64,000 bases of DNA from Bhargavaea beijingensis. GTDB lineage: Bacteria > Bacillota > Bacilli > Bacillales_A > Planococcaceae. Within the stretch, counting starts at the first letter, position 1. Each line of letters starts with the position of its first letter. The DNA lies in contig NZ_FNAR01000005.1 in NCBI RefSeq assembly GCF_900101985.1, forward strand, positions 62,001 through 126,000. Reading direction: 5' to 3'. The position numbers were made by a program, and so were the translations under genes. Of the stretch, positions 1 through 64,000 are shown one piece after another. Under the pieces are notes generated by a model. It had not been told where the DNA came from and searched no databases. It saw only the letters and a list, made by a program, of their open reading frames with translations.

Positions 1-28
1 AGATTCATTGGAGGGGAGAGATGTGAAG

Positions 29-685
29 ATGAGCAAATGGAAATGGCTCGCGGCAATCGGCTTTCTGATGGCTCTTCTTGCGGGTTGCGGAAACCAGAAT
101 GCGGATCAGGAAGCGGAAAACGGTGAAACGCAAGACCAGGCGGACGAAGAAGCCACAGACACGGGTGAGGATGCCGGAGGTGCCGGCACCGATGAGGAGG
201 CCGACACCGAAGAAGGCACGGTCCAGGACGGCCAGGAAGTCACCGTACAGCTTAAAGATGTGGAAGGCGCCGAGGTCGGAACCGCAGTCCTCACTGCAAA
301 TGAAGACGGCGGCGTCCATGTGGATATGAAGGTGAGCAATCTGCCGGAAGGCACCCATGCATTCCATATCCATGAAAAAGCCGCCTGTGAAGCACCGGAC
401 TTTGAGTCGGCCGGCGGGCATTATAATCCGGGAGACAAGGACCACGGCACGAAAAGCGAGAATGGGCCGCATGCCGGCGACTTCGAAAACATTGAAGTCG
501 GTAAGGACGGCACCGCCCATGCCGAGTTTGATACGGACCAGGTATCGCTTGATGAAAATGCGGACAACACCCTGTTTACCGCCGAAGGCACGTCGCTTGT
601 GATCCATGGCGGCGAAGACGACTACGAGTCACAGCCTGCGGGAGACGCGGGTCCGCGCATTGCGTGCGGTACCATTGAGAAATAA
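29..685 (+). CDS. SodC-like Cu/Zn superoxide dismutase lipoprotein
   Basis: 218-residue secreted lipoprotein. The start is the ATG preceded by GAGGGGAG about 10 bases upstream. A hydrophobic segment ends in a lipobox L-L-A-G-C with Cys20 as the lipid-attachment residue, followed by a long acidic Glu/Asp/Thr linker (about residues 25-75) typical of a cell-surface tether. The C-terminal half is a Cu/Zn-SOD domain: H-x-H in AFHIHE, the bridging His in GGHYNP, GPHAGD for the zinc site, VIHGG for the last copper His, and the closing RIACG, which supplies the second disulphide Cys. All expected copper and zinc ligands appear present by eye, whereas B. subtilis YojM is known to lack some copper ligands. 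It probably dismutates superoxide at the membrane surface. Monocistronic: a terminator follows. Confidence 0.9.
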   Translation: MSKWKWLAAIGFLMALLAGCGNQNADQEAENGETQDQADEEATDTGEDAGGAGTDEEADTEEGTVQDGQEVTVQLKDVEGAEVGTAVLTANEDGGVHVDMKVSNLPEGTHAFHIHEKAACEAPDFESAGGHYNPGDKDHGTKSENGPHAGDFENIEVGKDGTAHAEFDTDQVSLDENADNTLFTAEGTSLVIHGGEDDYESQPAGDAGPRIACGTIEK

Positions 686-696
686 GGCAACTGGTG

Positions 697-725
697 AACT
701 GCAGCTTATCCGGGCTGCAGTTTTT
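697..725 (+). terminator. Rho-independent terminator after sodC-like gene
   Basis: The 8-bp arms AACTGCAG and CTGCAGTT enclose a short loop and are followed by a T run. Confidence 0.8.
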
Positions 726-807
726 CGGTTTTCGGCAAAGGACTGTGGGGAGGAGCACCGCTCTTCTTCCATTTGCCTAACGGTTTTCATTTTCGTACAA
801 TTTGGAT

Positions 808-824
808 AGGAGGGGATACCGATC
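808..824 (+). promoter_or_regulatory. Ribosome binding site leading to an ATC start codon
   Basis: AGGAGGGG at 808-815, a six-base spacer, then ATC at 822-824. No ATG, GTG or TTG lies in frame between the upstream stop (807-809) and the ATG at 873, which is about 58 bases from this site. Confidence 0.6.
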
Positions 825-1391
825 AAAACAGAAGAGCAGTATTACCAAGAGGGGATTGCGCTCGCCGACTACATGGAAGGCATGGCGACCCATAAAGAGA
901 ACAGCCGGAAAGTGTACGATGGCTTTAAACTGCCCCAGGATGATGAGTTTATTGCGCTTCTCAGGGAAAAGCAACCGCATATCCTTGTCATCACCGAGGA
1001 CTGGTGCGGGGATGCGATGATGAACAATCCGATTCTCCTGCACATCGTCGAGGCGGCCGGTGTCGGGGCGCGCGTCGCCTACCGGGATGCGGATACCGAA
1101 CTGATCGACCGCTGGCTGACGAACGGCGGGCGATCGATTCCGGTTTATCTTCTCCTGAACCAGTCCGGGGATGTCCTTGAAAAGTGGGGACCGCGCTCTC
1201 CGGAATTGCAGGAGTATGTGATGGAACAGAAAGAAGCACTCCCGCCGAAGGAGGCGCCTGACTTTGAAGAAAAGCAAAAGGCGCTGTTCAAGAAACTTTA
1301 CGGGGAGTATACATCCAACTTGGACTACTGGCTCTGGACGTATGAGGATATCCGAAAGACGTTTATGGCCGCTCTCCAAAAACAGAATTAA
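822..1391 (+). CDS. Thioredoxin-fold protein (WCGD motif), probable ATC start
   Basis: About 189 residues. Belongs to the Bacillales thioredoxin-family proteins that carry a single-Cys D-W-C-G-D motif (around residue 65) instead of CxxC, followed by a conserved GGRSIPVYL strand. The function is unproven; a redox or bacillithiol-linked role is only inferred. Start choice: the first in-frame ATG (873) would remove 17 residues (KTEEQYYQEG and on) that resemble the family N-terminus as I remember it. Upstream, the frame is closed by TAG at 807-809, leaving only ATA (816) and ATC (822). A strong AGGAGGGG (808-815) sits 6 bases before the ATC, so ATC is the best-placed start. Conventional annotation may begin at 873. 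Confidence 0.8.
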   Translation: MKTEEQYYQEGIALADYMEGMATHKENSRKVYDGFKLPQDDEFIALLREKQPHILVITEDWCGDAMMNNPILLHIVEAAGVGARVAYRDADTELIDRWLTNGGRSIPVYLLLNQSGDVLEKWGPRSPELQEYVMEQKEALPPKEAPDFEEKQKALFKKLYGEYTSNLDYWLWTYEDIRKTFMAALQKQN

Positions 1392-1539
1392 ACGCCAAGC
1401 TTGATTGTTTGCAACGCCAGGCATATGATGAAGAAAAGGGGAGTCGGCTGCAGCCGGCTTCTTTTTGGTGGATACCGCAACATCCGGCGGCACCCGCCGT
1501 CATATCTTATACAAGTACTCAAGAAGCGAGAGGACAACC

Positions 1540-2454
1540 ATGACGAAACGTGCACGCATTATTTATAATCCGACATCCGGCCGCGAAATCTTCCGGAAGC
1601 ATCTTCCTGAAGTGCTTGTCAGGATGGAAGAGGCCGGCTATGAGACGTCCTGCCACGCAACGACTTGCGAAGGTGACGCGACAGAGGCCGCCAAGACCGC
1701 TGTCGAGCGCGGATTTGATATCATCATCGCCGTCGGAGGCGACGGAACCCTGAACGAAGTCGTCGCAGGGGTAAGCGGCTATGAAAACCGGCCGAAGATC
1801 GGGCTGATCCCGATGGGCACGACCAACGACTTTGCCCGCGCCGTACACATCCCGCGCGATATCGACGCAGCAGTGGACATCATCCTCGCAGGTGACACGA
1901 TCCCGGTCGATGTCGGGATCGTGAATGATCGCCACTTCATCAACATTGCCGGCGGCGGCAAAATCACCGAGCTCACCTACGAGGTGCCGAGCAAGCTGAA
2001 GACCGTCCTCGGACAGCTCGCCTATTATCTGAAGGGAATCGAGATGCTCCCTTCCATCCGGGCGTCGCGCGTCCGAATCGAGTATGACGGAGAGGTGTTT
2101 GATGATGAGGCGATGCTGTTCCTCGTCGGCCTGACCAACTCGGTCGGCGGCTTCGAAAAATTAGCCCCCGAAGCCAGTATCAACGACGGGAAGTTCAGCA
2201 TGTTCATCCTGAAAAAGTGCAATCTGTATGAATTCATCCGCGTCGTCAGCCTGGCGCTCCGCGGCGAGCATCTCAGCGACCCGCTTGTCATCCATGCAAA
2301 ACCGTCGAAAATCCAAGTCACCTCCGATGAAAAGGTGCAGTTGAACCTCGACGGCGAATTCGGCGGCCTGCTGCCGGCCAAATTCGAAAACCTCCACCGT
2401 CACATTGAAATGTTTGTTCCGATCGATCAGATCAAGGAGCAGGATCGAGTGTGA
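1540..2454 (+). CDS. dagK: Diacylglycerol kinase DagK/DgkB
   Basis: 304 residues, matching the usual length of soluble Gram-positive DgkB. It phosphorylates the diacylglycerol released by lipoteichoic acid synthesis, returning it to phosphatidic acid. The N-terminal nucleotide-binding domain shows IIYNPTSGRE (about residues 6-15) and the signature GGDGTLNEV (about 66-74), followed by IPMGTTNDFAR. The C-terminal beta-sandwich ends with LNLDGEFGG. An upstream in-frame extension exists, but this ATG has GAGAGG at good spacing and matches family N-termini. In B. subtilis dgkB precedes rlmCD (yefA); here the Nudix gene and the cyd operon lie between them. A strong terminator closes the gene. Confidence 0.93.
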   Translation: MTKRARIIYNPTSGREIFRKHLPEVLVRMEEAGYETSCHATTCEGDATEAAKTAVERGFDIIIAVGGDGTLNEVVAGVSGYENRPKIGLIPMGTTNDFARAVHIPRDIDAAVDIILAGDTIPVDVGIVNDRHFINIAGGGKITELTYEVPSKLKTVLGQLAYYLKGIEMLPSIRASRVRIEYDGEVFDDEAMLFLVGLTNSVGGFEKLAPEASINDGKFSMFILKKCNLYEFIRVVSLALRGEHLSDPLVIHAKPSKIQVTSDEKVQLNLDGEFGGLLPAKFENLHRHIEMFVPIDQIKEQDRV

Positions 2455-2460
2455 TGGATC

Positions 2461-2487
2461 AGCCTCCGCTTCGGCGGGGGCTTTTTG
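2461..2487 (+). terminator. Terminator after dagK
   Basis: AGCCTCCGC, TTCG loop, GCGGGGGCT, then TTTTT. Confidence 0.9.
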
Positions 2488-2498
2488 CTCATGCGAGA

Positions 2499-2570
2499 GT
2501 GATGAATGGTGCGCTGAGTGTGACGATTCGGCTCCCAAGAATGACGATTCAGCCTCTGAAAGTGACGAAT
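2499..2570 (+). repeat. 21-bp periodic array A (four units)
   Basis: A nine-base word close to RTGACGAWT recurs at 2499, 2520, 2541 and 2562, exactly 21 bases apart each time. Spacers of 12 bases vary but often read CGGCTC or CAGCCTC. The array begins 12 bases after the dagK terminator. Array B at 3108 uses the same word. Confidence 0.85.
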
Positions 2571-2628
2571 CAAAATAAAATTTATAAAAAACCATCTTTG
2601 TATTTTGCCGCTGTTGTAAGGGGCAGAA

Positions 2629-3051
2629 TTGAAATATGGAACACTTTCCGCAATCCGGCAAATCAGGAATCATATTTCAGGGGATTATTATGCGGATGGG
2701 GGCAGAACACGACAGGAGATTGAGTCGCTGGCAGATTATATACGGATTCGCAATAAACCTTATTTACCATTTCCTTTGCTCGAGATTATAGGAATCGCAG
2801 TCACGGATATTCATTGGAAGCCCGTATGCGAAAAGTGCTGGAGGAAGTTGAAGAGGATCACGGAGCGGCGATGGAAATGTCAATGCCAGTGGGAAACAGT
2901 CGATCCATACACGCGAACTTTGGAAAGATGGTTCCTGCTGAGGAGTCCTTCGGTCACCAATGAGCAAGTAAGAGAATTGTTTGGGATTTCGCAAACAGCT
3001 GCCGCTAATCTGCTCAGCAAATATCCGTTACAGAAGGTCGGCCAAGGATAG
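2629..3051 (+). pseudogene. Probable decayed C-terminal fragment with Cys pairs, possibly NERD-family
   Basis: An open frame of up to 140 residues without a clear ribosome binding site. The middle carries C-x2-C (PVCEKCWRKL) and C-x-C (WKCQCQ), resembling a zinc ribbon. The end (SVTNEQVRELFGISQTAAAN) looks like the helical tail seen in NERD-domain proteins of Bacillales. No NERD core is present, so this looks like a remnant. It is bracketed by two 21-bp repeat arrays. Family assignment is tentative; it could also be a small intact zinc-ribbon/HTH protein. Confidence 0.4.
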
Positions 3052-3107
3052 GCGACACGGTACATATGGGATTACAACGGGCGGTTGAAGCGGATAAAAA
3101 AGTGAAA

Positions 3108-3179
3108 GTGATGATTGGTAGGACGAGAATGACGAATTCGGCCACGAGAGTGACGATTCAGCTCCCGAGAGTGACGATG
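3108..3179 (+). repeat. 21-bp periodic array B (four units)
   Basis: Words of the form RTGACGAWT (the first is GTGATGATT) start at 3108, 3129, 3150 and 3171, again at an exact 21-base period. The array sits just past the terminator of the opposing Nudix gene, and its spacers resemble those of array A. Confidence 0.85.
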
Positions 3180-3196
3180 CGACCTCGCCCATACGC

Positions 3197-3227
3197 AAAA
3201 AAGATCCGGCACATGGCCGGATCTTTT
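3197..3227 (-). terminator. Terminator after Nudix gene
   Basis: A 12-bp stem AAAAGATCCGGC/GCCGGATCTTTT, with a T run when read on the minus strand. Confidence 0.85.
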
Positions 3228-3234
3228 CGTTTCA

Positions 3235-3669
3235 TTATAGCGCATCCAACGCCATGTCCTGTTTTTTCGCGAGTCCATGGATATCGCAGACCGGCATCCA
3301 GCGGATTTGCAGCGTGAGTCCCTGGTCTTTGCCGTCTCCGGTGACGGTGTGTTCCCATTGTTCAGGACCGTCTCCGCGGTATTCCAAATGGAAGATTGTG
3401 CGTTCGTACCTCCGGTCACGGTGACGGGGGAAATACGTATTCTTCGCGAGCTTGCCGATCAGGACCAGGTCATCTTTCTGAATGCCTGTCTCTTCTTCTA
3501 TTTCACGATAAAGTGCATCCATCAAGAGTTCGCCGCGGTCGATCGTTCCGCCCGGCACCTGCACACCCGATTCGGGATGATCCTTCATCGTGTAAACGAG
3601 CAACTGCTGGTCCGGCCCGTCTCCGCGAGTAATATAAGCCAATACTTTCTTCCTGAGTTCAACCATCAT
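3235..3669 (-). CDS. Nudix hydrolase
   Basis: 144 residues. Contains a full Nudix box starting GGTIDRGELL and continuing to REIEEETGI (about residues 40-62), so it should cleave a nucleoside diphosphate linked to another moiety with Mg2+; the substrate cannot be told from sequence. The start is the ATG at 3669, nine bases after GGGAGGTG; longer in-frame extensions lack such a site. Single gene, convergent with the upstream fragment and divergent from the cyd operon. Confidence 0.85.
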   Translation of the reverse strand: MMVELRKKVLAYITRGDGPDQQLLVYTMKDHPESGVQVPGGTIDRGELLMDALYREIEEETGIQKDDLVLIGKLAKNTYFPRHRDRRYERTIFHLEYRGDGPEQWEHTVTGDGKDQGLTLQIRWMPVCDIHGLAKKQDMALDAL

Positions 3670-3863
3670 AACGGCCGGCACCTCCCTGTAAAGTGATTTA
3701 TTCATTATACCTAATTCTTGGAACTTTCGCAACAATTCTTGCCATAACTCTGTCACTTGCCCATAACCAATTTGTCATTTCGTTATCAGAAATCCGCCTT
3801 ATTCTAAGCGTTAAAATGCATGCCTCCGAGGGTATACTTATCTAAGGAAGAGAGGGATGCCTC

Positions 3864-3959
3864 ATGTACAAAAATCAGGAACGGTGGTTAATGTGGCTCG
3901 CTTTCATCGTGGCGGCCATCATGCTGTTATCGATAGCCGGCAGGATTTTCGGGGGATGA
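3864..3959 (+). CDS. 31-residue single-pass membrane peptide upstream of cydA
   Basis: Encodes a 31-residue peptide starting MYKNQERWLMWLAF, with one predicted transmembrane helix (about residues 9-27) and a C-terminal RIFGG. GAAGAGAGGG lies 8 bases before the ATG. It is 51 bases ahead of cydA and probably co-transcribed with it. It differs from the CydS-type subunit encoded after cydB, so the operon would have two small membrane peptides. No family is recognised. Confidence 0.55.
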   Translation: MYKNQERWLMWLAFIVAAIMLLSIAGRIFGG

Positions 3960-4010
3960 CTAGTTGTACATACCCTGAATATATACAAATTAAACAGGAG
4001 GTTAATCTGC

Positions 4011-5378
4011 ATGGGAAATGAAGAAGCGGTATTCTTTTCAAGGCTGCTCACGGAGCTGACCCTGAGCTTCCACATCATCTATGCCACAATCGGTGTCGGT
4101 GTACCGCTCATGATCATGATAGCCCAATGGGTGGGCATCAAGAAAAATGACGAACATTACATTCTCCTCGCGCGCCGTTGGGCAAGAGGGTTTGTCATCA
4201 CGGTCGCGGTCGGAGTCGTGACCGGTACGGCCATCGGGATGCAGTTGTCGCTGCTATGGCCGAATTTCATGGAACTGGCGGGGCAGGTCATCGCGCTTCC
4301 GCTATTCATGGAGACCTTTGCGTTCTTCTTTGAAGCGATTTTCCTTGGGATCTACCTCTACACATGGGACCGGTTCGACAATCAGAAAAAGCACATGCTG
4401 CTGCTTGTGCCGGTCGCAATCGGAGCCTCTTTCTCCGCAGTATTCATTACGATGGTCAACGCGTTCATGAATGCTCCGAAAGGCTTCGATCTTGTGGACG
4501 GAAATCTCGTGAACATTCAGCCGCTTGCTGCAATGTTTAACCCTGCGATGCCGACCAAAGTGGCGCACGTTGTCGTGACAGCTTATATGACGGCAGCATT
4601 TGTCTTGGCGGCCATCGCGGCTTTCCGGCTTCTCAAAGGTTCCGATCATGTGTATCACAAAAAAGCCCTTTACCTGACGATGAAACTCGGGCTGATCTTC
4701 TCGATCGGGGCCGCCGTCATCGGCGACTTCTCCGGTAAATATCTCGCTGAGTATCAGCCGGAAAAACTGGCTGCCGCCGAGTGGCATTTTGAAACAGAGG
4801 GCAAGGCACCGCTCATGATGTACGGGGTCCTGGATGGCCAAGAAGTCAAATACGCCATTAAGATTCCATACGCTCTCAGCATCCTGGCACACTCCAATCC
4901 GACTGCGGAAGTCATCGGCCTGAACGATTTCCCGGAAGATGAGATTCCGCCTCTATATGTCCACTACCTGTTTGATACGATGGTGACGATCGGGGTCCTG
5001 ATGATTTTGATTTCCGGGGTATTTTGGCTCGGCAGGCATCTCGGATGGCGGTTTATCCAATCACGCTGGTTCTGCTGGCTCTTGGTCGCCGGAGGACCGC
5101 TTTCGATCATTGCGATCGAAATGGGCTGGTGGTATGCAGAAGTCGGCCGGCAGCCGTGGATCCTCCGCGGCATCATGAAAGTGCCGGAGGCTGCGACTAC
5201 AAGTGGGCAGGTCGATACGATGCTCTACCTGTTCGCTCTGCTGTATCTGGTCCTTGGCGTCGGCAGCGTGATCGTCCTGCGCAGGATGTTCAGGAGAAAT
5301 CCGGTTGAGCGCGAAATCGCCGACCGTGAACAGGCACGGATCGAAGAAGAACGCGTGAAAGGCGGTGATCTGTCATGA
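4011..5378 (+). CDS. cydA: Cytochrome bd-type quinol oxidase subunit I CydA
   Basis: 455-residue polytopic membrane protein that carries the haems and oxidises quinol while reducing O2 to water. Visible landmarks are His in LSFHIIYAT (about residue 21, haem ligand), TKVAHVVVTAYM (haem b558 His, about 186), the EMGWWYAEVGRQPW segment, and a short Q-loop, as in Geobacillus-type and YthA-type oxidases rather than the long E. coli loop. Length agrees with the Geobacillus enzyme. The start follows AGGAGG. Its stop overlaps the cydB start by 4 bases, implying translational coupling. Confidence 0.93.
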   Translation: MGNEEAVFFSRLLTELTLSFHIIYATIGVGVPLMIMIAQWVGIKKNDEHYILLARRWARGFVITVAVGVVTGTAIGMQLSLLWPNFMELAGQVIALPLFMETFAFFFEAIFLGIYLYTWDRFDNQKKHMLLLVPVAIGASFSAVFITMVNAFMNAPKGFDLVDGNLVNIQPLAAMFNPAMPTKVAHVVVTAYMTAAFVLAAIAAFRLLKGSDHVYHKKALYLTMKLGLIFSIGAAVIGDFSGKYLAEYQPEKLAAAEWHFETEGKAPLMMYGVLDGQEVKYAIKIPYALSILAHSNPTAEVIGLNDFPEDEIPPLYVHYLFDTMVTIGVLMILISGVFWLGRHLGWRFIQSRWFCWLLVAGGPLSIIAIEMGWWYAEVGRQPWILRGIMKVPEAATTSGQVDTMLYLFALLYLVLGVGSVIVLRRMFRRNPVEREIADREQARIEEERVKGGDLS

Positions 5379-6403
5379 GTCTGGAAGTATTGGGTATCTC
5401 GGTTCTCATGACGTTCCTGTTCGGTTATATCATCGTCGGCGCGATTGACTTCGGTGCGGGATTCTTCAACGCATACAGCCTTCTCACAGGGAAGGAGCGC
5501 ATTCTGACGAATGTCATTCAGCGCTACTTGTCGCCGGTATGGGAAGTGACGAACGTCTTCCTCGTCTTCTTCTTTGTCGGGATGATCGGGTTCTTCCCTT
5601 CAACGGCGTTCTACTACGGTACGACGATGCTCGTTCCGCTGAGCCTGGCGCTCATTCTTCTTGCCGTACGAGGCTCGTATTACGCTTTCGAGACGTACGG
5701 AGCACGCGGGCATAAAGGCTACTCGTTCATGTACGGGGCAGCAGGCTTGCTGCTTCCCGCATCGTTATCCATTGTCCTGACGATTTCGGAAGGCGGGTTC
5801 ATCGACATGGTGGACGGTCAGCCGGTGCTGGACTACGCGGCACTCTTCACCAGCCCGCTCACCTGGGCGATCGTCTTCCTGTCGATCGCCGCAACGCTCT
5901 ATATCTCGGCCGTATTCCTGACTTGGTACGCATGGAAAGCGGGCGATCCGGATGCGACAAACCTTCTCCGGAAGTATGCGCTCATCTGGGCACTCCCGAC
6001 GATCATCACGGCAACCGGCATCGTCTGGGAACTCCGGAATCACAATCCGGAGCACTATAACCAACTGCTCGGACTTTGGTGGATGTTCGTGCTGTCAGGC
6101 GCCCTCTTTATCGGCACCGTGTACCTGCTTTGGAAACGGCGCAATTACGGCCTGATGGTGTGGCTGCTGATCGGCCAATTCGCCTTTGCCTTCTACGGGT
6201 ACGGCATCTCGCACTATCCATACCTGCTGTATCCGCACTTGACGATCTACGACAGCTTCACGAACCCGGCGATGGCCACAGCGCTCATCATCGCCTTTAT
6301 CTTGGGGCTCGCGCTGCTGGTTCCATCCCTGTATCTGCTGCTCCGCATGTTCCTGTTCAATAAGGACTACGTGAAGGGGCGCAAAAAAGACGAACACGCC
6401 TAA
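5375..6403 (+). CDS. cydB: Cytochrome bd-type quinol oxidase subunit II CydB
   Basis: 342-residue integral membrane subunit with about eight to nine helices. The start has the family look (FGYIIVGAIDFGAGFF), and a conserved W-E-V-T-N-V-F-L segment follows at about residue 56. It pairs with CydA to form the proton-motive bd oxidase. It overlaps cydA by ATGA and is followed 21 bases later by the small subunit gene. The C-terminus is basic (KGRKKDEHA), as expected for a cytoplasmic tail. Confidence 0.92.
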   Translation: MSLEVLGISVLMTFLFGYIIVGAIDFGAGFFNAYSLLTGKERILTNVIQRYLSPVWEVTNVFLVFFFVGMIGFFPSTAFYYGTTMLVPLSLALILLAVRGSYYAFETYGARGHKGYSFMYGAAGLLLPASLSIVLTISEGGFIDMVDGQPVLDYAALFTSPLTWAIVFLSIAATLYISAVFLTWYAWKAGDPDATNLLRKYALIWALPTIITATGIVWELRNHNPEHYNQLLGLWWMFVLSGALFIGTVYLLWKRRNYGLMVWLLIGQFAFAFYGYGISHYPYLLYPHLTIYDSFTNPAMATALIIAFILGLALLVPSLYLLLRMFLFNKDYVKGRKKDEHA

Positions 6404-6424
6404 CGGGCGAAGGAGGCACAAATC

Positions 6425-6547
6425 ATGGATGAGTTTCTCATGTTCTACGCGCCATTCATCGTGCTGATCGGCGCAATCATCATCGCCTTCATCGTCGCCC
6501 CGATGGACGGAGCGGCGACAAGGCCACCGAAGGAAAAGAAGAAATGA
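6425..6547 (+). CDS. cydS: CydS-like small subunit of the bd oxidase
   Basis: 40-residue peptide starting MDEFLMFYAPFIVLIGA, with one transmembrane helix and a short basic tail rich in Lys. AAGGAGG lies 7-8 bases upstream. The DEFLMFYAPFIV beginning and the position straight after cydB match the CydS subunit described in the Geobacillus bd oxidase. The operon terminator follows immediately. Confidence 0.85.
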   Translation: MDEFLMFYAPFIVLIGAIIIAFIVAPMDGAATRPPKEKKK

Positions 6548-6550
6548 ATG

Positions 6551-6590
6551 AAGGAAAGAAGCCGTCCCGTGATGCGGGGCGGCTTTCCTT
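6551..6590 (+). terminator. Terminator of the cyd operon
   Basis: Long stem: AAGGAAAG and AGCCGTCCCG pair with CGGGGCGGCT and TTCCTT around a short loop. The T run is weak. Confidence 0.75.
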
Positions 6591-6610
6591 ATGGGGTGTG
6601 GGATTGGGTA

Positions 6611-6802
6611 GTGCTTCGCATGTGGGGGCGAGTGCTTCGAAATGTGCCGCGGGTGCGTCCAAAGGCTGCGCGAGTGCTTCCATACAACGAGTCGCCGGAT
6701 TCTCTGGGCATGTTAATAAAACTGCGGGAGTGCGTCGAAATGTGCGGCGAGTGCACCCAAACTCTGCCTGAGTGCATCCAAATCTTCGCCGAGTGCATCC
6801 AA
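6611..6802 (+). repeat. 21-bp periodic array C (two blocks of four units)
   Basis: The word GTGCNTCSAA, with variants, starts at 6611, 6632, 6653 and 6674, then after a 56-base gap at 6730, 6751, 6772 and 6793. Spacing within each block is exactly 21 bases. Units are usually preceded by GA or CGA. The array fills the space between the cyd terminator and rlmCD. Because 21 is a multiple of three, several frames stay open across it, but none has a ribosome binding site, so I do not call a gene. Confidence 0.85.
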
Positions 6803-6900
6803 TCCATACTGAACTTGCTTAATGACACAGCAGACGCTGATAAAATCCGCTCCGTTCTGCTAAAATAAACCCAACTGCACTGAATCGGAGGAAATTAATT

Positions 6901-8268
6901 ATGGCTTACGCAGTCCAACAAAACGACCGGCTGATCGGCGAAATCACCGACCTGACCCATGACGGCTCAGGGGTGGCGAAGATCGACGGCTATCCGCTTT
7001 TCATCCCCGGGGCACTCCCCGGCGAAACCGTTGAATTCAAGGTCACCAAAACGCTCAAGAAATATGGCTTCGCAAAGCTCCTCAACATCGTCGAGCCGTC
7101 CGAAGACCGCGTCGAGCCGCCGTGCCCGGTATTCCCGGAATGCGGAGGCTGCCAGATCCAGCACCTGTCCTATGAGGGCCAGCTGGAGCGCAAACGCAAG
7201 ATGGTCCGCGACGTCATGGACCGGATCGCAAAGCTTCCTGATGTCCCGGTCCATCCGGTCAAAGGCATGGAACATCCGTGGCGCTACCGGAACAAGTCCC
7301 AGATCCCGTTCGCGGAGCGGGACGGCGGCCAAGTTGTCGCCGGATTTTTCCGCCGCGGCAGCCACACGATCATGGACACCGAGACGTGCCTGATCCAGTC
7401 AACCGAAGCCGACGTCGTCATGCGCACAATCAAGCACAGCCTGCATGAACTCGGCATCAAGGCATATGACGAACAGAAGGACAAGGGCTTCCTCCGCCAC
7501 GTCGTCATCCGGAAAGGGAAGGCGACCGGCGAGACGATGGTCGTCCTCGTCACCCGGACCCGTAAATTCAAGAAAAAGGACGAAGTCGTCGACCTGATCC
7601 GCGGCGTGCTGCCGGACGTCACATCGATCGTCCAGAACGTCAACGACCGCAAAACGAACGTCATCATGGGTGATGAGACGATTCCGCTCTACGGACCGCC
7701 CGTCATCACCGACAAAATCGGCGGCGTGACATTCGAAATCTCTGCCCGCTCGTTCTACCAGATCAATCCCGACCAAACAGAAGTCCTCTATTCACAGGCA
7801 CTCGACTACGCCAACCTCAGCGGCCACGAAACCGTCATCGACGCCTACTGCGGCATCGGCACGATCTCGCTCTTCCTCGCCAAACAGGCGAAAGAAGTAT
7901 ACGGCGTCGAAATCGTCCCGCAGGCAATCGAAGACGCCAAGCGCAATGCCGAGGTGAACGGCTTCACGAACACCCATTTCGAAGCCGGAGCGGCCGAAGA
8001 CGTCATCCCGCGCTGGTACAAGGAAGGCAAGCGATTCGACGTCCTCGTCGTCGACCCGCCAAGGAAAGGCTGTGACGAGCACCTGCTTCGTACGATCCTC
8101 GACTACCGCCCGAAGCGCCTCGTCTACGTCAGCTGCAACCCTGCCACACTCGCCCGCGACCTCCGCATCCTGGAAGACGGCGGCTACAAAACGAAGGAAG
8201 TCCAGCCGGTGGATATGTTCCCGCAGTCGAGCCATGTGGAAGCTGTGACTTGGATGGAACTATACTGA
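6901..8268 (+). CDS. rlmCD: 23S rRNA (uracil-5) methyltransferase RlmCD
   Basis: 455 residues, the length of B. subtilis RlmCD (YefA), which methylates U747 and U1939 of 23S rRNA. An N-terminal TRAM domain (about 1-60) precedes the iron-sulphur cysteines C75, C81, C84 and C163. The SAM-binding motif is DAYCGIGTISLFL, and the C-terminal catalytic segment reads VDPPRKGCD followed by YVSCNPATLARDL with the nucleophile Cys. GGAGG precedes the ATG. Two diverged copies of its 3' part occur downstream (11.1 and 14.5 kb), so this locus is an insertion hotspot while this copy remains intact. Confidence 0.94.
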   Translation: MAYAVQQNDRLIGEITDLTHDGSGVAKIDGYPLFIPGALPGETVEFKVTKTLKKYGFAKLLNIVEPSEDRVEPPCPVFPECGGCQIQHLSYEGQLERKRKMVRDVMDRIAKLPDVPVHPVKGMEHPWRYRNKSQIPFAERDGGQVVAGFFRRGSHTIMDTETCLIQSTEADVVMRTIKHSLHELGIKAYDEQKDKGFLRHVVIRKGKATGETMVVLVTRTRKFKKKDEVVDLIRGVLPDVTSIVQNVNDRKTNVIMGDETIPLYGPPVITDKIGGVTFEISARSFYQINPDQTEVLYSQALDYANLSGHETVIDAYCGIGTISLFLAKQAKEVYGVEIVPQAIEDAKRNAEVNGFTNTHFEAGAAEDVIPRWYKEGKRFDVLVVDPPRKGCDEHLLRTILDYRPKRLVYVSCNPATLARDLRILEDGGYKTKEVQPVDMFPQSSHVEAVTWMELY

Positions 8269-8302
8269 ACGGTTACAGTGTGCATTAAGTCTCGTTTTTG
8301 GG

Positions 8303-8340
8303 ATTGGTCTGAAAAATGACAAGGCATTTTTCAGACCAAT
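8303..8340 (+). terminator. Perfect 16-bp hairpin after rlmCD
   Basis: ATTGGTCTGAAAAATG and its exact reverse complement surround a 6-base loop. No clear T run follows, so this is a terminator or a stable 3' end. It marks the edge of the AT-rich island; the remaining roughly 240 bases before the next gene show no other structure I can name. Confidence 0.6.
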
Positions 8341-8583
8341 AAATACATACGGTGAAAGAGCTATAGACATGAAATATTCTCTAAGCCAAGTTGATAATCA
8401 ATTTCAGTGGTGTTTGAAAAGGTGAATTCATACAAGAACATGTTGGCAGGCAATCATCTTCCGTTTTTTGGACAGTAATATCGGACAGACAAGTAGCACG
8501 TTAGTTTAAATTAGCATCTTCCTTTACCTTCAATAGAAAAAAAGGAATTAGTTACAAACAATAGCTACCGAAGGAGGAGAAGA

Positions 8584-8655
8584 ATGTTCACAGGAAGAAA
8601 ATTACTATCTTGTAGACGGGAAAACTCCAAACGTATGGTGGGGCGTTGTCTATGA
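8584..8655 (+). CDS. Short leader-type ORF overlapping the LXG toxin start
   Basis: A 23-codon ORF preceded by GAAGGAGGAGAAGA, the best ribosome binding site in the locus. Its stop overlaps the toxin ATG in an ATGA arrangement. The peptide (MFTGRKLLSCRR and on) resembles nothing I know. It may serve only to couple translation into the toxin, or be the remnant of one of the small partner genes often found before LXG toxins. Confidence 0.35.
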   Translation: MFTGRKLLSCRRENSKRMVGRCL

Positions 8656-9476
8656 AAGTGCTGGATGTTGTTTTATTTCAAGATGGGTTGCATCGACAAA
8701 TTGCTAAGCTTGATAAATTGAGAGAAGAAGCAGATTCCATCTATCAGGTAATGTCAGAACTCGTTAAAATGGAAGAACAATTGAAAGGTTCAGGGGGAAA
8801 TGCTATTCGCTCATTTTATAAGGAATGTCATTTACCATTTCTTCAATTCTTTCAAATGTTTACTGAGAAATACAAACTTGTGCTGCAACAGACAGAGGCA
8901 GCCCTTCATTCGCTCGAACCAGAATCGGCAGGCTACATAGCGGAACAATTCCTTGAAGGCGAACTTGAACATGGTATTACATTAATTGGCCAATTAGTCA
9001 CAACTTTGACGGATGATACAAATAGTATCATGGATCAGGTGAGTGATATTGTCAGCCTTCCTCACCTAGATGATAGTGAAGTGCAGGAGGGAGTCATCCA
9101 TTGCAAGAGAAAACGCGATGATACAGTCATTGCACTTCATGAATTCGATATAACCCAAACAACCGCACTCCAGTCCATTGAACAAGATTTGCAGACAATG
9201 AACGCGTGGCTTATGGACTTGGAGGGACTGTTCAAAGCAGGGGTAAAAGATGTAACCTTTGAGCAAAATCAGTGGAATGTTCTCACGTTAAGAAGCGAAA
9301 TTAGAACGGAGCTGTTTCCAAAAGCATACTCAAATCCTAATGGTTTATGGGTAGAAGAACAGAAACAGCTAATCGGTACGATGGTTACCTCAGCGACTTT
9401 CCAAACCCTTGAAGGGAAAAAAAGTGAACACCGTCAAAGAGGACGAGGAAGACGATGTCATATATCACGTATATGA
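8652..9476 (+). CDS. LXG-domain polymorphic toxin, N-terminal part (frameshifted)
   Basis: The N-terminal half of an LXG toxin of the YeeF type, exported by the type VII (Esx/Yuk) system to attack neighbouring cells. It starts MKVLDVVLFQDGLHRQ and continues as a long helical LXG domain of about 230 residues. After LEGKK the frame changes: the last 17 residues (SEHRQRGRGRR and on) are out-of-frame noise. The natural continuation (VNTVKEDEED) lies in the next frame, so one base too many in the A7 run at 9417-9423 explains the break. As given, the gene is split. AT-rich codon use unlike the core genes suggests acquisition. Confidence 0.85.
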   Translation: MKVLDVVLFQDGLHRQIAKLDKLREEADSIYQVMSELVKMEEQLKGSGGNAIRSFYKECHLPFLQFFQMFTEKYKLVLQQTEAALHSLEPESAGYIAEQFLEGELEHGITLIGQLVTTLTDDTNSIMDQVSDIVSLPHLDDSEVQEGVIHCKRKRDDTVIALHEFDITQTTALQSIEQDLQTMNAWLMDLEGLFKAGVKDVTFEQNQWNVLTLRSEIRTELFPKAYSNPNGLWVEEQKQLIGTMVTSATFQTLEGKKSEHRQRGRGRRCHISRI

Positions 9477-10446
9477 AAATGGATTAGTCATTAAGGAGTA
9501 TATTGTTAACAAAACAGTTTTCTATAAAGTTGTTTCCAAAGATAATTTTAAGCAAGAGCACATTGAAGTTGAGAAGCCTAAAGAAAATAAGCCATTAGAT
9601 TTTATACAGACCGGGTTAGATGTAGTTGGTCTTATACCGGTTGTTGGTGAAGTGGCAGATGGAATAAATGGTGTGATTTATTCGGCCAGAGGAGATGTGG
9701 TAAATGCGGGGCTTTCTTTCTCAGCAATGATTCCCGTCGTTGGGTGGGCGAGTACGGGTGGGAAATTTATCAAAAACGGAAACGATTTATTCCAAGCAAG
9801 AAACGTGATTAATACTGAGGCGATGAAATCCGTCTATTCGCCAATTTATCAGGATGTTATCAACGGTCAACTTGGCATAACACAAAATCGCCTAAATCTA
9901 TTATCTAGTACTCGTTACCAAATAGGAACGCCCAACTTGCATACACTAAATACCCCTCAAAAAACATACATGCCAGAGAGCATTAAGAGCGGCAATGTTA
10001 ATACATCTATACACAATGCGGATGCTGAGATTAAGAATTCGGGTAATACTATAACTAAAAGCGAATATAAAAATTTGAGGAAAAAGACACCAAGTAATGA
10101 AATAAGAAAAATGGTTAATCCAGATGGTCCTAAAGTTGATCCAGTTTACGGGTATGAAGTTGATAAATTTGAAGCAGATCATATTGTTTCAATGAAAGAA
10201 ATAACTAAGATGGATGGATTCAGTAGATTAAGTAGGGAACAACAAATAGAAATACTAAATCTAAAAGATAATTTTGTTGGTCTTGGAAAATCTTCAAATG
10301 CTTCTAAGGGGGCACATAGTTGGGCTGATTGGAAAGGACATTCTAAGATAGGAGAAGTTCCTGTGAATGTTAGAAAGGAAATGTTAGAAAAAGAGGATCT
10401 AGCTAGAAGAGCATTAAAATTAGCTATAGAAGAGAGGCTTAAGTAA
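9409..10446 (+). CDS. LXG toxin C-terminal part: pre-toxin TG domain plus HNH-type nuclease
   Basis: Continues the LXG protein after the frameshift; meaningful homology begins at about 9424. Domains in order: linker with KEDEEDDVIYHVYENG, a hydrophobic pre-toxin TG-like domain (FIQTGLDVVGLIPVVGEVAD, then IPVVGWASTGGKF), a variable spacer, and a C-terminal HNH/endonuclease-VII-like toxin with EADHIVSMKEI, then LNLKDNFVGLGKSSN and a late HSWADW. This predicts a DNA-cleaving effector. The stop overlaps the downstream immunity gene start by one base. If the A run is really six bases in vivo, the two parts make one protein of about 598 residues. Confidence 0.8.
   Translation: MKGKKVNTVKEDEEDDVIYHVYENGLVIKEYIVNKTVFYKVVSKDNFKQEHIEVEKPKENKPLDFIQTGLDVVGLIPVVGEVADGINGVIYSARGDVVNAGLSFSAMIPVVGWASTGGKFIKNGNDLFQARNVINTEAMKSVYSPIYQDVINGQLGITQNRLNLLSSTRYQIGTPNLHTLNTPQKTYMPESIKSGNVNTSIHNADAEIKNSGNTITKSEYKNLRKKTPSNEIRKMVNPDGPKVDPVYGYEVDKFEADHIVSMKEITKMDGFSRLSREQQIEILNLKDNFVGLGKSSNASKGAHSWADWKGHSKIGEVPVNVRKEMLEKEDLARRALKLAIEERLK
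9417..9423 (+). other. A7 homopolymer at the toxin frameshift
   Basis: GGG followed by seven A and GTG. With six A the reading is L-E-G-K-K-V-N-T-V-K and the toxin is continuous. With seven it shifts out of frame. Phase variation, polymerase slippage, a real inactivating mutation or a sequencing error are all possible. Confidence 0.7.
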
Positions 10447-11057
10447 TGAAGAAATTCGAAAAGATGATTGTGGGTAAAACCATTATAGCAACAGCCGAAG
10501 AAGTGCTAGAACCTCAAGTGGAAATTTTGTTTGCTATATTAGAACAAATAGAAGATAAAGAATTAATTAATGGTTTCTCCCTTCAAATTGGTTGGTCTGT
10601 CTATTATTTATATGAGAGAGAATCTGGTGATTTTATATTGACTACTCCTGATTACTCTAAAAATCCATTTGAAGATATAACAGAAGACCTAACTTTAGCA
10701 TTGTGGGTACAACTCGAACAAAGTGATTTTTTGAGAAAGATTGATGTAGATGGTTTATCGACAAAATTTAGTGATAAAATCATACTTTCTAAAGGTGTGC
10801 TAGAACTCGAGGAAATATTCTTACAAAGAAATGGAGAAGTTGAAAAAGGAGATTCAGGATGGTATATAGGTTCTGTAGAGGATGATCGTACTGAAGAGTT
10901 GTATGCTCTATATGCATATCAACTTCTGAAAATTAAACCAGAAATTATTCAAGTTCTCGCTTTACCCAATGACTACATGGTTGTTTTTGAAGGTAAAGAA
11001 ATAAAAGCTGTATTAGATGAAAACGATGTAGATGTTTATAAAGGTGATACTGAATAA
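10446..11057 (+). CDS. Probable immunity protein for the LXG nuclease toxin
   Basis: 203 residues, acidic and cytosolic. It starts within the toxin stop codon (TAATG), the classic arrangement for a toxin-immunity pair. The C-terminal half (GDSGWYIGSVEDD, then LKIKPEIIQVLALPNDYMVV) looks like the Imm33/DUF2185 type of immunity domain; this family call is from memory and moderate. It is expected to bind and block the cognate HNH nuclease. AT-rich like the toxin. Confidence 0.7.
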   Translation: MKKFEKMIVGKTIIATAEEVLEPQVEILFAILEQIEDKELINGFSLQIGWSVYYLYERESGDFILTTPDYSKNPFEDITEDLTLALWVQLEQSDFLRKIDVDGLSTKFSDKIILSKGVLELEEIFLQRNGEVEKGDSGWYIGSVEDDRTEELYALYAYQLLKIKPEIIQVLALPNDYMVVFEGKEIKAVLDENDVDVYKGDTE

Positions 11058-11135
11058 TTCTCTGACTAAATCTTTGCAGAGAGAATTCAGCAGGTGATTT
11101 TGCCGGTTAGACCGGATACCTACACTGATTCGAAG

Positions 11136-11297
11136 CATTGTGCCGGACGTGACGTCAATCGTCCAGAACGTTAACGATCGGAAAACGAACGTCATCATGG
11201 GAGACGAGACGATTTCGCTCTACGGACCGCCCGTCATCACGGACAAAATCGGCAGCGTGACATTCGAAATCTCTGCCCGCTCGTTCTACCAGATCTG
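11136..11297 (+). pseudogene. Fragment of rlmCD 3' region (scar 1)
   Basis: About 162 bases closely match rlmCD positions 7605-7766 of this window with scattered, mostly silent differences (it encodes [19 protein letters not shown] in frame), then stop immediately after FYQI. The substitutions show it came from a diverged rlmCD allele rather than a recent local duplication. Confidence 0.85.
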
Positions 11298-11392
11298 ATA
11301 GGTAACTAATCAATGAAACCTCTGAAGCCGTTTCTCAGTCTAAATCATCTTATCGGCTGCAAAAATAAAGGAATTAGATAGAGGATGTCCAG

Positions 11393-11743
11393 ATGCAAAA
11401 TGTAATTCCTGCATTCCGCATTGCTGACTATCAAAGAAGTAAGGCGTTTTACGTGGAAGGAATGGGATTTCAAGACGATTGGGAGCATCGATTTGAACCT
11501 GATTTCCCTGCCTTTGTTCAGATTTCTAAGGAGGGGATGGCCATTTATTTGACCGAACATGCTGGTGACTGTGAAGCTGGCGGGCTGATTCACTTTTTTG
11601 TTCCCGATGTTGATAGATGGTGCGACGAATTAAAAAATCTAGCGGAACCTCCAAACGAAGATCTGGAAGGACTTCGCATGATGACAGTTGTGGATCCTGA
11701 TGGAAATCAATTGCGCATATGTACTCGCTTATCTGCGTCATGA
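11393..11743 (+). CDS. VOC-family protein (glyoxalase/bleomycin-resistance type)
   Basis: 116 residues with the paired beta-alpha-beta-beta-beta modules of the VOC superfamily. It starts with IPAFRIADYQRSKAFYVEGM and ends with the typical VVDPDGNQLRI. Proteins of this size bind bleomycin-like drugs or act on small organic substrates; nothing in the sequence decides which. GAGGATG precedes the ATG. It lies inside the island between the toxin pair and the monooxygenase operon and converges on a shared hairpin terminator. Confidence 0.75.
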   Translation: MQNVIPAFRIADYQRSKAFYVEGMGFQDDWEHRFEPDFPAFVQISKEGMAIYLTEHAGDCEAGGLIHFFVPDVDRWCDELKNLAEPPNEDLEGLRMMTVVDPDGNQLRICTRLSAS

Positions 11744-11764
11744 ACAACGAGAACTAAAATTAGC

Positions 11765-11805
11765 ACCGGGCATCCGAGTGATCTGAAGTCACTTGGATGC
11801 CCGGT
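11765..11805. terminator. Bidirectional terminator between VOC gene and monooxygenase
   Basis: A 17-base stem starting ACCGGGCATCC and closing GGATGCCCGGT. A diverged copy lies at 15731-15777. Confidence 0.85.
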
Positions 11806-11827
11806 ATTTATGTCTCAATGAGGGGAG

Positions 11828-13141
11828 CTATTCAAGCGGCAGCCCAAAATGCTCACGAAGGGTATGACCTTCATAATTCGTTCTGAACAGGCCTCTTTTT
11901 TGCAGTTCAGGAACAACCAATTCAACAAAGTCATCCAGACTTCCGGGTAAGGTTGGGGGCATCAGATTGAATCCATCAGCCACGCCTGCTTTAAACCACA
12001 GCTCCATCTGATCTGCAATGTCCGCGGGTGTCCCGATCAGGGTGAGATGTCCGCCTCCTGCGCTCAGGTATCCCAATAGCTCCCTTACTGTAGGTTGTGT
12101 ATCGTTTACGATCTCCAGGATCGTTTCGTAACGGCCGACCGGACCGGTAAATTCCTCAACCGGGGGAAGGGGAGGCACGGGCTGATCGATCTCCCAGTCC
12201 GAACAGTCTTGCCGGATAAAGTAGCTCAACTGCTTTAAAGCCGTCTCAAGCGGCAGTTGCTCATCCAAGGCTGCTTTTTTGGCCAATGCTTCTTCGCGTG
12301 TGTGTCCGACATAGGTAACCAGCCCCGGAAACACTTTGACGTGTCTTTGATTGGCATCATGCTGGTGAACTTGTTCATCTAATTTTTCACGGAACCTTTT
12401 GGCTTGCTTGAGGTTCCAGGACACTGAATAAACGGCATCGGCGTATTTGGCCGCCAATGCGATGCCTGGTTTGGATGCCCCCGCTTGCATCAGTACCGGT
12501 TTACCCTGTGGGCTTTTTGGTGTAGTGGACGGCCCATGCACCTTAAAGTAGGTGCCCTCGTGGTTGATTGGCCGGATGCCGGAAGGATCGATCAGTTCCC
12601 CTGTTTCCCGCTGATGGACGAAATCATTGCCGTCCCATGAGAGAAACAGCTTATTCATTAAATCGGCAAACTCGTCCGCTTTTTCATACCGTTTGTCATG
12701 TGGAGGCAGACTCTCCATCCCATGATTCAGCGCTTCCAAATCGGTCATGGACGTAACCAGATTCCAGCCGACACGCCCATTCGTAATGTGGTCCAGGCTT
12801 AACAGCTGGCGGGAAGCGGTAAAAGGATTGGAGAACGTACTTGAAATCGTCGACACCAATCCCACATGTTCCGTCACTTGAGAAATGGCCGTCAGATTGA
12901 CGACCGGATCAAACCAGAAGGCCGGCATATCAGTGGAATGTTTGCCGGGAAACGACTGACTGTCGGCAAAAAACACCGCATCGAAGTAACCCCTTTCCGC
13001 CAGTTGCGCCAGGGACTGGTAATAGGAAATGTCTCCGATGCGCCCGATACTTGAATCCGGCATTAACCAAGCGGCCTGATGGTGTCCGCAGCCATAAAGC
13101 AAAACCCCGATGTTCAGCTGTTGATCTTGAGTCGATTTCAT
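11828..13141 (-). CDS. NtaA/SnaA/DszA-type flavin-dependent monooxygenase (LLM class)
   Basis: 437 residues of the bacterial luciferase-like fold, nitrilotriacetate/dibenzothiophene-sulfone monooxygenase branch. Signs are LNIGVLLYGCGHHQAAWL at the start, AERGYFDAVFFADS, TSFSNPFTASRQ-like LVSTISSTFSNPF, ITNGRVGWNLVTS, and PVLMQAGASKPGI. It uses reduced FMN and O2 to oxidise a small substrate, so a separate reductase is needed. The start is the ATG at 13141 with GAGGTG upstream, not the ATG six codons earlier. Second gene of an operon with an SDR behind a TPP riboswitch, so the likely substrate is a thiamin-related heterocycle (inference). Its 3' end is duplicated at 15.8 kb. Confidence 0.85.
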   Translation of the reverse strand: MKSTQDQQLNIGVLLYGCGHHQAAWLMPDSSIGRIGDISYYQSLAQLAERGYFDAVFFADSQSFPGKHSTDMPAFWFDPVVNLTAISQVTEHVGLVSTISSTFSNPFTASRQLLSLDHITNGRVGWNLVTSMTDLEALNHGMESLPPHDKRYEKADEFADLMNKLFLSWDGNDFVHQRETGELIDPSGIRPINHEGTYFKVHGPSTTPKSPQGKPVLMQAGASKPGIALAAKYADAVYSVSWNLKQAKRFREKLDEQVHQHDANQRHVKVFPGLVTYVGHTREEALAKKAALDEQLPLETALKQLSYFIRQDCSDWEIDQPVPPLPPVEEFTGPVGRYETILEIVNDTQPTVRELLGYLSAGGGHLTLIGTPADIADQMELWFKAGVADGFNLMPPTLPGSLDDFVELVVPELQKRGLFRTNYEGHTLREHFGLPLE

Positions 13142-13188
13142 TGCCTTACACCTCGTCATCAGAACGATCGTTCTTTATTTGAAATGCA

Positions 13189-13941
13189 TTAGTTCATGGT
13201 CAGCCCGCCGTCCACCGTGATGTTCTGGCCCATGATCCCGTCGGCATTTTCCGAACAGAGAAAAGCGACCATATTCGCTACGTCTTGGGGAGTGGTCACT
13301 TTCTTCAATGGGGTCGACTGGGCAATCAAATCGAATACCTCCGGTGTGGTCACAGCACTGGCATTCGTCGTTTTCAGTAATCCGCCTGAAACAACATTCG
13401 CCCTGATTCCGAACTGCCCCAATTCGGAAGCAAGATTACGGGTAAAACCGATCAATCCGGCTTTTGCCGTGGTGTATTCGTGATAAGGGACAACAGGGTT
13501 TTGAAAGAGATTGGTGCCGATGCTGATAATGTTGCCACTTTGCCGTTCAATAAATTGCGGCATGACGCTTTGAGCGACATTGAATGCTGCCTTTAACGTA
13601 CCGTCCAGTTGTTTTTGATAGTCATCCCATGTGAGCTCGGTGAAAGATTTCTGCTTGTCTGGGTCGAACTTAAAGTCCACCAATGCATTATTGACCACCA
13701 CATGAACCTGGCCAAAGTATGCTGTCGCTTGTTCGATCATGTGATCGACTTCCTCACGATTGGTTACATCCGCCTGAATCGCAATCGCATTTCCTTTGCC
13801 GATTTCGGAAACCAGCTTTTCCGCAGCATCCTTGCTTTGATAGTAGTTGATCACTACCCGAAAACCTTGACCAGCCAATGTCTTCACAATAGAAGCTCCC
13901 AGCCCCCGGCTGCCACCCGTCACCAATACAACCCTTGTCAT
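13189..13941 (-). CDS. SDR-family oxidoreductase under a TPP riboswitch
   Basis: 250-residue short-chain dehydrogenase resembling 3-oxoacyl-ACP reductase (FabG). It has the nucleotide motif TGGSRGLG, then NNALVDF in place of the usual NNAG, catalytic YTTAK, and a C-terminal GQNITVDGG. The start is one of two adjacent ATGs (13944 or 13941) after GGGGG. It is the first gene after a TPP riboswitch and is followed 47 bases later by the monooxygenase. A thiamin-salvage or thiamin-precursor role is inferred from regulation; I recall that comparative studies had predicted TPP-regulated SDR genes elsewhere. Confidence 0.85.
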   Translation of the reverse strand: MTRVVLVTGGSRGLGASIVKTLAGQGFRVVINYYQSKDAAEKLVSEIGKGNAIAIQADVTNREEVDHMIEQATAYFGQVHVVVNNALVDFKFDPDKQKSFTELTWDDYQKQLDGTLKAAFNVAQSVMPQFIERQSGNIISIGTNLFQNPVVPYHEYTTAKAGLIGFTRNLASELGQFGIRANVVSGGLLKTTNASAVTTPEVFDLIAQSTPLKKVTTPQDVANMVAFLCSENADGIMGQNITVDGGLTMN

Positions 13942-14001
13942 CATAACAACCCCCATGCTTTTGATAGTGAGAAACAAAAAAGTAAATAGCGATTGAAAAG
14001 T

Positions 14002-14033
14002 AAAAAACGCAACCTTCCATAGGAAGATTGCGT
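14002..14033 (-). terminator. Intrinsic terminator of the TPP riboswitch expression platform
   Basis: On the minus strand ACGCAATCTTCC, TAT loop, GGAAGGTTGCGT, then six T. It lies between the aptamer and the SDR start, so ligand-induced termination is the likely mechanism. Confidence 0.85.
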
Positions 14034-14090
14034 AAAACGATAACGACATGATGAAAAGACACATAGCCCTTTACGGATGCATTAAAGTTC

Positions 14091-14174
14091 ACACTTTCCT
14101 ACGCTAGTTTTACCTAGATCAGGTTCGAAGGGTTTGAGTACACACTCATCTCAGTTAAAAAACACCCCTAGTGT
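14091..14174 (-). ncRNA. TPP (THI-box) riboswitch aptamer
   Basis: Read on the minus strand, the region contains the conserved elements in order: P1 strand ACACT, AGGGGTG, CTGAGATGA, ACCCTT, ACCTGATCTAGGTAAAAC, AGCGTAGGAA and the closing AGTGT. These are the hallmark blocks of the thiamin pyrophosphate aptamer. A terminator follows about 60 bases downstream. It should repress the SDR-monooxygenase operon when TPP is plentiful. Confidence 0.93.
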
Positions 14175-14496
14175 ATCGATATGAAATTGTGGTTGGTTAC
14201 CATTTCCACGACAAGCGTACCATGCTCTAACTTTTATTACAAATCGTTTTCTGAATTACTTAAAAGGTCTTACTTTCACGGTGTTTACCAGTCGGCGGAA
14301 AAGCATTCAAGCAGAAGGGATGATGGGATGATGAAATTCAGAAAGACAAATAGGAAATTTGAACTTTAAAAGAATAAGTTCATCAGGTAAACTTATATGG
14401 AGAAGTTGGTGGAAGTTCCAGTTTATGAAGTGCTCATTGGAGCGTTTTCGGGTTATCTTTTAGTTCTCTACACCAGAGAACATGATTTTAAGATAA

Positions 14497-14945
14497 AAGG
14501 ATGGCAGCCCGACGTTAGATCGATCGTCCAGAACGTCAACGACCGGAAAACATACGTCATATGGGCGACGAAACGATTTCCGCTCTTCGGACCGCCCGTC
14601 ATCACCGACAAGATAGATCTCCGCCCGCTCGTTCTACCAGATCAACCCCGACCAGACGGAAGACCTGTACTCACAGGCACTCGACTATGCCAATCTCAGT
14701 GGAACGAAAACCAACAACGATGCGTACGTCTTGGTATGATCTCCTTCTTTTTCACCAATTAGGAGAAAGAAGTGTATGGTTTGGAAATCAACCATCAAGT
14801 CATCAAAGACGCCGAGCGCAATGCTGAGCTAAACGGCCTTACAAATACCCATTTCGAAGCCTGAGCGGCTGAAGACCTTCATTCCATAGCTGTGCAAGGA
14901 AGGCAAACTGATCGACGTCCTTGTCGGCGAGCCGCCGAGAATAGG
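14497..14945 (+). pseudogene. Decayed rlmCD 3' half (scar 2)
   Basis: Matches rlmCD from about 7610 to 8070 in interrupted blocks: [12 protein letters not shown], a stretch missing part of the beta domain, [21 protein letters not shown] in a shifted frame, then an AT-rich substitution followed by EKEVYGLEI-like and NAELNGLTNTHFEA. Several frameshifts and stops make it non-functional. It begins at nearly the same rlmCD point as scar 1. The 300 bases before it (14180-14496) hold no gene I can support. Confidence 0.85.
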
Positions 14946-15020
14946 CCACGTCGAACACTTCCTCAGACAATTTTCATAGTAGTATAGGGTAGTATAGTTC
15001 GATGAAGAGGTGATAAAAAA

Positions 15021-15608
15021 ATGTTTGAATTCACTGGATTAAGAGTTTTACATCAAGACATGATTAAAAAAGGTGAAGATAGAGTAGTATTCTCTTTTAA
15101 ATATAATGAAAAAGAATTCAGCTGTATATTTTTGTCAGATATAATTCCATATAGGTTGTACCTAACTACTTTAGGATCAAAACCAGAAGTATTCGAATTA
15201 GAAATAGAGAAGGGATATAAAGCGAGAGGTTATTTGGAGAATTATAAGAAATTGGTTGCCTATCTTGATTTGAAGTATGACCCTAATCACATATTTAAAC
15301 CGAAGGACTTTTTCAAAGCTTTAAATAATAAAATCCCAACTGCGTTTTCTAAAAGACCAACATATACGGAGGTTTTAATGAATGCAGGTAAAAGAAGAGA
15401 TATCGAAGAAGTAAACAAGATATATTTCTGTGGGTGGTATACAAATCCTGTTGGGAAAAAAGTAAGGCCTGAAAATCTTGAGAAAACAAAAAGTGCTTTT
15501 GGTGATAAAAAAGCGAAGTTATGTATTGAAAAAAACATCAGTTCACGTTGGACCGATGTAGCAGAAGATGAAGATTTGACTAAGTTGAATAGTGAGGATA
15601 AAGTGTAA
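15021..15608 (+). CDS. DUF6037-like protein of unknown function
   Basis: 195 residues, soluble, Lys-rich. The beginning (MFEFTGLRVLHQDMIKKGED) and a following beta-rich region with LYLTTLGSKPEVFELEI resemble the family I know as DUF6037, whose role is unknown. GAGGTGA precedes the ATG. AT-rich like the rest of the island and followed by its own terminator. It may be an orphan immunity or defence-associated gene given its position in a toxin island, but nothing in the sequence proves this. Confidence 0.65.
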   Translation: MFEFTGLRVLHQDMIKKGEDRVVFSFKYNEKEFSCIFLSDIIPYRLYLTTLGSKPEVFELEIEKGYKARGYLENYKKLVAYLDLKYDPNHIFKPKDFFKALNNKIPTAFSKRPTYTEVLMNAGKRRDIEEVNKIYFCGWYTNPVGKKVRPENLEKTKSAFGDKKAKLCIEKNISSRWTDVAEDEDLTKLNSEDKV

Positions 15609-15730
15609 GAAAATAACCTAAGTACAACACGTGGGAGCGGTGACTTGACTGGAGTTGTTTGTGGATTCAAACTAAGTACCTGATGTCCATTTGCACTAAT
15701 CTTAAAGGGCATGAAATTGAGACTTTAAAA

Positions 15731-15870
15731 ACTACCGGGCATCCAGGTAATCTGATATCACTTGGGTACCCGGTAGTTTTGTCGCAGTTTTTCAAACGGT
15801 AACCCCAAATGCTCACGAATGGTATGACCTTCATAATTCGTTCTGAACAGGCCTCTTTTTGCAGTTCACC
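15731..15870 (-). repeat. Duplicated 3' end of the monooxygenase gene with its terminator
   Basis: Positions 15731-15870 repeat 11762-11905: first the ACCGGGCATCC hairpin, then GGTAACCCCAAATGCTCACG and the following CTTCATAATTCGTTCTGAAC block that encodes the monooxygenase C-terminus on the minus strand. The copy ends after about 80 coding bases. It also provides the terminator for the DUF6037-like gene. Confidence 0.85.
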
Positions 15871-15877
15871 CAGAGAC

Positions 15878-15931
15878 GGAATAATAAACGCGCGGTGACC
15901 ACTCAACCTGGTCACCGCGTTTATTATTCCG
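15878..15931 (-). terminator. Long hairpin terminator overlapping the stop of the ThDP enzyme gene
   Basis: CGGAATAATAAACGCG and its complement form an imperfect stem of about 22 bp (one 2-base bulge) around ACTCAACCT. The stop codon lies inside the stem. Confidence 0.75.
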
Positions 15932-17543
15932 TTTCCGGGAAAAACACCTGCACCGTTTTGATATCAACGAGCGAGGGACCACCTGTATTAAGTGCTTCCT
16001 CCAACACCGATTCAAGCTCCTCATCATCCGATACAGGCCGGAATGCTTTCCAACCACACGCTTCCGCAAGCTTAACGAAGTCAGGATTGGTAAGGTCTGT
16101 CCAAATGTCTTTTGTCCCCATGACATCGATTTTATCTTTTTCCATCTGCAACGATTCATTGTTCATCACAACGACTGTGATATCTAGTCCGTACCGGATG
16201 GCGGTCATCAGATCCGCGAGCACCATCTGGAGTCCGCCGTCTCCGACAATCGCGACGACCTGTTTGTCCGGGTGGATCAGTTTGGCGGTCATGGCTGCAG
16301 GCAGGCCGAAGCCCATCGTCCGCCAGTAGCCGGAGAAGACGGTCGTCTGGTTGGTCTGCCGGAAGTTGCGGTTTGTCCACACCGTGTTGTCTCCTGTATC
16401 CAGCGCAAGGATGGCGTCGGGTGCTACGGTGCGGTCGAGCGCGCGGATGATCCGGGAAGGGCGGAAGGGGTATCCTTCTGAATTACCCTCATCTTCATTG
16501 TTCCGGGCCCATTTTTCTTTGACTTCCTGACACCGGGCCACCCAGTCGTCAGAACGTGAGAAGCCTTCAAGATGCTCATTCAATAAAGGAAGCACTTCTT
16601 CCGACTTGCCGGCGATTGCGAGTTCCACAGGAATGTTCTTTTCGATCTGGTTGAAGTGAAGATCGATCTGAATCACGCGTGCGTCGGTCGGGACGTGTCC
16701 CTCGGGCCACCAGGTGGTACCCGCGAGCAGGACCACATCCGCCTGCTTGAATAATTCAGAGGCATGCGGGTTGCCGCCTTCGCCGATTCCTTGCAGCAGG
16801 TTAGGGGTCGATTCCTCAAGCAGTCCTTTCCCGCCCAGGCTGACGAGGATGCCGGCTCCCCATAATTCCGCTAGTTTCCGCAATTCTTCTGCAGCTCCTG
16901 CAGCACCTGAACCCGCAAAAATCATCGGCCGTTTTGCAGATTTCATGATGGACGCCGCCTTTTTCAGGCTTTCCTTCGTAAAGACGGCGGTGCCTTGGAT
17001 GACTTCAGCCATTGGCCGTGGGCTTGCAGACGTCTTTTCCATGAACAGATCTTTCGGCACGGACAGATGGGTGACGTCCCGCTGTCTGAGCGCGGTCCCC
17101 ACTGCTTTTTCCAGAAGGTCGGCCGCGGCATCCGAGCTTGCGAGGTTCGCAGAATAGGCGGCGAAAGGCTTCACGAGATCCTGTTGGTTGATGAACTGCG
17201 GAGTTGCTGTTCCGTATTTGTCAGTGGGTGCCTGTCCGGTGAGGGCAAGAACAGGCGCGCGGTCCGCGTGGGCGTCGCCCAGGCCGTTCAGCAAGTTCGT
17301 GGCACCGGGTCCCATCGTCGCCGTGCAGACACCGAGCCCTCCAGTCAGCTTCGCTTCCGCGGAAGCCATGAAGGCCGCCGTCGACTCGTGTTTGCATGTG
17401 ATGAACTGGATCTTGTCCTGTTTGGCCAGTGCGTCGATGAACCCGATCGTGGCGTCGCCCACCACCCCGTAGATCCGTTTCACGCCATACATGGACAACT
17501 GTTCTAGCATCAATTCCGCAACCGTTCGTTCTGTTTGGGCCAA
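15924..17543 (-). CDS. ydaP: Pyruvate-oxidase-like ThDP-dependent enzyme (YdaP type)
   Basis: 539 residues, three-domain ThDP fold. The N-terminal PYR domain carries GVVGDATIGF and the catalytic Glu in CKHESTAAFMA. The central domain has FAGSGAAGAAEEL, and the C-terminal PP domain has the ThDP motif GDGGLQMV ending at VVVMNN. The best match is the pyruvate oxidase-like YdaP of B. subtilis, a sigma-B-controlled general stress protein. The start is TTG at 17543 with AGAGGAGG nine bases upstream; an ATG 10 codons earlier has no such site. A sigma-B-like promoter lies 54-79 bases upstream. Confidence 0.85.
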   Translation of the reverse strand: MAQTERTVAELMLEQLSMYGVKRIYGVVGDATIGFIDALAKQDKIQFITCKHESTAAFMASAEAKLTGGLGVCTATMGPGATNLLNGLGDAHADRAPVLALTGQAPTDKYGTATPQFINQQDLVKPFAAYSANLASSDAAADLLEKAVGTALRQRDVTHLSVPKDLFMEKTSASPRPMAEVIQGTAVFTKESLKKAASIMKSAKRPMIFAGSGAAGAAEELRKLAELWGAGILVSLGGKGLLEESTPNLLQGIGEGGNPHASELFKQADVVLLAGTTWWPEGHVPTDARVIQIDLHFNQIEKNIPVELAIAGKSEEVLPLLNEHLEGFSRSDDWVARCQEVKEKWARNNEDEGNSEGYPFRPSRIIRALDRTVAPDAILALDTGDNTVWTNRNFRQTNQTTVFSGYWRTMGFGLPAAMTAKLIHPDKQVVAIVGDGGLQMVLADLMTAIRYGLDITVVVMNNESLQMEKDKIDVMGTKDIWTDLTNPDFVKLAEACGWKAFRPVSDDEELESVLEEALNTGGPSLVDIKTVQVFFPETE

Positions 17544-17596
17544 CGGGGACAACCTCCTCTTAGTTTCCTGCATCGTGGTATCATGATTCCACTAAA

Positions 17597-17622
17597 TATC
17601 CCGGAGCAAACTTTTGTGAAAC
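17597..17622 (-). promoter_or_regulatory. Sigma-B-like promoter of ydaP-like gene
   Basis: On the minus strand GTTTCA, 14 bases, GGGATA, close to the sigma-B consensus GTTTAA-N12-15-GGGTAT. Confidence 0.65.
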
Positions 17623-17641
17623 GGTTGAATAGAAACGGTCG

Positions 17642-17690
17642 AAAAAAGAGGTTCCTTATCCAACCTTCTGAAGGATGGATAGGGAACCTC
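17642..17690 (-). terminator. Terminator after the 104-residue membrane protein gene
   Basis: GAGGTTCC and TATCC pair with GGATAGGGAACCTC; six T follow on the minus strand. Confidence 0.8.
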
Positions 17691-17740
17691 CCGTTGATTT
17701 AGACATGTGGATAGATTGAATCAAGTTCTTCGGGATGAAA

Positions 17741-18055
17741 TCACCCCATGATCAACTGAATCAATCCACCGACTGCTGCTATGGTCAGCAGCACCTTGCC
17801 GATCATGACATATTTCGCTCCGGCGAATCGAATGGCCAAGCCGATCAGGGCAATCAATCCCCAAACGAGCGAGATCAGTTGCTGCCCATCATAGTTTGTC
17901 GGTAAAGAGGTAAAGATCAACCAAGACAATAAAACCCCCAATAATCCATTGTAGATCAAGACGGGTGTTGGGGGATCGCTTTTCCGATAAAGCAAAAACT
18001 GACCGATCATTACAGCAACTATAAGCACACCAAATAAGATTCCTAAAAAAGCCAT
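17741..18055 (-). CDS. Small four-helix membrane protein, unknown function
   Basis: 104 residues with about four hydrophobic helices (residues 2-22, 32-50, 60-77, 83-103) and little else; no family is recognised. AAAGGAGA lies upstream of the ATG. A sigma-B-like promoter sits directly upstream, suggesting a general-stress membrane protein. It diverges from the osmC-like gene. Confidence 0.7.
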   Translation of the reverse strand: MAFLGILFGVLIVAVMIGQFLLYRKSDPPTPVLIYNGLLGVLLSWLIFTSLPTNYDGQQLISLVWGLIALIGLAIRFAGAKYVMIGKVLLTIAAVGGLIQLIMG

Positions 18056-18093
18056 ATGAAAGTTCTCCTTTGAAATAGAAGTTCTATACTAGG

Positions 18094-18119
18094 ATACCCG
18101 TCTATGACGGTGCATGAAC
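18094..18119 (-). promoter_or_regulatory. Sigma-B-like promoter of the small membrane protein gene
   Basis: Minus strand GTTCAT, 14 bases, GGGTAT: a perfect -10 and a four-of-six -35 match to sigma-B. Confidence 0.5.
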
Positions 18120-18196
18120 ATGCTACACTGTGTACAAGCAAAAATGCATGCCTCCAAAGGGCCACGCTATAACTTTCATATAAAAGGAGAATTCGT

Positions 18197-18658
18197 ATGA
18201 CACAACAACAGATGGCAGTGCTGCGCGTCAGCGGCAAAGCAGGCAAGGGTTTGGAAAATACGGTCAACGTCGGGGATCTTCCTGCGTTTTCTGTAGATGA
18301 GCCGCAGAGGCTTGGCGGCACGAATACGGGGCCGAACCCGCTTGAGTATTTCCTGGGTGCACTTTCAGCTTGCACATCGATCGTGGCGGCCTATGTTGCC
18401 AAGGAACAGGATTTTAAATATGAGGGTCTTCAGTACGACGCTTCCGGAACGCTGGATCCGCGCGGTTTCCGTGGAGTAGAAGGTGTTCAGACGTATTTCC
18501 GGACAGTGGACCTGAATGTAGTGGTTGAGACTGAGGAAAACGAGGAAGCTTTGGAGCGGCTGAAAGAAACGGTCGAGAAGAGGTGCCCTTTATACAATCT
18601 GCTGAAGGACGCCGGCGTTGAAGTGAACAGCCATTGGACGAAGGAAAAACGCGGCTGA
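18197..18658 (+). CDS. OsmC/Ohr-family peroxiredoxin-like protein
   Basis: 153 residues. The two catalytic cysteines expected for the family are present: C59 in LSACTS and C130 in EKRCPLYNLL, with NPLEYFLGAL before the first. OsmC proteins reduce organic hydroperoxides, usually in hyperosmotic or stationary-phase stress. AAAGGAG lies ahead of the ATG. It is divergent from a gene with a sigma-B-like promoter and surrounded by other stress genes. Confidence 0.85.
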   Translation: MTQQQMAVLRVSGKAGKGLENTVNVGDLPAFSVDEPQRLGGTNTGPNPLEYFLGALSACTSIVAAYVAKEQDFKYEGLQYDASGTLDPRGFRGVEGVQTYFRTVDLNVVVETEENEEALERLKETVEKRCPLYNLLKDAGVEVNSHWTKEKRG

Positions 18659-18769
18659 CAATAAAATGCAGGGTCTGCAGTATGGTTCGGGGAGCATGTG
18701 TCAAAATGTCTATGGATTCAGTAATGGCTTGCAAATAAGTGAGACAGCACCAACCTCAGGCCAGATCCA

Positions 18770-18816
18770 TAAAATTAGCAAATCGGAGAAAGAGGTTCAC
18801 TCCGGCTCCGATTTGC
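18770..18816. terminator. Terminator between osmC-like and channel-like genes
   Basis: GCAAATCGGAG and CTCCGATTTGC arms around a 17-base loop. Confidence 0.6.
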
Positions 18817-18825
18817 CTACAGTCA

Positions 18826-19188
18826 TTAGTTATTCGGTTTTTTCTTTGAGCGTTTCATCTCTTTATCATCAAATTTCAATACAGACTTCCCGATCATGGC
18901 CAGAGCACCAACCATTACACCTATCCCAACCACTAAGTAAATCATCGTAAACACTTTACTTATGGTCATCGAAGGAACAAGTCCTGTGCTGGCACTCGTC
19001 GGCATTAAGCTAATCACCGCAAAGTAAAAAGAATCCAGCCAAGACCATCCTTCAATTCCTCTATAAAATAATGTGCCTGACAAGAGGATAAGTGTGAGTG
19101 TCGTTACAAGAGATTTAAACACCGGATCCTTCATGTTTTTTAAGATCGCACCCAAAAGCCGCTTCATCGTTAATAGAAGTGAAATCAT
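18826..19188 (-). CDS. 2-TM ion-channel-like protein with altered selectivity filter
   Basis: 120 residues. Architecture is that of small two-helix potassium channels: TM1 at about 24-41, a pore-helix-like LDSFYFAVISL (51-61), then VPSMTISKVFTMIYLVVGIG leading TM2 (about 76-98) and a basic tail. Where the filter T-V-G-Y-G should follow the pore helix, the sequence reads M-P-T-S-A-S-T-G. It may therefore not select potassium, or may be a non-conducting relative. The start is the ATG at 19188 after GGGGGG; upstream in-frame codons lack a site. Confidence 0.7.
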   Translation of the reverse strand: MISLLLTMKRLLGAILKNMKDPVFKSLVTTLTLILLSGTLFYRGIEGWSWLDSFYFAVISLMPTSASTGLVPSMTISKVFTMIYLVVGIGVMVGALAMIGKSVLKFDDKEMKRSKKKPNN

Positions 19189-19472
19189 GTTTTCCCCCCA
19201 TAAATACTTGTTGAAAAATAATCCCAGTTTAGGTTGTTCGAATGATGTTTTGAGGTGGATTTTCTTTGTTTTGGAGTTGATCGGTTTACTGCCTCCAACC
19301 ATTATAAAGGAATTTTCCCCCGGACAAATAGTTCGGGGTTTCTTTAAGCAGAAAGTTCTTTGGCGAACCCTTTATCTATCATACTTGCAGAAGCAATCAG
19401 GCTGGAAAAGTCGTTCATTAATTGGTACGATTCGATAACAGGTTATTCGCAGTGAGAGGAATGGAGTCAGAC

Positions 19473-20435
19473 ATGAAAGAGAATTTTTGGCGCGATTTAC
19501 CGAGACCATTTTTTGTACTTGCCCCGATGGAAGATGTGACGGATGTGGTGTTCCGCCATGTCGTCGCCGAAGCCGGCAGGCCGGATGTGTTTTTTACAGA
19601 GTTCACGAACTCGGACAGCTACTGCCATCCTGAAGGCATCAACAGTGTCCGAGGTCGCCTGCTGTTCACCGAGGACGAGCAGCCGATGGTGGCGCATATT
19701 TGGGGGGACAAGCCCGACTATTTCCGCCAGATGAGCATCGGCATGGCGGAAATGGGATTCAGCGGTCTTGATATCAATATGGGCTGCCCGGTACCGAACG
19801 TGGCGACAAGAGGGAAAGGCAGCGGGCTGATTCTGCGACCGGATACTGCTGGGGAACTGATCCAGGCGGCCAAAGCGGGCGGGCTTCCCGTCAGTGTGAA
19901 AACCCGGCTCGGCTTTCATGAGGTCGATGAGTGGCAGGAATGGCTGGCGCATATTCTCGAGCAGGACATCGCGAACCTTTCGATCCACCTGCGGACGAGA
20001 AAGGAAATGAGCCAAGTCGATGCGCACTGGGAACTGATCCCCGAAATCAAGGAACTGCGTGACCGGGTGGCGCCGGACACCTTGCTGACAATCAACGGGG
20101 ACATTCCTGACCGCCAGAAGGGCCTTGAGCTCGCCGAGAAGTACGGCGTGGACGGCGTCATGATCGGCCGCGGCATCTTCAAGAATCCGTTTGCCTTCGA
20201 GAAAGAGCCGACAGAGCACAGCACGAAGGAATACCTGGACCTCCTGAGGCTGCATCTGGATCTGCACGATCAATATATCAAGGAAATACCACGTTCCGTC
20301 ACCGCGCTCCACCGATTCTTTAAAATCTACGTCAAAGGATTCCGCGGAGCGGGCGAACTGAGAAACCAGCTGATGCAGACGAAATCCACTGACGACGTGC
20401 GGGCATTGCTCGATCAGTTCAGCGTGGAAGCCTGA
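19473..20435 (+). CDS. tRNA-dihydrouridine synthase
   Basis: 320 residues of the Dus TIM-barrel family, which reduces specific uridines in tRNA with FMN and NADPH. Motifs are [11 protein letters not shown] (FMN binding), [10 protein letters not shown] with the catalytic Cys, VKTRLG, and [12 protein letters not shown] near the phosphate site. It is a second-type Dus rather than the classical DusB next to the folate genes. The ATG at 19473 has GGAG six bases upstream. A terminator follows. Confidence 0.9.
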
Positions 20436-20450
20436 TCGGATAAGCAGGAC

Positions 20451-20481
20451 AGAGCCTTTTCTGAACGGGAAGGCTCTTTTA
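20451..20481 (+). terminator. Terminator after dus
   Basis: AGAGCCTT and AAGGCTCT arms with a T run. Confidence 0.8.
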
Positions 20482-20511
20482 GTTTGAATAGGCGGCAAGG
20501 GGGAGAATGTG

Positions 20512-21198
20512 ATGAAACAATACGAAGTGATCGTGTTCGATGTGGATGACACGCTGATGGATTTCGACAAGTCGGAGCAGGCGGCATTCGGCAGTGTGTT
20601 CGGGAAATACGAAATGCCTGATGGCCTTAAACAATACAGGTCCAGCTACCGGACCATCAGTGAGGGCCTATGGCGTGACCTGGAAAACGGAAATCTGGGA
20701 CTCAATGAATTGGGTTCGGAACGGTTCAGGAGATTGTTTTTGGAACATGAATTGAATCTCGATGCAGTCGTCTTTAATCAGGACTATCTGGGGTTCCTTG
20801 GAGAACAGATGCATCTCATGCCAGGAGCCGATAAGGTCATCGAAGCCCTTTCCCACAAGCGCCTCGCGATCATCACCAACGGCTTCGAGGCAGTGCAGAC
20901 GTCCAGGATCCGGAATTCGCCGTTCAGCGATGCATTCGAGCAGGTCATCATCTCCGAAGCGACGGGATACCGGAAGCCGCAAAAAGAAATCTTCGAGTAT
21001 GCGTTCCAACAGCTGCAGGTTACGGATCCCTCGACTGTCCTCATGGTGGGCGACTCGCTCACATCCGACATCCAGGGCGGGCTGAACGCCGGGGTGGACA
21101 CATGCTGGTTTAATCCCTCCCGCAAGAAAAACCAAACACCGATTGAGCCCACATACGAAATCAGCCGGCTGGAAGAACTTTTGGAGATTGTCATCTGA
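20512..21198 (+). CDS. yjjG: YjjG-family HAD phosphatase (noncanonical pyrimidine nucleotidase)
   Basis: 228 residues. HAD motifs I (VFDVDDTLMDF), II (IITNGFEAVQ), III (KPQKEIF) and IV (MVGDSLTSDI) are all visible, with an alpha-helical cap between I and II. YjjG-type enzymes dephosphorylate (deoxy)nucleoside monophosphates, including damaged pyrimidines. The start is the ATG after GGGGGAGA. A short hairpin terminator follows the stop. Confidence 0.85.
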   Translation: MKQYEVIVFDVDDTLMDFDKSEQAAFGSVFGKYEMPDGLKQYRSSYRTISEGLWRDLENGNLGLNELGSERFRRLFLEHELNLDAVVFNQDYLGFLGEQMHLMPGADKVIEALSHKRLAIITNGFEAVQTSRIRNSPFSDAFEQVIISEATGYRKPQKEIFEYAFQQLQVTDPSTVLMVGDSLTSDIQGGLNAGVDTCWFNPSRKKNQTPIEPTYEISRLEELLEIVI

Positions 21199-21227
21199 GC
21201 GGATCCCATCATTGGGGTTCGCTTTTT
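21198..21227 (+). terminator. Terminator after yjjG-like gene
   Basis: AGCGGATCCC, six-base loop, GGGGTTCGCT, TTTTT. Confidence 0.7.
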
Positions 21228-21285
21228 GATTCAAGTGAATCTCAGACTGTGTGATAATTAAAAATATAGAAGGGGGGTGCCGGTT

Positions 21286-21672
21286 TTGGATAGCGTTTCG
21301 GAAACCGTCAAAACGGAGTCCATCCAATCTTTACAATCGACCATCCGCAAGATGGAAAAGGGATTGGCACAGATGGCGGGAAAAGGTACCAATACGACGC
21401 TGATCGAAAAACGCCTTCGTGCGGTGAGAGCCGGGCTGGCCGTGCTGGAAAGCGCTTGGAATCAGCAAGCACCTCCATATGGGCATGAGGCTCTGGCGGA
21501 AGCCCGTGATGTGCTCCGGGGCATGATGCCGTCCATCGAAAAGGCGTATGCTAATTCCACGGCCGGCAGCCCTCAGCGGACACTGCTTGAACGAAGGCTG
21601 ACATCCCTAAAACTCGCGATACAGGAACTGGACGATTTCTTAGAGGGGAGATGTCGCGCGAAAGTGAATTAG
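21286..21672 (+). CDS. Helical protein of unknown function with internal duplication
   Basis: 128 residues, all-helical, no recognised family. It contains two similar halves: TLIEKRLRAVRAGLAVLE (about 45-62) and TLLERRLTSLKLAIQELD (about 103-120), each preceded by a helix and a short Ser/Thr/Gly turn. The start is TTG at 21286, eight bases after a run of G that gives a strong site; GTG at 21277 lies within that site. Single gene. Confidence 0.65.
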   Translation: MDSVSETVKTESIQSLQSTIRKMEKGLAQMAGKGTNTTLIEKRLRAVRAGLAVLESAWNQQAPPYGHEALAEARDVLRGMMPSIEKAYANSTAGSPQRTLLERRLTSLKLAIQELDDFLEGRCRAKVN

Positions 21673-21803
21673 ACCTGCGCCTGGTCGTCGCGGGGAGCCT
21701 GTCAGAACGGTAATCGGGAACCGTCTGCTTGAATCGCTGCATTTTCGCTTAGCCTGACCCATCAACAATCTTCAGGCATACATTCTGCTGAGAGGGGATT
21801 CAT

Positions 21804-22376
21804 ATGGATACCAAACTATTGGAACTCACAACTAAAAGACTGTACCTGAGAGCCGCCAATCCCTCAGATGCGGAAGACATGCTCCGTTACCTGTCCGATC
21901 CCGAGGTGATGAAGCATACCGGCATGGAACCGTTCGAAACGACGGAAGATGTTCAGGATGAGATCAAGTGGTACCATTCGCTCGTAAAAGAAGACAGCGG
22001 CATCCGCTGGGGCATCACCCTCAAGGAAACCGGCAAGATGATCGGAAGCTGCGGGTTCCATAATCGGGAGCCCAAACATTTCAGGGCCGAGATCGGCTAC
22101 GAGCTCAGCCGGGAATATTGGGGGAAGGGAATCGCAAGCGAGGCCCTGCAGGCGGTGGTCCGCTACGGATTCAGCCATCTTGGACTGGAGCGGATCGAAG
22201 CACTTATTGAACCCGGAAACACGGCTTCCCTCCGGCTTGTCGAGAAAAACGGCTTCCTGAAAGAAGGGCTGCTGCGCCATTATGAATACGGCCGGGGCAG
22301 GTTTGATGACCTGTATATGTATTCGATTTTAAAAGAGGATCTTGCGTTCGTGGAGGAGGGAGTCTGTGATCACTGA
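21804..22376 (+). CDS. GNAT acetyltransferase (RimJ/RimL-like)
   Basis: 190 residues. GNAT features: TKRLYLRAANPSDAEDM at the start, a central E-I-G-Y-E-L strand, acetyl-CoA loop YWGKGIASEA, and the late IEPGNTASLRLVEKNGF typical of ribosomal-protein or amino-acid N-acetyltransferases of the RimJ/RimL group. GAGAGGGG precedes the ATG. The following gene starts inside its 3' end, so the two are translationally coupled. Confidence 0.85.
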   Translation: MDTKLLELTTKRLYLRAANPSDAEDMLRYLSDPEVMKHTGMEPFETTEDVQDEIKWYHSLVKEDSGIRWGITLKETGKMIGSCGFHNREPKHFRAEIGYELSREYWGKGIASEALQAVVRYGFSHLGLERIEALIEPGNTASLRLVEKNGFLKEGLLRHYEYGRGRFDDLYMYSILKEDLAFVEEGVCDH

Positions 22377-22776
22377 AATCCGTTTTGAAACGACCGAGAG
22401 CGGGCCGCTCCGGCCAAACGAGGAACGTGTCCATGACGTCCGGATCACACGGGACGGCCAGATTGTCCATGAGATCCTCTTGACGAATGAGGAGGCCGGG
22501 CGCGGTATGCGCCACACAAGGGATGAATACCAAATTGCCCCCGGCACAGCGGCGGCGTTCCTCGATTCCCTCACCGCCGATTTCGGGATCGGTGAGTGGC
22601 CAATGGATTTCGGTTCGCCGGTCCTGGAAGGACGGACGTACGAGATCGCGATCCGCCATGATGACGGGACCGTCCGGCGCTCTCGCGGCACAGTGGATCT
22701 GCCGCCGGACGGGGAGGCGCTCAGAAATGCCGTCATAGGGCTTGCAGCATTCAAACGGAAGCCATGGATTTTCTGA
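22366..22776 (+). CDS. Small conserved-looking protein of unknown function
   Basis: 136 residues, soluble and charged; I recognise no family. A GTG start follows GGAGGAGGGAG and overlaps the end of the GNAT gene by 11 bases. Its beta-rich composition (ITEIRFETTES, RTYEIAIRHDDG) suggests a small beta-sandwich. Operon position with the acetyltransferase is the only functional hint. Confidence 0.6.
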   Translation: MITEIRFETTESGPLRPNEERVHDVRITRDGQIVHEILLTNEEAGRGMRHTRDEYQIAPGTAAAFLDSLTADFGIGEWPMDFGSPVLEGRTYEIAIRHDDGTVRRSRGTVDLPPDGEALRNAVIGLAAFKRKPWIF

Positions 22777-22844
22777 TCCGGGGGTTTCCCGCCCGGCCGG
22801 CAACGGTATCGTACAAGTACCGACCAATCAGAGGAGGCATTTAT

Positions 22845-23162
22845 ATGGACCACCAAGCGCTCAAGGCGTTCCGGCAGTTCGACGAAAGTCGCTTCACGAA
22901 AGTGGATTTCATGAAAAATGAGCACAGCACGGCATTCACGCTGAACTTCCTTCCGGGCCAGACGATGAAGGCGCACAGCCATCCGGGCAAGGAATTGTAT
23001 CTCGTCGTCATCGAAGGCAGCGGTATGTTCACGGTGGACGGGGAGGAAGTCATGGCGACAAGAGGGGCCGTGCTTTTCTGCGGTGAACAGGAAATGATCG
23101 GATTTGAAAACAACGGCGCCAACCGGACGACCCTCTTCGGCACCCTGACAAAAATCGGCTAG
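22845..23162 (+). CDS. Cupin-domain protein
   Basis: 105 residues forming a single cupin. The metal-binding motif 1 is read as HSHPGKELYLVVIEGSG (His, His and Glu ligands), and the second motif appears as RGAVLFCGEQEM with a poor histidine match, so metal binding may be partial. The ATG follows AGAGGAGG with good spacing. Small sensor or isomerase-like cupins are common in Bacillales; no specific role can be given. Confidence 0.8.
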   Translation: MDHQALKAFRQFDESRFTKVDFMKNEHSTAFTLNFLPGQTMKAHSHPGKELYLVVIEGSGMFTVDGEEVMATRGAVLFCGEQEMIGFENNGANRTTLFGTLTKIG

Positions 23163-23168
23163 GCAGTG

Positions 23169-23202
23169 GACAGCCCTTATCCGGATTCGGATGGGGGCTG
23201 TC
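23169..23202 (+). terminator. Terminator-like hairpin after the cupin gene
   Basis: GACAGCCC and GGGCTGTC arms; weak T run. Confidence 0.6.
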
Positions 23203-23267
23203 TGTGTGTCATCCGGAGATCCGAAGGAATGCGGACCGATAGGATTGGGAGGTCGCCATTGACCCGG

Positions 23268-23411
23268 TTTCGTCATTCATTGGTCTGGTTTCGTCATTCG
23301 TCGGCCGGGTTTCGTCATTCGCGCCCCCGGTTTCGTCATTCGCCGCCATCCGGAGAACGAATGACGAAACTTTTTCGTCCAATGACGAAACTGAACGGCT
23401 GAATGACGAAA
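23268..23411. repeat. 21-bp periodic array D with inverted halves
   Basis: TTTCGTCATT starts at 23268, 23289, 23310 and 23331, then the reverse complement AATGACGAAA starts at 23360, 23381 and 23402. Spacing within each half is exactly 21 bases, and the two halves face each other. The TGACGA core is shared with arrays A and B. The stretch 23412-23611 holds no gene. Confidence 0.88.
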
Positions 23412-23611
23412 TCTCATGCAGAATTTCCCCACTCCGGAATCATCGGGCAACCTGAAACTTATCAGCTCCCCGGTGGGCCAGCATCTCGCCGGATACAAAA
23501 TTGCTTCCCCGGACAATGACGCAAAGCGTGAGCCGATAATCGGACTTTCCTGCAAAATCGCTCAATGACAAGCTGTTTTACCGTCCCCTCAATGATACGT
23601 CTGGATGAGTT

Positions 23612-23636
23612 GTTTGAAAGGCGTGGAAAAGGGAAT
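23612..23636 (+). promoter_or_regulatory. Sigma-B-like promoter of the small stress-like protein gene
   Basis: GTTTGA, 13 bases, GGGAAT; about 65 bases ahead of the start codon at 23701. Confidence 0.6.
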
Positions 23637-23700
23637 AGATTAATTGGCTTGCAATCCATGAACACAATGCGAAATAGAGCAGGAAAGGATGCTGAGAGGA

Positions 23701-23946
23701 ATGGGGAAACTGACAAAGTTGGCGGGTGCAGCCGGACTGGTTGCAGGGGCGGCGTATCTCACAAAAGAAGAAAACAGAAAGAAAGTCAAAAATCGGATTG
23801 ACGAGGCCATCCGTGTGTTCAATCCGGATTACAAAAAGGAGCTCGGGAAGCCGGCCGACATCGACGATGCGGAAATGGTGTCAGAAGGGGCGATGACCAG
23901 CGTCCAATATTATAACCAATACCAGGAAGACAAAAGCCAACAGTGA
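23701..23946 (+). CDS. Small YtxH-like stress protein
   Basis: 81 residues. An N-terminal Gly/Ala-rich hydrophobic segment (GAAGLVAGAAYL) is followed by a charged amphipathic helix (KEENRKKVKNRIDEAI) and a disordered acidic tail, the layout of YtxH-type general stress proteins. GAGAGG stands just before the ATG. The sigma-B-like promoter and the adjacent catalase support a stress role; the molecular function is unknown. Confidence 0.65.
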   Translation: MGKLTKLAGAAGLVAGAAYLTKEENRKKVKNRIDEAIRVFNPDYKKELGKPADIDDAEMVSEGAMTSVQYYNQYQEDKSQQ

Positions 23947-23958
23947 TCTTGCATGAGG

Positions 23959-24000
23959 AAAAGGGCGGCCCGAAGACTGATCTTCGCGGGCCGCCTTTTA
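23959..24000 (+). terminator. Terminator after the YtxH-like gene
   Basis: AAAGGGCGGCCCG and CGGGCCGCCTTTT arms around GACTGATC-type loop. Confidence 0.85.
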
Positions 24001-24027
24001 ATGTGCATCCCTGATCTGTCGTTTGTT

Positions 24028-24053
24028 GTTTGAAACTAGCAATCTATGGGAAG
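24028..24053 (+). promoter_or_regulatory. Sigma-B-like promoter of the catalase gene
   Basis: GTTTGA, 14 bases, GGGAAG, about 90 bases ahead of the start codon. Large catalases of Bacillus are known sigma-B or sigma-F targets. Confidence 0.6.
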
Positions 24054-24067
24054 AAAGGGAGAGAACC

Positions 24068-24108
24068 GGATGCGGGGGAATCCCGTTCACAGGGATTCCC
24101 CCGCATCC
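24068..24108 (+). promoter_or_regulatory. Perfect 17-bp hairpin in the catalase leader
   Basis: GGATGCGGGGGAATCCC, seven-base loop, then the exact complement. No T run follows, and the start codon is 33 bases downstream. A regulatory or mRNA-protecting structure is more likely than a terminator. Confidence 0.6.
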
Positions 24109-24141
24109 TGAACGGAATGATTACTGGAAAAGGGTGAAAAC

Positions 24142-26181
24142 ATGGACCAGAAAAACGGTGGCAACGAAAAAGACAAGCAGCTGGAGCAGTTCAGGAGGCA
24201 GAACACGGGCAAGCCGATGACCGACATCAGCGGCAACAAAGTCGCAAATGACCAGAAGACCTTGCGCGCAGGCAGGCGCGGCCCGCTCCTCATGCAGGAT
24301 TTCCACTTCTACAAAAAGCAGTCGCACTTTAACCGTGAGCGGATTCCGGAAAAGGTGGTCCACGCACGGGGATACGGCGTGCACGGAGAATTCGTGGCGA
24401 CAGAGTCGATGAAGGACTACACGATGGCGAAGTTCCTGGAGCCCGGCAAGAAAACGCCGGTCTTTGTCCGCTTCTCCAACTTTGTGGGGAACCGCGGTTC
24501 TAAAGACACGGCGGTCGACATCCGCGGATTCGCCACGAAATTCTACACGGAGGAAGGCAACTATGACATGCTTGCCCTCCAGTTCCCTGTGTTCATCCTC
24601 GCTGATGCGATGAAGTTTATGGATGTCACACATGCCGCAAAGCCGGAGCCAAGGCAGCATATGCCGCAGGCAACAGTGGCGCACGATAACTTCTGGGATT
24701 ACGTGACGAGCAACCCGGAGTCCGCACATATGGTCATGTGGCTCATGTCGATGCGTGGCCGGCCGCGAAGCTGGCGCATGATGGAAGGCTATCCGATCAA
24801 TACGTTCCGCTTGATCAATGAAAAGGGCAAATCCACGTTTGTCCGGTTTATCTGGAAACCGAAGCTTGGGGTTCACTCCATCACGTTGGAAGAAGGGAAC
24901 ATCATCGGGGGCGCCGACCCGGATTTCCACCGCCGGGACATCATCGAAGCGATCGAGAGCGGCGCGTATCCGGAATACGACCTCTGTGTCCAGCTGATCG
25001 ACGAGGAAGATGAATTCAAGTTCGACTTTGACATCCTGGATGACACCAAGCTGTGGCCGCAGGAAGAAGTGCCGCCGAAGGTCATCGGGAAGATGGTGCT
25101 GAACCGTCTTCAGGACAACTTCTTCTCGGAGACGGAACAATCCGCGTTCAACCCGGCAAACCTCGTACCGGGAATTGAGTTCACGAATGACCCGGTGCTG
25201 CAGGGCCGCTCGTTCGCCTACCGCGATACGGAGCTTCACCGCCACCACTCGGCGAACTACGAGGAACTGCCGATCAACCGCCCGGTGTCCGATGTGAACC
25301 ACAACTTGCGCGACAGCTACCTGAAATACCCGATCGAACAGGACAACGTCCATTTCCACAACAACACGCAGGAAGACGGCACCCCTCATGAAACTCCGGC
25401 ACCGGAAGGGTATGAAAACTATCCGGCCGAGGTGGAAGGCCATGTGACACGGGAGCATCCGAGCGACTCCTTCGAGGATTACTACTCGCAGGCCCGCATG
25501 TTCTGGAACAGCCTGTCGATGCCGGAGAAGCAGGACCTCGTCGAGTCGTTCAGCTTCCACGTCGGCGGGGTGAAGAATAAGGAGATCCGTCAGAAGACGG
25601 TTGAAATGTTCGGGAACGTCGACACCGAACTGGCCACGATGATTGCGGAAAACGTCGGTGTCAGGCCGCCTGAGACCCAGCATGTCGACTGCGAGAAAAG
25701 CTATCCGTCCCTGAGCCAGATGAACACCCCGCACTCCGCAATGACGTCCAGGGTCGCGGTGGTGATCGGCGACGGGTTCGACGAGGAAGAAGTGGACCAG
25801 GCGCTTGCGGCACTTAAAGAAGTCGGAGCGGTGATCGATCTCATTTCCGAGACGCTTTCGCCGGTCAAGGGGAAAGGCGGTATGGAACTCACGCCGACCA
25901 ACACGTTCCTGACCATCCACCCTGCGCTGTATGATTCGGTGTACCTGGTCGGCGGCAAGGCGAAGATGAACCAGCTCAAGTTCGACCAGGGCGCCATGGA
26001 TTTCTTCAAGATGCACTACATGTTCATGAAGCCGATCGCCGTCGGAGCAGGTGCCGCCCAGTATGCGGCCAGCACGGAAGCCAACAACCTGGACGGTGTC
26101 GTCATGGCGGAAAACAACCCGAAATTTGCGGACCAGTACATCAAAGCACTTGCAGTTAAGCGTTTTTGGGACCGTACCTGA
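24142..26181 (+). CDS. katE: Large-subunit monofunctional haem catalase
   Basis: 679 residues, the clade-2 large catalase size (B. subtilis KatE/KatX, E. coli HPII). It dismutates hydrogen peroxide in the cytosol. The active-site His is in [11 protein letters not shown], followed by [13 protein letters not shown] with the distal Asn and the haem-ligand Tyr in [12 protein letters not shown]. The C-terminal extension (about 530-679) is a flavodoxin/DJ-1-like domain ([15 protein letters not shown]) seen only in large catalases. GGGTG precedes the ATG. Expression is probably stress-induced via the upstream sigma-B-like promoter. Confidence 0.94.
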
Positions 26182-26192
26182 TAAGAACGACC

Positions 26193-26231
26193 CATACGCC
26201 CGATCCGGATAGTTGCCGGATCGGGCGTATG
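26193..26231. terminator. Bidirectional terminator between katE and the catabolic operon
   Basis: CATACGCCCGATCCGG and its exact complement around a seven-base loop. Confidence 0.85.
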
Positions 26232-26242
26232 TCTGTGTGTAT

Positions 26243-27970
26243 TCAGGCGTTCCCAAACTCCATCTTCTTCAGCTGGACCTTTGAAATCTTCCCGGCTGCG
26301 GTCATCGGGAACTGGTCGACGAATTCCAGTTCCCTCACTTTGGAGTAGTGGACGACCCGTTCGTTTACATAGGCCAGCAGCTCTTTTTCGGAAAGCCCCG
26401 CCCCTTCTTTTTTGATGACGAACGCTTTCGGGATTTCTCCGGCCTTTTCATCGGGTTTTCCGATGACGACCGCGTTCTGGACGGCCGGATGGGAAACGAG
26501 CACTTCCTCGATGCGCACCGGATACACGTTATAGCCGTTGTAGATCAGCATCTCTTTTTTGCGGCCGACAATCGACAGGTAGCCGTCTTCGTCAATCTGG
26601 CCGATGTCGCCCGTGTGCAGCCAGCCGTCACGCAGCGTGGCGGCCGTCTCTTCCGGCTTCTTGTAATAGCCTTTCATCACCTGAGGGCCCCGGATGCAGA
26701 TTTCACCGCTTTCTCCCTGCGGGAGGGGCGTGCCTTCTTCATCGCCGATTGCGACAATTTTAAGTTCCGTGTTGAACGTGGGCAGGCCGACAGTGCCCAA
26801 CTTGTGGATGCCACCCGCGAGGCAGACGCTTCCGGCCACGGAGGCGGTGGCTTCCGTCAGGCCGTAGCCTTCGCCGACCCGGGCGTTCGGGAACAGGCTT
26901 TTCAGCTGACCCATCTCTTTTTGGGAGAGCGGAGCGGCTCCCGAGCTGACATTCCGGATGGTTGAAAAATCGTAAGTATGGATATTCGGCGTATTGAGAA
27001 GCGCGTTCCACATCGCGGGTGCCCCGTTGATTGAGGAAACACCGTACTTCTCAATCAGGCCGAGAAACTGGGACGGAACGAACCGGTCTGGCAGGATGGT
27101 GGTGGCCCCCTGTGCCATCGGGGAAACGATCATGCCGATTCCGCCGGTAATGTGGAAAAGCGGGGAAGGGCTGAGCCGCACTTCCTCCCCGAGGGGAATC
27201 AGGTACTTTTCCCGGTAGTTGTCCGGATCCTGCTCGGCCGCGACAAACCGCAGGGCGCCGTCTTCATCGAGCACCGGCAGGCATCCCGCCGTCCAGGCCG
27301 CAATCTGGGCGATGTTGCTGACGAGGTTGGCGTGGGTGATCATGACGCCTTTCGGGCTTCCGGTCGTGCCGCCGGTGTACGCGATATGCACGAGATCGTT
27401 TTCCGGATCGATGCCCGCATCGAATTCCCGGTCGGATGCTTGGCGCTTTAAAGCGGCAAAGCTGTGCCAGCCGTCCGGTACTTCGGCCGGTGATCCATTG
27501 CCGTACATTTCGGAGTCGCCGGTCATGATCACATGACGGACCCGGGTGTCGCCGAGGATGTCGGCGAGTGCCGCGGCGGACGTTTCATGGGTGACGACCG
27601 CGACCGTATCGGAGTCATTCAACTGGAACTTCAAGTCCCCGGCCGGCAAATATGGGTTGACGGGGGAGTAGGCGGCCCCGCTCAGGATGATACCGTAGTA
27701 AGCGGCAAGGTATTGGGGGCAGGTCGGCATATGGACGGACACGGTCATGCCTCTGCCGATGCCGAGCTCACGCAGCGCGTTGGCGAACCGCCAGGCCTGT
27801 TCGTGGATTTCATCATAGGTGATGGGGGTGTCCCGGTAGATATACGCTTGGTTGCCGCTATACTGTCTGAGGCTGCCTTTCAGGATGGAACCCGCCGGGA
27901 CGATCGGGATTTCCAGCACTTCGGGTAGGTCCTGGTCATAATTTTGCCTGTTCTGGAGTTTGACGTTCAT
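26243..27970 (-). CDS. Acyl-CoA ligase (AMP-forming)
   Basis: 575 residues. ANL-superfamily motifs in order: YTGGTTGSPKGVMITHAN (ATP loop), GEGYGLTE, WLHTGDIGQIDEDGYL, GRKKEMLIYNGYNVYP, and the C-terminal AAGKISKVQLKK with the catalytic Lys. It activates a carboxylic acid to its CoA thioester as entry to beta-oxidation. Last gene of the minus-strand operon; a G-rich AAGGCGGTG site precedes the ATG. The substrate is unknown, but the neighbours suggest a branched or ring-linked acyl chain. Confidence 0.9.
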   Translation of the reverse strand: MNVKLQNRQNYDQDLPEVLEIPIVPAGSILKGSLRQYSGNQAYIYRDTPITYDEIHEQAWRFANALRELGIGRGMTVSVHMPTCPQYLAAYYGIILSGAAYSPVNPYLPAGDLKFQLNDSDTVAVVTHETSAAALADILGDTRVRHVIMTGDSEMYGNGSPAEVPDGWHSFAALKRQASDREFDAGIDPENDLVHIAYTGGTTGSPKGVMITHANLVSNIAQIAAWTAGCLPVLDEDGALRFVAAEQDPDNYREKYLIPLGEEVRLSPSPLFHITGGIGMIVSPMAQGATTILPDRFVPSQFLGLIEKYGVSSINGAPAMWNALLNTPNIHTYDFSTIRNVSSGAAPLSQKEMGQLKSLFPNARVGEGYGLTEATASVAGSVCLAGGIHKLGTVGLPTFNTELKIVAIGDEEGTPLPQGESGEICIRGPQVMKGYYKKPEETAATLRDGWLHTGDIGQIDEDGYLSIVGRKKEMLIYNGYNVYPVRIEEVLVSHPAVQNAVVIGKPDEKAGEIPKAFVIKKEGAGLSEKELLAYVNERVVHYSKVRELEFVDQFPMTAAGKISKVQLKKMEFGNA

Positions 27971-28088
27971 CTGTGCACCGCCTTAATGGAGGATGGCCGT
28001 GTCTTGCAACGGGAGGCGCCCCTTCCGGACTGCCGGTTTCCGGGTGGTATCAGATGATCCATGACCGGGAAGCAGGGGGAGGGGGAAA

Positions 28089-29564
28089 TCACAGTTTAAT
28101 CACACAGGACTTCTCACGGGAATACTCCCCGATGGAGTCGGTTCCGAATCCGCTGTTTTTCACCCCGCCAAACGGAAGGTCCGATCCGACGCGGGCGTAT
28201 GTGTTGACCCATACATTTCCGGCTTCGAGCAAGGCGGTCATCCGGTGAGCCCGGCTCAGGCAGGACGTCCAGACGCCGGCAGCCAATCCAAATTCCGTAT
28301 CATTCGCGAGGCGGACCGCCTCTTCCTCTGTATCAAACGGAATCATGACGGCGACCGGCCCGAAAATCTCCTCCTGGCAGACGCGAAGCCGGTTGGAATC
28401 TGCGGCGAATAAGGTCGGCTCGACCCAGTATCCGCCGGAAAGATCGGGGGACCCGGGGAACAATTCCGCTCCCGAGCGGCCGCCGAACAGCAGGGTGGCC
28501 CCTTCTGTCGGAGCCAGGTCGATATAAGACCGGACTTTGTCGAACTGGGCTTTCGTTGCGATCGGGCCCATTGTCGTCCGGGGGTCGAGTGTGTGTCCGA
28601 GCCGGTGCAGGGCGGGATCCTGCATCCGCTTCCTGAGGCGATCGGCGACGTCGTCGAACACCTTTCGCTGTACGAGGATACGGGACCCGCCGACACAGAT
28701 CTGGCCGGCGTTCCCCGTGAATATGGAGGCGGTCGCCATGCTTTCCGTTGCGCGGTCAAGGTCAGCATCCTCAAACACGATGTTCGCCGATTTTCCTCCC
28801 AGCTCCAGGATCAGCGGTTTCGGTTTTCCGGCTGTTGCCTGCGCAATGGCGGAAGCTGTGCCGCCGGAGCCGGTCAGGCTGACTTTGGCGACATCCGGAT
28901 GAGAAACAAGTGCCGTGCCGATATCCGGGCCCGTCCCGCAGATCACGTTCAGCACGCCCGGCGGGAAAGCATCCGCCAGCAGTTCTGCGAGTCTGAGCGA
29001 GGATGCCGCCGCCATCTCGGACGGCTTGATGATGACGGTGTTGCCGGCAGCCAATGCATAGGCGGCCTTGATGGAAAAGGTGAACAGTGGGGCATTCCAC
29101 GGGGCGATCCCCGCGATGACGCCATAAGGTTCGCGGAGCGTGTAACTGAAGCTTGACGGGCCGGTCGGGACGGTCTGTCCCCGTCCGCCAACAGTCGCTT
29201 CCGACGCAGCGTCTTCCCAAAGCTTTACGAGCACGGGAATCATGCCGTAAGTCGTTTCCCGGATCACCCAGCCGTTTCCTTTCGTTTCGAGAGCGGCCAG
29301 TTCGGCACCGTTTGCCGAAATGATGGACGCGGCCTGCCTCAGCCTGGCCGCCCGTTCGGCAGGGAGGGCGGTTTTCCACCCGGCGAACGCCCGCTTTGCG
29401 GCGTCAACCGCCTTGTTTGCATCTTCCTCCGTGCTTTTCGGTACCCGTGCCCAGACAAGCCCTGTAGAAGGGTCGATGCTGTCCAGGAATTCATCGCTTG
29501 CGTGCGGCTGCAGGCAACCGCCAATCAGGTTTTGATAATCCTTCACTTCTGTGGTGACCGCCAC
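28089..29564 (-). CDS. NAD(P)-dependent aldehyde dehydrogenase
   Basis: 491 residues, standard ALDH length. The cofactor loop is APWNAPLFTF and the catalytic Glu lies in LELGGKSAN. The nucleophile Cys is in NAGQICVGGSR, and the C-terminus shows PFGGVKNSGFG. It would oxidise an aldehyde to the acid, feeding the acyl-CoA ligase encoded next. AAGGAGGA precedes the ATG. A retro-aldol product from the upstream pathway could be its substrate (inference). Confidence 0.92.
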   Translation of the reverse strand: MAVTTEVKDYQNLIGGCLQPHASDEFLDSIDPSTGLVWARVPKSTEEDANKAVDAAKRAFAGWKTALPAERAARLRQAASIISANGAELAALETKGNGWVIRETTYGMIPVLVKLWEDAASEATVGGRGQTVPTGPSSFSYTLREPYGVIAGIAPWNAPLFTFSIKAAYALAAGNTVIIKPSEMAAASSLRLAELLADAFPPGVLNVICGTGPDIGTALVSHPDVAKVSLTGSGGTASAIAQATAGKPKPLILELGGKSANIVFEDADLDRATESMATASIFTGNAGQICVGGSRILVQRKVFDDVADRLRKRMQDPALHRLGHTLDPRTTMGPIATKAQFDKVRSYIDLAPTEGATLLFGGRSGAELFPGSPDLSGGYWVEPTLFAADSNRLRVCQEEIFGPVAVMIPFDTEEEAVRLANDTEFGLAAGVWTSCLSRAHRMTALLEAGNVWVNTYARVGSDLPFGGVKNSGFGTDSIGEYSREKSCVIKL

Positions 29565-29598
29565 TTGATCATTCCTCCTTGAATGCAGACTGGCCGAC

Positions 29599-30744
29599 TC
29601 AAGATACGGGGGCTGCGTCCGCAGTTTGCCGGGCGTGCCATCCGAGCGAACCGGCGGCGGCTTTGCGGGAATCCCGAACCGAGCCGAAATAATGATCCCA
29701 GTAGCGGGCCCGCTTCAGATACAGGTGGCAATCCAGTTCCTCCGTGAAACCGATGCCGCCGTGGATCTGGATCGAATCCCCGGCCGCCTTGATATAGGCG
29801 CGGGAAGCAAAGGAGCGCGCACTGTGGACGGCGGCAATCCGGTCATCGGCTCCCGTTTCAACCGCCCAAGCCGCATAGTGGGACAGGGACCGCGCCGTCT
29901 CCAGATCCAGCTTCATATCCACGATCCGGTGCTTGATCGCCTGGAAGCGTCCGATCGGCTGGTTGAACTGGACCCGGATCTTTGCATATTCCGCGGTGAT
30001 CTTCACGAGTTCATCCATCCCGCCGACCATGCCGGAAACTAGAGCGGTGTTAAAGTGGAGCAGTGCTTCCCGGAGCATGTCCTGTCCTTTGCCCGGTTCG
30101 CCGAGCAGTTCGGCATGTGCGTTCCGGAAAGAGAGTTCGGCCGGAAGCTGGGTTTCGTCCAGGCAGGAAAGCGGACGGACGGACGCCGCTTCAGACGCCT
30201 CTACGAGAAAGAGGGAAGTCCCTCCGGGAGCCTCGGCGCCCACGATAAACAAATCCGGGCTGCCGGTGACCGGAACGAGAGTCTTCACGCCCGAAAGCTC
30301 ATAGCGGTTGTCTATACGCGTCGCCGTGCATGCGAACGTTTCGGGAAACAGGCTGCGGCCTGTTTCATACCAGGCGACGGAGAAAGCGCTTTCTCCGGAA
30401 GCGGCGAGGGGGAGCCACCGTTTTTTTTGTTCTTCCGTCCCGTAGTTCGTGATCAGCGGTACGGCAAGGGCGAGCGTTTCCAGCTGCAGGCCGGGAAGCA
30501 GAACCCGGCCGGTTTCTTCAAAGACGGGAACAAGATCAAGTGCGCCGAGTCCAAGCCCGTCCTGCTGTTCGGGTACAGGAATGGCATTGATGCCCATCTC
30601 GGCAAGCCCCGACGCCGCAGCGCGTGCAGGCTCGTCATCGCCTCTGATCGTTGCGCGGGCCGTTCCGGTCCCTCCGAGGTCTTTCAGGTACTTCCGGACA
30701 GCCGACCGGAACAGCTCCTGTTCTTCATTCAAGGAAAAATCCAT
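29599..30744 (-). CDS. Acyl-CoA dehydrogenase, subunit with catalytic Glu
   Basis: 381 residues starting MDFSLNEEQELFRSAVRKYL. The acyl-CoA dehydrogenase fold is evident from FSVAWYETGRS, RVQFNQPIGRFQAIKHRIVDM and IQIHGGIGFTEELDCHLYL, which retains a Glu at the usual catalytic-base position. The start is the ATG at 30744, seven bases after AAAGGAGTG. The partner gene immediately upstream lacks this Glu. The pair probably forms a mixed complex like actinobacterial ChsE1-ChsE2. Confidence 0.88.
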   Translation of the reverse strand: MDFSLNEEQELFRSAVRKYLKDLGGTGTARATIRGDDEPARAAASGLAEMGINAIPVPEQQDGLGLGALDLVPVFEETGRVLLPGLQLETLALAVPLITNYGTEEQKKRWLPLAASGESAFSVAWYETGRSLFPETFACTATRIDNRYELSGVKTLVPVTGSPDLFIVGAEAPGGTSLFLVEASEAASVRPLSCLDETQLPAELSFRNAHAELLGEPGKGQDMLREALLHFNTALVSGMVGGMDELVKITAEYAKIRVQFNQPIGRFQAIKHRIVDMKLDLETARSLSHYAAWAVETGADDRIAAVHSARSFASRAYIKAAGDSIQIHGGIGFTEELDCHLYLKRARYWDHYFGSVRDSRKAAAGSLGWHARQTADAAPVS

Positions 30745-30763
30745 GTGTTCCCACTCCTTTCCG

Positions 30764-31957
30764 TTATCTCCCAAGGTCTTTCGGCAGTCCGAGAATCCGC
30801 TCGCCGATCGTGTTTCGCTGCACTTCGCTCGTTCCGCCGCCGATGGTCGCGCCGAATGAAGCCAAGTACTGGTGCTGCATGGCCCCGTCAAACGGCGCAT
30901 CCCCTCCTGCCAGCACGCCTGCGTGGCCCTGGATGGTCATGGCGAAGTCGAACAGTTCCTTCCCCAATTCGCTGACAAGCAGTTTGTCGAGAGAGCTTTC
31001 GGGACCGGGCTTGCCATTTTTCAGCGTGTGGGTGATGTTCCGGTAGTAATTCAGCCGGGCGCCGCTGATGCGGGCATACAGGTCGGCGAGTCCATCTTCG
31101 ATAAAGGGGTCCTCGATGATCGGCTTGCCGTCTGAGGTCAGTGTCCTGGCCATTTCCGCGACTTCCTCGAATTGCTGTTCCAGCGTGAACACCTCGGCGG
31201 CGATTCCCGAGCGCTCATGCAGCATAAGCGCGATCAGTACGCTCCAGCCCTTGCCTTCCTCGCCGACAATGTCTTCGTCATGGGCGATGGCATCCGTCAG
31301 GTAGACTTCATTGAACTCTTCGCGTCCGTCCATCTGGGTGATCGGGCGGGTTTCGACGCCTTCCTGGTTCATGTCCAGAAGAAACACGGTGATGCCTTCA
31401 TGCTTTTTCCCCGATTGGCCGGTTCTTGCAAGCAGGAAGCACCGGTCCGCAAGATGGGCAAAACTCGTCCAGACTTTCTGCCCGTTGATGATCCAACGCC
31501 CGTCTTTTTTCACGGCGGCCGTTTCGATGGCGGTCAGGTCCGATCCCGCATTCGGTTCCGAATATCCCTGGCTCCATACATGGTTGCCTGTCAGGATGTT
31601 TTCGATGTAGGCTTCTTTCTGCTGGTCGGTCCCCATCTGCATCAGCGTGGGGGCGACCATATGGATGCCGACGTAGTTGACGAGAGGAGGGGATTTCACA
31701 CGGACCATTTCCTGGTGATAAATGATTTCCTCCATGAGTGTCGCATTGCGTCCGCCGTACGCCTCGGGCCAGGAGATGGCCGCCCATCCGCCTTCGTACA
31801 GCTTGCGCTGCCAGTCGCGGAGAAAGCGCGAATACGCCTCTTTGCTTTCCGGCAGTGTCCGCTTTCCTTCAAGCCATCCTTCCGGAAGGTTGACGGAGAG
31901 CCAGCTGCGCAGCTCGTCACGGAATGCTTCTTCTTTTTTGGTCAGTGTAAAGTCCAT
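30764..31957 (-). CDS. Acyl-CoA dehydrogenase, partner subunit
   Basis: 397 residues starting MDFTLTKKEEAFRDELRSWL. It shows WPEAYGGRNATLMEEII, WSQGYSEPNAGSDLTAI and a flavin-contacting GGGTSEVQRNTIGERILGLP tail. At the position where most family members have a G-F-T-x-E catalytic motif it reads G-H-A-G-V, without Glu, so it likely needs its neighbour for activity. The start is the ATG at 31957 at good distance from AAAGGAAG; an ATG two codons earlier sits too close to that site. Confidence 0.88.
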   Translation of the reverse strand: MDFTLTKKEEAFRDELRSWLSVNLPEGWLEGKRTLPESKEAYSRFLRDWQRKLYEGGWAAISWPEAYGGRNATLMEEIIYHQEMVRVKSPPLVNYVGIHMVAPTLMQMGTDQQKEAYIENILTGNHVWSQGYSEPNAGSDLTAIETAAVKKDGRWIINGQKVWTSFAHLADRCFLLARTGQSGKKHEGITVFLLDMNQEGVETRPITQMDGREEFNEVYLTDAIAHDEDIVGEEGKGWSVLIALMLHERSGIAAEVFTLEQQFEEVAEMARTLTSDGKPIIEDPFIEDGLADLYARISGARLNYYRNITHTLKNGKPGPESSLDKLLVSELGKELFDFAMTIQGHAGVLAGGDAPFDGAMQHQYLASFGATIGGGTSEVQRNTIGERILGLPKDLGR

Positions 31958-31981
31958 TTGCATTCTTCCTTTCTCAGAAGG

Positions 31982-32422
31982 TCAGTTCTGGCTGCGGGAG
32001 GGGGTCCATTGGGGAAGGGCCCGATCGGGTGTGATGTCGGTCCACGTCATCTTCAGCGGCATGCCGATCTCCACCTCTTCCGCCGGACAGCCGATAATAT
32101 TGGCCATGATTTTCACTTCCGGTGCAACATCCAGCGCGGCCACGGTGATGACCGTCGGCAGGTCATGCTGGAAGCCCGGAAGAAATGGGCGGTAGGAAGT
32201 GATGTAGGAATAAACCGTCGCCGAAATATCGGAGCCGAGGTTTTCCCATTCGGTTGCCGGGCTGCCACAGGAAGGGCAGGAAGGACCCGGAGGATGGATG
32301 TAGCCTTTGCAGTCCGAACATTTCTGGAGGGCCAGTTCGTGCCGGTCCGCCGCGTCCCAGTAGGGATGATTGTCCAGCGTCTTGAGGGGGACTGGTTTCT
32401 CGTATTTGGTTGCCTGTGTCAT
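31982..32422 (-). CDS. DUF35 OB-fold protein with zinc ribbon
   Basis: 146 residues. A rubredoxin-like zinc ribbon has C-x2-C pairs (CSDCKGYIHPPGPSCPSCG), followed by an OB-fold with VYSYITSYRPFLPGF. DUF35 proteins bind CoA-linked ligands and are obligate partners of thiolase-fold enzymes such as Ltp2 or of MaoC-type hydratases (ChsH2). It lies directly after the thiolase-fold gene (13 bases), fitting a two-protein complex. The ATG follows AAAGGAGGAAG. Confidence 0.88.
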   Translation of the reverse strand: MTQATKYEKPVPLKTLDNHPYWDAADRHELALQKCSDCKGYIHPPGPSCPSCGSPATEWENLGSDISATVYSYITSYRPFLPGFQHDLPTVITVAALDVAPEVKIMANIIGCPAEEVEIGMPLKMTWTDITPDRALPQWTPSRSQN

Positions 32423-32435
32423 TCCGCTTCCTCCT

Positions 32436-33599
32436 TTAGTTTCTGAGAATCATGGCGCCGGCAAGGTCGGGACCGCTCCAGCCCGTACAGATGCCGAGCT
32501 CGCAATCTTTTACCTGGCGGTCGGTGCCTTTGTAGTCGTGCCTCAGCTGGCGGACGAGTTCAAGGACATTGTTCATGCCGTGGGTATATCCTTCCGACAG
32601 CATGCCGCCGGCCGTGTTGGAAGGAAGCCGGCCGCCCATCTTCAGGTTGCCGTCCTTGACGAAGTCACCGGCCTCGCCCCGCTTGGCGAATCCGTAAGCC
32701 TCCAGCTGCCTGAGAACGACCCAGCTAAAGCAGTCGTAGATGGCGGCGACGTCAATATCCTCAGGCTTGACGCCGGCCGATTGGTAGAGGGCGGGGGCGG
32801 CATGGTCGGAGGCGACCTCATCGACCTGCGTCCAGTAATGGGCATGGGAGTGAGTGTGCCGGGGGGCCATCCCCATGATATAAACCGGCCGGGATTTGCA
32901 GTTTTTCGCGTTGCCGGCCGATGTCACGATCAGCGCGTTGGCCTCATCCAGTTCCACGCAACAGTCATGGATATTGAACGGCGTGCTGATGTCCGGTGTG
33001 GCAAGGTAAGTCTCCATATCAAGCGGCTTGCCGTGAAGAAACGCTTTCGGATTCCGCTGGGCATGTTCATAGAAGCTGACGCACACATGGCCGAGGTGCT
33101 CTTTGGTCGTTCCGGTTTCATGCATGTGCCGCATGGCGAACATGCCGAACCACTGGGAAGGGCTCGCGGAGCCGTAAGGCATGACAAAACTGCCGCCTGG
33201 CAGCATCCCCTGCAGCAGATCCGGGTCGTACCCGCGTCCGACCTGGTGTCCGGAAGCGCCGTTCATCGCCCTGTAGATCAGGACGGTCTCGAGTTCGCCG
33301 GCTTCGATGAGCGCAACCGCGTCGGCGATAAGCAATTCCGTGCTGCTGCCGCCGCCGCTGATGTCTTTTACGTATTTGGGCCGGCTGCCGAGGTAGGTGG
33401 CCAGTTCATGGGAGGTGCACGAGTCACCGCCCGTGGAATAGTTCATGATGCCGTCCAGATCCCTTGCTTCAAGTCCTGCGTCGCGGAGTGCATTGCGGGC
33501 GGCGTCAAGCGCCAGATGGAGCGGGGTGGTTCCGGAATTCCGGGACCGTTCACTTTCTCCGACTCCGACGATGGCGCATTGATTGGCGTAAGTGGTCAT
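32436..33599 (-). CDS. Thiolase-fold protein, probable Ltp2-like acyl-CoA retro-aldolase
   Basis: 387 residues of the SCP2-thiolase branch. Where thiolases have the nucleophile Cys the sequence reads DISGGGSSTELL (Ser). The usual G-H-P motif reads GGMLSEGYTHGMNN (Tyr instead of His), although a late Cys remains in ELGICTGWSGP. This pattern matches retro-aldolases such as Ltp2, which cleave a beta-hydroxyacyl-CoA with tyrosines, rather than true thiolases. Combined with the DUF35 neighbour, carbon-carbon cleavage of a tertiary beta-hydroxyacyl-CoA is predicted; the substrate is unknown. Confidence 0.82.
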   Translation of the reverse strand: MTTYANQCAIVGVGESERSRNSGTTPLHLALDAARNALRDAGLEARDLDGIMNYSTGGDSCTSHELATYLGSRPKYVKDISGGGSSTELLIADAVALIEAGELETVLIYRAMNGASGHQVGRGYDPDLLQGMLPGGSFVMPYGSASPSQWFGMFAMRHMHETGTTKEHLGHVCVSFYEHAQRNPKAFLHGKPLDMETYLATPDISTPFNIHDCCVELDEANALIVTSAGNAKNCKSRPVYIMGMAPRHTHSHAHYWTQVDEVASDHAAPALYQSAGVKPEDIDVAAIYDCFSWVVLRQLEAYGFAKRGEAGDFVKDGNLKMGGRLPSNTAGGMLSEGYTHGMNNVLELVRQLRHDYKGTDRQVKDCELGICTGWSGPDLAGAMILRN

Positions 33600-33612
33600 C
33601 GGTTTTGCCTCC

Positions 33613-34059
33613 TTATCTGTCTTCCTGCCTGCCGAACAAAAGAACTGCCGTTCCGGAGCCGACGGGTTTGCCCGGGGCTTTTTCCGCGGTCAGCTGCAGT
33701 TCGGCTGCCTGCTTGCCGTTTTCTTCAAACAGCCGCGCGACGGTCCCCCGGCAAGTGATGACGTCTCCGGGACGGGTGACCGCTGCGAATCTCATACTGA
33801 AGTCAGCGACAAACGCCTCTTTGCCTGCCAACTGCTGGACATACTGGCCGAGGAACCCCATGATCAGCATGCCGTGGGCGATGACGCCGTCCATGCCGAT
33901 GCTTTTCGCGAACTCATCATCCGTATGAAGGGGATTCAAGTCTCCGGAAGCGTTTGCATAGCGGACAAGCTGCTCCCGGGTCACCGGCGGTTTTTCAAGA
34001 ATGGGGAGTTCCGCGCCTTCACGGAGTTGCTTGACTTCAAGAACAGTGGCTGTCTTCAA
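33613..34059 (-). CDS. MaoC-type enoyl-CoA hydratase subunit
   Basis: 148-residue hot-dog-fold protein. The hydratase-2 motif is complete: ASGDLNPLHTDDEFAKSIG followed by VIAHGM, with catalytic Asp and His. The start is TTG at 34059, eight bases after GGGAGG, overlapping the previous gene's stop (TTGA). Together with the FAS1-like half it should hydrate an enoyl-CoA, as ChsH1 does with ChsH2. Confidence 0.85.
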   Translation of the reverse strand: MKTATVLEVKQLREGAELPILEKPPVTREQLVRYANASGDLNPLHTDDEFAKSIGMDGVIAHGMLIMGFLGQYVQQLAGKEAFVADFSMRFAAVTRPGDVITCRGTVARLFEENGKQAAELQLTAEKAPGKPVGSGTAVLLFGRQEDR

Positions 34060-34520
34060 TTGCGCTCGCCTCCCTTTTCCGGTTTTTTGGCCGGGCGGTA
34101 GACGATCGTGTTTTTGGAGACAGCTACAAGCTGCCCGTTTTCATCAGTCATCTCCGTATCCAGCACGAGAAACTGCATCGCGCCGCTTTTGCCTTCCTTT
34201 TCGTAGATGTCCGCGACAGACATTGTGCACACCAGTTTTTCCCCGAAGCGTACGGGGCGGTGGTAGATAAATGCCTGCTCGCCGTGCAGCATCCGGCGGA
34301 CGTCCAAACGGATCGGCAGCTCTGCGTTGTTGCCGAGTGCAATCAGGAAGGTCGGCGGAACGGTCGTTTCCCCATAGACGGTTTGGCCTGCATAGCTTTC
34401 ATCCTCGTACAGGGGGTTCGGGTCGCCGATCGCTTCGGCGAATCGGCGGGCTTTTTCCTGTTCTGCGACGGCGGTATAGGGCTTGCTACTGAGCCCGATC
34501 ATACTTCGGTCAATATCCAT
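34056..34520 (-). CDS. FAS1-like dehydratase / MaoC N-terminal half
   Basis: 154 residues, hot-dog fold, starting SMIGLSSKPYTAVAEQEKAR with AIGDPNPLYEDESYA and VPPTFLIALG; it matches the non-catalytic N-terminal domain of MaoC-type dehydratases. The active half is the next gene, with which it overlaps by 4 bases. First gene of the eight-gene operon; GGAGGTG precedes the ATG. Confidence 0.85.
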   Translation of the reverse strand: MDIDRSMIGLSSKPYTAVAEQEKARRFAEAIGDPNPLYEDESYAGQTVYGETTVPPTFLIALGNNAELPIRLDVRRMLHGEQAFIYHRPVRFGEKLVCTMSVADIYEKEGKSGAMQFLVLDTEMTDENGQLVAVSKNTIVYRPAKKPEKGGERN

Positions 34521-34545
34521 GAAGACACCTCCGGTGAGCCATTAT

Positions 34546-34564
34546 TATTTAACTTTATTAAATA
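34546..34564. promoter_or_regulatory. Palindrome TATTTAA-N5-TTAAATA in the divergent promoter region
   Basis: An exact 7-bp inverted repeat with a 5-base spacer between the catabolic operon and its divergently encoded regulator; a candidate operator for that regulator. Confidence 0.5.
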
Positions 34565-34578
34565 GTATGACGATTCGG

Positions 34579-34608
34579 TTGACAGCGCAATGTCCGTTCT
34601 CCTATAGT
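34579..34608 (+). promoter_or_regulatory. Sigma-A promoter of the GAF/PucR regulator
   Basis: TTGACA, 18 bases, TATAGT, 48 bases ahead of the GTG start. Confidence 0.65.
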
Positions 34609-34655
34609 TATCAAAGCATAGGTGGAAGTTTCTACATAGGAAAGGCGGGAGATTC

Positions 34656-36713
34656 GTGGCTTCATCAATCATGCATTTTCTTGAACTCAAACAGTACGGC
34701 GGGCCTGTTTCAGTCTGGAGCGCCTCAGGGGGGGCGGAAGACTACGATCCGATCCTGAATCCGGCGGGAATGAGTCCGCCTTCCGCTCCCGTTTATCGAA
34801 AAGGGAGGTGCGGAATAAGGAAGGACGGGGACCGGATTGCGGTGGATGTTTCTTATTCGGCGGATTTCACTGCGGTCATGTTGTTCGGGGAGGATCCCGG
34901 ACTGACCGGTGAGGACGTGCAATTGCTGTCCGACCTGTTGTACCGCGTTTATTCGGAGCATGATACGGAAGCGGGCCGGAAACGGCTCGACCGGATCATC
35001 GGGAGCATCGGGGAGACGACTTCATCGCTCGACCTGGAGGAAGTGTTTTCAAACATCCTGGCCAATACGCTTGAAGTGATCGGCAATGCGGATTACGGCA
35101 CACTCTGGCTGTTTGATGAAAAAAGCGGAAAGCTCGTCTGCAGGGCGTCGGAGGGGTATCGGTTCGAAGAAATCCGGCAAATGGCATTTAGCCCCGGCGA
35201 GGGCCCGATCGGCCATGCTTTCCAGGATGACCAGCCTGTGCTGATCACGGACCCGTCCGATGCCGATTACCGAAAAGCTAGCAAAATCTCCAGAGAAAAC
35301 AAGCAGCGGTGGGGCAGGATGGTGGAAGATATCACGAATGTCCGCTCCGTGATCGCTTATCCGATCACGGTCGACGGTAAAGTGGAGTGTGTCATGTACT
35401 TGGCGCAGATGCAGTCCGACCGGATCCTGACCAAGCGCGACCTCTGGCTGTTGCGGGTGTTCACCGCCCAAGTCGGCATCGCCATCCGGAATGCCAAGCA
35501 GTTCGCGGACATCAGGCAGCTGAACGAGAAATTGATCCGAAGGGACGCCATCCACCAATCGCTGACCGATCTGGCTGTGAGGAATATGGGAACGGAAAAA
35601 ATCGTGGAGGAACTCAGCAGGATGGCCGGCCAGCCGCTCCTGTTCGCGGATCTGATCGTCAATGAAACGATCCCTCCGGGAAAACGATTGCCTGACAGCC
35701 TGGCGTACGGCAATCTCCTGGAACGGATCGGCAGGGAGGAAACGAAAAAGGTGAGCATCGGCACAGAAAGCGGCGCCACTTTGTATCCGGTCCGTTCAGG
35801 TTCAGTTGTGCTCGGGTGCCTGATCGCGAGAAAAAACGGCCAACTTGGGCGTCTTGAGGAAATGGCGATTGAACAGGGCACATCGATTCTTGCGCTGGAG
35901 CTCGTCCAAAAGCAGAATGTGCTCGCTTTCTACTACAAAAACCAGCGGGACCTGTTCGACTCGCTGATCCGCTCCGAAAACCCGGATGTGCTGCAGGAAA
36001 ACGCCGATGCACTCGGCATCGGCGACACCCGGAACCTGACGGCGGCCATCCTGCAGGTCAGCGGTTGCCCGGACCCGCAGGAGATGGAAGCGGTGGTTTT
36101 CCGGCTGATCGCCCAGCTGAAAAAGACGGCCGCCGACCGGCTGCAGACCATTTTCGGCTGGCAGAACCGGGTGATCCTGCTTGCTTCACTCAAGGAGCCT
36201 TCCGACCGGAGCCTGTTCGCGCGCCGGATGGAGCGGCTGCTGACGGATAGCGGCGGAACGGGACCCATTTCTCTGCGCGGCGGAATCGGCTCATCCGTGA
36301 ATGGTCTTCACGAAATCGAAAGAACCTACCGCGAAGCGGAAATAGCCCTCGACAACCCGATTGCGGAGCAGTCGGGGGTCCGGCTTGTCCGCTACGAGGA
36401 AATCGGCCTTCGCCGGCTTTTCACAAGCCGGAACACGGAAGAATCCCGCAAGTTTCTCGCTGACATTTTCGGTCCTCTGCGGGAAGCCGACCGCTCGGGA
36501 AACACCCTGGAGCAGACGCTCGTCGTTTATTTCGACTGCAACCGGGCAAGCGGACAGGCGGCGGAAGCCTTGCACATCCACATCAATACGCTGTACCAGC
36601 GATTAAGGAAAATCGAGGACACGCTCGGGGTCTCCTTTAAAAATCCGGACGACGTTTTGCAGCTGCAGCTTGCCTGTTACCTGCTGCGGCACACCGCCGG
36701 ATATGCAAGATGA
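34656..36713 (+). CDS. GAF-domain PucR/CdaR-type transcriptional activator
   Basis: 685 residues. Domains: an N-terminal poorly conserved region (1-110), a GAF sensory domain (about 120-280, with EVIGNADYGTLWLFDEKSG and VRSVIAYPITVDGK), a coiled linker, a GGDEF-like CdaR middle region (about 430-590), and a C-terminal PucR-type HTH ending EALHIHINTLYQRLRKIEDT. The GTG start follows AAGGCGGGAG. It is transcribed divergently from the catabolic operon and is the likely pathway regulator, sensing a catabolite through GAF. Confidence 0.85.
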   Translation: MASSIMHFLELKQYGGPVSVWSASGGAEDYDPILNPAGMSPPSAPVYRKGRCGIRKDGDRIAVDVSYSADFTAVMLFGEDPGLTGEDVQLLSDLLYRVYSEHDTEAGRKRLDRIIGSIGETTSSLDLEEVFSNILANTLEVIGNADYGTLWLFDEKSGKLVCRASEGYRFEEIRQMAFSPGEGPIGHAFQDDQPVLITDPSDADYRKASKISRENKQRWGRMVEDITNVRSVIAYPITVDGKVECVMYLAQMQSDRILTKRDLWLLRVFTAQVGIAIRNAKQFADIRQLNEKLIRRDAIHQSLTDLAVRNMGTEKIVEELSRMAGQPLLFADLIVNETIPPGKRLPDSLAYGNLLERIGREETKKVSIGTESGATLYPVRSGSVVLGCLIARKNGQLGRLEEMAIEQGTSILALELVQKQNVLAFYYKNQRDLFDSLIRSENPDVLQENADALGIGDTRNLTAAILQVSGCPDPQEMEAVVFRLIAQLKKTAADRLQTIFGWQNRVILLASLKEPSDRSLFARRMERLLTDSGGTGPISLRGGIGSSVNGLHEIERTYREAEIALDNPIAEQSGVRLVRYEEIGLRRLFTSRNTEESRKFLADIFGPLREADRSGNTLEQTLVVYFDCNRASGQAAEALHIHINTLYQRLRKIEDTLGVSFKNPDDVLQLQLACYLLRHTAGYAR

Positions 36714-36720
36714 TAGTGAA

Positions 36721-36756
36721 AGCCCGACCCGGCAGTTCATTTAGCCGGGTCGGGCT
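36721..36756. terminator. Bidirectional terminator between PucR-type and TetR genes
   Basis: AGCCCGACCCGGC and GCCGGGTCGGGCT arms around an 11-base loop. Confidence 0.85.
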
Positions 36757-36768
36757 TGTTCTGGTGCA

Positions 36769-37425
36769 TCATGACATGCGGGCGTCTTCGATGATTTCGC
36801 GGATATAATTCATGGTATTCCGTTCCGCCTGCCCGAGGTCATAGTCCAGGCGGTGGTTGAGGATGTTCGTCATCATGCCCTGCCAGATCAGATTCGTTTT
36901 TTCATTGACCGGATTCATCTGCTCCATCGGAATCTGCCCTTCCTCCGCTGCCATCTGCAGCATCGATTTTCCCCGCTTCATGACACTGCGTTCAAACAGG
37001 GTGGGCTGGAGTTCGTCAGGGACATTGACCAGTTCCGCAGGATAAACCTCATAATAGCGCTGCATGAGTTTCCCGGGCTGGTCCCCAAGATCCATGATAA
37101 ACACCGCATTAAAGAGTTTGGGCGACCTGAACGAATGGCGGATAAAGCATTCCCAGGCGATCACATACTTGTCCAGCGGTGTTTCCCCGTCTTCCATCCG
37201 AGCCGTCACTTCTTCGATATAACCGCCCAACAGTCGCATCGCCGCAAAAAATTTCAGATGGGAAAGTTCGCTGAAATAGTTATAAAGCGTGGCGCTATTA
37301 TAGCCTGCCCGGTCCGCAACTTTGCGGATCGTCACTTTGTCGATCCCTTCTTCATGGATGATTTCCACTGTCGCTTCCACGAAATATTTCCACATCCGGC
37401 TCATCTGCAGCTGCTTATTTTTCAA
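36769..37425 (-). CDS. TetR/AcrR-family transcriptional regulator
   Basis: 218 residues. The N-terminal HTH is VTIRKVADRAGYNSATLYNYF (about 33-53); the C-terminal ligand domain is diverse. The start is TTG at 37425 after GGAGGTG; longer ATG options have no site. It is divergent from the BCCT transporter, with palindromes in between, so it probably represses the transporter-hydrolase pair. Confidence 0.82.
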   Translation of the reverse strand: MKNKQLQMSRMWKYFVEATVEIIHEEGIDKVTIRKVADRAGYNSATLYNYFSELSHLKFFAAMRLLGGYIEEVTARMEDGETPLDKYVIAWECFIRHSFRSPKLFNAVFIMDLGDQPGKLMQRYYEVYPAELVNVPDELQPTLFERSVMKRGKSMLQMAAEEGQIPMEQMNPVNEKTNLIWQGMMTNILNHRLDYDLGQAERNTMNYIREIIEDARMS

Positions 37426-37525
37426 TTTGGATCGGCACCTCCGTGTCTTTTCAGTTTTCATCAAAAAGTGAAAGCGCTTTTGCAAACCGCTTTCTCGTAT
37501 GTTAGGATAATCAATGGCATTAATA

Positions 37526-37553
37526 TAATCATGATTATTAATTATATCATGAT
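37526..37553. promoter_or_regulatory. Two ATCATGAT palindromes, candidate TetR operator
   Basis: The 12-bp perfect palindrome TAATCATGATTA (37526-37537) and ATCATGAT (37546-37553), with centres 18 bases apart, lie between the divergent TetR and BCCT genes. Confidence 0.5.
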
Positions 37554-37629
37554 TAAAATGTTCTCTGATTGCAAGTGTGACCTTCTATAAAGCAATTGGA
37601 TAGGCCAAAAACAATTGAGAGGTGATTGG

Positions 37630-39141
37630 GTGCAGAAAACACGAATCGATTCTTTTATCTTTTGGTTTGCGATTATCGTTGTCTTGCTTGCCACGGTGTC
37701 TCTGGTGATGTTCCGGGAAAGTGCAGAACCGGTGCTGGATAATCTGAGGACGGGCATCACATTTAAAATGGACTGGGCCTGGCAGTTTCTGACGATCGGG
37801 CTTTTTGTCTTATTGATCTGGCTGGCGTTAAGCCGTTACGGGAAAATCCGGTTGGGCGACGGGAAGCCTGAGTTCTCGACCTTCAGTTGGGGCACCATGC
37901 TGTTCACTGCGGGAATGGGGACAAGTATCATGTACTGGTCCATGGTGGAGCCGCTTTACTATTATTCCGGACCTCCATTCGGGATTGAACCCGGGAGCCA
38001 GGCGGCGGCAGAATGGTCGCTGACTTATGCGCTGTTCCATTGGGGGATATCCGCATGGTCCTTGTACGCATTCCCGACTGTCGTGATCGCTTATTCTTAT
38101 TTCATCAGGAAGCAGCCGTCCCTGAAGATGAGCGTGGCGCTTCGCGGCGCACTTGGAAAATACGCGGACGGCTGGCTTGGCAAGGTGATCGATATTCTTG
38201 TCATCTGGAGCCTGATCGGCGGGCTTGGAACGACACTCGGTCTCGGAGTGCCGATGGTCTCGCAAGTCGTCGCCCGGGTGTTCGGCCTGGAGCCGTCATT
38301 GATGCTGGATGCCTTTCTGGTTGTCCTCATTACTGTCGTCTACTCGGCAAGCGCCTATCTCGGCTTGCACAAAGGGATCCGCCGCCTCAGTGACCTGAAC
38401 GTCTATTTGGCACTGACGCTTGCGATTTTCGTGCTCTTGGCGGGACCTACGCTGTTCATCCTGACTTACTTCACGAACAGCTTCGGCATGATGATCCAGA
38501 ACTTCGCCGCGATGAGCTTTTACACGGATCCGATTGCGAAGGGCGGATTCCCGCAGGCGTGGACCGTCTTTTACTGGGCATGGTTCGCTGCTACGGCTCC
38601 GTTCATGGGGCTGTTTGTTGCGCGGATCTCGAGAGGCCGGACCATCCGTCAGCTGATCATGCACATGCTTCTTTGGGGGTCGGTCGGCGCCTGGATCTAC
38701 TTCATGGTCTTTGGCGGGTACTCGATGAATGCCGAACTGACCGGCAAACTGGACCTTTCCGGGATTCTGGCGGAAAGGGGGGGCGATGCGGCGGTTGTCG
38801 AGATATTAAGCTCATTGCCGCTGAGTGCCATCGTCCTGCCGTTCTTCATCGTCCTGGCCGTGATTTTCCTGTCCACTTCGCTGGACTCGGCCACCTATGT
38901 CCTCGCGGCGATCGCGACAAAAGAGATGCGGCCCGGACAGGAGCCTGCCCGCTGGCACCGGATGATCTGGGGCGGCGTGCTCGCGGTCATGGGAATTTCG
39001 CTTCTCCTCGTCGGAGGGCTGAGGGTGGTCCAGACATCCGCAGTCGTCGTGTCGATCCCGATCTACGTGTTTTATCTTCTGCTGATCGTTTCGTTGTTCA
39101 AGTGGCTGAAAAAAGATTTCCCCGCAAAATCGCGGGTCTGA
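37630..39141 (+). CDS. BCCT-family transporter
   Basis: 503 residues, about 12 transmembrane helices. The betaine/carnitine/choline transporter fold is shown by FTAGMGTSIMYWSMVEPLYY, WGISAWSLYAFPTVVIAY and FSTSLDSAT-like LSTSLDSATYVLA. No long osmosensing C-terminal tail is present, so substrate uptake rather than osmoregulation is more likely. The GTG start follows AGAGGTGAT. It is followed 28 bases later by a hydrolase, suggesting uptake and hydrolysis of a quaternary-ammonium ester or amide (inference). Confidence 0.9.
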   Translation: MQKTRIDSFIFWFAIIVVLLATVSLVMFRESAEPVLDNLRTGITFKMDWAWQFLTIGLFVLLIWLALSRYGKIRLGDGKPEFSTFSWGTMLFTAGMGTSIMYWSMVEPLYYYSGPPFGIEPGSQAAAEWSLTYALFHWGISAWSLYAFPTVVIAYSYFIRKQPSLKMSVALRGALGKYADGWLGKVIDILVIWSLIGGLGTTLGLGVPMVSQVVARVFGLEPSLMLDAFLVVLITVVYSASAYLGLHKGIRRLSDLNVYLALTLAIFVLLAGPTLFILTYFTNSFGMMIQNFAAMSFYTDPIAKGGFPQAWTVFYWAWFAATAPFMGLFVARISRGRTIRQLIMHMLLWGSVGAWIYFMVFGGYSMNAELTGKLDLSGILAERGGDAAVVEILSSLPLSAIVLPFFIVLAVIFLSTSLDSATYVLAAIATKEMRPGQEPARWHRMIWGGVLAVMGISLLLVGGLRVVQTSAVVVSIPIYVFYLLLIVSLFKWLKKDFPAKSRV

Positions 39142-39169
39142 TCATTGAGCTTCCAAGGAGGAATTGCTG

Positions 39170-41218
39170 TTGGTATTTAACGTCCGAGAAACAAACCGCT
39201 CAATCAGGGATGAATTTCCCCGCAAAATAAAAGAACTGAACAACCTATGGATTCCGATGTCGGACGGGACGAAGCTGTCCGCGAAAATCTGGCTGCCGGA
39301 AGACGCGGAGAACAACCCGGTTCCGGCGATCCTTGAATATCTGCCTTACAGGAAAAATGAATTCACGGCACTCCGGGACTCGCTCCGTCACCCGTATTTT
39401 GCGGGGCACGGCTATGCAAGCATCCGGGTCGACATCCGCGGAACCGGTGATTCGGACGGCATCCTGTATGATGAATACCTGAAACAGGAGCAGGACGACG
39501 CGCTTGAAATCCTGGAGTGGATCGAACAGCAGCCGTGGTCGACCGGAAGTGTCGGCATGATCGGCAAGTCGTGGGGCGGTTTTAACGGGCTGCAGGTGGC
39601 CGCGCGCCGTCCCAAGCAGCTCAAGACGATCATCACGATCTGCTCGACCGACGACCGGTATGCGGACGATGTCCACTACAAGGGCGGTGCGATGCTTGCA
39701 TCGGATATGCTCTGGTGGGCCTCGACGATGTTCGTCTACAACGCACGTCCCGCGGATCCGGAAGTGGTCGGCGACGCCTGGCGGGAAATGTGGCTGGACC
39801 GCATGGAAAAGACGCCGCCTTACGTCGAAGAGTGGGTCCGCCATCAGCGCCGTGATGCCTACTGGAAACACGGTTCCGTCCGCCAGGACTATCGCGCGAT
39901 CGAAATTCCCGTGTTCGCGGTCGGGGGATGGGCGGACGGCTATCCGAATGCCATCCCGAGATTGCTGGAGAATCTGGACGTTCCCCGAAAAGGGCTCATC
40001 GGGCCGTGGGCGCATGAATATCCGGAAATGGCGGTGCCCGGCCCGCAGGTCGGCTTCCTGCAGGAATGCCTGCGCTGGTGGGACCAGTGGCTGAAGGGGG
40101 AAGACACAGGCATCATGGAAGAGCCGATGCTCCGGGCTTACCTTCAGGACAGCGTGCCGCCTCAGACCAGCTATGACTACCGGCCGGGCCACTGGGTCGC
40201 GGAAAACCAGTGGCCGCCTGCGGCAATCAAAGACCAAAGGCTATACCTGAATGAAAACAAACTCACAGAAAAACCGGCGGAGGGTGCTTCCATCAAAGTC
40301 GGAAGTGTCCAGCAGCACGGCATGCATGCGGGCGTTTTCTGTCCGTTCGGGCAACCGGGGGATCTGCCGGCCGACCAACGGAACGAAAACGGCTACGCCG
40401 TCGTCTTTGAATCGGAACCTGTCCAAGAGGAAACGGCCATCCTCGGCCACCCGACGTTCCGCGTGGAATTGTCTTCCGACAAGCCGCATGCGCTGGTTGC
40501 CGTACGCCTGAACGATGTTGCGCCGGACGGATCATCCACCCGGGTGACCTGGGGGATGCTGAACCTGTCCCACCGTGACAGCGATGAATTCCCTGAAGAG
40601 CTTGAGCCGGGCAAAAAATATGTGGTCGACGTCAAGATGGATGTCATCGGCTACACACTGGCGAAAGGCCATCAGTGGCAGCTGGCCATCTCTCCGAACT
40701 ACTGGCCGCATGCATGGCCGTCTGCGGAAGAGGCGACACTCACAGTCTACCCTTCCGAGAACACTTGCCTCTTTCTTCCAATACGCTGGGAAAAGGCCAT
40801 CGACGCCGAGCTAAAACCCTTCCCGCACCCTGAAACGGCCCCTGTCCTGTCCAAAGACATTCTTAGGGAAGCAAAACGCACACGGGAGATCAAGCATGAT
40901 GTGGTCACGGATGTCTGGACGCTGGACGACTACTCCGATGAAGGCGCCCGCCGCCTGCATGTCAACGGCGTGGAATACGGCAGCACGAACCGCAACGTCT
41001 ATACGATCAGGGGCGGAGACCCGCTGAGTGCCAAAGTGGAATGCGACTGGACGCTGGATGTCGGCCGCGGAGACTGGCAGACCCATCTGGTCACGAAAAG
41101 TGTCATGACCGCGGACGAGAACAATTATTACCTGACCAACCGCCTGACCGCTTATGAAGGAGACAAGGAAGTGTTCGACAAAACGTGGGAAGCTGAAATT
41201 CCCCGGGACTTCACGTAA
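39170..41218 (+). CDS. CocE/NonD (X-Pro dipeptidyl-peptidase S15-type) hydrolase
   Basis: 682 residues. An alpha/beta-hydrolase domain has the nucleophile Ser134 in GKSWGG, an oxyanion region LEYLPYRKNEF, VDIRGTGDSDG, a probable Asp in GGWADGYPNA and His in GPWAHEYPE. A C-terminal jelly-roll domain (about 400-560) is typical of CocE. Family members cleave esters or peptides, cocaine esterase being an example. The start is TTG at 39170, seven bases after AAGGAGGAA. Co-transcribed with the BCCT carrier. Confidence 0.87.
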   Translation: MVFNVRETNRSIRDEFPRKIKELNNLWIPMSDGTKLSAKIWLPEDAENNPVPAILEYLPYRKNEFTALRDSLRHPYFAGHGYASIRVDIRGTGDSDGILYDEYLKQEQDDALEILEWIEQQPWSTGSVGMIGKSWGGFNGLQVAARRPKQLKTIITICSTDDRYADDVHYKGGAMLASDMLWWASTMFVYNARPADPEVVGDAWREMWLDRMEKTPPYVEEWVRHQRRDAYWKHGSVRQDYRAIEIPVFAVGGWADGYPNAIPRLLENLDVPRKGLIGPWAHEYPEMAVPGPQVGFLQECLRWWDQWLKGEDTGIMEEPMLRAYLQDSVPPQTSYDYRPGHWVAENQWPPAAIKDQRLYLNENKLTEKPAEGASIKVGSVQQHGMHAGVFCPFGQPGDLPADQRNENGYAVVFESEPVQEETAILGHPTFRVELSSDKPHALVAVRLNDVAPDGSSTRVTWGMLNLSHRDSDEFPEELEPGKKYVVDVKMDVIGYTLAKGHQWQLAISPNYWPHAWPSAEEATLTVYPSENTCLFLPIRWEKAIDAELKPFPHPETAPVLSKDILREAKRTREIKHDVVTDVWTLDDYSDEGARRLHVNGVEYGSTNRNVYTIRGGDPLSAKVECDWTLDVGRGDWQTHLVTKSVMTADENNYYLTNRLTAYEGDKEVFDKTWEAEIPRDFT

Positions 41219-41228
41219 TACATCTGCG

Positions 41229-41266
41229 AACCGCCGGCACCGCTTTTAGCGAAGCCGGCGGTTTTT
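41229..41266 (+). terminator. Terminator after the CocE-type gene
   Basis: AACCGCCGGC and GCCGGCGGTT arms, then TTTTT. Confidence 0.85.
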
Positions 41267-41349
41267 GACCGTCGACAGCTTTCTTCGGCCGGCCGGATGG
41301 GGTAGCATAGGACTCATGCAGATCATTCTGAAAAAACAGGAGGGATTGG

Positions 41350-42273
41350 ATGGACCTGTTCGGCTTGATCCTCCTGGATGTCATCGCTCCAGTATTTGTC
41401 CTCATGGGAGCGGGCGTGGTGCTGCACAGGATTTTCAACCTTCATCTCGCGACGCTGTCCAAGCTTCTGACCTACTTCTTTATCCCGGTGGTCGCGTTTG
41501 TCAATGTGTACGAAAGCCAGATCACAGGGGAAATTTTTTTCGAGATCCTGATTACACAAGTTGTTTTTGCGGCGGTGATGATCGGGGTTTCCGCAGGAAT
41601 GTCACGTGCATTGCGACTGGATCGGGGAAGGGATGCAAACCTGAAAAACAGCATTGTCCTGATCAACTCGGGAAACTTCGGGATCCCGGTCAGCCAGCTG
41701 GTGTTCCAGGGCCAGCCGATCGGCGTGACCGTCCAAGTGTTCGTCATGCTCATCCAGAATTTCATCACCTATACATATGGTCTGTTCAATTCCATATCCG
41801 TCCGCCACAGCGGATCCAAAGCGGTCTTCGAGTTTCTGAAGATGCCGGTACTGTACGCGCTTGTGCTCGGGTATGTATTGAAGGCCATGAAGCTCGACTT
41901 GCCGTTTTTCGTCATGGAGCCGATCAGCAGGTCGGCGGATGCCTTTCTTGCGGTCGCGCTCCTCACACTCGGCGCGCAGGTCGCCTTTATCAGATTGAGG
42001 GAACTGAATAAGGTGATCATCGCAAGCTGCATCGGCCGGCTGCTCATCGGTCCGGCCGTGTCGCTCGGCATCATCCTGCTCATGGGGCTTGACGGTGTGG
42101 TGGCGCAGGCGCTCTTTATCGCAAGTGCCTTCCCGTCTTCCCGCAACAGCGCCCAGCTGGCGCTTGAATACGACAACCATCCCGAGCTTGCCGCGCAGAT
42201 TGTACTCGTGACAACGGTGCTGAGCGCGGTGACTGTTACAATCGTGGTCTATCTGTCCGGCATCATCTTCTGA
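41350..42273 (+). CDS. AEC-family (auxin efflux carrier-type) transporter
   Basis: 307 residues with about ten transmembrane helices. Starts VIAPVFVLMGAGVVLHRIF and has LINSGNFGIPVSQLVF and a late FPSSRNSAQLALEY, all family hallmarks. Bacterial members often carry malate or other carboxylates. AGGAGGG precedes the ATG. Single gene; no partner is obvious, though the next (opposite) gene acts on keto-acids. Confidence 0.85.
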   Translation: MDLFGLILLDVIAPVFVLMGAGVVLHRIFNLHLATLSKLLTYFFIPVVAFVNVYESQITGEIFFEILITQVVFAAVMIGVSAGMSRALRLDRGRDANLKNSIVLINSGNFGIPVSQLVFQGQPIGVTVQVFVMLIQNFITYTYGLFNSISVRHSGSKAVFEFLKMPVLYALVLGYVLKAMKLDLPFFVMEPISRSADAFLAVALLTLGAQVAFIRLRELNKVIIASCIGRLLIGPAVSLGIILLMGLDGVVAQALFIASAFPSSRNSAQLALEYDNHPELAAQIVLVTTVLSAVTVTIVVYLSGIIF

Positions 42274-42406
42274 ACCGGTACATCCGGCTGGTCACCTTCT
42301 GCTCGATTTCCACGGGCGTTTTCTGCTGCCCGAAAACGGGCTGCACGCGTAGCGATGAGGACGCGGCGGTGTATAGAGAGAAGTGTTCGAGGAAAAATAA
42401 AAGCTG

Positions 42407-42434
42407 TGCGGCAAAGATGCCGTGCAGCTTTTTA
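42407..42434 (-). terminator. Terminator of the RraA-like gene
   Basis: Minus strand AAAAAGCTGCACGGCA and TGCCGCACAGCTTTTT arms, then ATTTTT. Confidence 0.75.
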
Positions 42435-43052
42435 CTTGGAGGCCATCATGTCCAGGTAGCGGCGGACGGCATCAATGTCTCCCGCGACTTCACGTTCTCG
42501 TGCCTCGTCTTTTTCCAGTTTGGCGAGTGCTTTCTGCAAAACCGCCTGTTCTTGCTCGCGCGGAATGATGGTGACCCCATCCGCGTCACCGACGACCAGG
42601 TCACCCGGGCGGACGGCCGCGCCGCCGCATGAAATCGGGACATTCACTTCGCCTTCACCTGTCTTGCTGCTTGCCGCGACAGTCGTTCCCCGCACGAAAA
42701 CGGGGAAGCCGAGTGCCCGGATATCGTGCACATCCCGGACGGCTCCGTCCACGACCAGCCCGGCCAGGCCGAGCGTCTTCATCATGCCGACGACAAAATC
42801 GCCGGCCACCGCCTTGGTCAGATCCCCTTTTGCGTCCACGACCAGCACATCACCCGGGTTTGCTGTCCGCATCGCGCGCAGCATTGCCGGATTGTCGCCG
42901 CCGGGAAGCTTCACCGTGACCGCCCGGCCGGCAATCCGGTAATCCTGCCGGAGCGGCTTGAGAGCGGCATCCATATTGTTCATTCCGCCCGTCGCATCGG
43001 AAATCGCTGTGGTCGGAATGGTTGCAAAGCGGGCAATCACTTCGTCTGTCAT
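42432..43052 (-). CDS. RraA-like protein, class II aldolase/oxaloacetate decarboxylase type
   Basis: 206 residues. Contains FATIPTTAISDATGG, GDVLVVD, and the active-site block GLVVDGAVRDVHDIRALGFPVF used by 4-hydroxy-4-methyl-2-oxoglutarate aldolase and oxaloacetate decarboxylases of the RraA fold. In Bacillales the RNase E inhibitor role is unlikely, so a metal-dependent aldolase or decarboxylase is inferred. The ATG at 43052 has GGAGG upstream. Confidence 0.82.
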   Translation of the reverse strand: MTDEVIARFATIPTTAISDATGGMNNMDAALKPLRQDYRIAGRAVTVKLPGGDNPAMLRAMRTANPGDVLVVDAKGDLTKAVAGDFVVGMMKTLGLAGLVVDGAVRDVHDIRALGFPVFVRGTTVAASSKTGEGEVNVPISCGGAAVRPGDLVVGDADGVTIIPREQEQAVLQKALAKLEKDEAREREVAGDIDAVRRYLDMMASK

Positions 43053-43218
43053 CGTTTGGCCTCCATCCACTAAGATACATCTATCCTATCAAAATAAGCG
43101 GAATCTTCAAAACTAAAACAGGGAAAATAATGAATTCAAGATAAAAGTCTTGATTTCGAGATTATATCGATGTATAGTAAGTAACGTAAAGTAACCAATA
43201 ATAAGGAGGCCAAACAAA

Positions 43219-43785
43219 ATGGCAGAAAAACTCAACATCGGAATCATCCTCGGCTCGACACGTGAAGGCCGCGTAAGCCCGCAGGTCGGACAATGGATCA
43301 AAGGCATCGCGGACGGACGCGGCGATGCAAATTATGAAATCGTTGATATCGCAGATTACCAGCTTCCGTTCCTCGGGACAACCGACGGCTCGGAACCGGG
43401 CATTGCGAAATGGAATGAAAAGCTGGCAAGTCTCGACGGCTTTGTCTTCGTCGTCCAGGAATACAACCACAGCATCTCCGGCGCTTTAAAGAATGCAATC
43501 GACTTTGCCCGCGAAGCATGGTTCGACAAAGCGGCGGGAATCGTCAGCTACGGTTCCACCGGCGGCGCGCGTGCGGCGGAACACCTCCGCGGCATCCTCG
43601 GCGAGCTGAAAGTGGCAGACGTCCGCACGCACCCGACCCTTTCGCTCTTCACGGATTTTGAAAACTTCTCCGAGTTCAAGCCGGCTGAACTGCACCTCAC
43701 GAACGTTACTGCGATGCTCGACGAAGTGAATGCTTGGGCAGGCGCTCTGAAAACTGTCCGCGACAAACAAGCAGTCACCCGATAA
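43219..43785 (+). CDS. NADPH-dependent FMN reductase
   Basis: 188 residues, flavodoxin-like fold with FMN-binding IILGSTREGRVSPQV and VVQEYNHSISGALKNAIDFA. It could reduce FMN for the flavin monooxygenase encoded elsewhere in the window or act as an azo/quinone reductase. TAAGGAGG precedes the ATG, and a terminator follows. The promoter region shows GTAAG-TAACGTAAAGTAAC repeats of unknown meaning. Confidence 0.87.
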   Translation: MAEKLNIGIILGSTREGRVSPQVGQWIKGIADGRGDANYEIVDIADYQLPFLGTTDGSEPGIAKWNEKLASLDGFVFVVQEYNHSISGALKNAIDFAREAWFDKAAGIVSYGSTGGARAAEHLRGILGELKVADVRTHPTLSLFTDFENFSEFKPAELHLTNVTAMLDEVNAWAGALKTVRDKQAVTR

Positions 43786-43798
43786 TTTAACATTGAAG

Positions 43799-43838
43799 TC
43801 CCGCTCTGCCGATCATCTGCGGAGCGGGCTTTTTTTGG
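43799..43838 (+). terminator. Terminator after the FMN reductase gene
   Basis: CCCGCTCTGC and GCGGAGCGGG arms, then seven T. Confidence 0.88.
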
Positions 43839-43897
43839 AGGCATCAATCCCAACCTGTTTAAATCTGGTAATATAAAGAAAAGCGGGGTGAAGAGAG

Positions 43898-44305
43898 ATG
43901 CTGCGACTGATTTTGACGGCAGTGCTGATCATATTGGCGATACTGCTATTTTCCTTGGTCATCCGCCGAATGATGGGTGTCAGACAGCGGAAGTGGTTTT
44001 CGGATGATTACATCAACGAGCGGCATAGGAAGTTGGAATGGAGAGTCCGGATGGGGTTTGTGGTCATCCTCATTCTTGACGCTGTCATCCTCTTTGCAAC
44101 AGGTGCTGTTGAGGATCCCCCCTGGTATCTGGAAATTTGGTGGCTGGTCTTCGTGTCTGTGGCCGTGTTTGATCTGCTGAGGGCTTACATGGAATACCGG
44201 TTCGTGGACGATCGGAAAGCGATGACCGCTACGCTTTTGGAAACGATTTTCGATGTGGTTCTGCTCATCGGTGCAATCACGACCGGTTTTTACGGATCGA
44301 TTTGA
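43898..44305 (+). CDS. Small membrane protein (DUF4181-like), unknown function
   Basis: 135 residues with about four hydrophobic helices. Looks like the Bacillales DUF4181 type (short cytoplasmic loop RQRKWFSDDYINERHRKLEW after TM1), which has no known role; the family call is tentative. GGGGTGAAGAGAG precedes the ATG. Stands alone ahead of the methyltransferase. Confidence 0.65.
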   Translation: MLRLILTAVLIILAILLFSLVIRRMMGVRQRKWFSDDYINERHRKLEWRVRMGFVVILILDAVILFATGAVEDPPWYLEIWWLVFVSVAVFDLLRAYMEYRFVDDRKAMTATLLETIFDVVLLIGAITTGFYGSI

Positions 44306-44386
44306 TGTGGGTGAACGGTTCGGATGTTTTGTGAATGCCGTAAAAAAGGGAGAAGATAGTGGAAGTCAGAAAGGAGGGTGAGCTAA

Positions 44387-44995
44387 ATGTCAAAAGACCA
44401 CTGGGACAACAGTTTCTCGGAAGAGGACTATGTGTACGGGGAAGAGCCAAATGACTTTATACGTGAACAGGCGGAGCGCCTTCCGGAACACGCCCGAATC
44501 TCGGCATTTGCGGAGGGAGAAGGCCGGAATGCAGTTTATCTTGCCGGGCTGGGCCACAAAGTCACTGCTTATGACCAATCGGAAGTCGGCCTCCAGAAAG
44601 CATGCCAATTGGCCGAACGGCTGAATGTCCGTATCGAAACTGCGGCGATGGATCTGACGAAGGAATGGGTTCCTGCTGAATCAGCCGATGCGGCAATCAT
44701 GGTATTTGGACACGTGCCAAAGAAAAGCCAGCCATTTTTATTTGAGAACCTGATGCAGTCGGTGCGTCCGGGCGGCTATCTTCTTTTTGAAGTCTATTCA
44801 GAAAGGCAATTGGAATATGGGACAGGCGGCCCGAAAGAGGTCAAAAGTCTTTATGACCCTGCCGATCTCCTTAAATGGCTTGGCCCGCACGACATTCTTC
44901 ATTTTTACTATGGGGAAGCAGTCCGTCACGAAGGCAAAAGACATACCGGAACCGGGCATGTGATTCAGGGAGTCATCAAAAAGCGCATGGCTTAA
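44387..44995 (+). CDS. Class I SAM-dependent methyltransferase (TehB-like)
   Basis: 202 residues. Opens with DHWDNSFSEEDYVYG as in tellurite-resistance-type methyltransferases. The SAM loop reads AFAEGEGRNAVYLAG, followed by VTAYDQSEVGL, and a late RPGGYLLFEVYS. The substrate is unknown. AGGAGGGTGAG precedes the ATG. Converges with the photoreceptor gene on a shared terminator. Confidence 0.85.
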   Translation: MSKDHWDNSFSEEDYVYGEEPNDFIREQAERLPEHARISAFAEGEGRNAVYLAGLGHKVTAYDQSEVGLQKACQLAERLNVRIETAAMDLTKEWVPAESADAAIMVFGHVPKKSQPFLFENLMQSVRPGGYLLFEVYSERQLEYGTGGPKEVKSLYDPADLLKWLGPHDILHFYYGEAVRHEGKRHTGTGHVIQGVIKKRMA

Positions 44996-45023
44996 GCGGC
45001 ATCCTCGTAAAGCATGCAACGGC

Positions 45024-45069
45024 AAAAAAGCCCCTTTCCGCATACCATGTGTGCAGGAAGGGGCTTTTC
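45024..45069. terminator. Bidirectional terminator
   Basis: AAAAAAGCCCCTTTCC and GGAAGGGGCTTTT arms. Confidence 0.85.
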
Positions 45070-45080
45070 ATGTGAAGGGG

Positions 45081-45860
45081 TCAGGAAAGGGCGCCGGCGA
45101 CCTTGGCGGTCTCCACCGCCTGCTTAAACGCAGAAAAGGCGGTAAGCGGACGCTCAGGGCCCGTCTCCGATGCTATATCCCGTGCCGCCTTGGGCGAAAT
45201 GCCGGTCACGAGCAGCCGGCAGCCCATGAGTCTCAGGACATCTTGGATATGGAGCAGGTCAAATATGGGGGTATCATCATCCCAATAGAGTCCCGAAATA
45301 TCGATGATCACCGAATGGGAATGGTGTTCCTGGACGTACTCGCTCAGTTTGACTGTCAGCCGGCGGTAGCGCTCGACACTCATCTCGCCGTTCAGGGAAA
45401 CGGCCGCAATGCCGTCATCGATCTCCAGGACCGGCAGAGAGAGGTGTTCGATCTCCCGTTCCTTTTCTTCCAGCCGCTTTTTCTGTCGGATTTCGACCGT
45501 GACATCCGTCTGTGTCCCGATAAAGTAAAGGCGGCCGCCGGCATGGACAGGCTCGATATGGACGCGGTTCCAGAAGGAGGTACCGTCTTTTTTATAATTC
45601 TTCAGGGTGACGGTAACAGAAGTTTCTTGCCGGATCGCTTCACGTATTTTCTGCACCGCTTCAGGGTCGGTATCCGTGCCCTGAAGGAACCGGCAGTTGT
45701 GGCCGATGGTTTCATCAAGGGAGTATCCGGTCAGCTTCTCGAACGTTTTGTTGGCATAGATGACGGGGTGATCTTCCTGTGAAGGATCGGTGAAAAGCGC
45801 GGCAGCCCGGCTGCCGTCGAGCATGGCTTCAAGAAGTGTGATCTGCGTTTCCGGGTCCAT
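45081..45860 (-). CDS. ytvA: LOV-STAS blue-light photoreceptor of the YtvA type
   Basis: 259 residues. The LOV/PAS domain (about 5-125) carries the flavin-adduct motif GHNCRFLQG with Cys56, NYKKDGTSFWN and FIGTQTDVT; a J-alpha-like helix follows, then a STAS domain (about 150-255) with IIDISGLYWDDD. In B. subtilis YtvA joins the stressosome and activates sigma-B in blue light, the obvious role here given an RsbR-like gene at 55.5 kb. Start uncertain: the GGAGGG site is 16 bases from this ATG but seven bases from an in-frame ATC at 45867-45869. Confidence 0.9.
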   Translation of the reverse strand: MDPETQITLLEAMLDGSRAAALFTDPSQEDHPVIYANKTFEKLTGYSLDETIGHNCRFLQGTDTDPEAVQKIREAIRQETSVTVTLKNYKKDGTSFWNRVHIEPVHAGGRLYFIGTQTDVTVEIRQKKRLEEKEREIEHLSLPVLEIDDGIAAVSLNGEMSVERYRRLTVKLSEYVQEHHSHSVIIDISGLYWDDDTPIFDLLHIQDVLRLMGCRLLVTGISPKAARDIASETGPERPLTAFSAFKQAVETAKVAGALS

Positions 45861-46033
45861 TTGTCTGATGAAGAATCCCTCCAGAATCTATCGTTTTGAT
45901 TGTGTCTAATCGTAGCACAAATCAGGATGGAACTCAGGAAAAGATGAAAGTTATGGATGGTTTTACGGAATCCGGGTTCCGCCCGATAAGAAAAACAAGC
46001 ATGCAGCCGATTCCGGGCGCATGCTTCCTTTCA

Positions 46034-47476
46034 TTATAAACCCAGCCCCGTCCACTTCCAGTAGGTGAAGTAAAACAGCACCATGAGTGCGATATAGGCT
46101 GGCGCGAGAAGGCTGCTGAGCTTTGCCAGATCCCTGGCGCTGAAGGAGCCATCGCCTTCCTCGTAAAACAGGAGCAATGCCTTGGAACTGATAGGCATCG
46201 TCAGGCAATAGTTCATGCCGATCAGCCCCAGGAACACGGCGGCGGCCGGATCGGCGCCGATGCTTCTGGCAGTCAGGATCAGCGTCGGCACCAGCACCAC
46301 GGCACGGGTGGTGTGCGAGGTGATATAGAGGTGGCTCGATACCGTTACCGCGGCAAGGATGAGGACAAGCAACCACTCGGGGGCCTGGCCGGCAGCCAGA
46401 AGCAGTCCGGAAAGCTTTTCTTCGGCCTCACTGACGACGCCTGTCTCGATCATGGCGGTGCCGAGCGCCGTGGCAGCGGCTACAAAGAGAATCAGATTCC
46501 AGGAAACTGACCGGACCCCGTCTTTGAATGACAGAATCCCATAACAGGGGGCCATCGCCAAAGCGGCTCCTGCCACCGTCACAAATGCAATTCCGTAGCC
46601 ATGGAGGCCGTCCGTCATCCAGCCGATCAGCATGACAGTAATCAGAACGAGTGTCCGCTTTTCCGGATCGGTTATTTTTTCCGGTGCGGGCAGTCCGTCC
46701 TCCGGAACCCGGGCCTCCGTTTCTTCTTTCGGCCACATCGTCAGCCTGATGGCCAGGACAGTGACCGCTGTTGCCGCCGCCGCAAACGGAACCCCCCAGA
46801 CAAGCCAGTTGACAAAAGAGATCGATTGTCCGGAAGCCGTTTCAAGCAGTCCAATCCCGATCAAGTGTGAACCCGCTCCCAGAAGTGTTGCGGAGGTGCT
46901 CATCAGGATCACCGAAGGGGCAAGGACCGAAAGAACCTGCCGTTCCCTGGAAGAAAAGCGGCTGCCGAGCTGGTTGAGAATGGGTCTGGCAAGCGCTGCC
47001 CGCCCGGACGTGGACGGGATGAAAAACGAGGTTGCGAAAAGCAGTGCGGCCAGCGAATTCAGCAGGCTGCCTTTTTTTTCGAAGCGGCGAAGTGCCGAAT
47101 AGGTCAGCCGGTCCGCAAGTCCCGAACGCGTAAAAGCTTCCCCGATGATGAAAGCCCCGATCATCAGCCAGACAACAGGCTCGGCCAACGACTGATAAAG
47201 CAGATCCGGTTCACTCGCTTTCATCAGGATGATGAAGAGGACGAGGGAGAGGGCCACATACCCTGCGGGAATCCGGGTGGCGGCCCATAGGGTCATGGCA
47301 GACAAAAACGCAAAAAGGGCTACTTTGGCCTCATATCCGAGGCTGCCGGCCGGAATGATCAGTGCGGCATACAGCAGGTGAAGACCGGAAACCACAAGTG
47401 CCGGACCCGGTATTTTTTCGAACGTTTTTCTTGGCCATGACCTCTGCTTGCGGTGAAGTTCCGCACGGGTGGTCAT
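46034..47476 (-). CDS. DASS/SLC13-family anion transporter
   Basis: 480 residues, about 11-12 helices. SLC13 hallmarks: PVVWLMIGAFIIGEAFTRSG and the hairpin motif around FFIPSTSGRAALARPIL, with MNYCLTMPISSKALLLFY late. It imports dicarboxylates, sulfate or related anions with sodium. The start is the ATG at 47476 after GGAGGTG, overlapping the stop of the glycerate kinase gene by four bases, so it probably carries glycerate or a related hydroxy-acid (inference). Confidence 0.87.
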   Translation of the reverse strand: MTTRAELHRKQRSWPRKTFEKIPGPALVVSGLHLLYAALIIPAGSLGYEAKVALFAFLSAMTLWAATRIPAGYVALSLVLFIILMKASEPDLLYQSLAEPVVWLMIGAFIIGEAFTRSGLADRLTYSALRRFEKKGSLLNSLAALLFATSFFIPSTSGRAALARPILNQLGSRFSSRERQVLSVLAPSVILMSTSATLLGAGSHLIGIGLLETASGQSISFVNWLVWGVPFAAAATAVTVLAIRLTMWPKEETEARVPEDGLPAPEKITDPEKRTLVLITVMLIGWMTDGLHGYGIAFVTVAGAALAMAPCYGILSFKDGVRSVSWNLILFVAAATALGTAMIETGVVSEAEEKLSGLLLAAGQAPEWLLVLILAAVTVSSHLYITSHTTRAVVLVPTLILTARSIGADPAAAVFLGLIGMNYCLTMPISSKALLLFYEEGDGSFSARDLAKLSSLLAPAYIALMVLFYFTYWKWTGLGL

Positions 47477-48666
47477 TGTGCAGCACCTCCGTAAACCGCC
47501 CTGCTTTTCGCGGCGATTGATAGGCCGATGGCAATCTGCCGGATGACGCACTCCGTCGTGTCTTCAATCCATTTCGGGGCTTTCAGGATCGATTTCTCCA
47601 GTGTTGTCGGCTTCTGGATGATGCTCATGTACGCATCGATGCCGGCATCGTAGTTCAGATTTGCCCCTTTGCCGATTGTCCCGGCGATGGCGACAACCGG
47701 GATATTGTACTGCTTGGCGATCCGGGCAACTTCAGCCGGAATCTTGCCATCAGGCGTCTGGAAGTCGAGGCTTCCTTCAGCAGTGATGACGAGATCCGCA
47801 TCCGCAACGACACGCTCCATATTGATGTATTCGCGGATGATGTCAAAGCGGGAATGCAGTCGGGCGCCTGTGAAGGCGGTGAGCCCCGCGCCAAGCCCGC
47901 CCGATGCGCCGCTTCCAGGCTGGAAACGCACATCTTTGCCGAGTGCATCCATGATCATTGCGGCATAGTGCTCAAGTGCAGCAGCCAGTTGTCCGACCTG
48001 CTCGGGTGTCGCGCCTTTTTGCGGGCCGAATACATGGGCGACACCGCGTTCTCCGCACAAAATATTCCGGTAGTTGCAGGCCACATCAATGTTGACCTGC
48101 TCCAGGCGGGGATCAATGCCGGAAATGTCGATCCGTTTTGCCCGGAAGAGATCGCCGCCCCCTCCGATGGAAACAGGCAGGCCATGATGATCGAGAAAGC
48201 GGACACCGAGTGCCTGGGCCATCCCGGCGCCGCCATCCGATGTTCCGGAATCCCCGCATCCGATCAAAATGCGCTCTGCGCCCGTGTCCAGTGCCGAGCG
48301 GATCAGCTCACCGACACCATAGGTCGTGGTCAGCAGCGGATTCCTCCTGTTAGGCGGGACGAGGGAAAGCCCGGCGACCGCAGCCATTTCGATCACTGCC
48401 GTCTTGATTCCATGTTCAGTAAAGAGCCCGAAATGGCTTTGAACGGGTTCCCCCACAGGTCCGGTGACAGTTCGGCAGACCAGCTTTCCGCCTTTCAGCT
48501 TTGTGATCGCCTTCGCGAAACCTTCCCCGCCATCGACCATCGGCAGCATTTCCACATGGATCCTGCTACCGGCCCGCTTGGCACCTCTTGCCATCGCTTC
48601 TGCCACTTCTTCTGCTTGCATGCACTCTTTAAATCCTGAAGGGACCATCACAATGTTCATCTCCAT
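47473..48666 (-). CDS. glxK: Glycerate 2-kinase (GlxK/GarK family)
   Basis: 397 residues of the GlxK family, phosphorylating D-glycerate with ATP. Motifs: VMVPSGFKECMQAEEVAEAM (instead of the usual PDSFKG start), LPMVDGGEGF, GCGDSGTSDGGAGMAQALG, and GKIPAEVARIAKQYN late. The ATG at 48666 has GGGAGGA six bases upstream. Operon of two with the DASS carrier: uptake and phosphorylation of glycerate. Confidence 0.9.
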   Translation of the reverse strand: MEMNIVMVPSGFKECMQAEEVAEAMARGAKRAGSRIHVEMLPMVDGGEGFAKAITKLKGGKLVCRTVTGPVGEPVQSHFGLFTEHGIKTAVIEMAAVAGLSLVPPNRRNPLLTTTYGVGELIRSALDTGAERILIGCGDSGTSDGGAGMAQALGVRFLDHHGLPVSIGGGGDLFRAKRIDISGIDPRLEQVNIDVACNYRNILCGERGVAHVFGPQKGATPEQVGQLAAALEHYAAMIMDALGKDVRFQPGSGASGGLGAGLTAFTGARLHSRFDIIREYINMERVVADADLVITAEGSLDFQTPDGKIPAEVARIAKQYNIPVVAIAGTIGKGANLNYDAGIDAYMSIIQKPTTLEKSILKAPKWIEDTTECVIRQIAIGLSIAAKSRAVYGGAAQ

Positions 48667-48958
48667 TTTGATTCCTCCCGTTTCTTTTTCGTATGATTGC
48701 CACTTTAGCCGCCGAAGGGAAGAATCTACTGAGAGAATCATGAGGAAACGATGAGAAGGGTAAAAATGGGGCTAATGGACCTGGAGGGAGGAGACGCAAA
48801 TTGGCGCTTGCCTTAAACAGATGGACTAAAGGGTGGGGCATGTGACTTTACTGCCATTCCTATGAGCGGGCAGAAGACGGGCGGAACATTCCAACATTTA
48901 CACCAGCTTTACCTGAAATCCGGTATAATGGATAACAGTAGAGAGGGGGCCGATCCCG

Positions 48959-49750
48959 ATGATCCGGACGATTATTTTCGACTTGGACGATACGATTCTG
49001 TGGGACGAGAAAAGCATCCAGACGGCTTTCGACCGCACCTGTGAATTCGCGGCGGAAAAAGCCAAGGTGGATCCAAAAGATCTGGAGGAAAAAGTGCGTG
49101 AATCGGCACGGGAGCTTTATGCCTCGTATGATACATACGAATTCACCCAAATGATCGGCATCAATCCGTTCGAGGGTCTTTGGGGATCATTCGAAGATCC
49201 GGGCGATGATTTCCGCCGTATGCGCGACATCATCCGCACTTATCAAAAAGACACATGGACAAAAGGGCTGAAAAAAGTCGGCGTGGAAGATTACGAACTG
49301 GCAAACGAACTGGTCGCCAAGTTTATCTCGGAGCGCCGGAAAGCGCCGTTTGTTTATGACGAATCGTTCGAGGTACTGGAATCCTTGAAAAAAGACCACA
49401 GGCTGGTCCTTCTCACAAACGGCGCGCCGAGCCTGCAAAACGAGAAACTGACCATCACGCCGGAGATTTCACAGTACTTCGACCTGATCGTCATCTCGGG
49501 CGACTTCGGCCGCGGAAAACCGGATGCTTCCATTTTCCATCATGTCCTTGAGAAAACGGACACGAGGGCGGATGAGGCGCTCATGGTCGGTGACAACCTG
49601 ATGACCGATATCCTCGGCGCAAACCGAGCCGGCATCCGCTCCGTCTGGCTGAACCGCAAAAGCAACGAACCGCACCCGGATGTGAAACCGGCCTACGAAA
49701 TCAACCACCTTGGCCAACTCGACAACGTGATCTGTGACGCAGGCCGATAA
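48959..49750 (+). CDS. ysaA: HAD-family phosphatase (YsaA-like)
   Basis: 263 residues, HAD motifs FDLDDTILWDEKS, LLTNGAPSLQ, GKPDASIF and MVGDNLMTDI, with a helical cap. B. subtilis YsaA is the closest in layout and has been proposed as an alternative phosphoserine phosphatase; the serA operon lies 1 kb away, so a serine-pathway role is plausible. GAGAGGGGG precedes the ATG. A weak terminator hairpin follows at 49752-49782. Confidence 0.85.
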   Translation: MIRTIIFDLDDTILWDEKSIQTAFDRTCEFAAEKAKVDPKDLEEKVRESARELYASYDTYEFTQMIGINPFEGLWGSFEDPGDDFRRMRDIIRTYQKDTWTKGLKKVGVEDYELANELVAKFISERRKAPFVYDESFEVLESLKKDHRLVLLTNGAPSLQNEKLTITPEISQYFDLIVISGDFGRGKPDASIFHHVLEKTDTRADEALMVGDNLMTDILGANRAGIRSVWLNRKSNEPHPDVKPAYEINHLGQLDNVICDAGR

Positions 49751-49902
49751 AGAAAGCGAGACCGCTGCCGGTCCCGCTTCAGATTTATAGAAAAGGCCCC
49801 CATAACATGAGGTAGCCGCATGATCGAAATGCCCGGTTACCGAATTAAAGCGAAGAAAAGTGTATTCAAGGTTAAAAGACAAAATTCAGGAGCGACCTCG
49901 TT

Positions 49903-50502
49903 GTGCCTACTATTGAAGACGTAATTAAAGTGCATGAAAAAGTATCCGCTCTTTCTAATGCACCACTTGCCATAATCGCAGGAGCCATCTGGACTTTCAT
50001 AGCCATCACATTTATTGTTTTTTTATTCAAAGAAAGAAATAAGCTTTCATTAAAAGGTTTAATTTATAGCTTCTTTTCCTTAGTGATCTTATTTTCTGTA
50101 ATAGGTTATTTATCTTTTACAATTAAAGACTATCAATTTTCTATGAATGAAAAGAAATGGGAAGAAAATTATTTGCATCCTTACCTCGAAGCGTTACCGG
50201 AAAAAAAAGAATACATACAGGATTTTTCTCAGGTTATAAATCACAATGATGAAAATATAACTAAATCCAAGTATAGGGACAATGATGCACAACCGATCGT
50301 AGTCGAGATATCCAAGGACCCAGGCAGTGCCGAAAAAAAGATGCTTATCCAAGTAATTGTACAAAAAGAACAGATCGACCAAGCTTATCTCACTTATAAA
50401 ATAATTGAGGAAGATATCTCAGATGAATACACAAAAGACCAATATTACGAAACCGTTTTGCATATACCGAGCGATTATAAAATCATAGCTCCTACAAAAT
50501 AA
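49903..50502 (+). CDS. AT-rich orphan membrane-anchored protein
   Basis: 199 residues, no recognised family. Two transmembrane helices (about 20-41 and 50-70) precede an extracytoplasmic or cytoplasmic Lys/Glu-rich domain (80-199). Base composition is far richer in A+T than its neighbours, pointing to recent acquisition. The GTG start follows CAGGAG at a rather long spacing, so the start is not certain. It is followed by a 19-bp hairpin and dispersed repeat copy R1. Confidence 0.6.
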   Translation: MPTIEDVIKVHEKVSALSNAPLAIIAGAIWTFIAITFIVFLFKERNKLSLKGLIYSFFSLVILFSVIGYLSFTIKDYQFSMNEKKWEENYLHPYLEALPEKKEYIQDFSQVINHNDENITKSKYRDNDAQPIVVEISKDPGSAEKKMLIQVIVQKEQIDQAYLTYKIIEEDISDEYTKDQYYETVLHIPSDYKIIAPTK

Positions 50503-50549
50503 TGAGAATGTAAATATCCCCCATATAATATTGAGTGCTCAGGCTGCAG

Positions 50550-50591
50550 ACCAAACGGACCCGGAAGAAATCTTTCCGGGTCCGTTTGGTC
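50550..50591. terminator. Long perfect hairpin after the AT-rich orphan
   Basis: ACCAAACGGACCCGGAAGA and its exact complement around two bases; no T run. Confidence 0.6.
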
Positions 50592-50640
50592 ATTTCCAAA
50601 GATATTTAGCGTGCCTGCGCCCAAATGCAGTTTTGGTAAG

Positions 50641-50741
50641 CAAGGGCCCGCAGCGGAAATCCGGGGGATTTGATGGAAAAGAAAAAACTGCAGACAAAAG
50701 AGCAATGCACTCACTTTGTCTGCAGTCTGGGTTTCCGCTTG
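50641..50741. repeat. Dispersed repeat R1 with nested hairpins
   Basis: About 90 bases from CCCGCAGCGGAAATCCGG to TTTGTCTGCAGTCTG match R2 (57787-57868) at high identity. The inner arms ACTGCAGACAAA and TTTGTCTGCAGT form a hairpin. In R1 the outer CCCGCAGCGGAAA is also mirrored by TTTCCGCTTGCGG, so the whole unit folds on itself. It ends at the 3' end of serA. Confidence 0.75.
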
Positions 50742-50768
50742 CGGCGGGACCCTATTCTTTTTCCTCTA

Positions 50769-52391
50769 TTAAAGATCGATTGTCCGGACTGCGTGGATGT
50801 CTTCGATTTTGAGGAGCCGGCTGACTTCTTCGGGTTTGACTTCATTGTCGACGGTGATCATCATGATTGCATCTCCGCCTTCAGCCGAACGGCCCACCTG
50901 CATGGTGGCAATGTTGATGTTTTCTTCCGCAAGCAAGGTGCCGACACGGCCGATCGCACCCGGCTGGTCCTTGTGCTTGATGAGGAGCAGGTGACCTGCA
51001 GGGACCACATCGACGACATAGTCATCCACTTTGACGATCCGTTCGCCGAGTCCGTTCAGCAGGGTGCCGGATACGCTGTGCGTCTCATCGCCGGTTTTCA
51101 CTTCTACGGTGATCAGATGCTGGAAGCCCTTTGTCTGTGCAGATTTGTGCTCGGTGACCCCGATTCCGATCGAATCGGCGAGGTACTTGGCATTCACATC
51201 ATTTACATGGGTGCCGAGGTTGCGCTTCAGAATTCCTTTCAGCGCATTGCGCGTGAGCGGGCGGACGTCGAATTCGGCCAGGTCGCCGGCATAGCGGATG
51301 TTCACTTCGGTCAGCGGCTTGTCGGCCAAGTGGGAGATGAACACCCCAAGGTCTTCGGCCAGGTCGAAGAACGGTCCGATCTTTGCAAGCACTTCCCGTG
51401 ACACGGACGGCATATTGACCGGGTTGCGGACCGGCTGGCCATCGAAGAAACGGACGACGTCCCGGCCTACATCGATCGCGACGCTTTCCTGGGCCTCGAT
51501 TGTGCTGGCACCGAGGTGAGGCGTGGCGATGACCTGCGGCAGATCGAGCAGCCGGTGGCCGGTGAACGGTTCAGTCTCGAATACGTCGAGCGCCGCGCCT
51601 GCGACTTTACCCGATTCGATGGCATCATAAAGCGCATCCTCGTCGATGATGCCGCCCCGTGCACAGTTGATGATGCGCACACCGTCTTTCATCTTGGCAA
51701 AACGGTCCGCATTGATCAGGTGCCGGGTTTCCTTCATGAGCGGTGTGTGGACGGTGATGAAGTCGGCTGCGGCCACCACTTCATCCAGCGTGCCGACTGC
51801 GATGCCCATTTCCTTGGCGCGCTCTTGTGTCAGGAACGGGTCATAGGCGATGACCGACATGCGCTGCCCCTTGGCGCGGCGGGCGACTTCCGCGCCGATC
51901 CTGCCAAGTCCGACGATGCCGAGCGTCTTTTCCTTGAGCTCGACCCCGACGAATTTCTTCCGGTCCCATTTGCCTTCCTTCAGAGAGAGGAAGGCCTGGG
52001 GGATGTTGCGGGCGAGGGCGGTCATCATGGCGATTGTATGCTCAGCTGCGGAATTGGTGTTGCCGTCCGGCGCATTCACGACGATGATGCCGCGCTCAGT
52101 CGCCGCTTCCAGATCGATGTTATCGACGCCGACACCGGCACGTCCGATGACTTTCAGGTTGCCGGCCGCTTCGATCACTTCGCGGGTCACCTGGGTCTGG
52201 CTGCGGACAAGAAGAGCATCCGCTTCTTTAACCGCCTTGACGAGTTCCTCAGGTGTCATGCCGGTCTGGATCTTGAGTTCCACGCCTTCCGCTTCCCGGA
52301 GCGGCTGAAGCCCTTCTTCGCTGAGCGGGTCGCTGATCAGGATGATGGCGTTTTTCACTGCGGTTTCCTTTTCAGTCGCTGTATTCATCAT
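50769..52391 (-). CDS. serA: D-3-phosphoglycerate dehydrogenase SerA
   Basis: 540 residues, the long ASB-ACT type. Catalyses the first step of serine synthesis with NAD. The nucleotide loop is GIVGLGRIGAEVA, catalytic Arg is in INCARGGIID and His in TPHLGAST; an ASB domain (about 325-455) and C-terminal ACT domain (HKDQPGAIGRVGTLL) provide serine feedback. It overlaps the stop of the upstream aminotransferase, and both are under a T-box leader. The ATG at 52388 is an alternative start. Confidence 0.94.
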   Translation of the reverse strand: MMNTATEKETAVKNAIILISDPLSEEGLQPLREAEGVELKIQTGMTPEELVKAVKEADALLVRSQTQVTREVIEAAGNLKVIGRAGVGVDNIDLEAATERGIIVVNAPDGNTNSAAEHTIAMMTALARNIPQAFLSLKEGKWDRKKFVGVELKEKTLGIVGLGRIGAEVARRAKGQRMSVIAYDPFLTQERAKEMGIAVGTLDEVVAAADFITVHTPLMKETRHLINADRFAKMKDGVRIINCARGGIIDEDALYDAIESGKVAGAALDVFETEPFTGHRLLDLPQVIATPHLGASTIEAQESVAIDVGRDVVRFFDGQPVRNPVNMPSVSREVLAKIGPFFDLAEDLGVFISHLADKPLTEVNIRYAGDLAEFDVRPLTRNALKGILKRNLGTHVNDVNAKYLADSIGIGVTEHKSAQTKGFQHLITVEVKTGDETHSVSGTLLNGLGERIVKVDDYVVDVVPAGHLLLIKHKDQPGAIGRVGTLLAEENINIATMQVGRSAEGGDAIMMITVDNEVKPEEVSRLLKIEDIHAVRTIDL

Positions 52392-53548
52392 TGAGGATCC
52401 CCTTTCCCTAGATAAATCTTCTGAGCGGCGGCAACGCCTTTGCCAAGCTCGATAGCCTGGCCTGCTTTTTGGATGCCGATTTCAATCATTGCGAGCGTCT
52501 GAAGTACATCGCCCGGGGAAGCATAGCCCATGTGGCCGATCCGGAAGATGGCATCCTTCAGGTGTTCCTGGCCCCCTGCGACAATGAGATTAAATTCTTT
52601 CTTGAGGACGTTGCGCAGTTTGGCGGCGTCAAAGGCATCCGGCCGGACCGCCGTGACGGTCGGGGAGGCGTCTTCATCATTTGCCAGAAGCGGGATGCCG
52701 TGTGCCTTGAACGCGGCGCGCATCATGTCTTTCATCAGTTCGTGCCGGGCAATGACATTTCCGAACCCTTCTTCCTCGATCAGTTGGAGCGCCTGCTCCA
52801 GGCCGTAGAGGAGGGAAGTGGCCGGAGTGAACGGCGTCGAGTCCTTTTTCAGGTTGTCCCGGTATTTCGTGAAGTCGAGATAAAAACCACGTCGCGGATT
52901 TTCCTCGATCACCTTCCAGGCGCGATCACTGCAGGCGGCGAACATGAGGCCGCCCGGGAGCATCATCGCTTTCTGGGAACCGGTGACGAGTATGTCGATG
53001 CCCCATTGATCCATTTTCGATTCAACACCGCCGATGCACGAAACGCCGTCGACGATAAACAGCGCTTCCGACTCGTCCCGGACAGCTTGCGCGATTTTTT
53101 CCACCGGATTCAAAACGCCGGTCGATGTCTCACAGAATGTGGCAAAGACCGCTTTGGAATCCGGATTTTCCCGCAACTTTTGCCGGACCTGTTCCGGCGA
53201 AACGGATTGTCCCCATTCCGTTTCGATCTCGTGGACGGTCACACCGTAAGCATCGAGAATCTTGACGAAGCGCCTGCCGAAGGCGCCGGTTACGGCAACA
53301 ATGACTTCGTCGCCTTCGCCGACCGTATTGACGACCGCCGCTTCAAGTCCGGACGTCCCGCTTCCCGCGAAGATCATCACGTCCTGATCCGTGCCGAACA
53401 CTTTCTTGAGTCCCGGACGGATGCGGCGGATCAGTTCGGCCGTCTCGCTGGCGCGGTGTCCGACCATCGGCTGTGCCATCGAGCGCTGCACGCTCGGCGG
53501 TACCGGAGTCGGTCCTGGAATACGAAGATACTGTTGGTCTTTCAGCAT
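52388..53548 (-). CDS. Class V aminotransferase (alanine-glyoxylate/phosphoserine type)
   Basis: 386 residues, PLP-dependent fold type I. Starts LRIPGPTPVPPSV; the PLP Lys is in TGSQKAMMLPGG. Annotated relatives are alanine-glyoxylate or serine-pyruvate aminotransferases. Its position in front of serA with overlap, behind a Ser-type T-box, suggests that here it supplies the phosphoserine aminotransferase step in place of SerC (inference; no serC is visible in the window). GAGGAGGA precedes the ATG. Confidence 0.88.
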   Translation of the reverse strand: MLKDQQYLRIPGPTPVPPSVQRSMAQPMVGHRASETAELIRRIRPGLKKVFGTDQDVMIFAGSGTSGLEAAVVNTVGEGDEVIVAVTGAFGRRFVKILDAYGVTVHEIETEWGQSVSPEQVRQKLRENPDSKAVFATFCETSTGVLNPVEKIAQAVRDESEALFIVDGVSCIGGVESKMDQWGIDILVTGSQKAMMLPGGLMFAACSDRAWKVIEENPRRGFYLDFTKYRDNLKKDSTPFTPATSLLYGLEQALQLIEEEGFGNVIARHELMKDMMRAAFKAHGIPLLANDEDASPTVTAVRPDAFDAAKLRNVLKKEFNLIVAGGQEHLKDAIFRIGHMGYASPGDVLQTLAMIEIGIQKAGQAIELGKGVAAAQKIYLGKGDPQ

Positions 53549-53574
53549 GTCTGTTTCCTCCTCGGTCTGATGAA

Positions 53575-53838
53575 ATCAATGAAAAAAGCCGTTCGTCCCC
53601 CTGCATTCTGCAAGGGGCGAACGGCTTTTAGCCACGCGGTGCCACCCTCATTCGCCACCGGGATCCGGCGGCCTTCGTTGACATGGATAACGGCCATGGC
53701 CGGACGGGCTTACTTGGTTCAGCCCGCCAATATCAGGAGCGGAACGTCAGGGGGGGAACCGCCGGTTCGCACCATCCACCGGCTCTCTTGGGATTCCCGA
53801 TCCCGAACGCATGTCTCCTTCAAAATTGTTGAACGATT
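53575..53838 (-). ncRNA. T-box riboswitch leader of the aminotransferase-serA operon
   Basis: Minus strand: the T-box core GGGTGGCACCGCG lies at about 53636-53648. A terminator stem GCCGTTCGCCCC/GGGGACGAACGGC with a T run spans 53588-53626, and a long structured Stem I region lies upstream. The UGGC of the core would pair with a tRNA ending GCCA, consistent with tRNA-Ser (discriminator G). A TCC triplet near the 3' side of Stem I is a candidate specifier, not certain. Uncharged tRNA-Ser would turn the operon on. Confidence 0.88.
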
Positions 53839-53853
53839 TCTTAAGTTGTGACT

Positions 53854-53881
53854 ATCATAACACGCTGAAAACACATGTCAA
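53854..53881 (-). promoter_or_regulatory. Sigma-A promoter of the T-box leader
   Basis: Minus strand TTGACA, 16 bases, TATGAT, just upstream of the T-box. The stretch 53882-54155 toward the next gene holds nothing else I can name. Confidence 0.75.
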
Positions 53882-54155
53882 CCCATTATTCGTGTTTTGG
53901 AGTAAAGTTTTTTTATTGAACCGTTTTTGTAAGGGTTTCCAATCAAAAAACATATCTTTTTCGGATATTAACGGATAAACGTTCGGATTTAGAAAGTGGG
54001 ATCTTGACTGGCGCCCGCCGGCATTGCGCATTCAGTCCATTTGCTCTCTGCCGTCTTATTTTTCCCGTCGATCTGAATCCGTTGGCTTGAATTGCCGTGA
54101 AGGGGGAATACCAAGAAAGACAAGAGGATTTTACAGGCGAAAGGAGATTATCACG

Positions 54156-54782
54156 TTGGAAAATGTCATTGTAGGTTACTTTAGCGAGGAGCAGGCCGCG
54201 CTTGACGCTTTGGCAAAGCTGGAGAGTATGCAGACTGCGGGCGGGGAGACGCAGATTGCGCAGGTCGGCATCTTCAGGAAAGACCATGGAATGATCAGCC
54301 TGCGCCGGTCCTTCGATTCGGGGGCGGAAGCGGATGAATCCTTTATTGGCGGAATCATCGGGGGCATTGCAGGAGTTATCGCAGGGCCGGTCGGAACGTT
54401 GCTCAGCGTAGGGGTCGGAGGTTCTGTCGGTACAGAGGAAAATGCTTCTCACATGCTGCCTGACGCCAACCTTTTCTGGTCGATGACGCTGCGGATGAAG
54501 GACGAGCATATCGCCATCGTTGCGGTTGTGCAGGAATTGGAGCAGAAGCCGCTTGATCAGTTGTTCGGGGGCTATGAAGTGGTCACCGAGCGGTTCGGCG
54601 CTGCGGAAGTACTGGAGGAGATTGAGCACGCCCGAAATCTTCAGGACCGGCTGGAAAAAACCGTCCGCGACGAACTGACGGCAAAACGGACGGCCCTGCG
54701 CGACAAAAAAGTGCAGGATTTGAAAGTGTCCTTGAAATCCGACTTTGCCAACCTGATGGCTGAACGGCAATCACTGCGTTAA
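54156..54782 (+). CDS. DUF1269-like glycine-zipper protein
   Basis: 208 residues. An N-terminal ferredoxin-like region (ENVIVGYFSEEQAALDAL) is followed by a glycine-zipper hydrophobic stretch (GGIIGGIAGVIAGPVG, then SVGVGGSVG) and a long C-terminal helix rich in Glu/Lys (about 150-208), the layout of DUF1269 membrane-associated stress proteins. The start is TTG at 54156, eight bases after AAGGAGA; an upstream extension in frame has no site. Function unknown. Confidence 0.7.
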   Translation: MENVIVGYFSEEQAALDALAKLESMQTAGGETQIAQVGIFRKDHGMISLRRSFDSGAEADESFIGGIIGGIAGVIAGPVGTLLSVGVGGSVGTEENASHMLPDANLFWSMTLRMKDEHIAIVAVVQELEQKPLDQLFGGYEVVTERFGAAEVLEEIEHARNLQDRLEKTVRDELTAKRTALRDKKVQDLKVSLKSDFANLMAERQSLR

Positions 54783-54789
54783 CCATAAA

Positions 54790-54828
54790 TCATCCGGCAC
54801 GCTCCATACAGGCAGCGTGCCGGATTTT
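54790..54828. terminator. Bidirectional terminator
   Basis: ATCCGGCACGCT and AGCGTGCCGGAT arms, T run on the plus strand, A run upstream for the minus-strand tspO gene. Confidence 0.85.
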
Positions 54829-54830
54829 GC

Positions 54831-55331
54831 TTACTTCCAATCGTTTTTTTTCCAGATGGAGGCATTCAGCGCGAGCGCATACAACACCCACCCCATGTAA
54901 GGGGCCATCAGCATTCCGGCGGCCTTGTCTTCCTTGTAGAAGCGTTCCGCAGTCAGGGCGATGGCGCCAAGCAAAATCGTCATCTCGACCAATGCTGTGC
55001 CGCGCAGCCGCCACCTGAAGAACAGGAAAGACCAGAGGAAGTTGAGGCCCAGCTGGACGTCGTACGAAGGAAAGGAATCTTCCATCCCTTTATCCCTCTT
55101 GCGCATTCCTGCACGGTACCTTGCGAAGCCCATCGTCGCGTAAAGGATATTCCAGGCAATGGGAAAGGCAGCCGGGGGTGGGGCGAATCCCGGTTTCTCA
55201 AGGCGCTGGAATTTCTTTTGTGCATCCCGGTTGGCCAGCCAGCCCACCGCCGCCCCGCCGAGAACAGGCACGGCGATGGCGGAAGCCAATTTCTTGCCGT
55301 CCATCTTTCCGTTCACATGAAACGGTTCCAT
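54831..55331 (-). CDS. tspO: TspO/MBR-family membrane protein
   Basis: 166 residues, five helices. Family marks: KPGFAPPPAAFPIAWNILYATMG and LGLNFLWSFLFFRWR. TspO binds porphyrins and breaks them down in light; in Bacillus it is known as YtaB/BcTspO. An N-terminal extension of about 15 residues is present compared with short members. AAGGGA precedes the ATG. Neighbouring stress genes fit a tetrapyrrole or oxidative-stress role. Confidence 0.88.
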   Translation of the reverse strand: MEPFHVNGKMDGKKLASAIAVPVLGGAAVGWLANRDAQKKFQRLEKPGFAPPPAAFPIAWNILYATMGFARYRAGMRKRDKGMEDSFPSYDVQLGLNFLWSFLFFRWRLRGTALVEMTILLGAIALTAERFYKEDKAAGMLMAPYMGWVLYALALNASIWKKNDWK

Positions 55332-55489
55332 CAGATCCCTTCTTTCTGCGTTTATCAGTCTCTACCCCTGTCCAGTTTCGTTAATCAGGAAAAGGACAGC
55401 AGTTGCCACCTATCTGAAAAGAAATGGAGATAATGGTAGACTGAAGAAACAAGGGACATGAGAGAAGCGGAGAAGGGGGAAATGTTCTG

Positions 55490-56329
55490 ATGAAGACGCT
55501 TAACGAAAAGCTTTATGACAATCTGCTGGAGAATGCCGATAATATGACCGACGAGTGGCTGTCGTACAGGATCATCAAACTGGGATCGGTCTATTCGTCG
55601 GCAGCCGGAGACGATGCGGTCCAGATGCTCCGCAAACAAAATCGGCTGACGATCCGTTCCATCGCAACCCGTCTATCAGGCCAGACAGGCCAGTTTGAGA
55701 CGATGAAAAGGAAATGGGCGGAGTTGGTGGCGGAAAGCCGCATCCGGAGCAATACGCCGATCCATGAAGTGTTCGATGCGGTCATGCGGTTCCGAACGGT
55801 CTACTGGTCATACATCGAACGGTTTATTCGTGCGAATAACCATGAGGTACAGCGCACGGATGTCCTGAGGTGGGGCAGCGAGATGAATCAGGCCTTTGAT
55901 GAGCTGTTCCATGAGTTTTCCAGAACCTATCACGAAATGACGGAAGAACGAATGATTGCCCAGCAGAAGATGATTCGGGAGCTTGGCACACCTGTCATCA
56001 AGATTGACGGGGAGAGGGGCATTCTTCCGCTGATCGGTGACATTGACTCTGACCGGGCCCGGATTCTCAAGATGACCGTTCCGGAGCGTTGTGCAAAATT
56101 GGATATCATCCATCTGTTCATCGACCTGTCGGGCGTCTCGATCATCGATACAATGGTTGCGCAGCAAATGTACGAATTCACACAAATCCTCAGCTTGCTC
56201 GGTATCCGGTCCACTGTCACAGGAATCCGTCCCGAAATCGCACAGACGTCGATCCATCTTGGGCTCGATTTCAACTCAATTGCCACCTACGGCTCTCTCC
56301 AGCAGGCGCTGGAAAACACACCTATTTAA
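55490..56329 (+). CDS. RsbR-type stressosome sensor protein
   Basis: 279 residues. The N-terminal half (1-150) is the non-haem globin-like sensor of RsbR paralogues, and the C-terminal half is a STAS domain (about 165-275) with ILPLIGDIDSDRARIL and FIDLSGVSIIDTMVAQQ, where the kinase RsbT would phosphorylate Ser/Thr residues. It resembles RsbRD/YqhA of B. subtilis. Together with the YtvA-like protein it would gate sigma-B. GAAGGGGGAA precedes the ATG; no rsbST genes are in the window. Confidence 0.88.
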   Translation: MKTLNEKLYDNLLENADNMTDEWLSYRIIKLGSVYSSAAGDDAVQMLRKQNRLTIRSIATRLSGQTGQFETMKRKWAELVAESRIRSNTPIHEVFDAVMRFRTVYWSYIERFIRANNHEVQRTDVLRWGSEMNQAFDELFHEFSRTYHEMTEERMIAQQKMIRELGTPVIKIDGERGILPLIGDIDSDRARILKMTVPERCAKLDIIHLFIDLSGVSIIDTMVAQQMYEFTQILSLLGIRSTVTGIRPEIAQTSIHLGLDFNSIATYGSLQQALENTPI

Positions 56330-56476
56330 AAAGAGAGAGCGAAGGAAACCGGTGGCCCGTCATTCCCCGGATGTGTCCGATTCATTGAAATGCTTCCCCC
56401 AAGTATGACCCGGGAGGTTTTTGGGTAAAGGACAATCAACAACAGCCGAAACATGACCGGACGGGGAGGAAGCAGC

Positions 56477-57352
56477 ATGAAGACCAGAGGCAGAAGACGC
56501 AGTTCAAATATCGAGGACCGCAGAGGACAGGAGGGAGCGGGCGGTTTCGGTGGTCCGGTCGCAATCGGAGGCGGCGGCCTCGGGATTGTCGGGATCATTT
56601 TGTTCCTGCTGTTCGGCGGCGACCTGGACAGCCTGTTCGGAGTGGGCGGTTCCGATCAATCCGGAGCAGGCATTCAGGATGGCGGAAGCGCCTATGTGGA
56701 AACCGCAGAGGAAGAGGAGCTTGCCGATTTTGTAGCCGTCGTCCTGGCAGATACCGAGGAAATCTGGGGCAAGGTCTTCGAGGAAAACGGCATGACTTAC
56801 CAGGAACCGACACTCGTCCTGTATACCGGAAGCGTCCAGTCGGCCTGCGGATTCAACAGCGCTGCGGTGGGCCCGTTTTACTGTCCGGGAGACCACAAGC
56901 TCTACATCGATTTGAGTTTTTATAACGAATTGAAAAACCGTTTTAATGCGCCGGGTGATTTTGCCATGGCATATGTGGTAGCCCATGAGGTCGGTCATCA
57001 CGTCCAGACTCTTCTCGGCGTCAATGAGGAAGTGAACCGGATCCGTCAGCGGGTGAGTGAGGAAGAGTACAACCGATACTCGGTGGCCATGGAACTTCAG
57101 GCCGATTATCTGGCCGGCGTCTGGGCAAAGCATGCCCAGGAAAAAGGATATCTGGAGGAAGGCGATTTCGAGGAAGCGATGAACGCGGCCAGCGCCATCG
57201 GGGACGACACCATACAGCGCCGTGCCCGCGGGTACGTGGTTCCGGAAAGCTTTACCCACGGGTCCTCGGCACAACGGATGGAATGGTTTAACCGTGGCTT
57301 TAAATACGGTGACCTCGATCACGGCGACACCTTCAGCGTACTTCTGAAATAG
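56477..57352 (+). CDS. Neutral zinc metallopeptidase (YpfJ family)
   Basis: 291 residues. A basic, Gly-rich N-terminus, one transmembrane helix (about 36-55, GGGLGIVGIILFLLFGG) and an extracytoplasmic peptidase domain with the zinc motif AHEVGHHVQ, third ligand region ELQADYLAGVW and the CGFNSAAVGPFYCP cysteine pair. Start is the ATG at 56477 with GGGGAGGAAG upstream. Physiological substrate unknown. A palindrome AGACGTCC/GGACGTCT (57360-57387) follows. Confidence 0.88.
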   Translation: MKTRGRRRSSNIEDRRGQEGAGGFGGPVAIGGGGLGIVGIILFLLFGGDLDSLFGVGGSDQSGAGIQDGGSAYVETAEEEELADFVAVVLADTEEIWGKVFEENGMTYQEPTLVLYTGSVQSACGFNSAAVGPFYCPGDHKLYIDLSFYNELKNRFNAPGDFAMAYVVAHEVGHHVQTLLGVNEEVNRIRQRVSEEEYNRYSVAMELQADYLAGVWAKHAQEKGYLEEGDFEEAMNAASAIGDDTIQRRARGYVVPESFTHGSSAQRMEWFNRGFKYGDLDHGDTFSVLLK

Positions 57353-57478
57353 CATGAAAAGACGTCCGGCCACGGTGGGAGGACGTCTCGAGCTGTATTA
57401 AACATAAACGCTGTTTTATAATCGAATGAAATTATAAATTCGTACAAAATAAATTAATGTGTAGGGAATGACTAGTTG

Positions 57479-57652
57479 ATGAAAAAAAGAATTTCGATAG
57501 TGTTAACACTGATAGCTATCATTACTTTTGGTGTTTTTACTTATTACGGATCCTCGACCGGGGCTAATAAGGAAACCGACAGTATGGTAATAGATAAAGA
57601 TGGAGAAGTAGTAGAGCCACTTAGCGGCCACAACGAGAATATGGGTCATTAA
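57479..57652 (+). CDS. 57-residue secreted or membrane-anchored peptide
   Basis: Starts MKKRISIVLTLIAIITFGVF, a signal-peptide-like or anchor segment, followed by a short polar tail (VIDKDGEVVEPLSGHNENMGH) with three His. AGGGAA about 8 bases upstream. AT-rich against GC-rich neighbours, so likely acquired. A hairpin (AAGATCGT/ACGGTCTT plus seven T, 57691-57717) ends it, and dispersed repeat copy R2 follows. No family recognised. Confidence 0.6.
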   Translation: MKKRISIVLTLIAIITFGVFTYYGSSTGANKETDSMVIDKDGEVVEPLSGHNENMGH

Positions 57653-57690
57653 TACAAAAGCAATCGGGCGTGTTTATTGAAGAACGAAGA

Positions 57691-57717
57691 TCGTTATTGG
57701 ACGGTCTTTTTTTGTCT
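57691..57717 (+). terminator. Terminator after the 57-residue peptide gene
   Basis: AAGATCGT and ACGGTCTT arms, then seven T. Confidence 0.7.
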
Positions 57718-57786
57718 GAAAGCTGACTGGCTGCAGAACGAGAATTTAAGAAGGCAACAAATTCACTCCACCCGGCGATAAGCCCG

Positions 57787-57868
57787 CAGCGGAAATCCGG
57801 AGGGTTTTATGAAAAAGAAAAAACTGCAGATAAAGGAGTAATCTACTCACTTTGTCTGCAGTCTGAGA
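57787..57868. repeat. Dispersed repeat R2
   Basis: Matches R1 (50641-50741) from CCCGCAGCGGAAATCCGG through AAAAAGAAAAAACTGCAG to CTCACTTTGTCTGCAGTCTG. Lacks the right-hand part of the outer stem found in R1. A palindrome AGACGTCCGGC/GCCGGACGTCT (57866-57893) abuts it. Confidence 0.75.
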
Positions 57869-57899
57869 CGTCCGGCTACGGTGGCCGGACGTCTTTTCA

Positions 57900-59384
57900 T
57901 TAGTCTTTGATGAATCGGACAATTTTCGGAGCGACGAGGAAAAGGATGATCCCGAGGACGATCGACAGTCCCCCGATGATTCCGAAGTAAAGGGTTTCCG
58001 TTTCCGGCGTGTTCAGTTTGACGATCTGTGCGTTGATCGCTTGCGCTGCCGCGTTTGACAGGAACCAGAGGCTCATCGTCTGTGCGGAGAATGCCGCAGG
58101 CGCGAGACGCGTGGTGGCGGCAAGGCCGACAGGCGACAGGCAAAGCTCACCAAGGACCACAAGGAAGTAGCTCAAGACAAGCCACATCGGGTTGACAAGC
58201 GCGTCTCCGCCGCCGAGCATGCCCGGCACCAGAATCACGAGGAATGACAAACCTGCAAACAGGAGGCCGAACGAGAACTTGCGCGGAATCGATGGGTTCC
58301 GGTCGCCAAGACGTGTCCACATCCAGGCAAACACCGGTGCCAGAACAATGATGAACAGCGGGTTCAGCGACTGGAACCAGGCCGGCGAAATTTCAAAACC
58401 GAATGCGTTGAGGTCCGTACGCTTGTCGGCATACCGCGCGAGGATCGTAGAGCCCTGTTCCTGGATAGCCCAGAACATCACTGAAGCGATGAACAGCGGG
58501 ATATAGGCGATAAGGCGGGACTGCTCCGTTGGCGTGGTTTTCGGGCTGCGGTACATGACGACAAAGTAAATGGTCGGTATCAGGATGCCAAGCACCCCTA
58601 CAAGGGCGATGACCCCATCAATGGTGACCCAGCCCTGCGGAATCATCACTGCCAAGACAGCCGCGATAACCAAAAGGCCGATGATCGTGTATTTGATCCA
58701 ATTTTTCTTTTCTTTAGGAGAAAGCGGGTTCGGCACCTGTGTGCCGGCAAGACCGAGGTTTTTCTTTTTTGTGATGACGAACATGACAAGTCCGACAAAC
58801 ATCCCGACAGCTGCTACGGCAAATCCGAGGTGGAAGCTTGTCTTCATCAGCTCGCCGACGATAAGCGGGGCGATGAAGCCGCCCAGGTTGATCCCCATGT
58901 AGAAGATGGAGAAGCCTGCGTCCAGACGGTGATCATCCTTCGGATAAATCTCGCCTACCACACTCGATACGTTCGGTTTCAGGAGCCCCGTACCAATGAC
59001 GATCAGCACCATCGAGATGAAGAATAGCGCGATATTTCCCGGAATGGCAAGGGCAATATGACCGAACATGATGAGGACGCCGCCGTAGAATACGGCTTTT
59101 GATGTACCGAAGACCCGGTCGGCGAGCCAGCCGCCGATAATCCCGGACATGTAGACGAGAGATCCGTAGATCGACATGATCGAAAGGGCCAGCGGCTCAC
59201 TCAGGCCAAGGCCGCCCTCCGAAACTTCGTAATACATATAGAATACGAGGATGGCCCTCATCCCATAGTAGGAAAAGCGTTCCCAGAATTCCGTGAAGAA
59301 AAGAGTGAACAGTCCTTTCGGATGGCCGAAGAACCCTTTCTGAGGGACACTCTCCACAATTTCACGGTGCGATAGACGCGACAT
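57900..59384 (-). CDS. POT/PTR-family proton-dependent peptide transporter
   Basis: 494 residues, about 14 helices. The POT signature FFTEFWERFSYYGMRAIL holds the ExxER proton-coupling motif, followed by YGSLVYMSGIIGGWLADR and a late STSLWFLSNA-like MSLWFLSNAAAQAI. Imports di- and tripeptides (DtpT type). AAGGAGG precedes the ATG. The upstream 240 bases are AT-rich promoter sequence plus the terminator of the protease gene. Confidence 0.92.
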   Translation of the reverse strand: MSRLSHREIVESVPQKGFFGHPKGLFTLFFTEFWERFSYYGMRAILVFYMYYEVSEGGLGLSEPLALSIMSIYGSLVYMSGIIGGWLADRVFGTSKAVFYGGVLIMFGHIALAIPGNIALFFISMVLIVIGTGLLKPNVSSVVGEIYPKDDHRLDAGFSIFYMGINLGGFIAPLIVGELMKTSFHLGFAVAAVGMFVGLVMFVITKKKNLGLAGTQVPNPLSPKEKKNWIKYTIIGLLVIAAVLAVMIPQGWVTIDGVIALVGVLGILIPTIYFVVMYRSPKTTPTEQSRLIAYIPLFIASVMFWAIQEQGSTILARYADKRTDLNAFGFEISPAWFQSLNPLFIIVLAPVFAWMWTRLGDRNPSIPRKFSFGLLFAGLSFLVILVPGMLGGGDALVNPMWLVLSYFLVVLGELCLSPVGLAATTRLAPAAFSAQTMSLWFLSNAAAQAINAQIVKLNTPETETLYFGIIGGLSIVLGIILFLVAPKIVRFIKD

Positions 59385-59573
59385 ATTGTGCTACCTCCTT
59401 AATTGTAGACCTTATTATACTACTCCTCGCATTTTCAATTGTCAAAAATAATTTATTCCAGTAAATATTAAAGAATCGAAGGGTTATTTTAATCAGAATC
59501 GATATACCGGAATAATTAAATAGGTCTAACTATGTTTTCGCTGTTTAATTTTTGCGGTGCGGTCAAGCCATTC

Positions 59574-59616
59574 TAAAACCCCCGGAAACACGAAATTACT
59601 GTGTCCGCCGGGGGTG
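59574..59616 (-). terminator. Terminator of the M48-ankyrin gene
   Basis: ACCCCCGG and CCGGGGGT arms enclose an inner GGACACAG/TGTGT stem; T run on the minus strand. Confidence 0.75.
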
Positions 59617-59625
59617 TCTGTTTAA

Positions 59626-60912
59626 TTATTGAAGGCTTTTCAGTTCTTTCTCAAACTCTTCTAATGTCGTGACATCCAGGGAATCAAGGGCATCCATGCC
59701 CCCTTCGCTTTTTGCATAGGGATCTGCGCCAGCCTCATAGAGAAGCAGAGCGATGTCATAGTAACCGAAATCAACTGCTGTGGTGAGAGCAGTGCTATAC
59801 ATATCACTGGCATCAGGATTGGCTCCTGCTTCCAAAAGGATGGCGGCAGCTGTTGCATTTCCCTCGTAGGCGGCAAAGTGAAGGGCAGTCGTCCCGTCTT
59901 TGTCGGTTTCTTCAAGATCCTCGCCATCGGTAATCAGTCTTCTGAGCAGGTCGTCATCGTATTGATAAACAGCTTCAGAGAGGGGCGGCAGTTCGATATC
60001 TGCGAAATCATCCGGCTCGCTGAATGCAGCCGGCAGCAGATTCCCGTAGACCAGGCCGCCTCCGGCCAATGAAATAACGGTACCGATGTAGACCGCGGCC
60101 GCAACTGCGCCGAAACCCGTGGCCCAAAGGGCAATCCGGCCGTTGTTCTGCTGATAGTTCGGTGTTCCTTCCGTCTGCATGAACCGGCCCACTGCCTGTA
60201 CGCGCTTCGGCAAGTTCGGATGCGAGGAAAGAATTTCACTGAGCCAAACGGCACCGTTTGATTCAGATCGGATCTGCTCAAGCCATTCGGTTTCATCGAC
60301 TTCACGGTAGGCGACCTTGCCTGCGCCAAGCAATGTCAGCGCACGTTTTGCAGCTGCCCCGTCGCCGGTGATGGATGCGGCTTCCCTGTCGCAGGAATAT
60401 TCGCAGGATCGGCTGTATGCCTGCGAAAGGAAAGGAACAAAGCGTGCCGGCATAATAAGAAGGTTTTTCCAGATGTGGCGTCTCCGGATATGGGCCAGTT
60501 CATGGGCGATGATGAAATCCAGTTCTTTTTCGCCTTTCTCAAGTGCCAGCTCGAACACTTCGGAATACAGGACGATCATATTCCTCCCGAAAAAGCGTGT
60601 GGCAAACGCATTGAGCGCGCCTTCGGACTGTACGAGGAAAATGTCCGGAACGGTCCGGAGTCCCATCCCGGCAGCTAATTCCGCCGCCCTGCCATACACA
60701 TCGGGAAACTGGCGTTCTGACAGGCGGATGCCATTGCCCCTGATCGATCCGAGCATGATGGCATTTGTAAACAGGACAAACGCAAACACGATCAGCGCGA
60801 TGCCGATGCCGATGATGGACACCGCTGCAACAAGATAAATCAGCACGCTGACGACGACCGACAGGATAAAGTAAACCGTCTCGCGCGGTGAAGTGGTGGT
60901 ATTCAGATTCAT
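59626..60912 (-). CDS. M48-family metalloprotease fused to ankyrin repeats
   Basis: 428 residues. Two N-terminal transmembrane helices (about 14-32 and 35-55), an M48 protease domain with the zinc motif FIIAHELAHIRRRH, a second zinc Glu near CDREAASITG, a further hydrophobic segment (about 255-275), then two to three ankyrin repeats (TALHFAAYEGNATAAAILLE, YSTALTTAVDFGYYDIALLL). HtpX-like proteases normally end without ankyrins, so this is an unusual fusion. The start is the ATG at 60912 after AAAGGGGA. Confidence 0.85.
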   Translation of the reverse strand: MNLNTTTSPRETVYFILSVVVSVLIYLVAAVSIIGIGIALIVFAFVLFTNAIMLGSIRGNGIRLSERQFPDVYGRAAELAAGMGLRTVPDIFLVQSEGALNAFATRFFGRNMIVLYSEVFELALEKGEKELDFIIAHELAHIRRRHIWKNLLIMPARFVPFLSQAYSRSCEYSCDREAASITGDGAAAKRALTLLGAGKVAYREVDETEWLEQIRSESNGAVWLSEILSSHPNLPKRVQAVGRFMQTEGTPNYQQNNGRIALWATGFGAVAAAVYIGTVISLAGGGLVYGNLLPAAFSEPDDFADIELPPLSEAVYQYDDDLLRRLITDGEDLEETDKDGTTALHFAAYEGNATAAAILLEAGANPDASDMYSTALTTAVDFGYYDIALLLYEAGADPYAKSEGGMDALDSLDVTTLEEFEKELKSLQ

Positions 60913-61126
60913 ATTGGTTCCCCTTTTGATTATTGGCGGATGAGTATTTTTCTTCCATTCCGCTTCATTTAATTTAGCTTTCAGACTTCGCTTCGTCAAC
61001 AGGACTATCGAATCATGTCTAAAGTTGTAGAAAGCATTGACGGCATGAAATCGTTTACATATGATGGAGTGGAATTTCAAGTGCCGGAAGGGAATAAAAG
61101 GGAACACTGGAGTGAGGGGGCAGTCC

Positions 61127-62341
61127 ATGAATCACACATCCACCATTCAATTTGTCCCGGTTGTCGTCGGAGGCAACCGGGGCGCATACAGCCTGGCTCG
61201 AGCATTCTATGAAGCTTATCAGGTAAAGACGAATGTGATCAGCCCGATCATCATCGGGCCGATCGAGAATTCCCGGATTCTGAAAAACTACGTCCAGCCG
61301 GAAATTGAACAGCCCGACCGATTTTTCGAGACGATCGGGATGATTGAGAAGGATTTCCCGGGGATCAAGAAAATCATCATCGGAGCGGATGATCGCTATG
61401 CCGAGATGCTCGTCCGCCTCCAGCGCCATTTCCCGGAGCAGTGGGTCGTTCCGTATGTCTCCGAGGAAGTGTTCGGGCGGGCGACCAACAAGGAGAGTTT
61501 TTACGCGGTATGCGAAAAAGCAGGCGTTCCCTACCCGAAAACGTTGGTGATCACGGAGTTCGAGGAGAAGTTGCCCTTTGAATTTCCGATTGTGGTAAAG
61601 CCGGCTGACTCGCCGGCCTATCAGTCACTCCACTTCGCCGGAAAGGAAAAGGTCTTTTTTGCAAAATCCCCGGACGAATACCGGCGGATCTTCCGGCTGA
61701 TGCGGGGAGGAGGATACCGAGAACCGATTGTGGTTCAGGAATTTGTCCCAGGGGACGACCGGTCGCTTGCCGTCGTGACCGCCTATACTTCACCTGAAGA
61801 CCGGGAAGTCAAACTGATCGTTTTCGGCCAGATCTTGCTGGAAGACCATACCCCTTCCGGCATCGGCAATCACCTCGCCATTCTTGCAAGGCCGGAAGAC
61901 AGCATCACGGAAGATGTCCGGAAACTAATTGCCGAAACCGGATTTACCGGATTCTCGAACTTTGACCTGAAGTACGATGAAAGAACGGGAAGATATGTCT
62001 TTTTTGAGCTGAACGGCAGGCTTGGTGTCAGCAATTATTACGTTACGGCTGCCGGACACAACCCGGCGACCTATTACGTGGACGACCGGATCAGGAATCT
62101 GAAACTCGGTGCGGTCGTCAACAAAGAGGAAGCGCTTTTTAATGTGGTGCCGAAAAGCCTTCTTCTGAAGCAGATCAAGTCTGTGCAACTGCGGACGAAG
62201 GTGAAAATACTTTACCGGGAGGACAGGGCATTTAACCCGCTAGAGGCGGACTTTGAGACGAATGTGAAGCGCAAGGCAGTCCTCTGGGCGTCCACGATGA
62301 ACTACTACAGAAAGTTCAGGAAGCATCCGCCGCAAGTCTAA
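61127..62341 (+). CDS. ATP-grasp carboxylate-amine ligase
   Basis: 404 residues. An N-terminal Rossmann-like region (VPVVVGGNRGAYSLARAFYE) precedes the ATP-grasp core: VVKPADSPAYQSL, VVQEFVPGDDRS and a Mg2+ site FFELNGRLGVSNYY. Resembles D-aspartate ligase-type and peptidoglycan or secondary-metabolite carboxylate-amine ligases; the substrates cannot be told. GAGGGGG precedes the ATG. It is divergent from the protease gene and followed by a Ca2+/H+ exchanger. Confidence 0.85.
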   Translation: MNHTSTIQFVPVVVGGNRGAYSLARAFYEAYQVKTNVISPIIIGPIENSRILKNYVQPEIEQPDRFFETIGMIEKDFPGIKKIIIGADDRYAEMLVRLQRHFPEQWVVPYVSEEVFGRATNKESFYAVCEKAGVPYPKTLVITEFEEKLPFEFPIVVKPADSPAYQSLHFAGKEKVFFAKSPDEYRRIFRLMRGGGYREPIVVQEFVPGDDRSLAVVTAYTSPEDREVKLIVFGQILLEDHTPSGIGNHLAILARPEDSITEDVRKLIAETGFTGFSNFDLKYDERTGRYVFFELNGRLGVSNYYVTAAGHNPATYYVDDRIRNLKLGAVVNKEEALFNVVPKSLLLKQIKSVQLRTKVKILYREDRAFNPLEADFETNVKRKAVLWASTMNYYRKFRKHPPQV

Positions 62342-62446
62342 GAAAATGCCGCTGTCAGCTTCGCTTCCTTTGCGGGCCGGTTAAGCGCCCGCCAGAAAAG
62401 GGTATGTCTCTGAAAGACAAGTCTTTTCTGATCGGAGGGGCACAGG

Positions 62447-63511
62447 TTGAACAAAATTTTTATGGTCATTTCATTTATCGGCGTCCCGCTCGTTGTCGCG
62501 GGATCCTTCATGCACTGGACAAGCCTGGTGATGTTCATTCTTTGTTGTGTCAGCATCATCGGCCTGTCCGCAATCATGGGGAGGGCGACTGAATCGCTGG
62601 CCATCATATCGGGGCCCAGGATCGGCGGGCTGCTGAATGCAACATTCGGAAATGCGGTCGAGCTGATCATTTCCATCTTTTCGCTTAAGGCGGGGCTGAT
62701 CGGCATTGTGCTGGCTTCCCTCACCGGTTCGGTGATCGGGAACCTGCTTCTTGTGCTCGGGCTGTCATTTTTCCTTGGCGGGCTTAAGCATAAGCGCCAG
62801 AATTTCAGTTTGCGGGATGCCCGCTATAATGCAGGGCTCCTGATTTTCGCGATCATTGTCGCGTTCGTCATCCCGGAGATATTCTCGCAGGGGATGGATG
62901 ACCGGGGCACAATCAGTCTCAGTGTCGGGATTTCGGTGATCATGATCCTTCTTTACTTGGCGGGTCTGTTCTTTAAGTTGGTCACCCACCGCGGTTTTTT
63001 CACGGGTTCCGACAAAGGAAGCCACGGCAAACCGGAAGAAGAGGAAGAACCGGAATGGTCCAAGGGCAAAGCAATCCTTATTCTGCTGCTGGCAACGGCT
63101 GCGGTAGCATTCGTCTCCGAAAACCTTGTACATACATTCGAGGACATCGGGGAGCGCTTTGGCTGGTCGGAGCTCTTTATCGGGGTCATCATCGTCGCCA
63201 TCGTCGGAAACGCCGCGGAGCATGCCTCCGCCCTTATCCTGGCAGTCAAGGATAAGATGGATGTATCCGTCGAAATCGCCATCGGATCGACCCTTCAGGT
63301 CGCGATGTTTGTCGCGCCTGCGCTTGTCCTCGTTTCCCTGATGATGCCGGTGCAGATGCCGCTGGTGTTCACGATTGCTGAATTGGTCGCAATGATCACG
63401 GCGGCACTTCTTACAATCGTCATCACGCTGGACGGGGAGTCAAACTGGTTCGAGGGGCTGACCCTGCTTGCCGCCTATCTGATCATGGGCATCGGGTTCT
63501 TCTTCCTTTAA
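62447..63511 (+). CDS. cax: Calcium/proton exchanger (CAX type)
   Basis: 354 residues, 11 helices in two inverted halves. The alpha-1 repeat is NATFGNAVELIISIF, and the alpha-2 repeat reads VGNAAEHASALILAVKDK, both with the conserved acidic residue of CaCA exchangers. An acidic loop (HGKPEEEEEPEW) separates the halves. B. subtilis YfkE is the closest known type. TTG start after GGAGGGG. Confidence 0.9.
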   Translation: MNKIFMVISFIGVPLVVAGSFMHWTSLVMFILCCVSIIGLSAIMGRATESLAIISGPRIGGLLNATFGNAVELIISIFSLKAGLIGIVLASLTGSVIGNLLLVLGLSFFLGGLKHKRQNFSLRDARYNAGLLIFAIIVAFVIPEIFSQGMDDRGTISLSVGISVIMILLYLAGLFFKLVTHRGFFTGSDKGSHGKPEEEEEPEWSKGKAILILLLATAAVAFVSENLVHTFEDIGERFGWSELFIGVIIVAIVGNAAEHASALILAVKDKMDVSVEIAIGSTLQVAMFVAPALVLVSLMMPVQMPLVFTIAELVAMITAALLTIVITLDGESNWFEGLTLLAAYLIMGIGFFFL

Positions 63512-63595
63512 CCGATGGAACAAAACCGGTTTCATTTTCGTCCAATCGGGGAAATATGAAGTCGGTAACATCATGAGCAAGGAGAAGAATGCACC

Positions 63596-63751
63596 ATGAG
63601 AGAATTGCAAGAAAGTCCGATGGATGAGAAAAAGCAGTCCATCATCGATAAGCTGGTGGATGAAGGGATTTTCAAGATTGACGGCAAGCAACTGTATGAG
63701 CTGCCGATTTATACATTGCTGAAACAATATACCGAACTGCAGGAACAGTAA
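63596..63751 (+). CDS. FbpA-family Fur-regulated small protein
   Basis: 51 residues: a short N-terminus, then LVDEGIFKIDGKQLYELPIY, which matches the compact FbpA domain pattern (GIFK-x-DGKQLYEL). FbpA helps the iron-sparing response in Bacillus. AAGGAGAAG precedes the ATG. No clear Fur box was seen in the 80 bases upstream. A terminator follows. Confidence 0.75.
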   Translation: MRELQESPMDEKKQSIIDKLVDEGIFKIDGKQLYELPIYTLLKQYTELQEQ

Positions 63752-63754
63752 TCG

Positions 63755-63787
63755 TTGCCGGACGGCCATCAGCCGGCCGGCTTTTGT
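63755..63787 (+). terminator. Terminator after the fbpA-like gene
   Basis: GCCGGACGGCC and GCCGGCCGGC arms, then TTTTGTT. Confidence 0.8.
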
Positions 63788-63802
63788 TATGGAGGGATGA
63801 GG

Positions 63803-64000
63803 ATGCACAACGAACGACTGGAACGCATCCGGGACGAATGGCTGGATGAGGCAAGTATCCGGGAGATGCAGGAAAAGATGGAGAAGGGGGAAGTCACGGC
63901 CGAGGAACTGACAATCATGTATCTGTCCCGGATCTCGGAATATGGCCAAAATGTCAATGCCGTCCTCGAAGTGAACCCCGACGCACTCCAGATCGCCAAG
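63803..64000 (+). CDS. Amidase-family protein, N-terminal part (runs off the window)
   Basis: 66 residues are visible, starting MHNERLERIRDEWLDEAS, with MEKGEVTAEELTIMYLSRI and VNAVLEVNPDAL, the standard N-terminus of amidase-signature enzymes. The catalytic Ser-Ser-Lys region lies beyond the window end. GGAGGGATGAGG precedes the ATG. Confidence 0.8.
   Translation, partial: MHNERLERIRDEWLDEASIREMQEKMEKGEVTAEELTIMYLSRISEYGQNVNAVLEVNPDALQIAK

Follow-up and report, generated by a model that had tools for sequence, protein, structure and literature searches.

The window, the whole 64,000-nucleotide stretch of the Bhargavaea genome (Planococcaceae) that was analyzed, contains four arrays in which short degenerate words recur at a fixed step, together with the remnant of a gene that encoded a NERD, zinc-ribbon, and HTH-like protein (Table 1). 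This genome is labeled G000, and the seven other genomes of the genus are labeled G001 to G007. A sequence-only reading of the window had reported the arrays, and all four were located where it had placed them, with a step of exactly 21 bp in each. Repeats of 7-mers in the window peaked at lag 21 (74) and lag 42 (55), compared to 25 at the next-best lag and a mean of 9.0 (standard deviation, 9.4) over lags 8 to 119. The excess extended to the whole of G000, where 79 pairs of RTGACGA lay exactly 21 bp apart, compared to 0 for the reversed-pattern control. For GTGCNTCSA, the array C word, which that reading had recognized as different but with the identical period, 60 pairs with at most one mismatch (33 exact) were found at this distance, compared to 1 in the control. 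The period was locked at 21 bp, not spread around it: 511 of the 548 same-strand ATGACGA pairs less than 160 bp apart were at 0 mod 21. Five of the seven other genomes of the genus held 62 to 133 RTGACGA pairs at 21 bp, and G002 and G004 held 3 each; the 53 genomes from outside the genus held 0 to 7, and controls gave 0 to 2. The grouping of arrays A, B, and D by a shared core stood only in part. The TGACGA core is present in all three, but it belongs to two word families, GAGTGACGAWTC in A and B and GAATGACGARAYYR in D. Grouping the three by TGACGA is misleading because A/B and D belong to different NERD clades (see below), and a single TGACGA element was rejected on these two clades.

Table 1. 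Arrays and NERD gene remnant in the 64,000-nucleotide window
Feature	Position	Strand	Description	Basis
Array A	2495..2572	+	Four 21-bp units, word GAGTGACGAWTC; left flank of NERD element	Sequence; orthologous arrays beside intact NERD gene in G005 and G006
NERD/Zn-ribbon/HTH-like gene remnant	2626..3096	+	C-terminal half, one in-frame stop	tblastn, profile match, shared flanks of orthologues
Array B	3104..3180	+	Four 21-bp units, word as in array A; right flank of NERD remnant	Sequence
Array C1	6609..6684	+	Four units, word GAGTGCTTCSAAA; cognate NERD gene G000:C41:209893	Sequence; comparison of genomes
Array C2	6728..6802	+	Four units, word as in C1	Sequence; comparison of genomes
Array D, left arm	23268..23341	-	Four minus-strand words (GAATGACGAAAC on the minus strand); cognate NERD gene G000:C41:184625	
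Array D, right arm	23360..23412	+	Three plus-strand words; word-start step over the center 28 bp (7 mod 21)	

Comparison with the other genomes showed what the array sites look like elsewhere in the genus. At the A/B site, G001, G005, and G006 have an intact NERD orthologue in the same position, and in G005 and G006 the intact open reading frame, the product of which is a NERD-domain protein, is framed by two arrays of its own version of the A/B word. In the window, the gene is reduced to its C-terminal half, which was recognized by a tblastn match of 83.7% over 153 amino acids to residues 166 to 318 of G006_C40_119837 and by a profile match (G000:C38:64647-65096) with one TAG. In G003 and G007, two terminators lie a few tens of base pairs apart at this site with no array or open reading frame between them. 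The C site lies immediately 3′ of the cydX terminator and carries GAGTGCTTCSAAA in G000 and G006, GAATGTCTCGATAC in G003, and GAATAGATAGAA in G002 and G004; no array was found at this site in G001, G005, and G007. Inspection by eye of the C site (eight genomes) and the A/B site (six genomes) showed no target-site duplication, terminal inverted repeats, or fixed end. Two other observations concern the surroundings of the C site. The rlmD-like methyltransferase gene (window 6901-8268) has partial copies at 11013-11313 and 14507-14961, and the 8.3- to 14.9-kb part of the window that these copies border looks like an insertion adjoining rlmD. The cydX-rlmD interval of G002 (G002:C2:118900-121480; L253/L254) has extra sequence, apparently three related lipoprotein genes, beside the 21-bp array that G002 has of its own.

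The arrays were also sought with a word-blind detector for periods 12 to 48, run on 200 kb each of G002 and G004 (20 stretches). Period 21 gave 11 matches in G002 and 26 in G004 (one of the latter a run of N), and other periods gave at most 2 each save period 42, a multiple of 21, with 9 and 13, respectively. Four of the 20 stretches contain the C site or a blast match; on the remaining 16, period 21 gave 5 (G002) and 19 (G004) matches, period 42 gave 5 and 7, and the counts elsewhere were at most 1. More than 15 words were read, many of them starting with GARTG. With one period and different words found in different species at one orthologous intergenic site, these words support the proposal that the arrays form one class of dispersed elements in which the word can be exchanged. 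The words are 11 to 14 bp long and the spacers are 7 to 10 bp, compared to repeats of ∼23 to 50 bp with spacers of similar size in CRISPR arrays, and on these lengths the CRISPR array was rejected as a candidate.

The arrays had been described as lying straight after a transcription terminator, which holds as a tendency but not as a rule: 25 of 55 arrays had a terminator-like site facing them at a distance of at most 100 bp, compared to 27 to 31% of places drawn at random from the same gaps. The count excludes 8 arrays located at the end of a stretch or overlapping a predicted gene. Arrays avoid divergent gaps. Over all 20 stretches of G002 and G004, 16 arrays were in co-directional gaps, 9 in convergent gaps, and none in divergent gaps, compared to 81, 30, and 42, respectively, among the 153 background gaps of at least 100 bp; 2 further arrays overlap predicted genes. 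The 16 stretches without a prior match gave 9, 7, and 0, with 1 overlap. Regions of G000, chosen for containing arrays, gave 15 co-directional, 13 convergent, and 2 divergent, with 4 overlaps and 2 arrays at ends. Some G004 arrays (L263 13848-14191 and L265 3703-3971) are satellite-like, with a higher-order period of 42 or 71 bp.

The D-type unit consists of YGAATGACGARAYYR followed by a free spacer, and its degenerate positions show a purine or pyrimidine preference. The D arrays seen were mostly dyads or half-dyads in which minus-strand words come first and plus-strand words after, and array D itself is a phased dyad. Among convergent D-word pairs, 456 of 558 were at 7 mod 21. In the D-word dyads, for example at 23268-23412 of the window, one arm is shifted by 7 mod 21 relative to the other.

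Such dyads, and the location of the arrays between convergent or co-directional genes, would be compatible with a function as RNA in the form of long hairpins, terminators, or protein-binding 3′ untranslated regions. Watson-Crick pairing outside the word was near expectation at 46 D-word dyad centers, the largest excess being 17 compared to 12.2 expected, and therefore did not point to selection for a hairpin. Within the word, one degenerate column did pair across the dyads above expectation (31 compared to 22.5 over the 46 centers). With no covariation outside the word in these dyads, a hairpin RNA was rejected. Many arrays, moreover, are plain direct repeats, and the exact 21-bp lock suggests a helical constraint rather than one on RNA, so that we regard a role as RNA as highly improbable. 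Because 21 bp is 7 codons, the arrays could also be read as coding for heptapeptide repeats, and the D-word frame is indeed almost stop-free (1 of 413 and 5 of 1,232 codons). However, most stops in this frame are excluded by the word itself, dyads carry words on opposite strands, and other words have stops in the matching frame. Coding heptads were rejected on the dyads and the stops, and this reading is scarcely conceivable.

A search for the NERD domain (PF08378) gave 73 matches in the eight genomes of the genus, 8 to 13 per genome, and any match at all in 3 of 14 control genomes. Linkage to arrays was examined for the 64 NERD genes of 250 to 500 amino acids, those above 500 amino acids (6 of the 73) and three fragments below 250 being set aside, and the control consisted of 206 other genes in the G002 and G004 stretches, each with 250 amino acids or more. 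First, a 21-bp array of three copies was present within 900 bp of 48 of the 64 NERD genes, compared to 36 of the 206 other genes (P = 4e-17). Second, the array started no more than 100 bp past the stop codon in 41 NERD genes compared to 14 other genes (P = 2e-20). Third, arrays were present on both sides of 25 NERD genes compared to 2 others. When the four match-bearing stretches were left out of the control (n = 171), it retained 25 genes with an array within 900 bp, 12 with an array after the stop codon, and 1 with arrays on both sides. Finally, phased 8-mers at lag 21 were found upstream of 31 and downstream of 51 of 67 NERD genes, compared to 0 to 11 at eight other lags.

The link did not hold for all NERD genes. 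None of the six proteins of more than 500 amino acids was linked to an array, and no array was detected at 16 of the 64 genes, including a clade of eight with a similar domain plan. This clade, with one member per genome (G007_C10_8205, G001_C19_340845, G005_C1_326960, G000_C28_594, G006_C36_73063, G003_C6_326926, G002_C7_340022, and G004_C3_1736579), lacks three-copy arrays in the DNA examined, which downstream of G000_C28_594 amounts to 59 bp, and is a natural control. Where arrays lie on both sides of a NERD gene, their relative orientation was mixed in the genus (14 inverted, 8 direct, and 1 tied) and direct in all eight cases from other genera, and there is therefore no single layout.

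The word itself also follows the gene. In a tree of the 64 NERD genes, those with one word form clades with a single exception, G000_C41_237747, which adjoins a C-word array and the orthologue of which has another word. Sister clades can have related words, for instance, CGCGCATAGAA and AGCGCTCATAGAA, or GAGACGTTGATTATCT and GAAACGTTGTTTATCT. Over 25 words, which were read by hand for the tree labels and the Mantel test, word similarity correlated with protein similarity (r = 0.40, reached by 0 of 5,000 permutations), and the correlation persisted when two orthologous variants were left out (r = 0.27, 0 of 5,000 permutations). The match of clade and word is inflated because orthologues with the same word share flanks by descent.

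A second kind of correspondence was seen in the dispersed arrays. Pairs of GAGTGCTTC with at most one mismatch numbered 40 in G000, 39 in G006, 4 in G007 (scattered, with one mismatch), and 0 in the five others; pairs of AATAGATAGAA numbered 68 in G004, 12 in G002, and 0 in the six others. Arrays of these two words are thus confined to genomes with the cognate NERD clade, the four scattered pairs of G007 aside. Six genomes are rich in the D word, as counted with an RTGACGA pattern that also takes in A/B words, and all of them except G003 have its NERD clade. For these three words, dispersed arrays and the cognate clade agree in 23 of 24 genome-word cells with the four G007 pairs scored as absent. 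G003 has 108 RTGACGA pairs without a D-clade NERD gene, and in G007 many A/B-word arrays were listed without an A/B-clade gene, which means that arrays exist without the gene. One word exists in two sister versions, one in G004 and one in G002; when the eight genomes were searched for exact matches, neither version turned up outside its own genome (7 pairs in G004 and 4 in G002). In five orthologous array regions compared between G000 and G006, differences were found at 36 of 471 word positions, 81 of 514 spacer positions, and 102 of 665 flank positions. Words thus change at half the rate of spacers (P = 8e-5). For the cooperative DNA protein that the sequence-only reading had suggested might bind the arrays, the NERD family, which flanks the words, co-occurs with them, and co-diverges with them, is a specific candidate.

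These results bear on whether the arrays might arise and spread by tandem duplication and recombination independently of NERD, with NERD genes merely sitting or inserting there. Ordinary local duplication is evident from the 42- and 71-bp higher-order repeats in some arrays, and some gaps between orthologous arrays amount to whole units. It is countered by words that track NERD clades, by dispersed arrays that bear the species' own version of the word, and by a linkage specific to lag 21, and we consider an origin without NERD quite improbable.

The array-linked genes encode proteins mostly of 310 to 370 amino acids with a NERD domain, a Cys4 zinc ribbon, and an HTH-like C terminus. In a Pfam scan, the NERD domain scored 39 to 65 bits (cutoff, 22.1) in eight of eight proteins and was the sole match above the cutoff. 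In all 30 array-linked proteins chosen, G71, G74, E75, D110, E123, K125, Q158, and four Cys residues were invariant, and E75, D110, E123, and K125 are the invariant PD-(D/E)XK catalytic residues of the predicted nuclease. Because a single-sequence AlphaFold2 model was unusable (pLDDT, 34) and a profile search of solved structures gave weak matches (best E value, 0.02), nearly all over the zinc ribbon, the HTH-like part was read from the sequence by eye. Searches of defense libraries gave only weak or sub-threshold matches, with E values of 0.002 to 0.02 in PADLOC (RTasNERD-Hel among them) and 17 to 21 bits in MADS6 compared to a cutoff of 460. The dN/dS ratios were 0.11 to 0.27 for nine pairs of array-linked NERD genes and 0.11 for one pair from a NERD clade without arrays; the ratios indicate that array-linked NERD genes are under purifying selection. 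In 11 of 12 word groups, different species have at least one flank of the NERD loci with the same word in common; for the D-word gene, the upstream flank is not common to all species. This sharing of flanks means that the genes largely stay put and the arrays scatter. A 2022 paper (PMC9040797) describes the NERD domain as not previously studied in any bacterial protein, to the knowledge of its authors. The proteins described here have in common with PF08378 the NERD domain itself with its acidic/lysine motif. They differ by the link to repeat arrays, of which no report was found in open-access PMC.

The gene-array link is not limited to the genus. NERD genes were found in 96 of the 101 sampled Planococcaceae genomes. 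In 16 other genera, 40 NERD genes were selected by hand among the matches listed, on the basis of their size (269 to 395 amino acids as called) and genus, and 29 of them gave an array call within 900 bp; at lag 21, 15 were positive upstream and 29 downstream, compared to 0 to 4 at eight other lags. A class-wide profile search of Bacilli gave 30 loci, 14 of them outside the family, in eight other families. An array was present at 10 of these 14, mostly upstream, in the ∼1.5 kb examined on each side, with 9 upstream and 3 downstream at lag 21, 8 and 4 at lag 42, and 0 to 4 at other lags. Array dispersal was counted in Bhargavaea genomes, and the counts beyond the genus concern the link between gene and array.

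On balance, we favor the explanation that a family of putative NERD nucleases has its cognate DNA sites in the arrays and spreads them, as a PD-(D/E)XK counterpart of REPtrons. It builds on the observed linkage, clade-word correspondence, presence/absence match, word conservation, invariant catalytic residues, and purifying selection. Each Bhargavaea genome holds several NERD paralogues, most with a private 11- to 14-bp word repeated beside the gene every 21 bp, which is two helical turns. The C-terminal zinc-ribbon and HTH-like part would read the word, and protomers would sit on successive words along one face of the helix, outward from the center in dyads, the exact two-turn spacing allowing them to lie side by side. 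The nuclease may then nick or cut at or beside the arrays, and repair may copy them into intergenic sites where they are tolerated. Arrays at sites 3′ of genes and away from promoters would do little harm. The gene would remain fixed at a conserved locus, and the arrays would spread, outlast its loss, and decay. RAYT transposases, which are thought to spread REP sequences, offer a parallel for such copying by repair. More tentatively, the system may be class-wide in Bacilli, with several paralogous PD-(D/E)XK nucleases per genome, most with a private helically phased word, each cutting at or beside its arrays and so spreading them. In that case, it would parallel REPtrons by convergence, with an enzyme other than HUH, and would constitute a natural library of orthogonal DNA-binding specificities.

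Several of the same observations would fit binding without spread, in which the arrays are NERD binding sites, the protein is a regulator, a chromosome organizer, or a defense nuclease, and host selection keeps the arrays. These are the stable position of NERD genes and the purifying selection on them, the stronger conservation of words than of spacers in orthologous arrays, the frequent placement of arrays directly next to the gene, and the weak matches to defense proteins in PADLOC and MADS6. On the other hand, array sites turn over between species, with different words in one place, and some genomes have arrays but not the gene. Maintenance by the host in this way is rather unlikely in our estimation.

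Spread of the arrays by the NERD protein, the explanation we favor, invites comparison with known systems. Three papers on REPtrons (RAYT or TnpA-REP with REP, BIME, or REPIN sequences) describe a mostly single-copy gene with no sign of mobility, flanked by its own repeats, with cognate repeats that track gene presence, unrelated spacers, and common inverted pairs (PMC8266576, PMC2817692, and PMC3116915). In the same manner, the NERD gene is mostly single copy with no sign of mobility, is flanked by cognate repeats, and is positionally stable, dispersed intergenic copies track it with the exception of the D word in G003, spacers between repeats are unrelated, and inverted pairs occur. However, the enzyme here is a NERD PD-(D/E)XK protein and that of REPtrons is an HUH Y1 transposase of the IS200/IS605 type. 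A REP sequence is also a 20- to 40-bp imperfect palindrome with a GTAG-type tag, whereas the words here are 11 to 14 bp with a period of 21 and no GTAG. Most words are non-palindromic by inspection, and two contain palindromic stretches, GCGGCCGC and AATCGAACGATT. The NERD-array system may therefore work like a REPtron, yet it is not one, because its enzyme is not an HUH transposase and its words are not GTAG-tagged palindromes. The nearest known parallel thus uses an unrelated enzyme.

Phased sites for a single protein are also known from Tn7-type ends, which have several TnsB sites ∼22 bp apart, and from plasmid iterons. The arrays resemble both in having multiple phased words that would be sites for one protein, and Tn7 in having inverted arms; they differ in occurring as tens of sites per genome and in having no terminal inverted repeat or target duplication recognizable by eye. 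No transposase or Rep gene was found at the linked NERD loci looked at. The STRR sequences of cyanobacteria are degenerate intergenic heptanucleotide repeats. The arrays share with them the short period, the degeneracy, and the intergenic location but differ in the period, which is 7 in STRR compared to 21 here; we know of no gene linked to STRR.

With these arrays, NERD, a widespread domain of obscure function, gains a concrete candidate DNA partner. The association accounts for a large class of Bhargavaea intergenic repeats that has had no name until now, and the gene-array link is found in other Planococcaceae and other Bacilli as well. If the proteins read the words, genomes would supply tens of protein-word pairs from which to learn how recognition changes. 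If NERD proteins also spread the arrays, bacteria would have at least two unrelated types of enzyme that keep populations of extragenic repeats.

A scan of named genomes with the D pattern gave, among the matches listed (at least 80 loci), 57 in Bhargavaea and 23 in distant phyla. Most of the latter had irregular, heptad-like spacing; they were judged to be another class and were rejected as members of the class described here. In contigs of Verrucomicrobiota and Planctomycetota (L110, L117, L120, L127, L128, L166, L183, and others), the GAATGACGAAA word occurs in irregular, heptad-like clusters, often with an inverted copy after them, which look like a separate REP-like class.
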